Source of the DNA: an uncultured Psychroserpens sp.
GTDB taxonomy: Bacteria > Bacteroidota > Bacteroidia > Flavobacteriales > Flavobacteriaceae
NCBI GenBank assembly: GCA_905479815.1
Contig: CAJQOA010000038.1
Coordinates: 1-39,728 of the forward strand
Direction: 5' to 3'
DNA length: 39,728 nt
Below the pieces are notes generated by a model. The model did no database searches and had not been told where the DNA came from. It saw nothing but the letters and a program-made list of their open reading frames with translations. Position numbers and translations under genes: made by a program. Shown here in pieces: positions 1 to 39,728 of this stretch (positions are counted from its first letter, which is position 1; each line of letters starts with the position of its first letter).

Positions 1-246
1 GGTGATTTAATAGTTAGCTATAATACACATCTTGGATGGGACGTAGGTCCACAGGTATCTGTTTCTCTTAATGATCAAATGGATAAAAAAGTAATTACTT
101 CTGAAAATTTCTTTAATATTCCTGATAATTGCTGGGTTGTAAATGCATCTGCTGGAATATCTGTTAGGCATGGAAAATTCACCTTTAAAATTCATGATCA
201 AAAAATAATTTACAGAGGTGATTGGGCTAAGGAAATCAGTCGTTAG
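1..246 (+). CDS. 3' fragment of an unidentified protein
   Basis: An open frame runs from the first base to a TAG at 244-246 and gives 81 C-terminal residues; the start lies outside the window. The visible part alternates short beta-like stretches (LIVSYNTH, PQVSVSLND, FTFKIHD) and ends in a charged tail (GDWAKEISR). It has no cysteine motif, membrane segment or sorting domain that I recognise. The stop lies about ten bases before the first palindromic repeat, as for other genes in this cassette-like region. I cannot assign a family. It is called coding because the frame is open and its codon use matches its neighbours. Confidence 0.55.
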   Translation, partial: GDLIVSYNTHLGWDVGPQVSVSLNDQMDKKVITSENFFNIPDNCWVVNASAGISVRHGKFTFKIHDQKIIYRGDWAKEISR

Positions 247-255
247 TAGAACAGT

Positions 256-390
256 ACACAACACCGTATATAATTAATTATTGGTTTTTGTACATCGAAA
301 ACCCTACGGATTTTGCTCTAGTTCGTTTTCTTTTACTAGCTTAGTTCTAGTCAACGCTACTAAACTTAAATGAACACAACGTAACACATT
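256..390 (+). repeat. Cassette-type imperfect palindrome, copy A
   Basis: First of four diverged copies of an element of about 130 bp. The left arm (CAACACCGTATATAATTAATT, from 259) can pair with the right arm ending near CACAACGTAACA (about 375-388). In the middle is an AT-rich hairpin (AAAACC...GGATTTT, 297-315), followed by the conserved stretch CGTTTTCTTTTACTAG at about 324-339. It begins about ten bases after one stop codon and ends about ten bases before the next start codon. Confidence 0.6.
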
Positions 391-400
391 TAAAAAAACT

Positions 401-1198
401 ATGGGAATATTTGACAAACTTTTCGGATCTAAAAATAAACAGTCAAAAAGCGAAAATGAAAAGCCAAATAATGACAAATTAATTCCTCTTTTAGAAATCT
501 ATGGAAAAGACCTAAGTCAAGAAAATTATCAAAATGCTTTTAATGAAATAGTTGATGGAAATGCTATACTAATACTTCCTTCAGTTAATGATGGTGAAGA
601 CAAAAGTGAATGGAAAACATTAAAAAAAGGCACAACATTAAAATTAACTTCCGTATTTAACCAAGATGGTTTAACAGTTTTAGGTGCGTTCACATCTCCA
701 GAAAAACTTTTGGAATGGTCAAAAGAAGAAACGGAATATACAGCTATGAACGCTAAAGATGCGATTGATTTTTGCCAAACTCACGGAATTGACCGAATTG
801 TTATTGATACTGATTTGCCAACAATGTTTGTTCTAGAGAGAAATAAAGAAAATATAAAAACTGAAACAATTCAAGAAGAAACAGAGGTACAAGTTGGAAC
901 ACCTATGAAACCAATTTCGGGAAAACACTTAAAAAAATTTCAACAGAATTTCGCAAAAGTTAATGTGATTGAAGAAGTTTATCAATATGCAATGGTAAGA
1001 AACAACGAAAGTATTTTGGTGCTTGGTTTTTTACTTGACACATATTCAGAAAATTCGAGAACAGCTTGTATTCATACACTACAAAATTCCATGGAAGGTG
1101 AAAGTCTAGAATTACCTTTAGAAATGTTTATGTTAGAAGATAAAGATTGGTTACAAACAGTTAAAGGAATTGAAAACTCTTTAATATACAGCCGATAA
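401..1198 (+). CDS. SseB-family protein
   Basis: A 265-residue soluble protein. The N-terminal third (about 25-150) fits the SseB N-terminal domain: an aliphatic strand (NAILILPSV), a threonine-rich turn, an FTSPEKLLEW segment, and ending TAMNAKDAIDFC...GIDRIVIDTD...FVLERN. Residues about 174-265 resemble the SseB C-terminal domain (LKKFQQNFAKVNVIEEVYQYAMV). SseB proteins were named for a serine-sensitivity phenotype in E. coli and are often found in polymorphic-toxin or accessory neighbourhoods; their biochemical role is unclear. The start lies ten bases after repeat copy A, and I see no TAnnTTTG box in between, so expression may come from upstream. The MGIFDKLFG-type N-terminus is shared with the TerB-like protein at 5990. 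Confidence 0.75.
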   Translation: MGIFDKLFGSKNKQSKSENEKPNNDKLIPLLEIYGKDLSQENYQNAFNEIVDGNAILILPSVNDGEDKSEWKTLKKGTTLKLTSVFNQDGLTVLGAFTSPEKLLEWSKEETEYTAMNAKDAIDFCQTHGIDRIVIDTDLPTMFVLERNKENIKTETIQEETEVQVGTPMKPISGKHLKKFQQNFAKVNVIEEVYQYAMVRNNESILVLGFLLDTYSENSRTACIHTLQNSMEGESLELPLEMFMLEDKDWLQTVKGIENSLIYSR

Positions 1199-1204
1199 AA
1201 CGTA

Positions 1205-1615
1205 TTACACTTCTAAAATAATACGCGTTTTAGAAGCACCATACTCTGATATTTTTTCAAGAAAGGAAATAAGATGCCTATTGTTTCTAAAATAACCTAA
1301 AAGGCATAAGCAATCATCACCAGTAATTCTATCACAACTTTGCACTTCTTCCATTGCTCGTATTTGTTTTTGAGCATCAGATGTTCCTTTTGGTCCTTGG
1401 TGCATTACTAATGTTATATATGCTTTAGTCTCAATCCCTAATTTTTCATGATTCACTTTTAAAGCATAGCCTTCTATTATGCCTTCTTCTTCCATCTGCC
1501 TAACACGTTTCCCTATGGCAGGAGCAGATAACCCAACTTCTTTTCCAATATTAGCGAAGCTTTCTCTGGCATTAATTTTCAGCATTTCAAGTATCTTTTC
1601 ATCTAACACATCCAT
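1205..1615 (-). CDS. Lrp/AsnC-family transcriptional regulator
   Basis: 136 residues, slightly shorter than typical Lrp proteins (about 150-165). The N-terminal winged helix-turn-helix spans about 1-60 (LDEKILEMLKINARESFANIGKEVGLSAPAIGKRVRQME), followed by the RAM ligand-binding fold, where CDRITGDDCLCLLGYF matches the usual G(D)-Y/C-D effector-site strand. Such proteins form dimers and octamers and regulate amino-acid genes and their own gene. It is convergent with the SseB-like gene (6 bases apart) and divergent from a GNAT acetyltransferase. The shared upstream region carries a perfect 11-bp inverted repeat and a -7 box inside it, which suggests autoregulation and control of the acetyltransferase (inference). 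Confidence 0.9.
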   Translation of the reverse strand: MDVLDEKILEMLKINARESFANIGKEVGLSAPAIGKRVRQMEEEGIIEGYALKVNHEKLGIETKAYITLVMHQGPKGTSDAQKQIRAMEEVQSCDRITGDDCLCLLGYFRNNRHLISFLEKISEYGASKTRIILEV

Positions 1616-1647
1616 TTGTAATCAAAATTTTATTAATAATTATTAGA

Positions 1648-1687
1648 TATAATCGAATTTAAATATACAAAAATAGATTCGATTATA
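1648..1687. promoter_or_regulatory. Inverted-repeat operator candidate between lrp-like and GNAT genes
   Basis: TATAATCGAAT at 1648-1658 is repeated as its exact reverse complement ATTCGATTATA at 1677-1687. The spacer is 18 bases, so the half-site centres are 29 bases apart, close to three helical turns. The site lies between the divergent lrp-like and acetyltransferase genes, which is the expected place for an Lrp operator. Confidence 0.6.
1668..1675 (-). promoter_or_regulatory. -7 box of the lrp-like gene
   Basis: On the minus strand TATTTTTG fits the Bacteroidota -7 consensus TAnnTTTG, 53 bases before the ATG. A TTTG lies at 1694-1691, slightly too close (15 bases) for an ideal -33 element. 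The box lies between the two half-sites of the inverted repeat, so a bound regulator would cover it. Confidence 0.45.
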
Positions 1688-1711
1688 AAGCAAAAATAAG
1701 ATATTACATTC

Positions 1712-1719
1712 TATATTTG
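1712..1719 (+). promoter_or_regulatory. -7 box of the GNAT gene
   Basis: TATATTTG matches TAnnTTTG. No TTG is present at the usual -33 distance; instead the right half-site of the inverted repeat (1677-1687) occupies that region. This would fit an activator-dependent promoter (inference). Confidence 0.45.
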
Positions 1720-1782
1720 TTATATTGATTTTAAACAGAATAGTTACCAATTTTAATTATTCAAATAGAAAAAAGATTAATA

Positions 1783-2298
1783 ATGATTAAAATAAAAATA
1801 GCTAAAGAAGCAGATGCAGTCGTTTTGGCACTTTTAGGAAGAGTAACATGGGCTGAATCTCATGGTCATTATATAGATGACAAAAGCAATCTATTAAATT
1901 ACCTAAACAATAATTTTTCAGTTTCTAAAACGAAACAAGACATAAACAATCCTAAGAACTTTTTCTATATTGTTTATGTCGATGATTTACCTGTTGGTTA
2001 TGCAAAACTAGTAGTAAAAGAAAAACAAGAAAGTGTAGCCTCTCAAAACAATTGTCGCCTTGAAAGGATCTTCATCCAAAATGAATTTATACCATTAAAA
2101 ATTGGACAACAACTTTTAACTTTTGTTGAAAAGAAAGCTAAAGCATTACAATTAGATACGATGTGGCTTACTGTTTACATAAAAAACATTAGAGCCATTA
2201 GATTCTATGAAAGAAATGAATTTAAAAACGTTGGAGAATTAAATTTTCTTGTCAGTGGAAAAGCATATGAAAATATAATTTTCTCAAAAAAAATATAA
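1783..2298 (+). CDS. GNAT-family N-acetyltransferase
   Basis: 171 residues with the GNAT fold order: an N-terminal strand (IKIKIAKEADAVVLALLGRVTW), a central strand (PVGYAKLVV), then the acetyl-CoA region around residues 85-115 (CRLERIFIQNEFIPLKIGQQLL). There the pyrophosphate loop is I-KIGQQLL rather than the usual Q/RxxGxG/A. The C-terminal part (LWLTVYIKNIRAIRFYERNEF; W-L-T-V strand, N-A-I-R-F-Y-E) is a textbook motif B/C. Substrate unknown. It is divergent from the Lrp-type regulator, which probably controls it, so a small amine or amino-acid-derived substrate is plausible but unproven. Confidence 0.85.
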   Translation: MIKIKIAKEADAVVLALLGRVTWAESHGHYIDDKSNLLNYLNNNFSVSKTKQDINNPKNFFYIVYVDDLPVGYAKLVVKEKQESVASQNNCRLERIFIQNEFIPLKIGQQLLTFVEKKAKALQLDTMWLTVYIKNIRAIRFYERNEFKNVGELNFLVSGKAYENIIFSKKI

Positions 2299-2340
2299 GA
2301 ATTGATTTATAAAAATCTAGAAATAGAAGAAAAAACTACT

Positions 2341-2473
2341 GATAACAACGTGCATGGTTAGTCGCTCTTTTGTATGTACTCACATAATCCTAGCTAATTT
2401 CCTTCTGCTTCGTTTTCTTTTGCTAACTTAGTTCTTGACAATTGCAACTAACCATACACGAACTCGTTAGCAT
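2341..2473 (+). repeat. Cassette-type imperfect palindrome, copy B
   Basis: The best-preserved outer stem of the set. GTGCATGGTTAGT (2350-2362) pairs with ACTAACCATACAC (2447-2459), with a single mismatch that is a wobble in RNA or single strand. The ends are GATAACAACG (2341-2350) and CGTTAGCA (2465-2472), near-complementary core-like boxes. The conserved stretch CGTTTTCTTTTGCTAACTTAG lies at about 2411-2431. The next start codon is 22 bases downstream. Confidence 0.65.
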
Positions 2474-2494
2474 AAATTAAAAAAATCACTTTGA

Positions 2495-3151
2495 ATGAAT
2501 GAAAATTATGCGATATTCAGAAAATTCTCAACTTTAGAACAAGCAACAGAATTAAAAGAATTACTTTCAAATGAAGGAATTGAATCTGAACTTGCTGATA
2601 ATGTTCCTTCTGTAGACATAACATTTTCTGGAAACACATTGCAAAACCAAATAGAGGTAAGAATAAAACAAAACGATTTCAAGAAAGCAGAGCAAATATT
2701 AGAAAAAAATGCTGAAAATTTAATTAATGAGATTCATAAAGATTATTATTTATTTGAATTTACAGATGATGAATTATACGAGATCTTAATAAAATCTGAT
2801 GAGTGGAATTCCTTTGATTACACTCTAGCTCAAAAAATATTAAAAGAAAGAGGTAAGTCTGTCGATGATACATTATTAAACACTTTAAAAAAGGAACGTT
2901 TAGAGGATTTAGCTAGACCAGAAGAAAATCAAGAAGCTTGGATAATTATAGGATACGTGTTTGCTTTTATAGGCGGTCTTTTAGGGCTAATTATTGGATA
3001 TTTCTTATGGACATCTACGAAAACATTACCAAACGGACAAAAGGTTTATTCTTATTCTTCTAAAGACAGAAAACACGGAAAATATATTTTTTATATTGGA
3101 CTAATAATTGCACCAACCGCTTTATTATTGAGATTTGCTAGCCAGTTTTAA
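2495..3151 (+). CDS. DUF2007-like protein with C-terminal membrane hairpin
   Basis: 218 residues. Residues about 1-70 match the DUF2007 putative signal-transducing fold: FRKFSTLEQATELKELLSNEGIESEL, then a long strand with IEVRIKQNDFKKAEQIL. The middle (about 85-130) is helical and acidic (FTDDELYEILIKSDEWNSFD, followed by LAQKILKERG), a short segment often seen after DUF2007 in Bacteroidota. Two hydrophobic helices follow (about 148-170 and 197-213), separated by a lysine-rich cytoplasmic-looking loop. Role unknown. It lies between repeat copies B and C with no visible promoter of its own. The start is the first ATG after the repeat; a second ATG four bases later is out of frame. Confidence 0.7.
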   Translation: MNENYAIFRKFSTLEQATELKELLSNEGIESELADNVPSVDITFSGNTLQNQIEVRIKQNDFKKAEQILEKNAENLINEIHKDYYLFEFTDDELYEILIKSDEWNSFDYTLAQKILKERGKSVDDTLLNTLKKERLEDLARPEENQEAWIIIGYVFAFIGGLLGLIIGYFLWTSTKTLPNGQKVYSYSSKDRKHGKYIFYIGLIIAPTALLLRFASQF

Positions 3152-3165
3152 TTAAAAAAACGTGT

Positions 3166-3290
3166 GGCAACAACATATATAACTAATTGCTAGTTATAGC
3201 CTACTCGCAAAAACCTGCGAATTTTATTCTGATCAGTTTTCTTTTACTAATTTAGAAATAGCCAATGCTAAAAAGTATAGAAAAACAGGT
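3166..3290 (+). repeat. Cassette-type imperfect palindrome, copy C (degenerate)
   Basis: The left arm GCAACAACATATATAACTAATTGC (from 3167) matches the other copies. The central hairpin region at 3206-3226 (CGCAAAAACCTGCG and trailing ATTTT) and the stretch GTTTTCTTTTACTAATTTAG (about 3236-3255) are kept. The right arm has decayed (GCCAATGCTAAAAAGTATAG). It begins 15 bases after the preceding stop. Confidence 0.5.
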
Positions 3291-3348
3291 TGTATACCAT
3301 TTTATACAAGTTAACTAATTGAAAAGTATGTTTTACTCATTATAGCTT

Positions 3349-3377
3349 TTTGAACTCAAAACCACTTCATAGATTTG
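3349..3377 (+). promoter_or_regulatory. Promoter of the lipoprotein gene
   Basis: TTTG at 3349-3352, a 17-base spacer, then TAGATTTG at 3370-3377: a full match to the Bacteroidota housekeeping promoter. The expected start of transcription is near 3382, about 20 bases before the ATG. An 8-bp inverted repeat (ATAGATTT at 3369-3376, AAATCTAT at 3392-3399) overlaps the -7 box and the leader. Confidence 0.6.
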
Positions 3378-3402
3378 AATAACGAACTAGTAAATCTATA
3401 AA

Positions 3403-4371
3403 ATGAAAACATATCACCTTTACATATTAATAATTTTAATATTAAATTCTTGCTCATCATTAAAGAACAACTCTTCTATTAAAAATGAAGAATTAGATTT
3501 AATCATATTCACTAAAGGTGTTACTATTTTTGAAATGGTCGATGAATTGAATATAGATTGGGGAATAGAAAGACTCGACACTCTAAAACAAAAAGAGAAA
3601 ATTAAGTACGACATTTTAGTAGATGAAAAGGAGGAAATACTTGAGTTAGCTCTTGAACAATTCGAAAAAATCATTGAAGAATATCCAAATTCAAAATTTT
3701 ATCATAAATCACTTTACAATCTTGCTCATATAAGTTCTAAAATAGAATATGAAGAAGATGAGATTAAATATCTTAAAATGATTTTAAACAGTGAGGCTAA
3801 TGATACAGAAAATAGTGGAAGAAGTGGTTTAATGGCTAACCCTTATGCAAATTTCAAAAACGATGCAAGTAATAGGTTAACCGAAATATACATTTCAAAA
3901 AAAGATTATAAAACGGCATTAGATTATAAGAAAATAAATGAAAAATATCCTTTGCAACATTTTTGTGGAAACGCATATGCAGAAGATGAGATCTATAATG
4001 TTAAACAATATGCTGAAATTTATATAGGACAAGGGCAGAATAAAAAAGCCTTAAAAACGCTACTGCCTCATATCTTCAACAATGGTTTAGCTAGTAATTC
4101 TAGTTTAGTAGAATTAACTATTAAAACATTAAGAAACAACTATGACTTAGCTATTGCAAAATCAAATTTTGAAACGTCTATTAGAAACTCATATTCTAAA
4201 ATTGAGAAAAAGAACGGTAATGAATGGACAAGTTACTTCATCAAATATTATGACACAGAAATTGAAATTCCGAGTTGGAATTTGGGTTTTGAAACAGATG
4301 ATGAAAAACTTAAAACTGAATTAAAGACGTTTGTGAAAAAATCAGAGTTTTATAAAAAATTAAATCAGTAA
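3403..4371 (+). CDS. Lipoprotein with TPR-like helical repeats
   Basis: 322 residues. A signal sequence with lipobox (IILILNSC, Cys17) indicates a lipid-anchored envelope protein. Residues about 78-125 (LELALEQFEKIIEEYPNSKFYHKSLYNLAHI) form a TPR-like pair of helices, and further paired helices appear at about 155-180 (ASNRLTEIYISKKDYKTALDY) and 195-225 (YAEIYIGQGQNKKALKTLL). The C-terminus (about 255-322) is a separate small domain without a recognised motif. It has its own consensus promoter and an intrinsic terminator, so it is a self-contained transcription unit inside the cassette-like region. Precise function unknown; TPR lipoproteins usually act as scaffolds. Confidence 0.7.
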   Translation: MKTYHLYILIILILNSCSSLKNNSSIKNEELDLIIFTKGVTIFEMVDELNIDWGIERLDTLKQKEKIKYDILVDEKEEILELALEQFEKIIEEYPNSKFYHKSLYNLAHISSKIEYEEDEIKYLKMILNSEANDTENSGRSGLMANPYANFKNDASNRLTEIYISKKDYKTALDYKKINEKYPLQHFCGNAYAEDEIYNVKQYAEIYIGQGQNKKALKTLLPHIFNNGLASNSSLVELTIKTLRNNYDLAIAKSNFETSIRNSYSKIEKKNGNEWTSYFIKYYDTEIEIPSWNLGFETDDEKLKTELKTFVKKSEFYKKLNQ

Positions 4372-4402
4372 AAACGACGTATTTGAAAGAGTCGTCGTTT
4401 TT
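4370..4402 (+). terminator. Intrinsic terminator after the lipoprotein gene
   Basis: A perfect 10-bp stem, AAAAACGACG (4370-4379) with CGTCGTTTTT (4393-4402), and a 13-base loop. It overlaps the stop codon and ends in a T run; A/T symmetry could make it bidirectional. Confidence 0.8.
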
Positions 4403-4786
4403 ATTGATTTAATTTTTTACGATTATGATTTTGATGTTATTCAGTTTAATGATATTGACTGAAGAGAATGGAAACTAATATATCCTGAATAAAAACTGAT
4501 TGCTGATAGCACGTATCTCTAATTGTCTGTTTCTATACTACTTAGAAAACATCATTCTATCAACATTAAAATTAAGCAGATTAAAACTACTTCCTCGCTC
4601 TTCTATTTCTACTGCTTCTAAAATTGCTGCTATTTTTGGTTAAGTAACTAACAAAAACCATTGCTACAGAAATTAGAATAACTACAATAATTATCTCGTA
4701 AGCTTCACTTGGTAAATCCATTTACTAAATATACGAAAAACATTTAATTTTGTCATGAAATTGAAAGGCAGACTAAAATCATTAAT
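4403..4786. other. Gene-poor stretch before repeat copy D
   Basis: About 380 bases between the terminator and repeat copy D. I find no long frame, no complete promoter and no recognisable gene remnant on the plus strand. The only candidate is the 44-codon minus-strand frame listed separately (4587-4721). Confidence 0.4.
4587..4721 (-). CDS. Possible 44-residue single-pass membrane protein
   Basis: ATG at 4721 opens a 44-codon frame ending in TAG. Residues 1-9 are acidic (MDLPSEAYE), 10-27 form one clear hydrophobic helix (IIIVVILISVAMVFVSYL), and the tail is strongly basic (SSRNRRARK). This is a typical inner-membrane small-protein layout with a positive cytoplasmic tail. A near-match -7 box (TATATTTA) lies just upstream. 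No homologue is known to me. Support is composition only, so it may be chance. Confidence 0.35.
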   Translation of the reverse strand: MDLPSEAYEIIIVVILISVAMVFVSYLTKNSSNFRSSRNRRARK

Positions 4787-4917
4787 GTTAACACAGTATA
4801 TAATTAATTACTCGTTCTCTTAATACTCAGAAAATCTTACAAATTTTCCACTCGTTCGTTTTCTTTTACTAATTTAGACTTAGCAACACAACTAAACATA
4901 CACAAACACGCTAGATA
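4787..4917 (+). repeat. Cassette-type imperfect palindrome, copy D
   Basis: The left arm TTAACACAGTATATAATTAATTA (from 4788) pairs with the right arm AACTAAACATACACAAACACG (ending about 4910). The apical hairpin GAAAAT-CTTACAA-ATTTTC (4830-4848) is a perfect 6-bp stem. CGTTTTCTTTTACTAATTTAG follows at about 4856-4876. Confidence 0.6.
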
Positions 4918-4991
4918 ATTACCTTTTTTTTTTATAGGAATGTCAATTATTTTTAAGTGTAGCGATGATAAAATAATAGATAAATAACCAA

Positions 4992-4999
4992 TAGGTTTG
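4992..4999 (+). promoter_or_regulatory. -7 box of the methyltransferase gene
   Basis: TAGGTTTG fits TAnnTTTG. It overlaps the upstream in-frame TTG codon (4997-4999), so transcription would begin after that codon and translation at the ATG at 5009. No good -33 TTG is visible. Confidence 0.4.
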
Positions 5000-5008
5000 A
5001 AAGATAAA

Positions 5009-5761
5009 ATGGATAGTAATTATAAAGTTGGTGATTTAATTTATGATGCGAATATTTATGATGGTTTAAATTCAGAAATAGCTGATTTGCCATTTTATTC
5101 ACGCTGGCTCAAAAAAAAGAAGAATGGCAACATTCTTGAATTATGTTGTGGTACAGGAAGACTTACGATCCCGCTTGCAAAAGAAGGCTATAATATTAGT
5201 GGTGTAGATTTCACCTCTTCAATGTTAGAACAGGCAAAAGTGAAAGCTTCCGAAGAAGGATTAGATATCCCCTTTATTGAAGCAGATATTAGAACTTTAG
5301 ACTTGCCAGAGAAATACGATCTTATTTTTATTCCATTTAATTCAATACATCATTTATATAAAAATGATGATTTATTTAAGACATTTAATGCTGTTAAAAA
5401 CCACCTCAAAGAAGGAGGTGTATTTCTATTAGACTGCTTTAATCCAAATATTCAATTTATTGTTGAAGGTGAAAAAGAACAAAAAGAAATTGCTCAATAT
5501 ACTACCAAAGATGGAAGAGCTGTATTGATAAAGCAGATAATGCGTTATGAAAGCACAACTCAAATTAATCGTATAGAATGGCATTATTATATAAATGGCG
5601 AGTTTGATTCAATTCAAAATTTGGATATGAGACTCTTTTACCCTCAAGAATTAGATTCATACCTAGAATCTAATGGCTTTAATATTATTAATAAATTTGG
5701 AAATTTTGAAGAAGAAGCATTTAGTGACAATTCAGAAAAACAGATATTTGTTTGTCAATAA
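5009..5761 (+). CDS. Class I SAM-dependent methyltransferase
   Basis: 250 residues from the ATG at 5009. SAM motif I is ILELCCGTGRLTIPL (about residues 42-56). The ribose-binding acidic residue is in GVDFTSSMLEQAK, the adenine strand is EADIRTLDL, and motif IV is YDLIFIPFNSIHHL. This is the methyltransferase-25 type layout followed by a beta-rich C-terminal part (WHYYINGEFDSIQNL, RLFYPQEL) common in small-molecule methyltransferases. Substrate cannot be told from sequence. An in-frame TTG at 4997 would add four residues but lies inside the probable -7 box, so I prefer the ATG. It follows repeat copy D. Confidence 0.85.
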   Translation: MDSNYKVGDLIYDANIYDGLNSEIADLPFYSRWLKKKKNGNILELCCGTGRLTIPLAKEGYNISGVDFTSSMLEQAKVKASEEGLDIPFIEADIRTLDLPEKYDLIFIPFNSIHHLYKNDDLFKTFNAVKNHLKEGGVFLLDCFNPNIQFIVEGEKEQKEIAQYTTKDGRAVLIKQIMRYESTTQINRIEWHYYINGEFDSIQNLDMRLFYPQELDSYLESNGFNIINKFGNFEEEAFSDNSEKQIFVCQ

Positions 5762-5853
5762 ACTGTTTATGTTGGTTTAGATTTTTTAACTCTATTCTCA
5801 ATAAAATCATACATTAAGGCATAAATTAAGTGAATAGAATACTCACTTAGGAT

Positions 5854-5925
5854 ATTGAATAACTACACGCTACAACCTTGTAAAATAATGTTGACGATAA
5901 TTTAGTTTGAAACACGTTATTCAAT
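5854..5925. promoter_or_regulatory. Long-spaced inverted repeat upstream of the terB-like gene
   Basis: ATTGAATAAC (5854-5863) recurs as its exact reverse complement GTTATTCAAT (5916-5925), 52 bases apart. The right copy lies about where a -33 element would be for the box at 5941-5948. A short hairpin (TAAGTGA/TCACTTA, 5827-5849) lies just upstream. It may be an operator pair or a decayed palindromic repeat. Confidence 0.35.
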
Positions 5926-5940
5926 TCGTAATAAATAAAT

Positions 5941-5948
5941 TAAATTTG
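5941..5948 (+). promoter_or_regulatory. -7 box of the TerB-like gene
   Basis: TAAATTTG fits TAnnTTTG, 41 bases before the ATG. No TTG is present at -33. Confidence 0.4.
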
Positions 5949-5989
5949 GATTCAAAGCTTTATTATTAAAAAACTATAAAAACAAAAGA

Positions 5990-6454
5990 ATGGGATTATT
6001 TGACAAGTTTATAAAAAAATCAGAAGTTAAAGATATAACCTATAAACCGCTTTCAGATCTCGAAGCTTGGATTGGAATCCTATATGCTTGTATGTCTTCT
6101 GATGGAGAAGTGAGTGATGTGGAAATTGATTCTCTTTCGAGAATGATTATACATAAACAGAAATTCTCTGGAATAGATATCTCACCACTTTACAATGCTG
6201 TTGCAGATGCAAAATTAAAAATCGGTGGAATTGGTTTGGTTGAAGCTTGCTCAGAATTCGTTAATGAAGGTGATAAAGACACCTTGTTCTCAATGGCTAT
6301 TGAAATAGTTTTAGCAGACGGGATAATTAAAAAAGACGAAGAAAAAGTCATAGAATTAATAGCAGACCGAATGAAAATCGACATGGAATTGGTTGAAAAA
6401 ATCATACAGGTCATGTTAATTAGAAATAAAGGTAATGTCGTAATTGTTGATTAA
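5990..6454 (+). CDS. TerB-like (tellurite-resistance fold) protein
   Basis: 154 residues, all helical. The repeated pattern WIGILYACMSSDGEVSDVEID (about 27-47) and MAIEIVLADGIIKKDEEKVIELIADRM (about 102-128) is the TerB signature, with two acidic A-DG-I/V-x-x-x-E loops that in the family bind metal. Many stand-alone TerB proteins occur in accessory regions; the function is poorly known and need not involve tellurite. The N-terminal tag MGLFDKFIKK resembles that of the SseB-like protein at 401 (MGIFDKLFG), a common N-terminus among small Bacteroidota accessory proteins. Confidence 0.8.
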   Translation: MGLFDKFIKKSEVKDITYKPLSDLEAWIGILYACMSSDGEVSDVEIDSLSRMIIHKQKFSGIDISPLYNAVADAKLKIGGIGLVEACSEFVNEGDKDTLFSMAIEIVLADGIIKKDEEKVIELIADRMKIDMELVEKIIQVMLIRNKGNVVIVD

Positions 6455-6463
6455 AGACATCTC

Positions 6464-6576
6464 AGTTAACAAACGTATATCATTAATTTCTCATTCTATG
6501 TGTACTCCAACTATAAATAGAAACTAAAGTAACAACGTGTATAGTTAATGCCTAAATTTAAGCCAACACTAATTTA
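6464..6576 (+). repeat. Two partial copies of the cassette-type repeat (E and F)
   Basis: GTTAACAAACGTATATCATTAATTT (from 6465) and GTAACAACGTGTATAGTTAATGCC (from 6529) are both left arms of the element. They are followed only by shrunken right parts (AGCCAACACTAATTT, 6561-6575). They begin ten bases after the TerB-like stop and end 13 bases before the lysine-rich ORF. Confidence 0.45.
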
Positions 6577-6588
6577 AAAAAACATATC

Positions 6589-6687
6589 ATGTCAAAAGGT
6601 AAAGATTCTAAGAAGAACGTTAAAAAAGAACCAACTAAAACCGCTAAAGAAAAAAAAGCAGAAAAGAGGCTAAAAAAATCTAAATAA
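6589..6687 (+). CDS. 32-residue lysine-rich microprotein
   Basis: ATG at 6589 to TAA at 6685-6687. The peptide starts MSKGKDSKKNVKKEP and ends KAEKRLKKSK; roughly half its residues are lysine or arginine, with no hydrophobic segment. Its boundaries fit the cassette pattern (start just after the repeat F remnant). Very short basic peptides of this type recur in Flavobacteriaceae genomes to my recollection; nucleic-acid or ribosome association is only a guess. It is too short to be judged by length; codon phase and context support it. Confidence 0.5.
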   Translation: MSKGKDSKKNVKKEPTKTAKEKKAEKRLKKSK

Positions 6688-6724
6688 AATTATTGTCATT
6701 CTTAAAACTACCGCTTAAACATTT

Positions 6725-7120
6725 ATGAATAGCAAAAAATATATTACAAAAGGTGAAGGGTTACCCAATTGGTCTAACCCAATTAGTCACGCAGTTGTTG
6801 TTAATAATATGTGTTTTGTTAGTGGTCAATTATCCATAGATTTAAATGGAAAGTATATATGCGGAACAATTCTAGAAGAAGGAAAACTGGCGTTCTCAAA
6901 CTTTTTTTCGGCATTAAAAAACGCCGAATTTAAAAAGGATGATATTGTTTTTATTGATATCGCTTTTGATGACCTTAAAGGTTTACCAGAAATCAATAAA
7001 TTATTCATGGAGTTGTTTCCTGAAGGCAAACGACCTGCAAGGACCATTTATCAAGCAGAAGCTTTGCCGTTTGGAGGCAAAATAAAAATTACTGGAACAG
7101 CTGTAAAAGAATTACTCTAA
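6725..7120 (+). CDS. RidA/YjgF-family protein
   Basis: 131 residues, the usual family length. RidA proteins are trimeric barrels that hydrolyse reactive enamine/imine intermediates from PLP enzymes, or have related roles. Visible landmarks are ISHAVVVNNMCFVSGQLSID (about 20-39, the SGQ strand), a middle helix (SNFFSALKNAEFKKDDIVFIDI), and RPARTIYQAEALPFGGKIKI (103-122), which holds the conserved Arg (R106) that binds the carboxylate in active members. It follows the accessory region with no repeat in between and precedes a mutarotase-like gene by 57 bases. No clear promoter box is visible. Confidence 0.9.
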   Translation: MNSKKYITKGEGLPNWSNPISHAVVVNNMCFVSGQLSIDLNGKYICGTILEEGKLAFSNFFSALKNAEFKKDDIVFIDIAFDDLKGLPEINKLFMELFPEGKRPARTIYQAEALPFGGKIKITGTAVKELL

Positions 7121-7177
7121 TAGCAAAAGGCAAATTACATAATGACTAAGTATAGGAAAGCGCATAATATTTGAATT

Positions 7178-8053
7178 ATGTTACACACTATTGAAAACAA
7201 AAATCTCATTTGCACTCTTGAATCTAATGGAGCAGAAATCCGTTCTATAAAAAACAAAGCAACTGGAGAAGAGTATATTTGGCAAATAGACAGCTCTATA
7301 TGGGGAAGTAGTTCTCCAGTATTGTTCCCAGCTATTGGAAAAATAAAAGAGGACAAAATTATTTTTAATGGGAAACCATATCTAATGCCTAAGCATGGGA
7401 TTATTCGAAATAATACACAGCTTACTTTTAAACAACTTGGGGTTTCTAATTGTTCTTTTACACTTATAAGTTCCGAAGAAACACTTAAACAATATCCATA
7501 TAGGTTTTCGTTCACCATAGAGTTTACTCTTATTGAGAAACGTGTAATAATGACCTATACTTTAGAAAATCGAGACGCTTCGCCTATGCAATTTGCATGT
7601 GGAGGCCATACAGCTTATGCACTTCCCTTAAATGAAAATGTAAAGCTTTCAGATTACGTTATCGAATTCCCTTCACCATTGCACCTTGAGTCTAACCTAT
7701 TAGGAGCTTCGGGATTACTATCTAATAACAAAAGAAAAATTCAGTGTAATGATAAAGCGCTTCCGCTTTCGGATACATTATTCAATGACGATGCTTTAAT
7801 ATTCTCTAACATAGATTTTGACTGGGTTAGATTACGTAAAAAGGCTAATAAAAAAGGAATCATAGTTCGATTTAAAGACTATCCTCATCTTGCATTGTGG
7901 TCTAAACCATTTGCTGATTACATATGCATAGAACCTTGGCTCGGACTTCCCGATCGAGAAGATGAATCTATCGATTTGACAAAAAAAACAAGCTATAAAA
8001 CTATTGAGCCTGGCTCAAAGTTTTCAATCGCTATTGAAACAGAAATTGAATAG
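7178..8053 (+). CDS. Aldose 1-epimerase (galactose mutarotase)-like protein
   Basis: 291 residues with the mutarotase beta-sandwich, closest to the LacX/YihR-type branch. Expected catalytic and sugar-binding positions are present: H73 in PKHGIIRN, H144 in CGGHTAYALPL (catalytic acid in the family) and E252 in CIEPWLGLPDRED (catalytic base). No signal peptide, so cytoplasmic. It interconverts sugar anomers in characterised relatives; the sugar is unknown here. It sits between ridA and a sodium symporter, all on the plus strand but with 143 bases before the symporter, so co-transcription is uncertain. Confidence 0.85.
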   Translation: MLHTIENKNLICTLESNGAEIRSIKNKATGEEYIWQIDSSIWGSSSPVLFPAIGKIKEDKIIFNGKPYLMPKHGIIRNNTQLTFKQLGVSNCSFTLISSEETLKQYPYRFSFTIEFTLIEKRVIMTYTLENRDASPMQFACGGHTAYALPLNENVKLSDYVIEFPSPLHLESNLLGASGLLSNNKRKIQCNDKALPLSDTLFNDDALIFSNIDFDWVRLRKKANKKGIIVRFKDYPHLALWSKPFADYICIEPWLGLPDREDESIDLTKKTSYKTIEPGSKFSIAIETEIE

Positions 8054-8196
8054 TACCAATAGAAAGAAACCTAATTAACAAGATGTCATATGCTCTTCAT
8101 TTGGCACAAATAGTTTTAAGTCAAGATTAGAATAAAGAGATAAACAATAAAAACGGTTAGCTAAAGACTATCTTTAAAGACATAACTTAAGAAACA

Positions 8197-9699
8197 ATGA
8201 CTACAAAAATTATCGTCCTGGCCATTTATGTCGCCATTCTATTTTTAATCGGAATCCTAGCGTCACGAAGAGTGAAAAGCATGAGTGACTATTATCTAGG
8301 AGGCAAAAAAATGGGTTTTTGGGCTGTTGCTTTTTCTGCTAGAGCTACTGGTGAATCTGGATGGCTTTTAATAGGCCTAACAGGAATGGGAGCCATAGCT
8401 GGTTATTCTGGATATTGGGTTGTTGCTGGTGAATTACTAGGCGTTTTCTTGTCATGGCAATTTATGGCCAAAAAGTTTAAAAGACGATCAGACGAATACA
8501 AAGCCATTACAATACCTGACTACCTTCAAAGTCGTTTTAAATCATCAACAAACACGCTTAGAATCCTATCAGCTTCTGTATTAGTAGTATTCGTTGTCAT
8601 TTATGTTGCGTCTCAAATGGATGTCACTGGTATTGCGTTTGAATCCATGCTTGGTATTGACTATAAAATTGGTGTGCTTGTTGGTTTTAGTATTGTTCTG
8701 GTTTATATTTTTATTGGCGGATTCGTAGCTGCGGTTTGGTCAGATATGTTTCAAGGTATTTTAATGTTTTTCGGGCTAGTTTTACTCCCTATTGTGGTGT
8801 GGTTCTCTATGGATCATGGCGCTGGAATTACAGAAGGGCTTAACGCCATTGATCCTACGCTAACACAAATCATGGGAAGAAGCGATGATGGTTGGATGAA
8901 CTTATTTACAATTCTTGGTTTCTCAATGATTGGATTGGGCTTCCTTGGTTCACCACAAGTATATGTGCGCTTTATGTCTATTAAAAGTGAACATGAGATT
9001 GATAAAGGGAAATGGGTTGCGTTGCTTTTTACACTGTTAACAGATGCTGCTGCAGTAACAATTGGTATTCTTGCTCGAATTTATTTCACAAGTGATGGAC
9101 AAGATCCTGAAGCCATTTTAGGAAAAAATGGAGAAGATGTATTAAGCATGATTACTAACGAATTCTTGCCAACAATTTTAGTGGCTATCTTTATTGCCAT
9201 TGTATTATCAGCAATTATGTCGACCATTGACTCATTGCTCATTTTGGCCTCAAGTGCCATTACTCGCGACTTCTATCAAAAAATATTGAGACCAGATTTA
9301 AAAGACGAAGATTTAACAAAATTCTCAAGGCTTGTTACTATAGCAATGGCATTAGCTGCTCTTGGTATTGCTGTTATATTATACAACCTCTATCCAGATA
9401 GGCAGATTTTCTGGATTATGATTTTTGGATGGTCTGGTATTGCTGCCACCTTTTGTCCAGTCATAATTTTATCCTTATTCTGGAAGGGCTATTCTGAAAA
9501 AGGCGCTATTGCTTCTATGATTACTGGGTTTCTATCTGTCATGTTTTTTAAATTTGTAATGTCAGAAATGGAAGGCATTGGACCCTATTTTAAAGAGTTA
9601 GATGTACTAGCACCTTCATTTGCCTTGGCAATGATTATTGGATATATCGTTTCAAAACTATTCCCTAGAAAGATTATTAAAGAAGAAGAAACTCTATAA
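8197..9699 (+). CDS. Sodium:solute symporter, PutP-like
   Basis: 500 residues with about 13 hydrophobic helices, the normal size of the SSS family. N-terminal landmarks match proline symporter PutP: YYLGGKKMGFWAVAFSARATGESGWLLIG (about 31-60), with the S-A-R/GxSGW sodium-site region, and IPDYLQSRF. The sodium-2 motif on helix 8 is SAIMSTIDSLLILASSAITRDFY (about 336-358). It probably imports proline or another small solute with sodium, fitting a marine lifestyle. A near-consensus -7 box (TATCTTTA) lies about 20 bases upstream. The ketopantoate-reductase-like frame begins only 26 bases after its stop. Confidence 0.88.
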   Translation: MTTKIIVLAIYVAILFLIGILASRRVKSMSDYYLGGKKMGFWAVAFSARATGESGWLLIGLTGMGAIAGYSGYWVVAGELLGVFLSWQFMAKKFKRRSDEYKAITIPDYLQSRFKSSTNTLRILSASVLVVFVVIYVASQMDVTGIAFESMLGIDYKIGVLVGFSIVLVYIFIGGFVAAVWSDMFQGILMFFGLVLLPIVVWFSMDHGAGITEGLNAIDPTLTQIMGRSDDGWMNLFTILGFSMIGLGFLGSPQVYVRFMSIKSEHEIDKGKWVALLFTLLTDAAAVTIGILARIYFTSDGQDPEAILGKNGEDVLSMITNEFLPTILVAIFIAIVLSAIMSTIDSLLILASSAITRDFYQKILRPDLKDEDLTKFSRLVTIAMALAALGIAVILYNLYPDRQIFWIMIFGWSGIAATFCPVIILSLFWKGYSEKGAIASMITGFLSVMFFKFVMSEMEGIGPYFKELDVLAPSFALAMIIGYIVSKLFPRKIIKEEETL

Positions 9700-9725
9700 G
9701 TCAACACACTTAAATAAAACGAACT

Positions 9726-10604
9726 ATTAAGAACAACATAGGCATATTAGGTATTGGAGCCATTGGGACAATCATCGCTTGTTATTTAAAAAGCAATAGA
9801 TCTAATGAGTTGTTCTATTTCAGCAAAACGAAAAAAGAGCATCTTCATTTAATTACAGATAAAACAACTCACAATATTCCTGTAAACACAAATACCTCAA
9901 CGTCTAAAACTCATGATCTAGATTGGCTAATTATATGCTTAAAAGCACATCAATATACAGCTGCGCAGCATTGGCTTACTCAATTAATTCAACCAAACAC
10001 AAAAGTAGTTGTCATTAGAAACGGATTGCGTTTAAAAGAGGATGTATTAGATTTCACTTCGGAAGAGAATATTTTAGAATGTATTATAGATTGCCCTACT
10101 GAGCTTATTGATAATAATTATTACAGAACAATAAAACAACCTTCACTAACAATTCCTAAAAGCACAATAGCAAACAAGTTTGAATTGCTTTTTAATGCTT
10201 TAGAAATTGACATTACCCAAGTACAAGACTTTAAAACAAAAAGCTGGGAAAAACTTTGTGAGAGTGCTACACTTGGAGCAATACTGTGTATACATAACGA
10301 TACGTGCAAACTATTTAAATCCTTAGTTATACAGCAGCAATTTAAAGATCTATTAAACGAGACAATAACAGTTGCCATTGCAGATGGTGCTAGTATTGAA
10401 AACAACTTTGCAGATGGTATCCTTTATAAAGTCTTAAACTATCCAGATACAAAAGGAAGCTCTATGTTAACCGATTTACGACACGGTAAACCACTAGAAT
10501 TAGAAGCCAAAAATGGTATTATTTCAAAGCTAGGAAAGCAGTATCATGTGGATACACCTTTAAATGATGCTATCATTAAATTATTATCTTCAAAACTTAA
10601 ATAA
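9726..10604 (+). CDS. Ketopantoate reductase (PanE/ApbA)-like protein with non-standard start
   Basis: The reading frame holding this protein is open from 9714 and has no ATG, GTG or TTG before the Rossmann motif. I place the start at ATT 9726, giving 292 residues, the family's usual length. GILGIGAIG (6-14) is the NADPH GxGxxG loop; K73 in CLKAHQ and N99 in VIRNGL match catalytic/binding residues; SSMLTDL...LELEAKNG matches the C-terminal Ser/Glu site. The family's Lys-x3-Asn-x3-Asn helix reads KLCESATLG, so both asparagines are replaced. The first TTG (9810) would remove the whole nucleotide loop. Function as true 2-dehydropantoate 2-reductase is therefore uncertain. Confidence 0.7.
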   Translation: MKNNIGILGIGAIGTIIACYLKSNRSNELFYFSKTKKEHLHLITDKTTHNIPVNTNTSTSKTHDLDWLIICLKAHQYTAAQHWLTQLIQPNTKVVVIRNGLRLKEDVLDFTSEENILECIIDCPTELIDNNYYRTIKQPSLTIPKSTIANKFELLFNALEIDITQVQDFKTKSWEKLCESATLGAILCIHNDTCKLFKSLVIQQQFKDLLNETITVAIADGASIENNFADGILYKVLNYPDTKGSSMLTDLRHGKPLELEAKNGIISKLGKQYHVDTPLNDAIIKLLSSKLK

Positions 10605-10618
10605 AACATAAACTACTT

Positions 10619-11149
10619 ATGACTAAAAGAGATTTCTTTAGAATAATTATTAAACTTTTTGGATTATACTTTTTGATTCTAACACTATTTTATTGGATTC
10701 CGTCTAATTATGTATATACTATTTATGGATTTGAATTACTTCCTCTAATCGGACTTTTAGTAATGACCGCTTTGGTAATATTATTATATTATGCGATTAT
10801 AAAATATGCCGACAACATTATCAATATAACAAAAATAGATCAAGGGTTTGATGACGAATTTATAATTTTTGGAGATTTGAAAACAAGACAAATACTTACT
10901 TTAGGTATTATTTTACTTGGTGGTTATTTATTAATAACCAATTTATCAGATTTTATGCAGTATACATTTCTTGCTTTTAAGGATAAAGTTTCAAACAAAG
11001 GAGGCGATTTTATATTAACAGAACAATTTGGTTCTACAGACGATTACTTTAATTGGTCGTATTCAACTATAAGTGTTGTTCTAGGGTATTTACTAATAAC
11101 AAATCATAATCGTATATCAAATTGGCTAGACAAAAAAAGCACAACGTAG
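10619..11149 (+). CDS. Four-helix membrane protein, unknown function
   Basis: 176 residues with hydrophobic segments at about 8-27, 37-60, 91-110 and 146-160. A charged loop lies between helices 2 and 3 (ADNIINITKIDQGFDDEF), and a longer polar loop after helix 3 carries KDKVSNKGGDFILTEQFGSTDD. I recognise no family motif. It starts 14 bases after the ketopantoate-reductase-like gene, so the two are probably co-transcribed. The stop codon lies in the loop of an intrinsic terminator shared with the convergent guaB. Confidence 0.7.
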   Translation: MTKRDFFRIIIKLFGLYFLILTLFYWIPSNYVYTIYGFELLPLIGLLVMTALVILLYYAIIKYADNIINITKIDQGFDDEFIIFGDLKTRQILTLGIILLGGYLLITNLSDFMQYTFLAFKDKVSNKGGDFILTEQFGSTDDYFNWSYSTISVVLGYLLITNHNRISNWLDKKSTT

Positions 11150-11161
11150 AGTTGTGCTTTT
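11135..11161. terminator. Bidirectional terminator between the membrane protein gene and guaB
   Basis: 11-bp stem AAAAGCACAAC (11135-11145) with GTTGTGCTTTT (11151-11161) and a 5-base loop containing the upstream gene's TAG. On the minus strand it is followed by a run of seven T, so it also terminates guaB. Confidence 0.85.
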
Positions 11162-11181
11162 ATTTAAAGTGAATTTTAATT

Positions 11182-12654
11182 CTATCTCGAATAATTAGGC
11201 GCTTCTTTAGTAATGGTCACATCATGAGGATGACTTTCATTAATCCCAGAAGCGGTTATCTTAACAAACTGTCCTTTATCTTGGAGCGAAGCGATATCTT
11301 TTGCACCACAGTAACCCATTCCTGCTCTTAATCCTCCAATAAACTGATGAATACTTTCAAACAATTCACCTTTATAAGGCACACGACCTACGATACCTTC
11401 TGGTACTAATTTTTTAATATCATCTTCCACATCTTGGAAATAACGATCCTTACTTCCTTGCTTCATAGCTTCTACAGAACCCATTCCACGATATGATTTA
11501 AATTTTCGTCCTTCATAAATAATGGTTTCTCCTGGGCTTTCTTTTGTTCCTGCTAACAATGAACCTAACATGACACAATCTGCTCCAGCTGCTATTGCTT
11601 TTGGGATATCACCTGTATAACGAATACCTCCATCTGCAATTACTGGTACACCAGAACCTTTTATAGCTGCTGCGACTTCTAATACTGCAGAAAACTGGGG
11701 AAATCCAACTCCTGCCACTACTCTAGTCGTACAAATTGATCCAGGACCAATTCCAACTTTTACAGCGTCTGCTCCTGCTTCTACTAAATATTTAGCGGCA
11801 TCTGCTGTGGCAATGTTTCCAACGATAACGTCTAACTTAGGAAACTTCTTTTTTATATCTTTTAAAACCGTCACCACACCTTTAGTATGACCATGAGCTG
11901 TATCTATAATAACAGCATCTACTCCTGCTTTTACTAATGCAGAAGCACGCTCAACAGCATCTCCAGTAACTCCAATTGCTGCGGCTACACGAAGTCTTCC
12001 GTAAGTATCTTTATTTGCATTTGGCTTTTGCGTAACTTTAGTAATATCTCTAAATGTAATGAGTCCTACTAGTTTGTAGTTATCATCAACAATCAATAGT
12101 TTTTCGATTTTATTCTGCTGAAGTATTTTCTCTGCATCTTTCAACGACGTGCCTTCTCTTGCAGTTACTAAGTTTTCCGAAGTCATTACCTCTATAATAG
12201 GTCTATCATTTTGATGTTCAAAACGCAAATCACGATTGGTTACAATTCCTTTTAATAAACCGTTATCATCAACAATAGGAATACCACCAATACTGTGCTC
12301 TGCCATACTGTTTTTAGCATCTGCAACAACAGCAGTTAATGGTAAGGTCACTGGATCTATAATCATACCACTTTCTGCACGTTTTACTTTACGCACTTTT
12401 GCGGCTTGTTGATCTATAGTCATATTTTTATGAAGGACACCAATACCACCTTCTTGAGCCATAGCAATTGCCATTTTGCTCTCTGTAACTGTATCCATTG
12501 CTGCAGAAACCACAGGAATGTTTATTGTAATGTTACGCGTTAATTTGGTTTGGATATTGACTTCTCTTGGTAAGATTTCAGAAAATGCTGGAACTAAAAG
12601 TACGTCATCGTATGTGAGACCTTCTCCAACAATTTTATTTTCGTGTGCTGTCAT
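11182..12654 (-). CDS. guaB: Inosine-5'-monophosphate dehydrogenase
   Basis: 490 residues from the ATG at 12654, the standard length. It oxidises IMP to XMP with NAD, the committed step to GMP. Visible are [12 protein letters not shown] (12-23), two CBS domains (about 95-210: [48 protein letters not shown]), the phosphate-binding [21 protein letters not shown] and the catalytic loop [17 protein letters not shown] with nucleophile C308. The flap contains [10 protein letters not shown]. An in-frame TTG at 12681 would add nine residues but lies in the probable -7 box, so it is rejected. The promoter abuts the stop codon of the upstream membrane-protein gene. Confidence 0.97.
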
Positions 12655-12678
12655 GATGCAATTAGAATTAATTGCAAG

Positions 12679-12686
12679 CAAAGATA
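12679..12686 (-). promoter_or_regulatory. -7 box of guaB
   Basis: TATCTTTG on the minus strand matches TAnnTTTG and lies 24 bases before the chosen ATG (12654). It decides against the upstream TTG start. I see no clear -33 TTG. Confidence 0.55.
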
Positions 12687-12687
12687 C

Positions 12688-13197
12688 TTATTTTATGTGA
12701 GATGACATCTTGTTAGACATAAATAATTGGTATAGAATAATGAGTACTGATAACGTATAAGTAATGGTCATTAAAGTTCCAGAAATCATTATAACATATT
12801 TCATCCAAAGTATCTCTTTCCATAGAAAGTATATCCCTCCAAAGGTTAAAACTACAGAGACAAATGGCTCTACAGTTAAAATGAGTTTAAGCTTTCTTGA
12901 AAGTTTTGTTGTACATAAAATTAAACCAACTAAAAAGAAAATAATTGACATCGATAGAATATGACCATGAACAAGAGTAAGCATTTGTTGCTCATTCTTT
13001 TTAAATTTCATAACAGTAGCATCGAGATCCTCTTCATTTCCTAAATATTGCTCTTCAATGCCATTAGGATTTGTAGAAGATGTTTCGCTAACAAATAATA
13101 ATCCTGTATAAAACCCAATACTTAAAACAATAATGAATGCGCCTATTAGCATTTTAATTTCTTTAGGAAAGGTATGGAGCAATCCGTTTATTTGCAT
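12688..13197 (-). CDS. Four-helix membrane protein coupled to the FMN-binding gene
   Basis: 169 residues with hydrophobic helices at about 14-36, 80-95, 104-125 and 129-155. Between helices 1 and 2 is a polar periplasmic-looking segment (NPNGIEEQYLGNEEDL, then MKFKKNEQQML) leading into LVHGHILSMS, where H77 and H79 sit at the membrane edge and could bind heme or metal (inference). The ATG overlaps the stop codon of the FMN-binding gene (TAATG), so the two are translationally coupled and probably work together, perhaps in electron transfer across the inner membrane. I do not recognise a named family. Confidence 0.75.
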   Translation of the reverse strand: MQINGLLHTFPKEIKMLIGAFIIVLSIGFYTGLLFVSETSSTNPNGIEEQYLGNEEDLDATVMKFKKNEQQMLTLVHGHILSMSIIFFLVGLILCTTKLSRKLKLILTVEPFVSVVLTFGGIYFLWKEILWMKYVIMISGTLMTITYTLSVLIILYQLFMSNKMSSHIK

Positions 13198-13724
13198 TAT
13201 AATGCGCTTTTAGATTGAAGAATTTTTAATGATTTGAGCATGTCATTTATAGCATTAGTCATAGAACGCACAGAAATAGTTGCTCCAGCAATAGCCACAA
13301 TATCTTGTTGATATTTCAACTCATCTTTAGGTGTTTTACCTACAAATTGTTTTAACCAGCGTCTACTCCCAATCTCTCCACCATATTCTTCTCTATAGAT
13401 AAGAACCTTAGCTTTCTTTACAATCAAATTCTCATCTAATAATATGAGATAATCAAATTGTGCTGTTTTACTTGGCGCTTTTGCAACGTATGCGTAACCT
13501 AATAATGTTTGATCGTTTATTATTTTAAAGAAATTATCTGAACCAAACTCCGAAGGTAGTGTAGATGTTAATTTAGCATCAAAAGTCATGTTTTCTATAT
13601 AGAAATCAGACACTTCGTAAGTACTTTCAATTTCTTTATCTACTTTTTTCTGAATCTTTTTGGTTAATCCAGAACCTACTAGAAAAAATGCAAAACAGGA
13701 TATTAAAACATGCGTAAATTTCAT
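13197..13724 (-). CDS. Exported FMN-binding-domain protein
   Basis: 175 residues: an N-terminal signal or anchor helix (about 3-20, ISCFAFFLVGSGL), then the FMN-binding (FMN_bind, PF04205) fold: LLGYAYVAKAPSKTAQFDYLILLDENLIVKKAKVL, ending in VAIAGATISVRSMTNAIND. The GATxS segment is the site where ApbE-type transferases attach FMN to Thr through phosphodiester linkage in relatives such as RnfG/NqrC. The residue before GAT is Ala rather than the commoner Ser. No ApbE gene is in the window. It has its own promoter with transcription predicted to start almost at the ATG. It is coupled to the downstream membrane protein and preceded by a porin gene. Confidence 0.85.
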   Translation of the reverse strand: MKFTHVLISCFAFFLVGSGLTKKIQKKVDKEIESTYEVSDFYIENMTFDAKLTSTLPSEFGSDNFFKIINDQTLLGYAYVAKAPSKTAQFDYLILLDENLIVKKAKVLIYREEYGGEIGSRRWLKQFVGKTPKDELKYQQDIVAIAGATISVRSMTNAINDMLKSLKILQSKSAL

Positions 13725-13728
13725 ATTG

Positions 13729-13761
13729 CAAAGGTACTATTTTTAAAAGCATATTAGCCAA
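13729..13761 (-). promoter_or_regulatory. Promoter of the FMN-binding gene
   Basis: On the minus strand, TTG (13761-13759), 22 bases, then TACCTTTG (13736-13729), within the accepted 17-23 spacing. The start of transcription would fall at about 13723-13726 and the ATG is at 13724, so the mRNA may be leaderless. Confidence 0.6.
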
Positions 13762-13794
13762 TTGAAATTTGAAATCTCAATTGACTAGTATGCT
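13748..13794 (-). terminator. Long terminator hairpin after the porin gene
   Basis: The arms 13748-13770 and 13772-13794 are near-complementary (GCATATTAGCCAATTGA against TCAATTGACTAGTATGC; about 19 of 22 positions). On the minus strand it is followed by TTTTAAAAATAG. It overlaps the -33 element of the next gene's promoter, so porin termination and FMN-binding gene initiation share the same DNA. Confidence 0.6.
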
Positions 13795-13811
13795 ATTTTA
13801 TTTATAATGAT

Positions 13812-14996
13812 TTAGAACCAAACACCGATTCCAAAGTTTAATCTGTTATTAACATCACTATCTTTTAAAGCGTTACTTCTAAACTGGTAATCGCCTTTTA
13901 ACACCACACCAGGTGCAATATGATAACTTAAACCTGTGGTAATATCTGTTCTATTGTAAGCATCGTTTCTTTCTAAAGCACCATCAGTATTTGCATGTGT
14001 ATCATAATTTTCATAACGTGTAAAAACGAATAAACGTTGAGCTTTGGTTAAAGGCAATAAGTTATATGATACCTCTGCATAATATCCCATAAGTGCGCTA
14101 CCCAAATCGCTTTCCACTAAATTATTATAATCTTCTGTGTCACTCAAAGAAGCATAAATGAATTGTCCACGAGCTGCAAATCTTTTAAAGGCATAACGAG
14201 CATCAAAACCTACCATAGAAATACCAATGTTTGTCCCATCAATATCTTCTATATCGTCTTCTGCTTGAGTTTTTCCAAAATAACCAGACAATCCTAATCT
14301 CAAACCTGGTAATCCGTAATATTCTATTTTAGTTGATAACGTAGGACTATCTACAGTTGATTTAATTCCTTTTTGACGTCCACCACGTAAACCATTGCTT
14401 CCTTTTAAGAATCCTGTTACTTCCCCATCACTATTAACTGTAGACTTAAATCCGTTAAAGATGTAGGCTTGATAAGTTAATGACTGCTCTGAAAGACGAC
14501 CAGTAACACCTACTCCAATTTCTCTCCATGTTGTAGGAACAATAGCATTATCTACTGCTGGACGCTCAACACCATTAAAAGTTGTTGGTTCATGATATTC
14601 ATTTACAATTCCCATTGGCACTAGCATTAAACCTCCACGTAAACTTATATTGTCTCCAATTGAGTAATTCACAAATGCTTGTTCAACAAAAATCTCTTCG
14701 ACATGCTCTACTTCAAGCTCTGTTACAAATTGTGTTTTTTCATTAAAACGATATCCAAATAGTAATACAAGACGTTGTACATCTATTTCTCCGTTTTGGG
14801 ATTCTGGTTGGTTATATGTGATTTCTCCATAAGCTCCTACAGTTACTGCTTTACCATAATTACCAGATAAAATACGTTGTGCTGCATTTAACTGTTGTTG
14901 CGGATTAAAAGTAATACTGTCTTGAGACGTTGGAGTGACTTGAGCAAAAGCTGAAGCACTGATTAAAATTAAAAAAGAGGCAAATAATTTGTTCAT
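13812..14996 (-). CDS. Outer-membrane porin (phosphate-selective porin-like beta-barrel)
   Basis: 394 residues from the ATG at 14996. Signal peptide 1-19 (FASFLILISASAFA|Q). The mature part shows alternating amphipathic strands and aromatic girdle residues (LVLLFGYRFNEKTQFVTELEVEHV, SIGDNISLRGGLMLVPMG) and ends in FGIGVWF, the aromatic C-terminus of an outer-membrane barrel. NEYHEPTTFNGVERPAVDNAIVPTTWRE is a loop I associate with Bacteroidota OprO/P-like porins. The substrate is unknown; the adjacent FMN-binding and membrane genes suggest an iron or redox theme (inference). An in-frame upstream start (15077) lies above the promoter and is rejected. Confidence 0.85.
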   Translation of the reverse strand: MNKLFASFLILISASAFAQVTPTSQDSITFNPQQQLNAAQRILSGNYGKAVTVGAYGEITYNQPESQNGEIDVQRLVLLFGYRFNEKTQFVTELEVEHVEEIFVEQAFVNYSIGDNISLRGGLMLVPMGIVNEYHEPTTFNGVERPAVDNAIVPTTWREIGVGVTGRLSEQSLTYQAYIFNGFKSTVNSDGEVTGFLKGSNGLRGGRQKGIKSTVDSPTLSTKIEYYGLPGLRLGLSGYFGKTQAEDDIEDIDGTNIGISMVGFDARYAFKRFAARGQFIYASLSDTEDYNNLVESDLGSALMGYYAEVSYNLLPLTKAQRLFVFTRYENYDTHANTDGALERNDAYNRTDITTGLSYHIAPGVVLKGDYQFRSNALKDSDVNNRLNFGIGVWF

Positions 14997-15055
14997 TTTT
15001 GTTGATTTATTATTTTTATTTAGACTTGTTACAAATAGTGTATGTAATTCGAATG

Positions 15056-15086
15056 CAAAAATAAAACACATATTCAAATCCCCAAA
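15056..15086 (-). promoter_or_regulatory. Promoter of the porin gene
   Basis: TTTG (15086-15083), 19 bases, then TATTTTTG (15063-15056): a full consensus match on the minus strand. Transcription would start near 15050, giving a leader of about 55 bases to the ATG at 14996. Confidence 0.7.
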
Positions 15087-15182
15087 GTTTATTTAGATTA
15101 ATTTTAAATAAGTTTTTAAGAGTACCGTTAATTAGCTGAAAATATGGAAATTAAACAATGTTAAAATTTAGAAGAAATAGGA

Positions 15183-16046
15183 TTAATGATACTGCGTGAA
15201 GATTTTAGTAGCTTCATTATATGAACTCTCAAAGCTCATCGCATTAAGATTGTTATGTTTTGAAGATGTAAAATACGATAATAATTTCTCAGTTGGCATA
15301 TTACCAGTAAGTTCATCTTTTGCCATTGGGCAACCACCAAAACCTTGAATGGCACCATCAAAACGAACGCAACCTGCTTTGAAGGCTGCATCAACTTTTT
15401 CATGCCATGTTGTTGGTGTAGTATGTAAATGTGCTCCAAATTCTATATTAGTATATGCTGGAATTAAATTAGAAAATAGATAATCAATGTTTTCTGGATC
15501 TGAGCTGCCAATCGTATCACTTAATGATAATATTTTAACTCCCATTTTACTTAAGCGTTCTGTCCACTCTCCTACTATATCGACATTCCAAGGGTCTCCA
15601 TAAGGGTTTCCAAATCCCATTGAAATATAGACTACAACTTCTTTATTGTGGGTATTAGCAAGTTCTAAAATTTCAGAAAGCGTCACCACAGATTGCGCAA
15701 TTGTTTTATGCGTGTTTCGCATTTGGAAATTTTCTGAAATTGAAAACGGGTATCCTAAATAATCAATCTCTGGATGTTGACATGCATCATTTGCACCTCT
15801 AGTATTGGCAATAATAGCTAATAACTTACTAGTGGTTGCACTCAAATCTAGTTGTGATAAAACCTCGGCCGTATCCACCATTTGAGGTATCGCTTTAGGT
15901 GACACGAAACTTCCAAAATCTATAGTATCAAAACCTACTCTAAGTAGAGACTGAATGTATTGTACTTTCTTTTCCGTAGGAATAAAAGCTTTAATCCCTT
16001 GCATGGCGTCACGAGGACATTCGATTATTTTGATAGGTTTTGTCAT
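15183..16046 (-). CDS. Hydroxymethylglutaryl-CoA lyase
   Basis: 287 residues from the ATG at 16046. It cleaves HMG-CoA to acetoacetate and acetyl-CoA at the end of leucine breakdown. The DRE-TIM barrel landmarks are present: IIECPRD (catalytic Arg/Asp at 12-13), TIDFGSFVSPKAIPQM, SMGFGNPYGDPW, LSLSDTIGSS, the metal-binding GAHLHTTP, and the catalytic-cysteine loop FDGAIQGFGGCPMAKDELTGN. Leucine dehydrogenase at 24720 would start the same pathway. The start ten codons upstream (16076) precedes the -7 box and is rejected. A LysE-type exporter gene lies 37 bases upstream of this start. Confidence 0.93.
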   Translation of the reverse strand: MTKPIKIIECPRDAMQGIKAFIPTEKKVQYIQSLLRVGFDTIDFGSFVSPKAIPQMVDTAEVLSQLDLSATTSKLLAIIANTRGANDACQHPEIDYLGYPFSISENFQMRNTHKTIAQSVVTLSEILELANTHNKEVVVYISMGFGNPYGDPWNVDIVGEWTERLSKMGVKILSLSDTIGSSDPENIDYLFSNLIPAYTNIEFGAHLHTTPTTWHEKVDAAFKAGCVRFDGAIQGFGGCPMAKDELTGNMPTEKLLSYFTSSKHNNLNAMSFESSYNEATKIFTQYH

Positions 16047-16052
16047 CTTGGT

Positions 16053-16060
16053 CAAAGATA
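16053..16060 (-). promoter_or_regulatory. -7 box of the HMG-CoA lyase gene
   Basis: TATCTTTG on the minus strand ends only six bases before the ATG (16046), implying a very short leader. No TTG is present at -33. Confidence 0.5.
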
Positions 16061-16083
16061 GCAATATTGAAGACATGTTGATT

Positions 16084-16710
16084 TTATTTTTCCGAAGTAA
16101 AAATTAAGATCGCAATCCCAACAAAGACAATAATTTGAAGCCATTTTAAATATAATCCAATACTATTATGCTGTTTTATATAGTCTGAAATTGAGCCTGC
16201 CAAAATAGCTATTGCCGAAAAAATGATTGCTGAGACCAACATGAATAAAAAGCCCAACACATAAAACTGCGTCACAGAGTTTAAAGTATTACTAAATAAA
16301 AACCCTGGAAAAAATGCTAAAAAGAATATTGAGACTTTAGGGTTTAACACATTCATAATAAACCCTTGTTTAAAGAGTTGAAATACACTTTTCTTCGGAA
16401 TATTCTCGCTATTTAAAGATAGTTCAGAACTTGACTTGTACACCTTAAAAGCTAAAAATAATAAATAGAGTGCGCCAAGTAATTTTATAATAAAAAATAG
16501 TGTGTCACTTTCCTTAATGATTGCAGATACACCAAAAGCAACTAATGTAGTATGTACTAAACATCCCGAAATTAAACCTGCAACGGTTGCTAATCCATAC
16601 TTTTTACCATTAACAATACTTTGCATCAACACATATATGTTATCTGGACCAGGAGATATGGCAAGTATAGATGTTGCAATCATGAAAGATATGAGGAGGT
16701 CGTAATTCAC
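16084..16710 (-). CDS. LysE/RhtB-family amino-acid exporter
   Basis: 208 residues, six predicted membrane helices and the family length. The N-terminal helix carries ISPGPDN (about 19-25), the diagnostic LysE/RhtB motif, followed by GLATVAGLISGCLVHTTLVAFGV. The middle has FIMNVLNPKVSIFFLAFFPGF (about 117-137), the second signature. Members export basic, neutral or other small amino acids; the substrate is unknown. It lies upstream of the HMG-CoA lyase gene on the same strand, which has its own -7 box, so the two may be separately transcribed. Confidence 0.9.
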   Translation of the reverse strand: MNYDLLISFMIATSILAISPGPDNIYVLMQSIVNGKKYGLATVAGLISGCLVHTTLVAFGVSAIIKESDTLFFIIKLLGALYLLFLAFKVYKSSSELSLNSENIPKKSVFQLFKQGFIMNVLNPKVSIFFLAFFPGFLFSNTLNSVTQFYVLGFLFMLVSAIIFSAIAILAGSISDYIKQHNSIGLYLKWLQIIVFVGIAILIFTSEK

Positions 16711-16800
16711 AGTCGTTATTTTTTCAAAAATAATTAAAAAATAATGTAAGATTAAAATTGTTTTGACGACCTAATCTATTAAAAATTAATCACTACCACT

Positions 16801-17751
16801 ATGAAAAAAATTACTTTGGCTTTAAAATCTTTAACTTTAATTACAGCTCTTGTAGGTTCTATGTGCCTTTTTGCACAATCGAGAGCCTCTTATACAATCT
16901 CATTTACGAGTGTATGGGATACAGAAACAAACGATCCAATTAATGGAAACAGTACTCTTGCGTTGCCCAATAACGCACACTGGTCTAATCTTGTTGGAGC
17001 AACTCACAATAATTCTGCTAGGCTTTTAGAAATGGGAAGCATGGCTAGTTTAGGTATTAAAAATGTTGCTGAATTTGGTAGCAACGGAGAATTAATGAAT
17101 GAGGTACAAGCACTTATGATGGCTGGTGATGCAGATCAATTTTTACAAGTTGGCTTTGATGACTTTGCAGCAAGAACAACTGCAACACTATCTAATATTG
17201 AAGTAAGTTCAAATTTCCCTCTTTTAAGTTTAGTGTCAATGATTGCGCCTAGTCCAGATTGGATGATTGCAGTAGATGGTATTAATCTTAGAGATGGCAA
17301 TACTTGGGTTAATGAAATCATCCTCCCTTTATTTCCTTATGATGCTGGTACAGATAGTGGCATGTTTTACACATCACCAGACCAAGCAACAACGCCTAAT
17401 TTTGAACCTATATCAGTTTTAATTAATGAAGGTCCTTTTAATGCAAAACCAATTGGTACACTTACAGTTACACTTAATCAAGTGCTTAGTGTTGATACAC
17501 AAAACGTAACTGAAGTTAGTTTATACCCTAATCCGTCAAAAGGAAAAATGACTATAAAAACGTCAAATTCTAATACTTTAGATCAAGCACTAGTATATGA
17601 TATTTTAGGAAAGCAGGTTGCTAGTTTTCAAAACAGTACCTCAAACGATGAATTACAAATGGACTTAACTAACTTAAACAACGGCGTTTACTTAGTAAAA
17701 TTGGTGCTAGAAGACGGATCTCTATCTACAAAAAAGGTGATTATCAACTAA
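16801..17751 (+). CDS. Secreted spondin-domain protein with T9SS sorting domain
   Basis: 316 residues. A signal peptide ends near residue 25 (SMCLFA|Q). Residues about 29-215 match the spondin N-terminal fold: YTISFTSVWD, HWSNLVGATHNNSARLLEMG, a helix-like AEFGSNGELMNEVQALM, SPDWMIAVDGINLRDG, then a C-terminal strand set. Residues about 240-316 are a type A Por sorting domain: VSLYPNPSKGKMTI, VYDILGKQVASF, LNNGVYLVKL and a final KKVIIN. So it should be secreted through the type IX system and kept at the surface or released. Spondin domains in animals bind matrix and metal; the bacterial role is unknown. It is followed by another T9SS cargo gene. Confidence 0.85.
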   Translation: MKKITLALKSLTLITALVGSMCLFAQSRASYTISFTSVWDTETNDPINGNSTLALPNNAHWSNLVGATHNNSARLLEMGSMASLGIKNVAEFGSNGELMNEVQALMMAGDADQFLQVGFDDFAARTTATLSNIEVSSNFPLLSLVSMIAPSPDWMIAVDGINLRDGNTWVNEIILPLFPYDAGTDSGMFYTSPDQATTPNFEPISVLINEGPFNAKPIGTLTVTLNQVLSVDTQNVTEVSLYPNPSKGKMTIKTSNSNTLDQALVYDILGKQVASFQNSTSNDELQMDLTNLNNGVYLVKLVLEDGSLSTKKVIIN

Positions 17752-17841
17752 CCAAAACATGTATTTCACCTATAATTAAGGTATTTAAACGGATTTTCAT
17801 ATATTTACAAATAAACTTAACCTACATATATACTTTAAGTT

Positions 17842-19587
17842 ATGACGTTATTCACCCAAATCAAGGTATTATTATGCCTAGCCGTTTTATTTTCTTTTTC
17901 TGTTGTAACAGCTCAAAATGAACCACAATGTGGAACTGTAGCAACACCAGAGACTGATAAATATTTTCAAAATATCTTACCACAAATAAGACAATACGAA
18001 CAAGAGTATTATCAAAAGACATTTCAACGTTCTTCAACAGCTATAAGTTCTGTACCTATTAAAGCACACATTATAAGAAATGATGGTGGTACTGGTGGAC
18101 TTTCAGAAAGCCAATTAAATGCAGCTATAGCTAATATGAACGTTTTTTATGCTAACGCGTTTTTAGAATTCTTTTTATGTGATGGTATCAATTATATAGA
18201 TAGTTCAGAATATTATGATTTTGAAACTGATGAGCAAGATGCAATGACTACAATTCATAATTTAGATAATGCCATCAATATTTATTTTGCAAACTCTGTA
18301 GTTAGTAGTACTTCTGGTTCTGGTTTATGCGGTTATGCATTTTTTCCTGGAGGCCCAGAAGTGATATTAATGGATAATAGTTGCGCAGTTAATGGAAGTA
18401 CCTTACCTCATGAAGTTGGACACTTCTTTGCGTTATCGCATACTCATGGGCCTGTTAATGGCACATTAACAACAGAGTTAGTTGATGGATCTAATTGTGA
18501 TACCGATGGAGATTTAATTTGTGATACACCTGCAGATCCACAATTAGGATTTGGTAACGTATCTGGTTCTTGTAATTACCTTGGTAGTAATACAGATGCT
18601 AATGGCGATGCTTTTAATCCAAACCCATTAAACATCATGTCATATTCTCGTAAAGCATGTCGTACAGAATTCTCACCAGGACAATACGCACGAATTTATG
18701 GCGTATATCAGGCGTCTAGAGCTGTTATGGCTTGTCCAAGTTTTAATATAGATCTTACTGCAAATTTTACTAGAGATTGTAGTAATTCAATGGATGTTGC
18801 TTTTGTAGATAATAGTGTTGGAGCAACCTCATGGGAATGGGATATTGATGGTGATGATGTTATTGATTATACAACTCAAAACCCATCACACACCTACTCT
18901 ACAGCAGGCAACTATGATGTTACTCTTACAATTTCTAATGGGTCAGAATCTTTAACAAAAGTATATCAAGATTACATCATAGTTGGTGGAGAAACGACTA
19001 ATACGACTCAAATAATATTAACTTTAGTAACCGATGATTGGCCAGCAGAAACCTCTTGGATTTTTAGAGATAGTGCAGGTACAGCATTATATACTAGTCC
19101 AGAATATATAGAAGGTGTTGATGATTTTACGGCATTCATTGAGACTTTTGATATTTCAGTAAATGAGTGTTACACGTTTGAAATGATTGATAGTTATGGT
19201 GATGGTATTTGCTGTTTTTCAGGAAACGGATCTTACACACTTGAGACTTTAGAAGGTAGTACGATTGTAACAGGTGGAGACTATGGAGGTGGAGAAATAA
19301 CGTATATGGCAAACGCTGTATTAGGTGTTGATGAGTATTTTTCAACTAATGAAATATCTGTATACCCAAATCCAACGCATGATATCTTAAACATTAAATT
19401 AGCTAACACTAATGATTTACCAGACGCTTATAAAGTATATAATATGCTAGGTCAAATTGTAACAAGTAAGACAATCACCCAAGTTGATGATTTAAAAATT
19501 CAAACTAACACATTAAGTAATGGTGTGTATTATATCGAATTAACAAAAGAGAATAATTCAAGCACAATTCCTTTTATTAAGAATTAA
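17842..19587 (+). CDS. Secreted M43 (pappalysin-type) metalloprotease with PKD and T9SS domains
   Basis: 581 residues. Signal peptide 1-24 (SFSVVTA|Q). The catalytic domain (about 70-300) has the zinc site LPHEVGHFFALSHTHG with H190, E191, H194 and H200, and the Met-turn LNIMSYSR (M266). Metzincins normally have Gly at position 197; here it is Ala. Several paired cysteines (CNYLG, KACRTE, VMACPS) suggest disulfides, as in pappalysins. A PKD domain follows (about 305-383: FVDNSVGATSWEWDIDGD, PSHTYSTAGNYDVTLTI), then a beta-rich segment with a YGDGICC motif. A Por sorting domain is last (about 510-581: ISVYPNPTHDILNI, YNMLGQIV, LSNGVYYIEL). Confidence 0.9.
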   Translation: MTLFTQIKVLLCLAVLFSFSVVTAQNEPQCGTVATPETDKYFQNILPQIRQYEQEYYQKTFQRSSTAISSVPIKAHIIRNDGGTGGLSESQLNAAIANMNVFYANAFLEFFLCDGINYIDSSEYYDFETDEQDAMTTIHNLDNAINIYFANSVVSSTSGSGLCGYAFFPGGPEVILMDNSCAVNGSTLPHEVGHFFALSHTHGPVNGTLTTELVDGSNCDTDGDLICDTPADPQLGFGNVSGSCNYLGSNTDANGDAFNPNPLNIMSYSRKACRTEFSPGQYARIYGVYQASRAVMACPSFNIDLTANFTRDCSNSMDVAFVDNSVGATSWEWDIDGDDVIDYTTQNPSHTYSTAGNYDVTLTISNGSESLTKVYQDYIIVGGETTNTTQIILTLVTDDWPAETSWIFRDSAGTALYTSPEYIEGVDDFTAFIETFDISVNECYTFEMIDSYGDGICCFSGNGSYTLETLEGSTIVTGGDYGGGEITYMANAVLGVDEYFSTNEISVYPNPTHDILNIKLANTNDLPDAYKVYNMLGQIVTSKTITQVDDLKIQTNTLSNGVYYIELTKENNSSTIPFIKN

Positions 19588-19611
19588 TACTTCGGAAATA
19601 TTATAATTTAC

Positions 19612-19646
19612 AAAGCGGATTGACTTAACTGTTAATTCGCTTTTTT
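19612..19646 (+). terminator. Terminator after the M43 protease gene
   Basis: AAAGCGGATT (19612-19621) pairs with AATTCGCTTT (19634-19643) with one wobble and a 12-base loop, followed by a T6 run. It overlaps the 3' end of the convergent pyrD. Confidence 0.65.
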
Positions 19647-20668
19647 AGTAGTGCTTTATTGATGTTTTTAATCAATCTTGGACCTTCATAAATGAAACCA
19701 GTGTAGACTTGAACTAAGGCTGCTCCTGCTTCTAATTTTTCTAGAGCATCATCTGCAGAATGAATACCTCCTACTCCAATAATTGGAAATGACTTATTAC
19801 TTTTTTCTGAAAGGTATTTGATAACTCTAGTAGATTTCTCTTTAATTGGTTGACCGCTTAAACCACCATTGCCAATTTCAGCAAGACGTTCATTAGATGC
19901 TTTCAAACCCGTTCTATCTATAGATGTATTGCTAGCTATAACACCATCAAGGTTCGTTTCTGCAATAATATCTACGATCTCATCTAATTGTTGGTCATTT
20001 AAATCCGGAGCAATTTTTAATACTATTGGTTTTTGCGTTTCAAATGCTCTATTTGCTTTTTGCACTGTAGAAATGAGTTCAAGAAGATAATCCTTATCAT
20101 TTAATTTAGCATGGCTACCAACATTTGGGCAACTTACATTCAATACAAAATAATCAACGTATGGATGTAAACCGTTAAAACAAGTGATGTAGTCTTTAGT
20201 GTAATCTTCAGGTTTTGTATCTGTATTTTTACCAATATTACCACCAATAATAAGCTTGCCTTTATTCTTTTTTAATTCTGAAATAGCAGCGTCTAACCCT
20301 TCGTTATTAAACCCCATTCGGTTAATAATTCCTTTATCATCCTTTAATCTAAATAAACGTTGCTTAGGATTTCCTATTTGACCTTTTGGAGTTACCGTTC
20401 CAATTTCAATAAATCCAAAACCAAAATTAGCTAACTCATTATAGAGTACGGCGTTCTTATCAAAACCTGCTGCTAATCCTACGGGATTATTAAATTTAAG
20501 TCCAAATACTTCGCGCTCTAGAGATGTGTCATTAACATGATATAGGCTTCTAAAAAGCGAAGACATACCTGGTATTTTGGAAACATTCCTAATTAAAGAA
20601 AAAGTAAAATAATGAACTTTTTCAGGATCAAAACAAAATAATAGTGGTCTTAGTAGAAGCTTGTACAT
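19625..20668 (-). CDS. pyrD: Dihydroorotate dehydrogenase, quinone-dependent (class 2)
   Basis: 347 residues, the class 2 length. It oxidises dihydroorotate to orotate in pyrimidine synthesis, passing electrons to membrane quinone. The N-terminal amphipathic helices that set class 2 apart are present ([23 protein letters not shown] split over residues 1-23). FMN and active-site segments follow: [36 protein letters not shown], the NRMGFNN loop, VLNVSCPNV with the catalytic-base Ser typical of class 2, [26 protein letters not shown], and [19 protein letters not shown]. It is monocistronic with its own -7 box. Confidence 0.97.
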
Positions 20669-20686
20669 TGAAAATCTTTTCTAGTG

Positions 20687-20694
20687 CAAAAATA
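20687..20694 (-). promoter_or_regulatory. -7 box of pyrD
   Basis: TATTTTTG on the minus strand, 18 bases before the ATG. No TTG is seen at the usual -33 distance. Confidence 0.5.
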
Positions 20695-20791
20695 ATATAC
20701 ATTTGAATATAATCGCTAACTTTAGGTTTAATAATTAACCTATGGTTACTTATCATTCATTCTAACACTTAAAAGAAAATAATTATACGTT

Positions 20792-22036
20792 ATGATTTCA
20801 AAAGAAGACATCACAAAACGATTTATAAGTTACGTTATTGTTGATACCGAATCTGATCCAGAAAGCGACACAACACCAAGTACAGCAAAACAGTGGGATT
20901 TAGCAAATGCCTTAGCAGAAGAATTAAAAGCTATTGGCATGAGCGATGTGTCAATAGATGACAATGCCTATATCATGGCAACACTGCCAAGCAATGTTGA
21001 TCATGAGGTCCCAACAATTGGTTTTGTATCACATTTTGATACCACACCAGACTTTACTGGTGCCAATGTAAAACCTCAGATTATAGAAAATTATGACGGC
21101 AAGGATATTGTTTTAAATGCTTCGGAAAACATCATTCTCTCACCAGATTATTTTGAAGACTTATTACTTTACAAAGGTCAAACACTCATCACGACAGATG
21201 GCACAACACTTCTTGGTGCAGATGATAAAGCTGGAATAACAGAAATCATATCTGCCATGGAACATCTCATCAATCATCCAGAAATTAAACATGGAGACAT
21301 TAGAGTAGGTTTTACACCAGATGAAGAAATTGGTCGTGGAGCTCATAAGTTTGATGTTGAAAAATTTGGAGCAAATTGGGCTTACACTATGGATGGTAGC
21401 CAAATTGGAGAACTAGAATACGAAAATTTTAATGCTGCTGGAGCAAAAGTGACTATAAAAGGTAAAATAGTACATCCTGGTTATGCCAAAGGAAAAATGG
21501 TGAACTCTATGTATATCGCTACAGAGTTTATTAATTCTTTACCTCGTATGGAAACACCAGAGCATACTGAAGGTTATCAAGGTTTCTTTCATCTCCACAA
21601 CATAGATGGTAAAGTTGAAGAAACCGTTTTACAATATATTATTAGAGATCATGATCTGAATCATTTTGAGGCAAGAAAAGAGGTCATGCAAAAACTCACT
21701 GATGCCATAAACGAACAATACGAACGTGAAGTCATTACTATTGAGATTAAAGATCAATATTTTAATATGAAAGAAAAGGTCGTTCCAGTAATGCATATTG
21801 TTGATATCGCTGAAGAAGCCATGAAAGCATTAGATATTGAGCCCTTAATAAAACCTATTAGAGGAGGTACAGATGGCTCACAACTCAGTTTCATGGGATT
21901 ACCTTGCCCTAATATTTTTGCAGGAGGACATAATTTCCATGGACGTTATGAATATGTTCCAGTAGAAAGTATGATAAAAGCAACAGAAGTGATTTGTAAG
22001 ATTGTGGAGCTGACTGCAGAAAAGGCTGTAAAATAA
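20792..22036 (+). CDS. pepT: Peptidase T (tripeptide aminopeptidase)
   Basis: 414 residues, M20B family. It removes N-terminal residues from tripeptides in the cytoplasm. The dizinc site is visible: H81 and D83 in [10 protein letters not shown]144 in LLGADDKAG, the general-base pair E178/E179 in [10 protein letters not shown]201 region in [10 protein letters not shown], and the last histidine in [13 protein letters not shown]. The dimerisation domain lies between (about 208-320), with [13 protein letters not shown] close to the end. The start is the only ATG near the domain boundary. It is followed after 13 bases by a YdeI/DUF1801-type gene, probably co-transcribed. Confidence 0.96.
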
Positions 22037-22049
22037 AATAGAGCTTAAA

Positions 22050-22649
22050 ATGAAAAAAATCTATTCGGTAGAAGAATACATAGAAGTAAACTCTCATTTT
22101 ACTGAAGCGTTAAAAACACTTCGTGACATTATCATGTCTACTGAACTAGAAGAAACCGTAAAATGGAGCATGCCAACCTATTGCTTAAATGGCAAAAACG
22201 TATTAGGTATTGGAGCCTTCAAAAATCATTTCTGTATTTGGTTTCATCATGGTGTATTTTTAAAAGATGAACATAGCTTACTTCATAATGCACAAGAAGA
22301 CAAAACTAAAGGCATGCGTCAAATGCGTTTTGAATCTAAAAATGATATTAATAAAGCTGCTGTTTTAGCCTATGCTAAAGAAGCAACAGAAAATCAAAGA
22401 CTAGGTCGAGAGATTAAACCTGTTCGTAAGACTAAAGCAATTAACATCCCTTCGGAATTAAAAGATGTTTTAAAATCTAATTCAGAATTACATACAAGTT
22501 TCAAAGCTTTAACTCCAGGAAAACAAAGAGAATACTGTGATCATATTAGTGAAGCAAAGCGTGAAGCGACAAAACTATCAAGACTAGAAAAAATAACACC
22601 TATGATTATAAAAGGTGTTGGTTTGCATGATAAGTATAAGAGCTGTTAA
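22050..22649 (+). CDS. DUF1801/YdeI-type protein
   Basis: 199 residues. The N-terminal half (about 5-110) is a DUF1801 fold: LKTLRDIIMSTELEETVKWSMPTYCLNGKNVLGIGAFKNHFCIWFHH, with the conserved W-x-P-x-Y and F-K-x-H features. The C-terminal third (about 150-195) has FKALTPGKQREYCDHISEAKREATKLSRLEKI, the YdeI-like helix pair (OmdA family, named for bacteriocin protection). The molecular function is unknown. It is close behind pepT and ahead of a strong terminator. Confidence 0.8.
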   Translation: MKKIYSVEEYIEVNSHFTEALKTLRDIIMSTELEETVKWSMPTYCLNGKNVLGIGAFKNHFCIWFHHGVFLKDEHSLLHNAQEDKTKGMRQMRFESKNDINKAAVLAYAKEATENQRLGREIKPVRKTKAINIPSELKDVLKSNSELHTSFKALTPGKQREYCDHISEAKREATKLSRLEKITPMIIKGVGLHDKYKSC

Positions 22650-22669
22650 GTCTTAAAATTCAAGCATAA

Positions 22670-22701
22670 AAAAACTCCGAAAGCGAACCTTCGGAGTTTT
22701 T
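22670..22701. terminator. Bidirectional terminator between the YdeI-type gene and yajC
   Basis: 12-bp stem AAAAACTCCGAA (22670-22681) with TTCGGAGTTTTT (22690-22701) and an 8-base loop. A runs on the left and T runs on the right serve both converging units. Confidence 0.9.
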
Positions 22702-22722
22702 AATATATAGACTATTTATATT

Positions 22723-23013
22723 CTATTTTACAGTTGCTGGAGCGTTTAATTTTCTGCTTATTTCCATAGAAATGGCAGAGCGTTCAAACTTAATCTTTCC
22801 TGCAAGTGTTTCGATAACACAGCTATTGTCTTTATCATTTAGATCAACAACTTTACCGTGCATACCACTTTTTGTGACAACTTTATCGCCTCTTTTTAAA
22901 GCTGCAGCAAACGTTTTTTCTTGTTTTGCTCGTTTCATCTGTGGTGCAATCATAAAGAAATACACAACAGCAAACATGGCTATAAAAGGCAAAAAATCTC
23001 CAATTGCTCCCAT
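22723..23013 (-). CDS. yajC: Preprotein translocase subunit YajC
   Basis: 96 residues. One N-terminal membrane helix (about 8-24, FLPFIAMFAVVYFFMI) is followed by APQMKRAKQEKTFAAALKRGDKVVTKSGMHGKVVDL, the YajC signature, and a small beta-rich cytoplasmic domain. YajC associates with SecDF and the Sec translocon. It begins three bases after the DUF1573 gene's stop, so the two form one operon, and nusB lies further upstream on the same strand, an order familiar from other Flavobacteriia. Confidence 0.95.
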   Translation of the reverse strand: MGAIGDFLPFIAMFAVVYFFMIAPQMKRAKQEKTFAAALKRGDKVVTKSGMHGKVVDLNDKDNSCVIETLAGKIKFERSAISMEISRKLNAPATVK

Positions 23014-23016
23014 AAA

Positions 23017-23520
23017 TTATTTCTTACCTACAGAATTAATAGATGTAGTACCTGCTTTCTTAGCTGGTGCATTTGGATCTGGCTGAACAAAAGCTTTAAT
23101 TTTAACAATTTCAGAACCTTTTTCTGTATTTGTTGTTAAAGTAATTGACTTTTGAACTTGGTTAGCTCCTTTACCGTTAAACTTAACAGTAAATTCAGCA
23201 GACTCACCTGGAGCTAATGGATTTCTGTTCCAATCTGAAGGTACAGTACATCCACATGTACTCTTAATGTTACTAACTACTAAAGGTGTTTTACCTGTGT
23301 TAGTATAACTAAATTTTGTTTCAACAGGAGTACCATTTACGATAGTTCCAAAATCGTGTTCAGTTTCAGTAAAAGAAATCACTGGAAAATCTCCAGCAGT
23401 TGCATCTCTTTCGGCAGCTGCTGCTACGTTACTTGAATTAATTTTGCTTGTTGCATCTTCTTTACAAGATGTGAAAGCCACTAAACATAATGCGCTTAAC
23501 GCTAAAATTGCTTTTCTCAT
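23017..23520 (-). CDS. DUF1573-domain lipoprotein
   Basis: 167 residues. The signal sequence has a lipobox-like end (LCLVAFTSC, Cys19). After a serine/alanine-rich linker comes the DUF1573 domain (about 47-145): FTETEHDFGTIVNGTPVETKF, FSYTNTGKTPLVVSNIKSTCGCTVP, FTVKFNGKGANQVQKSI. The CGC motif is the family hallmark; it is an immunoglobulin-like fold of unknown role, common and often abundant in Bacteroidota. The operon with yajC suggests an envelope function. Its own -7 box lies 37 bases upstream. Confidence 0.88.
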   Translation of the reverse strand: MRKAILALSALCLVAFTSCKEDATSKINSSNVAAAAERDATAGDFPVISFTETEHDFGTIVNGTPVETKFSYTNTGKTPLVVSNIKSTCGCTVPSDWNRNPLAPGESAEFTVKFNGKGANQVQKSITLTTNTEKGSEIVKIKAFVQPDPNAPAKKAGTTSINSVGKK

Positions 23521-23556
23521 TGCTATAATTTTTTAAATATTTTTGATTCGAGAAGT

Positions 23557-23564
23557 CAAATGTA
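23557..23564 (-). promoter_or_regulatory. -7 box of the DUF1573-yajC operon
   Basis: TACATTTG on the minus strand fits TAnnTTTG, 37 bases before the ATG. No clear -33 TTG. Confidence 0.5.
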
Positions 23565-23644
23565 CTAATAATTTCATCTAATTAAAATTTTTAGCTAATT
23601 TTCAAACAAAACATTAACACTCTATCACCTATATAGTATAAGGT

Positions 23645-24589
23645 TTACATTAAACCTCTACCTATTTTATTAAGATTTCCTTCTGCTGTATATTCTTTAA
23701 CGATCTTATCTAAAATACCATTAATAAAATTACTACTCTTTGGTGTAGAATATTCCTTGGCAATTTCTAAATACTCGTTAATAGTTACTTTTACTGGTAT
23801 TGACGGGAATTTTTGAAACTCACAAATAGCCATTTGCATTAATACCGTATCAATTTGAGTGATACGCTCTGCATCCCAATTTTTAGTTTTAGCTCCTATC
23901 TCTTCAATAAATTTAGCCTGGTTTAAAAGGGTCTTTTTTAATATATTAGCCCCAAAATCTCTATCCTCCAAATCCTTAAACAATTTTGGTGTAAAGAACT
24001 TTCCGTCTGAAGATGCTTTGACTTTCTTTAAAATTTTCAATATCGCAGTATTCACAACAGGAAGATCATCTAACCATGTAATACGCTTGTCTTCAAAGTA
24101 ATCATACAACTTATCATTAGGCGCGATAACTTCAGTAAATAAATCAATAATAAAGGTTTTGTCTTCTTTAAAAGTTGATGTTTTAGTAGACATGTAGTCT
24201 TTATAAACATCACTTTTTAGTATAGATTTGAATATCACATCTATATATTCAAAATCTAAATACCAAAGATTCTCTTTTTGGTTTTCAATTAACTCTAATA
24301 AAGCGTCATTAGAACTAATAAGGTTCAAAACCTCATTATTCACAAACTTTGAATTAGGGTTTTTCTCCTCTTTAGTTGCTAATATTTTCTTTTGAGTCTT
24401 GTCTAAGATGTCTTTAGATTTTTTATGAACCTCAATTAAAAGTGATAATTGGGCGATAAACAAATCATACATGCTATCTAAACTTTGCAGAAGAAACCTT
24501 TCGTTTACTTTAACATCTTCACTTTCACCTCCTTTTGAAGCATAAAGTGTTTGCATTACTTTAATACGAATATGTCGTCTATTTAACAT
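23645..24589 (-). CDS. nusB: Transcription antitermination factor NusB (long Bacteroidota form)
   Basis: 314 residues, about twice the length of proteobacterial NusB but typical of Bacteroidota. N-terminal MLNRRHIRIKVMQTLYA is the RNA-binding arginine-rich helix. The C-terminal half (about 195-305) holds the canonical NusB helices: RDFGANILKKTLLNQAKFIEEIGAKTKNWDAERI, DTVLMQMAICEFQKFPSIPVKVTINEYLEIAKEYS and SSNFINGILDKIVKEY. The inserted middle (about 45-190) is helical and group-specific. NusB binds boxA RNA with NusE during rRNA transcription. Its leader carries a REP-like motif (24629-24652). Confidence 0.95.
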   Translation of the reverse strand: MLNRRHIRIKVMQTLYASKGGESEDVKVNERFLLQSLDSMYDLFIAQLSLLIEVHKKSKDILDKTQKKILATKEEKNPNSKFVNNEVLNLISSNDALLELIENQKENLWYLDFEYIDVIFKSILKSDVYKDYMSTKTSTFKEDKTFIIDLFTEVIAPNDKLYDYFEDKRITWLDDLPVVNTAILKILKKVKASSDGKFFTPKLFKDLEDRDFGANILKKTLLNQAKFIEEIGAKTKNWDAERITQIDTVLMQMAICEFQKFPSIPVKVTINEYLEIAKEYSTPKSSNFINGILDKIVKEYTAEGNLNKIGRGLM

Positions 24590-24628
24590 GGTTACAAAGA
24601 GCTATTAATTAATAAAAGCAAAATTGCA

Positions 24629-24652
24629 CACTGAGCTTGTCGAAGTACAGTG
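24629..24652. repeat. REP-like palindromic motif
   Basis: CACTGAGCTTGTCGAAGTACAGTG-type motif: outer CACTG/CAGTG pair around GAGCTTGTCGAAGT. To my recollection this TTCGACAAGCTCAGTG motif is scattered in many Flavobacteriaceae genomes. Here it is in the predicted nusB leader. Only one copy is in the window. Confidence 0.5.
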
Positions 24653-24667
24653 ACCAAATTTGCTTTG

Positions 24668-24675
24668 CAAAAATA
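24668..24675 (-). promoter_or_regulatory. -7 box of nusB
   Basis: TATTTTTG on the minus strand, giving a leader of about 70 bases that contains the REP-like motif. Confidence 0.5.
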
Positions 24676-24693
24676 CTATAATTTTAAAAGATG

Positions 24694-24711
24694 CAAACTA
24701 TTTATAGTTTG
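24694..24711 (-). terminator. Weak terminator after the leucine dehydrogenase gene
   Basis: CAAACTA (24694-24700) and TAGTTTG (24705-24711) with a 4-base loop, nine bases beyond the stop codon. The following T tract is short, so confidence is limited. Confidence 0.35.
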
Positions 24712-24719
24712 TAATATTA

Positions 24720-25823
24720 TTATTTTTGATGTTCACTCTTTCGAGTTTCAATACGCTCTTTAGCAATGCTCATAGCAGCAACATTTGTGCTAATATTATT
24801 TGCTTTAGCTCTATCTAATATTTCTAATGTTGTATTATAAATATTTTCAGTTTTACGCATAATTTCTTGACGGTCATAATTCTCTAACTCTGCATAAACA
24901 TTAATGATTCCTCCTGCATTAATTAAAAAATCTGGAGCATATAAGATATCCTTGTCTTGCAACAATTTACCATGCTTGATTTCATCTGCCAATTGGTTAT
25001 TTGCGGCACCTGCAATTATACTTGCTGTTAATTTATGAATGGTATCATCATTTATAGTTGCTCCTAAAGCACAAGGTGCATAAATATCCATAGGTTCACT
25101 ATAGATATCCTCTCCTCTATAAATAGTAACATCATATTTAGAACGTACTTCTTCTAAACGTTCTTGGTTTATATCAGCAATCGTAACTTTAGCGCCTTCA
25201 TTTGTTAAATGCTCAACAAGCGATTCTCCAACATGTCCAATACCTTGAACAAAAACAGATTTATCTTCAAGAACATCACTTCCATATTTAAATTTTGCTG
25301 CAGCTTTCATTCCCATAAAAACACCGTAGGCTGTAATTGGTGATGGATTACCTGCGCCTCCTTTACTTTCAGAAATACCAGTAACATAAGGTGTTACCTC
25401 TCTTACTAAATCCATATCTCCAGTAGTCATACCAACATCTTCTGCTGTAATGTATTTTCCACTCAATGAATGTACAAACTCACCAAACTTTTTCATAAGT
25501 TCTGGTGTTTTTTGAGTTTTAGCATCTCCAATGATAACAGCTTTTCCTCCTCCAAGGTTTAAACCTGTAATTGCAGATTTGAATGTCATCCCTCTAGAGA
25601 GTCTTAATGCGTCATTAAGCGCTTCCCATTCATTATTATAGTTCCACATTCTAGTCCCTCCAAGCGCAGGTCCCAAAACTGTGTTATGAATTCCAATTAT
25701 TGCTTTTAAACCAGTATCTTTGTCGTTGCAAAAAACGATTTGTTCGTGATTATCAAAAGATAGTTGTCCAAAAACTGGGTCCATTTTTGAAAGTTCTTTT
25801 GAAGTTAAAACATCTGATGTCAT
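24720..25823 (-). CDS. Leucine (Leu/Phe/Val/Glu-type) dehydrogenase
   Basis: 367 residues, the Leu/Val dehydrogenase branch of the Glu/Leu/Phe/Val dehydrogenase superfamily. It deaminates branched-chain amino acids with NAD. Landmarks: NTVLGPALGGTRMW (about 47-60), the catalytic-lysine loop GLNLGGGKAVIIGD (K94), EDVGMTTGDMDLVRE, and the NAD-binding FVQGIGHVGESLVEHL (about 191-206) with ADINQERL. C-terminal NNQLADEIKHGKLLQDKDILYAPDFLINAGGIINVYAE is split by the conserved N-x-A-G-G-I. Together with HMG-CoA lyase at 15183 it fits a leucine degradation route. It has a full consensus promoter and is divergent from an ABC exporter. Confidence 0.94.
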   Translation of the reverse strand: MTSDVLTSKELSKMDPVFGQLSFDNHEQIVFCNDKDTGLKAIIGIHNTVLGPALGGTRMWNYNNEWEALNDALRLSRGMTFKSAITGLNLGGGKAVIIGDAKTQKTPELMKKFGEFVHSLSGKYITAEDVGMTTGDMDLVREVTPYVTGISESKGGAGNPSPITAYGVFMGMKAAAKFKYGSDVLEDKSVFVQGIGHVGESLVEHLTNEGAKVTIADINQERLEEVRSKYDVTIYRGEDIYSEPMDIYAPCALGATINDDTIHKLTASIIAGAANNQLADEIKHGKLLQDKDILYAPDFLINAGGIINVYAELENYDRQEIMRKTENIYNTTLEILDRAKANNISTNVAAMSIAKERIETRKSEHQK

Positions 25824-25869
25824 TGTATGTAGATTATAAACCTATTTTAATTATTTGTAAAATAGTGTC

Positions 25870-25901
25870 CAAAAATAATCCAATATTAGAGTATTAGCAA
25901 A
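25870..25901 (-). promoter_or_regulatory. Promoter of the leucine dehydrogenase gene
   Basis: TTTG (25901-25898), 20 bases, TATTTTTG (25877-25870) on the minus strand: full consensus. The -33 TTTG is itself the end of a second TATTTTTG (25905-25898), so a second overlapping promoter is possible. The leader is about 40 bases. Confidence 0.65.
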
Positions 25902-25953
25902 AATAAGGCCTTAAAAATATCAATTTATCAATATTCAAGTTTCGATATAGTTA

Positions 25954-27708
25954 ATGAAAGAACTCAAACACATAAATAAATATTTCAAAAAGTATCGCTA
26001 TAGATTACTTTTAGGCGTCTTAATAACTATAGGTGCCAAAATATTCGCACTGTTTACACCAAGATATATTGGTAAAGCTATTACGACAATTTCCAAAAAA
26101 TTAAATGGAGATATTAGTGAGGAGATCTTTAGACAAGAACTAGCTTTAAATATCGGCTATCTTATTGGTGCTGCTATTATTGCAGGGATTTTTACATTCT
26201 TGATGCGTCAAACCATTATTAATGTGTCTCGTTTTATCGAGTATGATTTAAAAAATGAAATCTACAAACAATATCAAAACCTCTCACTTAATTTCTATAA
26301 AGCCAATAAGACAGGAGACTTAATGAATAGAATTAGTGAAGATGTTGGCAAAGTAAGAATGTATGCTGGCCCTGCAATAATGTATACTATTAATACGGTT
26401 ACGCTATTTATAGTAGCATTAATTTACATGGTAAATGTTGCTCCAAAGCTTACATTGTATACGGTCTTACCCTTACCTCTATTATCTTTTATTATCTACA
26501 AATTAAGTAAGGTTATAAACAATCGTAGTAGAGTCGTGCAAGAGTATTTATCACATCTTTCTGCTTATACTCAAGAGTCTTTTAGTGGGATTTCTGTTAT
26601 AAAATCATATGGTATTGAAGAAAGAAACTATGATGAGTTTAATAAACTTTCTGAAGAAAGCAAACAAAAGCAAATCGATTTAACGAAAGTGCAAGCCTTA
26701 TTTTTCCCATCAATGATTCTCCTTATTGGAATAAGTAATGTACTTGTCGCTTACGTTGGTGGTATGCAATACATCAATGGAGAGATCAAAGAAATTGGAA
26801 CAATAGCAGAATTTTTAATTTATGTCAATATGCTAACATGGCCTGTTGCCACTGTAGGTTGGGTCACTAATTTAGTGCAACAAGCTGAAGCTTCTCAAAA
26901 ACGAATCAATCAATTTTTGGAAGAAGAACCTGAAGTTAAAAACTTGAACGAAACACCAACTAATATCGCTGGAAATATAGAATTTAAAGATGTTACCTAT
27001 GTCTATCCAGACACTAATATTAAAGCTTTAGATAATGTGAGTTTTTCTCTTAAAAAAGGAGAAACACTCGCTATATTAGGTAAAACGGGCTCTGGAAAGT
27101 CTACTATTTTAGATTTAATTGGAAGACTCTACGATGTACAACAAGGCGAAATACTAATTGATGATACTATAATAAACCAAGTACATCTTAAAAGTTTGAG
27201 AGATCATATCGGCTATGTGCCACAAGATGCTTTTCTGTTTTCTGATACGATTGAAAACAATATCATGTTTGGCAAAGAAGATGCTACAGAAGAAGAGGTA
27301 ATCAAGGCCGCTAAAAATGCAGATGTTCATAAAAATATCATGAAATTCACTAAAGGTTACAAAACCAAACTAGGTGAACGTGGTGTGACACTTTCTGGCG
27401 GACAAAAGCAACGAGTTTCTATCGCAAGAGCCATTATCAAAGCTCCAGAAATCATGTTATTTGATGATTGTTTGTCTGCAGTAGATACAGAAACCGAAGA
27501 AAAAATACTGAAAAGCTTGCGAGAAATTTCCGAAGGAAAAACAACTATAATTGTAAGTCATCGAGTGTCTTCAGCAAAAGATGCAGATAAAATTATTGTA
27601 CTTGAAGATGGAAAAATCATTCAAAAAGGAACACATGAATCTCTTATAAACACTGATGGTTACTACAAAGAGCTTTACTTAAAACAACTAAGCACAAAAG
27701 AATTATAG
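25954..27708 (+). CDS. ABC transporter, fused permease and ATPase (exporter type)
   Basis: 584 residues, a half-transporter like MsbA or BmrA/YheI. Six membrane helices lie in about 18-305; the ATPase follows: Walker A GKTGSGKS (376-383), Q424 in YVPQDAF, signature LSGGQ (480-484), Walker B EIMLFDD (499-505), H536 in VSHRVSS. The residue after Walker B, usually the catalytic Glu, is Asp (D505, FDDCLSAVD), as in YheI-type proteins that form heterodimers with a partner having a normal site; no partner gene is adjacent. The substrate is unknown, perhaps lipid or drug. It is divergent from leucine dehydrogenase. Confidence 0.92.
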   Translation: MKELKHINKYFKKYRYRLLLGVLITIGAKIFALFTPRYIGKAITTISKKLNGDISEEIFRQELALNIGYLIGAAIIAGIFTFLMRQTIINVSRFIEYDLKNEIYKQYQNLSLNFYKANKTGDLMNRISEDVGKVRMYAGPAIMYTINTVTLFIVALIYMVNVAPKLTLYTVLPLPLLSFIIYKLSKVINNRSRVVQEYLSHLSAYTQESFSGISVIKSYGIEERNYDEFNKLSEESKQKQIDLTKVQALFFPSMILLIGISNVLVAYVGGMQYINGEIKEIGTIAEFLIYVNMLTWPVATVGWVTNLVQQAEASQKRINQFLEEEPEVKNLNETPTNIAGNIEFKDVTYVYPDTNIKALDNVSFSLKKGETLAILGKTGSGKSTILDLIGRLYDVQQGEILIDDTIINQVHLKSLRDHIGYVPQDAFLFSDTIENNIMFGKEDATEEEVIKAAKNADVHKNIMKFTKGYKTKLGERGVTLSGGQKQRVSIARAIIKAPEIMLFDDCLSAVDTETEEKILKSLREISEGKTTIIVSHRVSSAKDADKIIVLEDGKIIQKGTHESLINTDGYYKELYLKQLSTKEL

Positions 27709-27779
27709 TTATTTGTTGCTTACTAATCTTTTTTTTTAGATTTTTGATGCACAATCAATTCACAAATTAAAAATTAGCT

Positions 27780-28181
27780 ATGAGTGATCACGGAATGATG
27801 GAGAAAGAAGAAATTTTCTCAAAAGTTTTAAGGGCAGGAAGAAGAACCTATTTTTTTGATGTAAGAGCAACAAAAGCAGAAGATTATTATCTTACAATCA
27901 CTGAAAGTAAAAAATTCACAAATGACGATGGGTCGTTTCATTACAAAAAACATAAAATCTACTTATACAAAGAGGACTTTACAGAGTTTAATGAGATTTT
28001 AAGAGAAATGACAGATTATATTATAACTGAAAAAGGGGATGAAGTTATAAGTGAACGTCACCAAAAAGATTTCAAAAAAGAAGACTATTCTGCTGCAAAT
28101 GATGTTACAGAAGGAGGCGAATCTATAGATGATACTGATTCTGCTGAAAAGTTTACAGACATCAATTTTGAAGATATATAA
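27780..28181 (+). CDS. PUR-domain (DUF3276) nucleic-acid-binding protein
   Basis: 133 residues. The N-terminal two thirds (about 8-95) form a PUR repeat: EIFSKVLRAGRRTYFFDVRATKAEDYYLTITESKK, then HKIYLYKEDFTEFNEILREMTDYI, matching the bacterial PUR/DUF3276 family, which binds single-stranded nucleic acid in a Borrelia relative. The tail (about 100-133) is acidic and probably disordered. A long T run precedes the gene. It is followed by a strong terminator, so it is likely monocistronic or the end of the ABC unit. Confidence 0.9.
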   Translation: MSDHGMMEKEEIFSKVLRAGRRTYFFDVRATKAEDYYLTITESKKFTNDDGSFHYKKHKIYLYKEDFTEFNEILREMTDYIITEKGDEVISERHQKDFKKEDYSAANDVTEGGESIDDTDSAEKFTDINFEDI

Positions 28182-28204
28182 AACATTCAATTGTTAAATT
28201 ATAC

Positions 28205-28236
28205 AAACCGTTATTCATTGAGTAACGGTTTTTTTA
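28205..28236 (+). terminator. Terminator after the PUR protein gene
   Basis: AAACCGTTA (28205-28213) with TAACGGTTT (28223-28231), a 9-base loop and a T run to about 28235. Confidence 0.85.
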
Positions 28237-28284
28237 TTTTTATACCATTACTATTTTGAAATTACCAACTAATCAAAACGCTTT

Positions 28285-30789
28285 ATGAGACTAACTATCC
28301 TTCTATTTTTAATTTCTATCTGTAATCTTACTGCGCAAACTCCTCCAGATTTATCATATTATTTATCTCAGGACACTACTTATGATCAAAGTATCCCAAC
28401 ACCAGAATCTGTGATTGGGCATCAAGTTGGTGAGTGGCATGTTACACATGATAAGTTAGTTTTTTACATGCAAGCCTTAGCGAAATCCTCTAATAGAATA
28501 AGCATAGAAAACCGAGGTGCAACTTTTGAAGGTAGACCTCTACTCTTATTAACTATCACATCACCAGAGAACCATAAAAACATAGAATCTATTAGACAAG
28601 CTCACATTGCGTCTACCGAAAATAATACGGTCAACACAAGCGACATGCCAATTGTGGTGTATCAAGGATTCTCCATTCATGGTAATGAACCAAGTGGATC
28701 TAATGCATCAATGTTAGCAGCTTACCATCTCGCTGCAGCTCAAAGTGAGGATGTCAAACATTTGTTAGACAATACCGTTATTTTATTTGACCCATCTCTT
28801 AATCCTGATGGTTTACAACGATTTGCCTATTGGGCAAACACCAATAAAAACAAAAACCTTAATCCAGACCCTAATGATAGAGAGTATGACGAGGTTTGGC
28901 CTGGTGGACGAACAAATCACTACTGGTTTGACATGAATAGAGATTGGTTACCTGTTCAATTGCCAGAATCAAGAGCACGTATTGCAAGTTTTCATAAATG
29001 GTTGCCAAATATCCTAACAGATCATCATGAAATGGGAACAAATGCTAGTTTCTTTTTTCAGCCAGGAATCCCATCAAGAACGCATCCATTAACACCAAAA
29101 CTTAATCAAGAGCTCACCAAAAACATTGGTAACTTTCACGCTAAAGCATTAGATAAAATTGGCTCTTTATATTATACCGAAGAGAGCTTTGATGATTTTT
29201 ACTACGGAAAAGGATCTACCTTCCCAGACATTAATGGTGGCATTGGGATTCTTTTCGAACAAGCCAGCTCAAGAGGACACATTCAAGAAAGTGATAACGG
29301 CATTTTAACGTTTCCATTTACAATTAGAAACCAACTCACTGCTGCGCTTTCTACTTTAGAAGCAGCAAAAAACATGCGTCAAGACATTCTACAATATCAA
29401 CATGATTTTTATAAAAACGCGAGACAAGAAGCTACAAAAGAAAACGGAAAAGGTATCGTATTTGGAGATGAGAAAGATGCTGCAAAAACGTTTCATTTAG
29501 CTGAAATTTTAAAACGTCAACAGATAGATTTTCATGAATTAAAAGCTGACTTTACAAGTAATGGAAAGCGTTTCAAAAAAGGACATGCGTTTATTATTCC
29601 GAAGAATCAGAAAAACACACGAATGATTAATGCGATGTTTGAAAAACGAACTACCTTTCAAGACAGTCTATTTTATGATGTATCTGCTTGGACGTTTCCT
29701 TTAGCTTTTGGATTGGATTATGAAGAAAACATATCGACCTCAAATGCTGGTGCCAAAGTTGATAATTTACAAATGGCAACTGGATCTGTGTCTTCAAAAA
29801 GCAATTATGCATACTTGATGGAATGGCATGAATACTATACTCCAAAAGCGCTCAATACTATCTTAGGTTCTGGATTACGAGCTAAAGTTGGCATGAAACA
29901 ATTTAACATGAATGGAAAAGATTATGACTACGGAACTATACTAATTCCTGTTCAAAATCAAAATAAATCTGCAACAGAACTTTATAAATTTTTACAGCAA
30001 ATTTCCGAAGAAAGCCATGTTCAAATTCATGCCGTAGAAACAGGATTAACACGAGGCATAGATTTAGGAAGTAATCAATTTAGGGCTTTAAAACAGCCAA
30101 AGGTTGCTATGATTGTTGGTGATGGTATTAATCCTTATGATGCAGGAGAAATGTGGCATTTATTTGACCAACGCTACGATATGCGTATTACAAAATTAGA
30201 TAATAACTCATTAAACAATACAAACCTCGATCGTTATAACACTATCATATTACCAAGTGGTCGTGTCGATGAAAGTGCTACAAAAAAACTAAAAGAATGG
30301 GTTCAAAAAGGAGGTACAATCATTGGCTATAGAAGCGCTTTAAATTGGTTAAAAAGCAATGAATTTATTAAAATAGATTTCAAGAAAATGAAGCGTGAGG
30401 CTAAGGATATTACTTTTGAACAACGAGGTGATTATAGAGGTGCTCAATTTATTGGAGGCGCAATTTTTGAAGCAGATTTAGATCGTTCTCACCCGATAAA
30501 CTTTGGATATAAAACTGATAAAATAGCTTTATTTAGAAATAACACGCTATTTATGAATGCAGATAAACAGAGTTATAATAATCCAATAAAATACACTAAA
30601 AACCCATTATTAAGCGGTTATATTTCAAAACCAAATTTAGATAGCTTATCCTTAACAGTACCTTTTAATGTTAAGAATCTAGGTAGAGGAAACGTTGTGG
30701 TTTTTACCGACAATACTAATTTTAGAGCGTTTTGGTATGGTACTAATAAGCTATTGATGAATGCTATTTTCTTTAGAGAGGAATTATAG
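28285..30789 (+). CDS. Secreted M14-family zinc carboxypeptidase
   Basis: 834 residues. Signal peptide 1-18 (ISICNLTA|Q). The M14 catalytic domain covers about 45-360: zinc ligands H132 and E135 in FSIHGNEPSGSN, the third ligand in LTDHHEMG (247 or 248), the specificity region PSLNPDGLQRF with DMNRDW, and the catalytic Glu E325 in GILFEQASSRG. The long C-terminal part (about 400-834) includes an alpha/beta segment (about 605-690: PKVAMIVGDGINPYDAGEMWHLFDQRYD; YNTIILPSGR) resembling a class I glutamine-amidotransferase-like fold, an arrangement seen in other Bacteroidota M14 proteins. No T9SS sorting domain is visible, so it is probably periplasmic. It is convergent with an acyltransferase gene with a 6-base overlap. 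Confidence 0.9.
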   Translation: MRLTILLFLISICNLTAQTPPDLSYYLSQDTTYDQSIPTPESVIGHQVGEWHVTHDKLVFYMQALAKSSNRISIENRGATFEGRPLLLLTITSPENHKNIESIRQAHIASTENNTVNTSDMPIVVYQGFSIHGNEPSGSNASMLAAYHLAAAQSEDVKHLLDNTVILFDPSLNPDGLQRFAYWANTNKNKNLNPDPNDREYDEVWPGGRTNHYWFDMNRDWLPVQLPESRARIASFHKWLPNILTDHHEMGTNASFFFQPGIPSRTHPLTPKLNQELTKNIGNFHAKALDKIGSLYYTEESFDDFYYGKGSTFPDINGGIGILFEQASSRGHIQESDNGILTFPFTIRNQLTAALSTLEAAKNMRQDILQYQHDFYKNARQEATKENGKGIVFGDEKDAAKTFHLAEILKRQQIDFHELKADFTSNGKRFKKGHAFIIPKNQKNTRMINAMFEKRTTFQDSLFYDVSAWTFPLAFGLDYEENISTSNAGAKVDNLQMATGSVSSKSNYAYLMEWHEYYTPKALNTILGSGLRAKVGMKQFNMNGKDYDYGTILIPVQNQNKSATELYKFLQQISEESHVQIHAVETGLTRGIDLGSNQFRALKQPKVAMIVGDGINPYDAGEMWHLFDQRYDMRITKLDNNSLNNTNLDRYNTIILPSGRVDESATKKLKEWVQKGGTIIGYRSALNWLKSNEFIKIDFKKMKREAKDITFEQRGDYRGAQFIGGAIFEADLDRSHPINFGYKTDKIALFRNNTLFMNADKQSYNNPIKYTKNPLLSGYISKPNLDSLSLTVPFNVKNLGRGNVVVFTDNTNFRAFWYGTNKLLMNAIFFREEL

Positions 30790-31815
30790 TTTAACAGACA
30801 ATAAAGTCAAAACTATTACATTTAAAAGATACATGAATGCAAATTTGATTGGTAATACAAATCCTAAGGTTAGCATTACCAATATGATAAAAAGAGGCAC
30901 TAAGGTTAGAGCAATTGCAAATCTAAAGGTCGAAGTGAATTCAATTTCTTTAATTTTTGGTTGTGCTATTTTTTTCCAAATCAAATAAGGGATAAACAAA
31001 TTAATAATTAGTAAAAACTTAAATAATTGCTTTAAAGGAGTATCGTCTTTTGGTTTGATTTTTTTACAATTTTCAAAATCACTTATAATACATTGATTAA
31101 CCGCTTCTGGTTTTGTAAAATCAACATTTAAGTCTTCAAGTTTTTGAAGTGTTGACTCATAATTTTCGCTTTCAATATGTATAGTAAGCGCTCTTAATTG
31201 TTGAGACACTTGATCTTTTAACTTGATGACGCTTTTATTTTTATCTTCTAATAGCTCAATGCCTACTTGAATTGGAGCTCCAAAATTAATTAAAGCAGTA
31301 TCACTAAATTTTGTTGCATGCTTAAAGTTTAACCCAACAGGAATGAGTTGAATTTTAGTTTCTGGATAGTTTTCTAATGTTTCAAAAATAATTCTAGTAA
31401 ATCCTTTACTCAAAGGCCTAACGGTACGATTTAGGTTATGACTCCCTTCTGGAAAAATCACAACAGCATTTTGCTCACTAAGTAACTTTGAACTTTTTGA
31501 AAACACCGAATTATTTTTATTTAAATTACTCCAACCATCTCTAATTCGATATACAGGAAGCATTTGCAAACTCTTTAAAATTTTGCTCACTAATGGCTTC
31601 TCAAAAACACCTGCACGTGTTAAAAAGTATAAAAAACGACCATTCTTAGTTGCAATTAGCAAAGCATCCAATAACGCATTTTGATGGTTTCCCAAAAATA
31701 TTACCGCCTCATTTTTAGGAATAGTATTGGCATTTCTAACATCTATTCTTTTAAAATAAAAAAACAGACCTAAACGCAAATACGCTCTTATACTATATAA
31801 CCATACCTGTTTCAA
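30784..31815 (-). CDS. Lysophospholipid/glycerol-phosphate acyltransferase-like protein (PlsC fold)
   Basis: 343 residues. The catalytic motif is NHQNALLD (H44, D50), i.e. His-x5-Asp rather than the usual His-x4-Asp; this spacing also occurs in SCT1-type acyltransferases. FLTRAGVFEKPLVSKIL, VYRIRDG and IFPEGSHN (120-127) are further PlsC blocks. Two hydrophobic helices near the C-terminus (about 285-335) probably anchor it in the membrane. The start is TTG at 31815, overlapping the previous gene's TGA (TTGA); no other start precedes the catalytic motif. It likely acylates a glycerophospholipid or related acceptor. Confidence 0.85.
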   Translation of the reverse strand: MKQVWLYSIRAYLRLGLFFYFKRIDVRNANTIPKNEAVIFLGNHQNALLDALLIATKNGRFLYFLTRAGVFEKPLVSKILKSLQMLPVYRIRDGWSNLNKNNSVFSKSSKLLSEQNAVVIFPEGSHNLNRTVRPLSKGFTRIIFETLENYPETKIQLIPVGLNFKHATKFSDTALINFGAPIQVGIELLEDKNKSVIKLKDQVSQQLRALTIHIESENYESTLQKLEDLNVDFTKPEAVNQCIISDFENCKKIKPKDDTPLKQLFKFLLIINLFIPYLIWKKIAQPKIKEIEFTSTFRFAIALTLVPLFIILVMLTLGFVLPIKFAFMYLLNVIVLTLLSVKL

Positions 31816-32723
31816 ACTTCAATTGTTTTTAATGATTTATGACTCCAATAAAATGCTAAAATCAAACCTGAGACAATGTGCCAAATTCCCCAAAATGCAG
31901 CTATTATTGCCATTCCTCCTAAGCCACTAAAAAACGTAAAAATGAGTAATAATCCTAAACCAGAGTTTTGAATTCCGGTTTCTATAGCTATCGTTTTTTG
32001 ATTTTTAAATGACAACCTAAATGCCTTTGCAGTAAAAAAACCAAGAAGTATTGCTAGAGCATTATGGCAAATTCCAATAATTAAAACATAATGGATATAA
32101 TTATTAAACACCTCTATGTTTTTAGAAAACGCTATGATAACAATAGACACAAAAACCAAAATTGAAATTGGTTTAAGCAACTTAGATAGCTTGATAGCAA
32201 GGTTAGCGTTATGATGTCTTAATAGCATTCCTAAAAATAAAGGGATTCCTAAAATGATTACAATTAATTTGACAAGTTCAAAAGGTTGTAATTCTACATC
32301 TTTCAATAGTTGTGCTGTTGGCTCATATATACTGGCATACAACTGAAAATTTATTGGTGTAACTATTATGGTAAGAAAAGTCCCTATTGCTGTTAAACTT
32401 ACAGATAAGGCCGTGTTTCCACTAGCTAAATGCGTCATGAAATTTGAAATATTTCCGCCTGGACAAGCTGCGACCATAATCATTCCTAAAGCAATACTGG
32501 GTTGTGGTTTAATAAAAATAATGACTAGAAAAGTTAACAATGGCAATAATACAAATTGAGATAAAAGACCAACGAACACTAATTTTGGTTGCTTTAATAA
32601 TGACTTAAAATCATTAATAGAAATACCTAATGCGACTCCAAACATAACAATAGCCAATGCAATATTTAGCACCCACAATCCTTCACTGTCAAAATTTATT
32701 TTAACGTTATCTAATTGTTCCAT
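31812..32723 (-). CDS. Bile-acid:sodium symporter (BASS/SBF)-family transporter
   Basis: 303 residues and about nine to ten hydrophobic helices. Family landmarks: ALAIVMFGVALGIS (about 21-35), LSQFVLLPLLTFLV, MIMVAACPGGNISNFMTHLASGNTALSVSLTA (about 81-112, the crossover region with PGGN-SN), and ETGIQNSGLGLLL (about 245-257, the second crossover). Bacterial members carry sodium-coupled organic anions, pantoate or others; bile acid is only the historic name. It sits between the csaA-like gene (3 bases upstream) and the acyltransferase (4-base overlap) in a tight operon. Confidence 0.9.
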   Translation of the reverse strand: MEQLDNVKINFDSEGLWVLNIALAIVMFGVALGISINDFKSLLKQPKLVFVGLLSQFVLLPLLTFLVIIFIKPQPSIALGMIMVAACPGGNISNFMTHLASGNTALSVSLTAIGTFLTIIVTPINFQLYASIYEPTAQLLKDVELQPFELVKLIVIILGIPLFLGMLLRHHNANLAIKLSKLLKPISILVFVSIVIIAFSKNIEVFNNYIHYVLIIGICHNALAILLGFFTAKAFRLSFKNQKTIAIETGIQNSGLGLLLIFTFFSGLGGMAIIAAFWGIWHIVSGLILAFYWSHKSLKTIEV

Positions 32724-32726
32724 CTA

Positions 32727-33062
32727 TTATGACACAATTGATCCATTTTCAACTTTGTGCTCTGGATTGAGAAGAATAACATCTTTACCATCTACAGCTC
32801 CTAGTAATAAGCATTCACTCATAAATTTCCCTATTTGTTTCTTAGGAAAGTTGACAACCGCAACAATTTGCTTTTTGAGTAATTGATCTTTAGTATATAA
32901 GGTTGTGATTTGAGCTGAAGTTTTTTTAATGCCTAGATCTCCAAAGTCTATCTTGAGTTGATATGCTGGACGCCTAGCTTCAGGAAAATCATTAACTTCA
33001 ATTATAGTTCCTACTCGTAAATCTACTTTTGTGAAGTCTTCGAAAGTTATTATATTATCCAT
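32727..33062 (-). CDS. csaA: CsaA-like tRNA-binding-domain protein
   Basis: 111 residues, a stand-alone OB-fold of the EMAPII/tRNA-binding type. FEDFTKVDLRVGTIIEVNDFPEARRPAYQLKIDFGDLG is split by the conserved R-V-G-x-I; then KKTSAQITTLYTKDQLLKKQIVAVVNFP and ECLLLGAVDG, all diagnostic of CsaA. CsaA was described as a chaperone-like secretion helper in Bacillus; the fold binds tRNA in relatives. It is first gene of the csaA-symporter-acyltransferase operon. Its ATG is only 21 bases from the divergent thioredoxin-fold gene, so promoters must reach into coding sequence. Confidence 0.9.
   Translation of the reverse strand: MDNIITFEDFTKVDLRVGTIIEVNDFPEARRPAYQLKIDFGDLGIKKTSAQITTLYTKDQLLKKQIVAVVNFPKKQIGKFMSECLLLGAVDGKDVILLNPEHKVENGSIVS
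33024..33031 (+). promoter_or_regulatory. Candidate -7 box for the thioredoxin-fold gene inside csaA
   Basis: TACTTTTG fits TAnnTTTG on the plus strand and lies inside the opposite-strand csaA coding region, 53 bases before the ATG at 33084. No -33 TTG is evident. Confidence 0.35.
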
Positions 33063-33083
33063 AAAACTAAAAGTATAAAAAAT

Positions 33084-33638
33084 ATGTCACTTACACCTTC
33101 AAATATGCTTCCGTTAGGAACAAAAGCTCCTGACTTTAATTTAGTAAACACAGTTGATGACACGTTAGTCTCTCTAAACCAGGCAAAAGGAGTCAATGGC
33201 ACTTTAGTGATGTTTATATGTAATCATTGCCCTTTTGTTATTCATGTGAATCCACAGCTATCACAATTAGCAAAAGATTATGCCTCAAAAGGAATTAATT
33301 GTATTGCAATTTCTAGTAATGATGTTGAGAACTATCCGCAGGATGCACCTCATTTAATGAAACAACATGCTATAAATAACGATTACAAATTTCCTTATTT
33401 ATATGATGAAACACAAGAGATTGCTATAGCTTATGATGCAGCTTGCACTCCAGATTTTTATGTATTTAATGGAGATTTAGAGTTGGTTTATAGAGGGCAA
33501 TTAGATCATTCCCGACCTGGCAATAATATCGAGTTAACAGGAAATGACATGCGAGAACATTTAGATAATTTATTAAACAATCAACCAGCTTTAGACAATC
33601 AAAAACCGAGTATGGGTTGTAATATAAAATGGAAGTAG
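33084..33638 (+). CDS. Thioredoxin-fold (AhpC/TSA-type redoxin) protein
   Basis: 184 residues, cytoplasmic (no signal peptide). The redoxin fold starts APDFNLVNTVDDTLVSL, then VMFICNHCPFVIHVNPQL with a CxxC pair (C46, C49) at the N-terminus of the active-site helix; IAISSNDVENYPQDAPHLM and FPYLYDETQEIAIAYDAACTPDFYVF supply the cis-Pro loop (T-P). The pattern CNHCPF..H is common in a redoxin subgroup whose substrate is undefined; thiol-disulfide or peroxide reduction is likely. Its 5' end is very close to divergent csaA, and a 14-bp-stem terminator follows. Confidence 0.88.
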   Translation: MSLTPSNMLPLGTKAPDFNLVNTVDDTLVSLNQAKGVNGTLVMFICNHCPFVIHVNPQLSQLAKDYASKGINCIAISSNDVENYPQDAPHLMKQHAINNDYKFPYLYDETQEIAIAYDAACTPDFYVFNGDLELVYRGQLDHSRPGNNIELTGNDMREHLDNLLNNQPALDNQKPSMGCNIKWK

Positions 33639-33666
33639 AATTATAAAGAAAAAACGGTATAAATAA

Positions 33667-33698
33667 TAAAATCCTGTCTGAATACAGACAGGATTTTA
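33667..33698. terminator. Terminator after the thioredoxin-fold gene
   Basis: Perfect 14-bp stem TAAAATCCTGTCTG (33667-33680) with CAGACAGGATTTTA (33685-33698), 4-base loop. The minus-strand side has the longer T-rich tail, so it may also stop read-through from mazG. The 212 bases from here to mazG hold no gene I can support. Confidence 0.85.
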
Positions 33699-33910
33699 CC
33701 CCTAACTAAACTAAATTTTAAATCTTAATGCGTCCGCTTAACTACTACACTAAGATTACCTACTTATGATTAAGAAACTATAAATAGTTCCTATCTGTAT
33801 TATATACGTGTGGTTTTATATGTTTGGATTACGACAACTAAAAAAAAGTTATATTTTTTTTAGTTCTTCCCAAATTTAGGTATTTAAAAATCAAAATATT
33901 TTTGAATTAC

Positions 33911-34696
33911 CTATTTTGGTAATCGTTTCGCTTCTTCCCAATAAACGTCCATTTCTACTAGAGTCATGTCAGATAATGGTTTACCAATATCTTTAGATTT
34001 TTGCTCTAAATATTGAAAACGCTTTATAAATTTTTTGTTGGTTCGTTCCAAAGCACTTTCTGGATCAACTTTTAAAAAGCGTGCATAATTAATCATTGAA
34101 AATAGTACATCCCCAAATTCGCTTTCAATTTTGTCTTGATTATTTTGATTTACCTCTTCTTGAAGTTCTCCTAATTCTTCTTGCACTTTCTCAAAGACTT
34201 GATGTGGTTCTTCCCAATCAAATCCTACACCTGCTACTTTATCTTGAATTCTATTTGCTTTTACCATAGCTGGTAAACTTTTAGGCACACCTTCTAGAAC
34301 GCTTTTTTTCCCTTTGCCTTCTTTCAGCTTTATTTGTTCCCAATTTCTTTTGACATCTTCTTCGTTCTCAACGGTTACATCTCCATAGATATGAGGATGA
34401 CGATTAATGAGTTTGTCACATATACTATTACAAACATCTGCAATATCAAAGGCTTTTTTCTCGCTACCAATTTTAGAATAGAAAACAATGTGAAGTAAAA
34501 CGTCACCTAGTTCGTTTTTAATCTCTTCCAAATCATTCTCTAAAATGGCATCACCAAGCTCATAGACTTCTTCTATGGTAAGATGACGAAGGGTTTGGAA
34601 GGTTTGTTTTTTATCCCAAGGGCATTGCTCACGCAACTCATCCATAATGACGAGTAATCGCTCAAATGCTTCTAATTGCTGAGTCTTATCTGACAT
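33911..34696 (-). CDS. mazG: Nucleoside triphosphate pyrophosphohydrolase MazG
   Basis: 261 residues with two MazG domains. The first has LREQCPWDKKQTFQTLRHLTIEEVYELGDAI, with the EExxE metal helix, and ELGDVLLHIVFYSKIG (ExxD). The second has KVQEELGELQEE and SEFGDVLFSMINYAR. It hydrolyses (d)NTPs to monophosphates and removes aberrant nucleotides. The link KRNWEQIKLKEG and VGFDWE are also typical. It is the last gene of a ruvX-def-DUF5606-mazG series but has a -7 box of its own. Confidence 0.95.
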   Translation of the reverse strand: MSDKTQQLEAFERLLVIMDELREQCPWDKKQTFQTLRHLTIEEVYELGDAILENDLEEIKNELGDVLLHIVFYSKIGSEKKAFDIADVCNSICDKLINRHPHIYGDVTVENEEDVKRNWEQIKLKEGKGKKSVLEGVPKSLPAMVKANRIQDKVAGVGFDWEEPHQVFEKVQEELGELQEEVNQNNQDKIESEFGDVLFSMINYARFLKVDPESALERTNKKFIKRFQYLEQKSKDIGKPLSDMTLVEMDVYWEEAKRLPK

Positions 34697-34713
34697 ATTA
34701 ATTATTTAAAACT

Positions 34714-34721
34714 CAAAAATA
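34714..34721 (-). promoter_or_regulatory. -7 box of mazG
   Basis: TATTTTTG on the minus strand, 18 bases before the ATG, in the 87-base gap after the DUF5606 gene. No good -33 TTG. Confidence 0.45.
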
Positions 34722-34783
34722 CAACGGTTTCACTCAGATAGAAATTCTAAGCAGTAATTAATATGAACAATCTATTAACGAGC

Positions 34784-35212
34784 TTATTCTTCCTCGTCTG
34801 CAGTAACGGCTTCTTTATCTTCCTCTAAAGCACCAAGCATATCGTGCTTCTCCAATAAATTATACCATTGTACAATTTTTTTGATATCACTGGCGTACAC
34901 TCTGTCCTCATCATAATCTGGTAAGACCTCAAAGAAGTATTCTTCTAATTTATCTTTAGAGTCTTTATGGCTTATCGAGGTTTGTTTTGAATCTTCCTTA
35001 TCTCTAATTTTTTTCAATACTTCTCTAAGAGGTAACTCTTCAGTTAATGTATACACAGCGATTTCACTCAATACACTAATATTACTGTGAATGTTTACAG
35101 ATACCTTTTTTTTGTCTATTAAAGATTCTACAACAAAACCACTTCTAGTTTGTGTAACAATTTTATATAATCCTGGTTTTCCTGAAATGGAAAGTATTTT
35201 ATCTAATGTCAT
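34784..35212 (-). CDS. DUF5606-domain protein
   Basis: 142 residues. The N-terminal part (LDKILSISGKPGLYKIVTQTRSGFVVESL) and the middle (VLSEIAVYTLTEELPLREVLKKI) match DUF5606, a Bacteroidota family of small cytoplasmic proteins of unknown function. The tail is acidic (AVTADEEE). It begins 15 bases after the def stop, so it is co-transcribed with def. This def-DUF5606-mazG order is common in the group, suggesting a translation- or nucleotide-linked role, but that is only context. Confidence 0.88.
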   Translation of the reverse strand: MTLDKILSISGKPGLYKIVTQTRSGFVVESLIDKKKVSVNIHSNISVLSEIAVYTLTEELPLREVLKKIRDKEDSKQTSISHKDSKDKLEEYFFEVLPDYDEDRVYASDIKKIVQWYNLLEKHDMLGALEEDKEAVTADEEE

Positions 35213-35227
35213 AATATATGTTAAGTA

Positions 35228-35818
35228 TTAACGCTTCTTCTTCATTAATGGAAAACGCATTCTATAATCTACTTGTATTTTTCCTTTGGAAATATTAGTC
35301 AATTTCCCTTTTATTAAACGCTTTTTTAGTGATGATAGTTTATCGGTAAACAAAATACCTTCAATATGATCATATTCATGCTGAACAACTCTAGCAATTA
35401 AGCCATCATAAACTTCAGTATGCGTTTTAAAGTTCTCATCTTGATATTTGATAGTCACTTTAGGTTGCCTAAATACATCTTCTCGTACGTCAGGAATACT
35501 CAAACAGCCTTCATTAAAAGCCCATTCATCGCCTTCTTCTTCTAATATTTCTGCATTAATAAATGTGCGTTGAAAATTTTTAAGCTGCTCTTGTTCTTCT
35601 TCTGTAAACTCTTCATCTTCTGAAAAAGGTTCAGTATCAACAAGAAACAAACGTATTGGCAAACCAATTTGTGGTGCAGCTAATCCAACACCAAATGCGC
35701 CATACATGGTTTCTTTCATGTTCTCAATAAGTGTATCGAGTTTAGGGTAATCTTTGGTAATAGGTTCTGCCTTTTTTCTTAAAACAGGGTCACCATAAGC
35801 AACAACTGGTAATATCAT
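35228..35818 (-). CDS. def: Peptide deformylase
   Basis: 196 residues, type 1B-like with an acidic insertion. It removes the formyl group from nascent proteins. Three motifs bind the metal: GVGLAAPQIG (43-52), EGCLSIP (103-109, C105), QHEYDHIEG (146-154; H147, E148, H151). The insertion at about 64-80 (PFSEDEEFTEEEQEQLK) is very acidic, as is usual for Bacteroidota enzymes. A -7 box lies 21 bases upstream, and ruvX is 65 bases upstream on the same strand. Confidence 0.97.
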   Translation of the reverse strand: MILPVVAYGDPVLRKKAEPITKDYPKLDTLIENMKETMYGAFGVGLAAPQIGLPIRLFLVDTEPFSEDEEFTEEEQEQLKNFQRTFINAEILEEEGDEWAFNEGCLSIPDVREDVFRQPKVTIKYQDENFKTHTEVYDGLIARVVQHEYDHIEGILFTDKLSSLKKRLIKGKLTNISKGKIQVDYRMRFPLMKKKR

Positions 35819-35838
35819 TATATAGTAATTTTCGGGTG

Positions 35839-35846
35839 CAAAAATA
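35839..35846 (-). promoter_or_regulatory. -7 box of def
   Basis: TATTTTTG on the minus strand in the ruvX-def gap. No clear -33 TTG; def may use both this and read-through from ruvX. Confidence 0.45.
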
Positions 35847-35883
35847 CGATTCTTATTATTATTTAAGAATTTTTAAGATGAAT

Positions 35884-36297
35884 TTAAGTAGGATTTTGCA
35901 AATAACTCTGCAATATAATAGTTGCACTAATTTCATCAATCAACGCTTTATCTTTACGCTGTTTTTTTTTGAGCCCGCTATCTATCATTGTTTGAAATGC
36001 CATTTTAGACGTAAAACGTTCATCAACACGTTTGACAGGTATATGCGGAATAGCTTTTTCTAATTTAATTAAAAACTTTGCTATAGACTCCTCACTCTCA
36101 GACGCTTCATAATTCATCTGCTTAGGTTCACCAACAATGAACAACTCTACGTTCTCTTCGGAAATGTACTGCTTTAAAAACACAATCAACTCTTTGGTAG
36201 CAACAGTTGTCAAACCAGAAGCTATAATCTGCATCTCATCTGTAATTGCTATTCCAGTTCGTTTTGTCCCAAAATCTAATGCTAAAATTCTCGCCAT
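35884..36297 (-). CDS. ruvX: RuvX/YqgF family putative Holliday-junction resolvase / rRNA-processing nuclease
   Basis: 137 residues, RNase H-like fold. First strand RILALDFGTKRTGIAITDEM carries the catalytic Asp (D7 region), FIVGEPKQMNYEASESE the central part, VKRVDERFTSKMA the second acidic position, and DEISATIILQSYL the C-terminal acidic residue. YqgF-type enzymes act in 16S rRNA 5' maturation in E. coli and were proposed as resolvases. No TAnnTTTG box is seen in the short upstream gap; a terminator hairpin stands 40 bases before the ATG, the last of three tandem units. Confidence 0.93.
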   Translation of the reverse strand: MARILALDFGTKRTGIAITDEMQIIASGLTTVATKELIVFLKQYISEENVELFIVGEPKQMNYEASESEESIAKFLIKLEKAIPHIPVKRVDERFTSKMAFQTMIDSGLKKKQRKDKALIDEISATIILQSYLQNPT

Positions 36298-36330
36298 TTG
36301 GTAAAGTTACTTTTTATATTGTGATATGTT

Positions 36331-36439
36331 AAACAAAAAAACTCTTCTTTATAAACTAAAGAAGAGTTTTAAAATAATCAACTATCAATTAAACGCATGA
36401 AATTGTTTACCCTCTACCTTAAACAATTCATGTTCTATT
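36331..36439 (-). ncRNA. Candidate small RNA 3 of a tandem array (unit nearest ruvX)
   Basis: Read on the minus strand from the conserved GTGTC box (36449-36445). First hairpin: arms 36420-36432 and 36396-36409 (CATGAA-TTGTTTA type, 13 bp with one bulge; loop 36410-36419). Then an intrinsic terminator: AAAACTCTTCTTTA/TAAAGAAGAGTTTT (36338-36370, 14 bp, 5-base loop) followed by a T7 run. Total about 105-115 bases. No ORF of note. Ends are estimates. Confidence 0.5.
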
Positions 36440-36444
36440 ATTAA

Positions 36445-36469
36445 GACACTATAGTATTAAATAAGTCAC
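36445..36469 (-). promoter_or_regulatory. Conserved paired box, unit 3
   Basis: On the minus strand TGTGACTTAT, then GTGTCTTA, with exactly 15 bases between GTGAC (36469-36465) and GTGTC (36449-36445). The same arrangement occurs in units 1 and 2. No TAnnTTTG box here. Confidence 0.5.
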
Positions 36470-36499
36470 AAAAAAATAAAATATTTTTAATTTTTTACA

Positions 36500-36601
36500 A
36501 TAAAAAAGCCCTTCTCGGGGCAAAGAAAGACTTTTAAACAATTTGCTTTTTATATTAAAAAGGGTATATAGGGCAAACGATATCTTGTTGTTAACTAATC
36601 A
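36500..36601 (-). ncRNA. Candidate small RNA 2 of a tandem array
   Basis: Minus strand. After the paired box, an upstream fold (GTTTGC/GCAAAT, 36578-36573 with 36546-36541, enclosing CTTTTT-ATATT-AAAAAG-type pairing at 36562-36546), then a one-way terminator GCCC-CGAGAA-GGGC followed by T6 (36521-36502). The terminator is convincing only on the minus strand, which fixes the direction. About 100 bases. Confidence 0.5.
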
Positions 36602-36605
36602 TTTA

Positions 36606-36640
36606 GACACACAAATATATAATAGGTCACATGTTGTCAA
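36606..36640 (-). promoter_or_regulatory. Conserved paired box and consensus promoter, unit 2
   Basis: GTGAC (36630-36626) and GTGTC (36610-36606) on the minus strand, 15 bases apart. In this unit a housekeeping promoter also fits: TTG (36640-36638), 18 bases, TATATTTG (36619-36612). Confidence 0.55.
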
Positions 36641-36651
36641 TTTTTAATTTT

Positions 36652-36767
36652 CAAAAAGAAAACCCTCCTAAGGGAATAGGAGGGTTTTACAAAAATTAGC
36701 TATTAATTATTAAAGAATCCAAGCATTTGTTTAGGGAAAATACTTGGTAAATAATAATTCACAATAA
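36652..36767 (-). ncRNA. Candidate small RNA 1 of a tandem array (unit nearest dapD)
   Basis: Minus strand. First hairpin CCAAGTATTT/AAATGCTTGG (36747-36738 with 36728-36719; 10 bp including one wobble, 9-base loop), then the terminator AAAACCCTCCTA/TAGGAGGGTTTT (36688-36659, 12 bp, 6-base loop) with a T-rich tail (TTTTCTTTTT). About 115 bases. Ends are estimates. Confidence 0.5.
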
Positions 36768-36771
36768 ATAA

Positions 36772-36796
36772 GACACAACTATTATTCATAGGTCAC
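36772..36796 (-). promoter_or_regulatory. Conserved paired box, unit 1
   Basis: TGTGACCTAT then GTGTCTTA on the minus strand; GTGAC (36796-36792) and GTGTC (36776-36772) are again 15 bases apart. No exact TAnnTTTG. Confidence 0.5.
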
Positions 36797-36840
36797 ATTA
36801 ATTTTTATTATTATGAATTTACTCAACTAAATTATAGGCT

Positions 36841-36848
36841 TATATTTG
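36841..36848 (+). promoter_or_regulatory. -7 box of dapD
   Basis: TATATTTG on the plus strand, 24 bases before the ATG at 36873. The in-frame TTG at 36855 lies at about the expected start of transcription, so the ATG is preferred. No good -33 TTG. Confidence 0.55.
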
Positions 36849-36872
36849 TGAAAATTGCATTTAAAAAACAGA

Positions 36873-37688
36873 ATGAAAGAACTACAAAAAATTATAGAAA
36901 GCGCTTGGGATGATAGGTCTTTATTAGCTAATCAAGTCACAATTGATAGTATTAGAAACGTTATAGATTTACTCGACGAAGGCACATTGAGAGTTGCTGA
37001 GCCAACAGATAACGGATGGCAAGTAAACGAATGGGTAAAAAAAGCAGTTGTTTTATACTTCCCAATTCAAAAAATGGAAACTCTAGAAGCTGGTATTTTT
37101 GAATATCATGATAAAATCCCATTAAAACGCGATTATAAAAAACGCGGAATTAGAGTTGTACCAAATGCAGTAGCTCGTCACGGAGCATATATTTCTGCTG
37201 GTACTATTTTAATGCCTAGTTACGTCAATATTGGTGCTTATGTAGATGAAGGTACTATGGTAGATACCTGGGCAACAGTTGGTAGCTGTGCGCAAATTGG
37301 TAAAAATGTTCATCTTTCAGGTGGTGTAGGTATTGGTGGTGTTTTAGAACCTTTACAAGCAGCTCCAGTGATTATCGAAGATGGTGCTTTTATAGGCTCT
37401 CGTTGTATTGTTGTAGAAGGTGTACATATAGAAAAAGAAGCTGTTTTAGGCGCTAATGTTGTTTTAACCATGAGTACAAAAATTATTGATGTGACTGGTG
37501 ACGAACCTATAGAAATGAAAGGTAGAGTTCCTTCACGCTCTGTGGTAATTCCTGGTAGTTACACTAAAACATTTGCTGCTGGAGAGTACAATGTACCATG
37601 TGCGTTGATTATTGGTAAACGTAAAGAGAGTACGAATAAAAAGACATCACTTAATGATGCTTTGCGTGAATATAATGTTGCGGTTTAA
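36873..37688 (+). CDS. dapD: 2,3,4,5-tetrahydropyridine-2,6-dicarboxylate N-succinyltransferase
   Basis: 271 residues from the ATG at 36873, the family length. It succinylates tetrahydrodipicolinate in the succinylase branch of lysine/diaminopimelate synthesis. An N-terminal helical domain (MKELQKIIESAWDDRSLL, about 1-90) is followed by a left-handed beta-helix of hexapeptide repeats (about 100-235): VVPNAVARHGAYISAGTILMPSYVNIGAYVDEGTMVD split into six-residue turns, GVGIGGVLEPLQAAPVIIEDGAFIGSRCIVVEG. The C-terminal strand is PCALIIGKRKESTNKKTSLND. It starts the envelope group with the two glycosyltransferases downstream. Confidence 0.97.
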   Translation: MKELQKIIESAWDDRSLLANQVTIDSIRNVIDLLDEGTLRVAEPTDNGWQVNEWVKKAVVLYFPIQKMETLEAGIFEYHDKIPLKRDYKKRGIRVVPNAVARHGAYISAGTILMPSYVNIGAYVDEGTMVDTWATVGSCAQIGKNVHLSGGVGIGGVLEPLQAAPVIIEDGAFIGSRCIVVEGVHIEKEAVLGANVVLTMSTKIIDVTGDEPIEMKGRVPSRSVVIPGSYTKTFAAGEYNVPCALIIGKRKESTNKKTSLNDALREYNVAV

Positions 37689-37739
37689 TTAGATTATAGT
37701 ATTCTGTGATAATATTAAAAATAGATATCTCTTAACATT

Positions 37740-38798
37740 TTGAAAATCTTAATCATACAACAAAAAATGATTGGTGACGTGCTCACCACAAGCATCTTGT
37801 TTGAAGCCCTCAAAGCTGAACATCCAGATGCTGTGCTTCATTATGTGATTAACTCACATACCTTTCCTGTTGTTGAGAACAATCCTTTTATTGATACCTT
37901 TTTGTTTGTCACTCCAGAAATGGAAGACAGTAAAACTGAATTTCTAGATTTTTTAAAAACTATAAAGAAAGAAAAATACGATGTTGTCATTGATGTATAC
38001 TCTAAATTTTCGAGTAATCTTATGACAAAATTTTCTGGAGCTAAAATAAAAATCTCTAAGAAAAAATGGTACACTTCACATTATTATACACATACGTTTA
38101 AGGACGCTAAAATACCAAATACAAATGCTGGTTTAGCTGTTGAGAATAGATTACAACTATTACAACCACTTTGTGTTGAAATTCCGCAGACATTAAAACC
38201 TAAAGTATATTTATCTCCCAAAGAGATTGAAAATTCAAAGCAATTTTTAATTGATTCTAAAATAGATGTATCTAAACCACTGTTTATGATAAGTGTTTTA
38301 GGAAGTGGTGACAACAAGACCTATCCTTTGCCACATATGGCAGATTTGATTGATACTATTGTTGAAGACACCAATGGCCAAATTTTATTTAACTACATCC
38401 CAAAACAAGAACACGAAGCCAAAACGGTATATAATTTTTGCAAAGCAGCTACTAAAAAACACATCTTCTTTGATGTCTTCGGAAAAAGTCTAAGAGACTT
38501 CCTTTCTATAACGCATCATTGTACGGCACTGATTGGTAACGAAGGTGGTGCTGTGAATATGGCAAAAGCATTAGACATTCCAACATTTACAATTTTCTCA
38601 CCTTGGATATTAAAAGAAGCATGGAATATGTTTGACAATGACACTACAAATGTGTCTATTCATTTAAAAGATGTCAAACCAGAATTATATGAAGGTAAAT
38701 CGCTTAAAGAAATGAAAGGTCAGGCATTCTCTTTGTATGATTCTTTTCCTCCAGAGTTAATATTTCCGAAGTTAAAAAACTATTTAAAACAGTTTTAA
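37740..38798 (+). CDS. Glycosyltransferase family 9 (heptosyltransferase-like)
   Basis: 352 residues from a TTG at 37740; the N-terminal KILIIQQKMIGDVLTTSILFEALK is the complete GT9 nucleotide-fold start, so no later start is acceptable. Further blocks: VIDVYSKFSSNLMTKFSGAK, the acceptor/donor loop MISVLGSGDNKTYPL, and HHCTALIGNEGGAVNMAKALDIPTFTIFSPW (about 254-284), the G-N-x-G-G-x-x-x-x-A pattern that binds the sugar nucleotide. It probably adds a heptose or similar sugar to LPS core. It overlaps the convergent GT2 gene by four bases. Confidence 0.9.
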   Translation: MKILIIQQKMIGDVLTTSILFEALKAEHPDAVLHYVINSHTFPVVENNPFIDTFLFVTPEMEDSKTEFLDFLKTIKKEKYDVVIDVYSKFSSNLMTKFSGAKIKISKKKWYTSHYYTHTFKDAKIPNTNAGLAVENRLQLLQPLCVEIPQTLKPKVYLSPKEIENSKQFLIDSKIDVSKPLFMISVLGSGDNKTYPLPHMADLIDTIVEDTNGQILFNYIPKQEHEAKTVYNFCKAATKKHIFFDVFGKSLRDFLSITHHCTALIGNEGGAVNMAKALDIPTFTIFSPWILKEAWNMFDNDTTNVSIHLKDVKPELYEGKSLKEMKGQAFSLYDSFPPELIFPKLKNYLKQF

Positions 38799-39616
38799 AG
38801 TGTCTCTATCCCAAAAGGCGTTTTAGTCACTTTATCTTGTTTTGTAGTCGCTCTAATCTTAAGATTTCTCTCAATCATTTCAGGTTTAACGTAACCTCTC
38901 TCATGATCTAAATGCAAACAAACAGCACTATAACGTACTTGTTTTGCTTTGATTCCTGTATTAAACAAACGCTCTCCTAGTTCTCTATCTTCTCCACCAT
39001 ACTGCATACGTTCGTCGTAACCATTAGCAGCAATAATATCTTTTTTATAACCAGAAGCATTATGACCATTCCAAGTAGCAGTTGTTGGTGTGAGGGCATT
39101 TAAAAGTTTTTGCTTCAATCCTTTTGCAGTAATCTTATTGTTTTTAAATGACGATTTAAGACCGTGAGACATCAACCAATCAATATCAAAACAACGTTGT
39201 GTTTGTATATCTTCTTCGGAAATGAGCTCACTTATATCCATTGGCAATTTAAAATAACCACCAGATAAAAAATAACCCGATTCTCGTCTATCAACATGTA
39301 CTTCTAAGAAATCTGCTCTAGCCATACAATCACCATCGGTATATACCAAATAGTCTCCTTTTGCTGCTACTGTAGCTTTATTGAGGATAATTGTTTTTTG
39401 AAATCCATTATCTTCATGCCAAATATGCTGAATTGGATAACTCACTTCAGTTTTCATAGCTTCTATCAAAGTCTTGGTTTCTGCTCCTGATCCATCATCT
39501 GCTATAACAACCTCAAAATCACTGAACGTTTGTTTCTCAAAACTCCACAAGACTTTTTGTAACCACTTTGGGCTATTATAGGTGCTAATAATTACTGAAG
39601 TATCTATAGTTTTCAT
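38795..39616 (-). CDS. Glycosyltransferase family 2
   Basis: 273 residues from the ATG at 39616. GT-A fold: DTSVIISTYNSPKWLQKVLWS, FEVVIADDGSG, a DxD-type YTDGDCMAR (metal and nucleotide-sugar site), then NGHNASGYKKDIIAANGYDERMQYGGEDRELGERLF (split by the galactosyl/ED-type acceptor block GGEDRELG) and CLHLDHERGY. The GGEDREL pattern resembles the chondroitin-polymerase-like/GT2_C galactosyl domain found in LPS and capsule enzymes. A longer start at 39646 lies above the -7 box and is rejected. Divergent from another GT2 at the window edge. Confidence 0.9.
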   Translation of the reverse strand: MKTIDTSVIISTYNSPKWLQKVLWSFEKQTFSDFEVVIADDGSGAETKTLIEAMKTEVSYPIQHIWHEDNGFQKTIILNKATVAAKGDYLVYTDGDCMARADFLEVHVDRRESGYFLSGGYFKLPMDISELISEEDIQTQRCFDIDWLMSHGLKSSFKNNKITAKGLKQKLLNALTPTTATWNGHNASGYKKDIIAANGYDERMQYGGEDRELGERLFNTGIKAKQVRYSAVCLHLDHERGYVKPEMIERNLKIRATTKQDKVTKTPFGIETL

Positions 39617-39621
39617 TGGTT

Positions 39622-39629
39622 CAAAAATA
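39622..39629 (-). promoter_or_regulatory. -7 box of the minus-strand GT2 gene
   Basis: TATTTTTG on the minus strand ends six bases before the ATG (39616), implying a very short leader. The nearest TTG is about 27 bases upstream, too far to be ideal. Confidence 0.4.
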
Positions 39630-39660
39630 GTTATTTTTACGCACATTCTTAATTTACAAT

Positions 39661-39728
39661 TTGAAAACTAACAAGAGTAATATATCTGCTTTGATGATTA
39701 CCTTCAATGAAATAAATCACATTGAAGC
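39661..39728 (+). CDS. 5' fragment of a second glycosyltransferase family 2 gene
   Basis: From a TTG at 39661 the frame is open to the window edge: KTNKSNISALMITFNEINHIEA. ISALMITFNEINHIE is the first strand of a GT-A glycosyltransferase of the KdtX/WaaE-like type (x-I-x-x-x-I-I-T-F-N-E-E-x-N-I), with substitutions. The start could instead be ATG at 39694, but that would remove the first strand. It is cut off by the end of the window, so the product and length are unknown. It continues the LPS-type glycosyltransferase group. Confidence 0.7.
   Translation, partial: MKTNKSNISALMITFNEINHIE

Follow-up and report, generated by a model that had tools for sequence, protein, structure and literature searches.

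The window analysed here, a stretch of 39,728 nucleotides from an uncultured Psychroserpens, carries the divergent genes ruvX and dapD, and the interval between them holds three tandem units on the minus strand, named A (nearest dapD), B (middle) and C (nearest ruvX). The observation of a three-unit array is confirmed. A 36-nt box is common to all three units, each box is followed by a body and a terminator, as an earlier note on this DNA had described, and the start-to-start spacing amounts to 161 and 166 bp. The box pattern TGTGACYTAT-N11-GTGTCTWA, derived from the window's own three copies, finds perfect matches on the minus strand at 36442–36470, 36603–36631 and 36769–36797; shuffled sequences hold 0.12 matches on average at up to three mismatches, and none of 100 shuffles reaches three. 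The features of the locus, in order of coordinates, are:

35884..36297, minus strand: ruvX, flanking gene
36302..36309, minus strand: sigma-A type -7 box of ruvX, TAACTTTA (consensus TAnnTTTG, from the available part of PMC9723704)
36335..36438, minus strand: predicted small RNA C, with a predicted start (covariation; fold z -4.0; 115.5 bits with covariance model R1, which includes the window's own unit C)
36338..36370, minus strand: terminator of C (terminator search; paired-side changes)
36409..36416, minus strand: loop of C, UAGAGGGU, complementary to the ECF sigma mRNA at its start (L196)
36442..36470, minus strand: putative ECF-type promoter of C (perfect motif match)
36502..36599, minus strand: predicted small RNA B (alignment; fold z -1.9; weak R2 match, E 0.003)
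36504..36535, minus strand: terminator of B (terminator search; paired-side changes)
36603..36631, minus strand: putative ECF-type promoter of B, also containing TATATTTG (perfect motif match)
36653..36765, minus strand: predicted small RNA A, its start placed about 6 nt after the -10 element and its end at the T tract (covariation; fold z -6.1; 126.9 bits with covariance model R2, the window's own unit A being among the model sequences)
36659..36688, minus strand: terminator of A (terminator search)
36695..36714, minus strand: AU-rich module of A, UUUAAUAAUUAAUAGCUAAU (most columns invariant in 20 sequences)
36719..36747, minus strand: apical hairpin of A, with its loop UUUUCCCUAAAC at 36729–36740
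36769..36797, minus strand: putative ECF-type promoter of A, TGTGACCTAT-N11-GTGTCTTA (perfect motif match; motif regulon)
36841..36848, plus strand: TATATTTG, probable -7 box of dapD (read off the sequence; consensus from the available part of PMC9723704)
36870..37688, plus strand: dapD, divergent flanking gene

Structure, conservation and distribution of the units

Each unit ends in one intrinsic terminator on the minus strand (36370–36338, 36535–36504 and 36688–36659), giving three in the interval 36250–36900 against 0.2 in shuffled sequence. The strand assigned to these terminators in the earlier note holds throughout, but the stem of B, at 36535–36504, is longer than the 36502–36521 proposed there. 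No open reading frame of at least 60 aa lies wholly between ruvX and dapD, in agreement with the view that none of the units has a convincing one. The predicted folds of A (z -6.1) and C (z -4.0) are matched in stability by none of 200 shuffles each and that of B (z -1.9) by 10 of 200, so that the internal stem-loop previously proposed for all three units is firm in A and C and weak in B. Compensatory stem changes, which had been suggested as a check in the ruvX-dapD gaps of relatives, were found for both A and C: 92.4% of the cells in the A alignment are paired, with 42 two-sided cells against 16.8 in shuffles, and 96.2% in the C alignment, with 17 against 5.4. None of 500 shuffles matches either two-sided count, and sliding the helices by one to three columns destroys the signal in both. 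Support for B comes mainly from its terminator, with its paired-side changes, and B is the weakest of the three predicted RNAs. With compensatory changes in A and C, a box and a terminator in every unit and one to three units at the same place in 21 of 23 genus loci, the comparative evidence bears out the proposal of three small RNAs, now with predicted lengths of about 98–113 nt.

Among the named genomes compared, the four nearest RuvX relatives of the window are three Psychroserpens (84–93% identity) and one Flavobacteriales (88%). Among the 23 genus loci, 12 carry three units. The A and C families occur in Psychroserpens, Winogradskyella and Ichthyenterobacterium, and B was seen in part of Psychroserpens only. 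A further 75 ruvX loci comprise 13 with A and C, one with C only, four with a single, different unit and 57 with none, chance rows in L113 and L149 being counted as unit-less. The single, different unit stands under the same box before ruvX in Gaetbulibacter, a Flavobacteriaceae, Lacinutrix and one Winogradskyella (L095, L098, L102 and L132). Across 397 family genomes, the C model (R1) finds matches in seven at E <= 0.001 and the A model (R2) in ten at E <= 0.01; G060, G170 and G209, which belong to these ten, reach only E 0.004–0.007. The two models cross-match in Winogradskyella-type loci, and R2 gives its weak match to the window's B; in Psychroserpens the loops of A and C differ. The RuvX gene tree is too weakly resolved to show a single or a multiple origin of the array. 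In one genome (G016), unit A lies beside dapD on another contig with a perfect box and a terminator, and C is still found with ruvX, a rearrangement that separated A from C and indicates that the units are autonomous. A and C each combine their own box, a conserved fold and a terminator; B has the box and the terminator, with a weak fold.

Three of the parts predicted to be exposed are the best conserved: UAGAGGGU, the loop of C; UUCCCUAA, the loop of A; and the AU-rich module UUAAUUAAUAGCUAAUU, which precedes the A terminator. In the window, the A module UUUAAUAAUUAAUAGCUAAU consists of the 3' arm of the basal helix and a single-stranded stretch, and among the 50 module matches listed, 17 exact ones are unit A itself, one per genome. 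A near copy of the module, TTTAATAATTAACAACTAAT, occurs in at least 10 of the 21 genus genomes (two-mismatch matches, among the matches listed); at L370:1460–1600 it follows a terminator near a DCC1-like gene (DGVCNLCNSS), which L371 has as well, and this site may represent a further small RNA encoded on the opposite strand.

The suggestion that the RNAs might belong to Flavo-1 or another Rfam family is not supported, as no family of Rfam 15 reaches its gathering cut-off in the window or in 12 related loci; the best sub-threshold match in 36250–36900, searched down to E 10, scores 28.8 bits against a cut-off of 55. No report of the locus or the motif was found, among the matches listed, in the open-licence literature on small RNAs and ECF factors of Flavobacteriaceae and Bacteroidetes. 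The predicted RNAs are conserved, and to the extent that Rfam and the literature searched can show, their sequences are new.

The paired box and the genes behind it

The first reading of the sequence had not taken the paired box for a promoter of ECF type, which is how it is best read. In 53 Psychroserpens units, TGTGAC and GTGTC are (nearly) invariant and lie 15 nt apart, and the middle of the spacer is A-rich; the units were collected with the box pattern at up to two mismatches, and their conservation is thus partly by construction. Genome-wide, the window's own genome holds 25 box matches against five for the reversed control (at up to three mismatches), and the 21 genus genomes together 267 against 38 (at up to two). 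The consensus TAnnTTTG appears in only one of the 53 unit promoters, that of the window's unit B, where sigma-A could therefore start transcription.

The first downstream gene was checked at 82 sites, made up of 60 stretches from 12 relatives and 22 loci of the window's own genome, the downstream gene clusters being identified through Pfam on one member each. Genes recurring behind the box encode DUF2853 and MscL (nine genomes each), a 142-aa protein for which no Pfam match was found (eight genomes), LysM/BON and DUF3078 proteins (four genomes each), and OmpA, DUF937 and an aquaporin of the MIP family (three genomes each). Start codons lie mostly about 25–90 nt downstream of the box; some of the 82 sites precede single unclustered open reading frames, and six have none. 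Judged from the names of these genes, the set looks like a regulon for osmotic and envelope stress. The ECF-type box also precedes tiny hydrophobic open reading frames of about 22–35 aa (for example MKNTKRILSLIALLI...) at L008:1500–1790, L277, L286, L304 and L312, which in three genomes sit 247–248 nt upstream of ileS and are likely to encode a stress-induced small membrane protein.

The ECF sigma gene and the loop of unit C

In the genome of the window itself, one of the boxes stands before P0001, a gene for an ECF sigma factor (G000:C65; Sigma70_r2 and r4 domains). At the 19 genus loci it is followed by an open reading frame of 56–61 aa (56 aa in the window's own genome) and then by an mscS-like one of 275–276 aa. 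The sigma gene is present in 19 of the 21 genus genomes (E <= 1e-20), and in 19 of 19 orthologues the box ends 28–33 nt before the sigma start (at up to three mismatches). Other genomes yielded 21 sigma homologues; 20 of them were examined, and 17 of these 20 have a box upstream. In one genus genome (G009, L214), where the array and the box are present, a frameshift in an A tract disrupts the sigma orthologue (a pseudogene or an assembly error), the loop of unit A is without its CCC, and the last open reading frame of the sigma locus, in the mscS-like position, is cut by the locus end. An Algibacter (G438; L226, L246) carries two adjacent sigma paralogues, with a box (two mismatches) before the first only and no array at ruvX.

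The sigma gene was not found in two of the 21 genus genomes, G008 and G002, at E <= 1e-20. G008 has two boxes, equal to its control count of two, no units, and a ruvX-dapD gap of about 92 bp. G002, which clusters with the genome of the window in the tree of RuvX (support 99/76), has five boxes against three in controls; its unit A has lost the box, the apical hairpin and the terminator, its unit B has a broken -10 element and terminator, and its unit C keeps a perfect box and terminator, with a loop predicted to be more paired. Stem decay without compensation in relatives, which the earlier note had named as speaking against the RNAs, is thus seen for A and B in G002, a genome in which the sigma gene is also missing. 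Outside the genus, the sigma gene was not found in five of 25 genomes at E <= 1e-35; two of the five carry units, G418 with A and C and G431 with one D-type unit, which may be explained by genome incompleteness, and the other three carry none. Several genomes outside the genus have the sigma gene and no array at ruvX, and by these sequence comparisons the link between sigma and array is looser there.

The start of the sigma mRNA is complementary to the C loop over 8–10 nt at nt +5, just after a conserved UUG start, in 13 of 19 genus orthologues; in the other six of the 19 Psychroserpens, the complementarity spans only 6 nt or is displaced. The mean energy of the C-sigma helix is -10.5, against -6.0 for shuffled targets, the best of 200 shuffle means being -7.5. 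These values come from a loop-only test, full-length duplexes computed without structure having given uninformative long duplexes; of 21 predicted C folds, 17 leave most of the loop unpaired. The core of the target is the proline codon at sigma position 3. It reads CCC in 18 of 19 genomes, a constancy that none of the other four-fold sites (32 in all) quite equals, two of them coming close at 17/18; CCC is rare, accounting for 11 of the 355 proline codons in the window. The complement, the helix energies and the constancy of CCC together lead to the proposal that C would repress the translation of its own sigma in Psychroserpens.

Among 811 gene-start regions from the fetched loci, some of which were fetched because they held the complement, 19 reach -11.3 or better, 12 of them sigma and seven not, so that about 1% of gene starts carry a complement this strong. 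The 21 genomes show no enrichment of ACCCTCTACC, the 10-nt complement of the C loop: it has 71 matches, those in the array counted, and the reversed control has 106. Pairing of C with sigma is weak or absent in most of the 11 genomes compared from Ichthyenterobacterium and the Winogradskyella type, where the GAGGG loop is kept. The persistence of this loop where the sigma pairing fails points to an older, more deeply conserved target of C, which was not found in a search covering the sigma start, the 811 gene starts and the one 10-mer. At L227:2265 in Ichthyenterobacterium, the start of an open reading frame downstream of sigma, called mscS-like from the resemblance of its first residues, complements the C loop at the same strength (-11.6); it is not sigma. 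Comparison of the apical loop of A with the sigma start gave no consistent signal. The idea that the C loop acts as a sponge for A or B was rejected, the helices being of 5–9 bp and their site differing from genome to genome.

Interpretation and relation to known systems

The reading that we consider very probable is that A, B and C are autonomous non-coding RNA genes driven by an ECF sigma factor, which make up the RNA arm of a regulon for osmotic and envelope stress and among which C would brake the sigma. The product of P0001 would transcribe the three genes from their ECF-type promoters together with the other members of the regulon, namely mscL, the LysM/BON, OmpA, DUF2853 and DUF3078 genes and, in some species, the aquaporin gene. 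Hfq (PF17209) was found in none of the 21 genus genomes, the control search detecting it in five of 14 genomes including E. coli and B. subtilis; the RNAs would hence act without Hfq, presumably through short loop seeds, UAGAGGGU in C and UUCCCUAA in A. In most Psychroserpens, C would pair with sigma codons 2–5 beside the UUG start and so brake the response. Sequence evidence supports the box, the terminators, the folds of A and C with their compensatory changes, the box common to stress and sigma genes, and the loss of units along with sigma. From it we infer that the units are transcribed, that the P0001 sigma recognises their promoters, what the inducing stress is, that C represses sigma, and that there are other targets.

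Alternative accounts deal with the array, the box and the RNAs themselves. Lying upstream of ruvX and on its strand, the units could be taken for a cis-acting leader or attenuator of ruvX with serial terminators, or for antisense control of dapD. Such a role is very improbable: a transcript from the boxes would meet three complete terminators before ruvX, dapD is not overlapped by any unit, and in G016 unit A sits beside dapD, away from ruvX, with its own box and terminator. Moreover, ruvX has its own TAnnTTTG box 12–15 nt before the gene in 34 of the 35 loci with C, the window, with TAACTTTA, being the exception, so that a ruvX start beyond the last hairpin, previously listed as counter-evidence to the small RNAs, is in fact expected. 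Among 37 loci without units, in which a dapD-sized opposite open reading frame adjoins ruvX, 27 have a gap of only 58–183 bp, which indicates that ruvX does without the units. That the units encode very small proteins is scarcely credible; C does contain a 5-codon ATG frame (MNCLR-like) in many aligned species, but the frame is lost in several relatives through changes of ATG to ATA or AGG or a frame shift, alignment gaps do not come in threes, and changes follow the base pairs.

The resemblance of the half-boxes TGTGAC and GTGTC, together with the presence of TATATTTG between the box halves of the window's unit B, would suit a transcription-factor operator built of two half-sites, the RNAs being real but made by sigma-A. 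The fixed 15-nt spacing, the ECF-like -10 element GTGTC and the placement of the box mostly about 25–90 nt ahead of start codons, and 28–33 nt ahead of those of the 19 sigma genes, argue against an operator, as do the position of the box before the ECF sigma gene itself, its loss together with sigma in the genus and the solitary TAnnTTTG among the 53 unit promoters, and we regard it as decidedly unlikely. Somewhat less remote, while still unlikely, is that the RNAs bind a protein through the AU-rich module UUAAUUAAUAGCUAAUU, as a sponge or a chaperone docking site, and do not pair with mRNA. This module is nearly invariant in genus A units and is common to A and C in several Winogradskyella, and a conserved, partly single-stranded element fits a protein site. 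The loops UAGAGGGU and UUCCCUAA, however, show separate conservation, most of the RNAs are predicted to expose them, and C complements the sigma start; protein binding and mRNA pairing may also coexist.

Short, terminator-ended non-coding RNAs transcribed from ECF promoters are familiar from MicA, RybB and MicL of the enterobacteria, which form the repressive arm of sigmaE and whose genes are scattered; feedback of RybB on its sigma has been described. Sibling RNAs under one regulator are likewise known from Qrr, LhrC and OmrA/OmrB. As predicted from sequence, the array RNAs would resemble MicA, RybB and MicL in being short, terminator-ended and under ECF-type promoters, but they differ in their tandem arrangement, in their phylum, the Bacteroidota, and in having no Rfam match; since Hfq was not found, they are not members of the Hfq-dependent sigmaE class of MicA and RybB. 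As in Qrr, LhrC and OmrA/OmrB, RNAs of the same layout would stand under one regulator, but in Psychroserpens A and C each retain a loop of their own, and B is confined to part of the genus.

Outside the Proteobacteria, the available part of one account describes a stress response under an ECF sigmaE in Fusobacterium nucleatum whose non-coding arm consists of FoxI and FoxJ, and has both repress the porin FomA (PMC11005410). By that description, the array RNAs may be likened to FoxI and FoxJ as companion RNAs of an ECF stress response outside the Proteobacteria, although the sole target predicted here is the sigma start. Within the Flavobacteriaceae, the part available of a study of Flavobacterium psychrophilum places the small RNA Rfp11 under an ECF motif, SM6, with a CGT box in the -10 region, lists several type IX secretion components among the SM6 genes, and has Rfp18 act on proteases (PMC9723704). 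Going by that partial account, the RNAs predicted here share with Rfp11 and Rfp18 their family, and would share with Rfp11 an ECF-type promoter, but GTGTCT and an osmotic and envelope gene set distinguish them, by description, from SM6 and Rfp11.

A more specific form of the preferred reading can be put forward tentatively, with slightly less than even confidence: the array would be an Hfq-independent tandem RNA cassette serving as the repressive arm of its sigma, the C loop UAGAGGGU would close a negative feedback at the UUG start, this pairing would have held the rare CCC codon in place across the genus, and loss of sigma would have led to decay of the cassette. By analogy, abundant outer-membrane proteins would be the first candidate targets of A and B.

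Control by small RNAs is poorly mapped in the Bacteroidota, and its logic is open where Hfq is missing. The locus between ruvX and dapD offers a compact and testable system in this respect, with three predicted RNAs of defined ends, a named sigma, a predicted regulon of channel and envelope-protein genes, two lines of natural loss (G002 and G008) and one explicit prediction of base pairing at a start codon. The ECF promoter motif and the two covariance models can furthermore be used to find more RNAs in marine flavobacteria. Sigma-driven small RNAs as such are already known; it is their tandem, Hfq-less form in the Bacteroidota, with its predicted pairing to the sigma start, that is worth testing.
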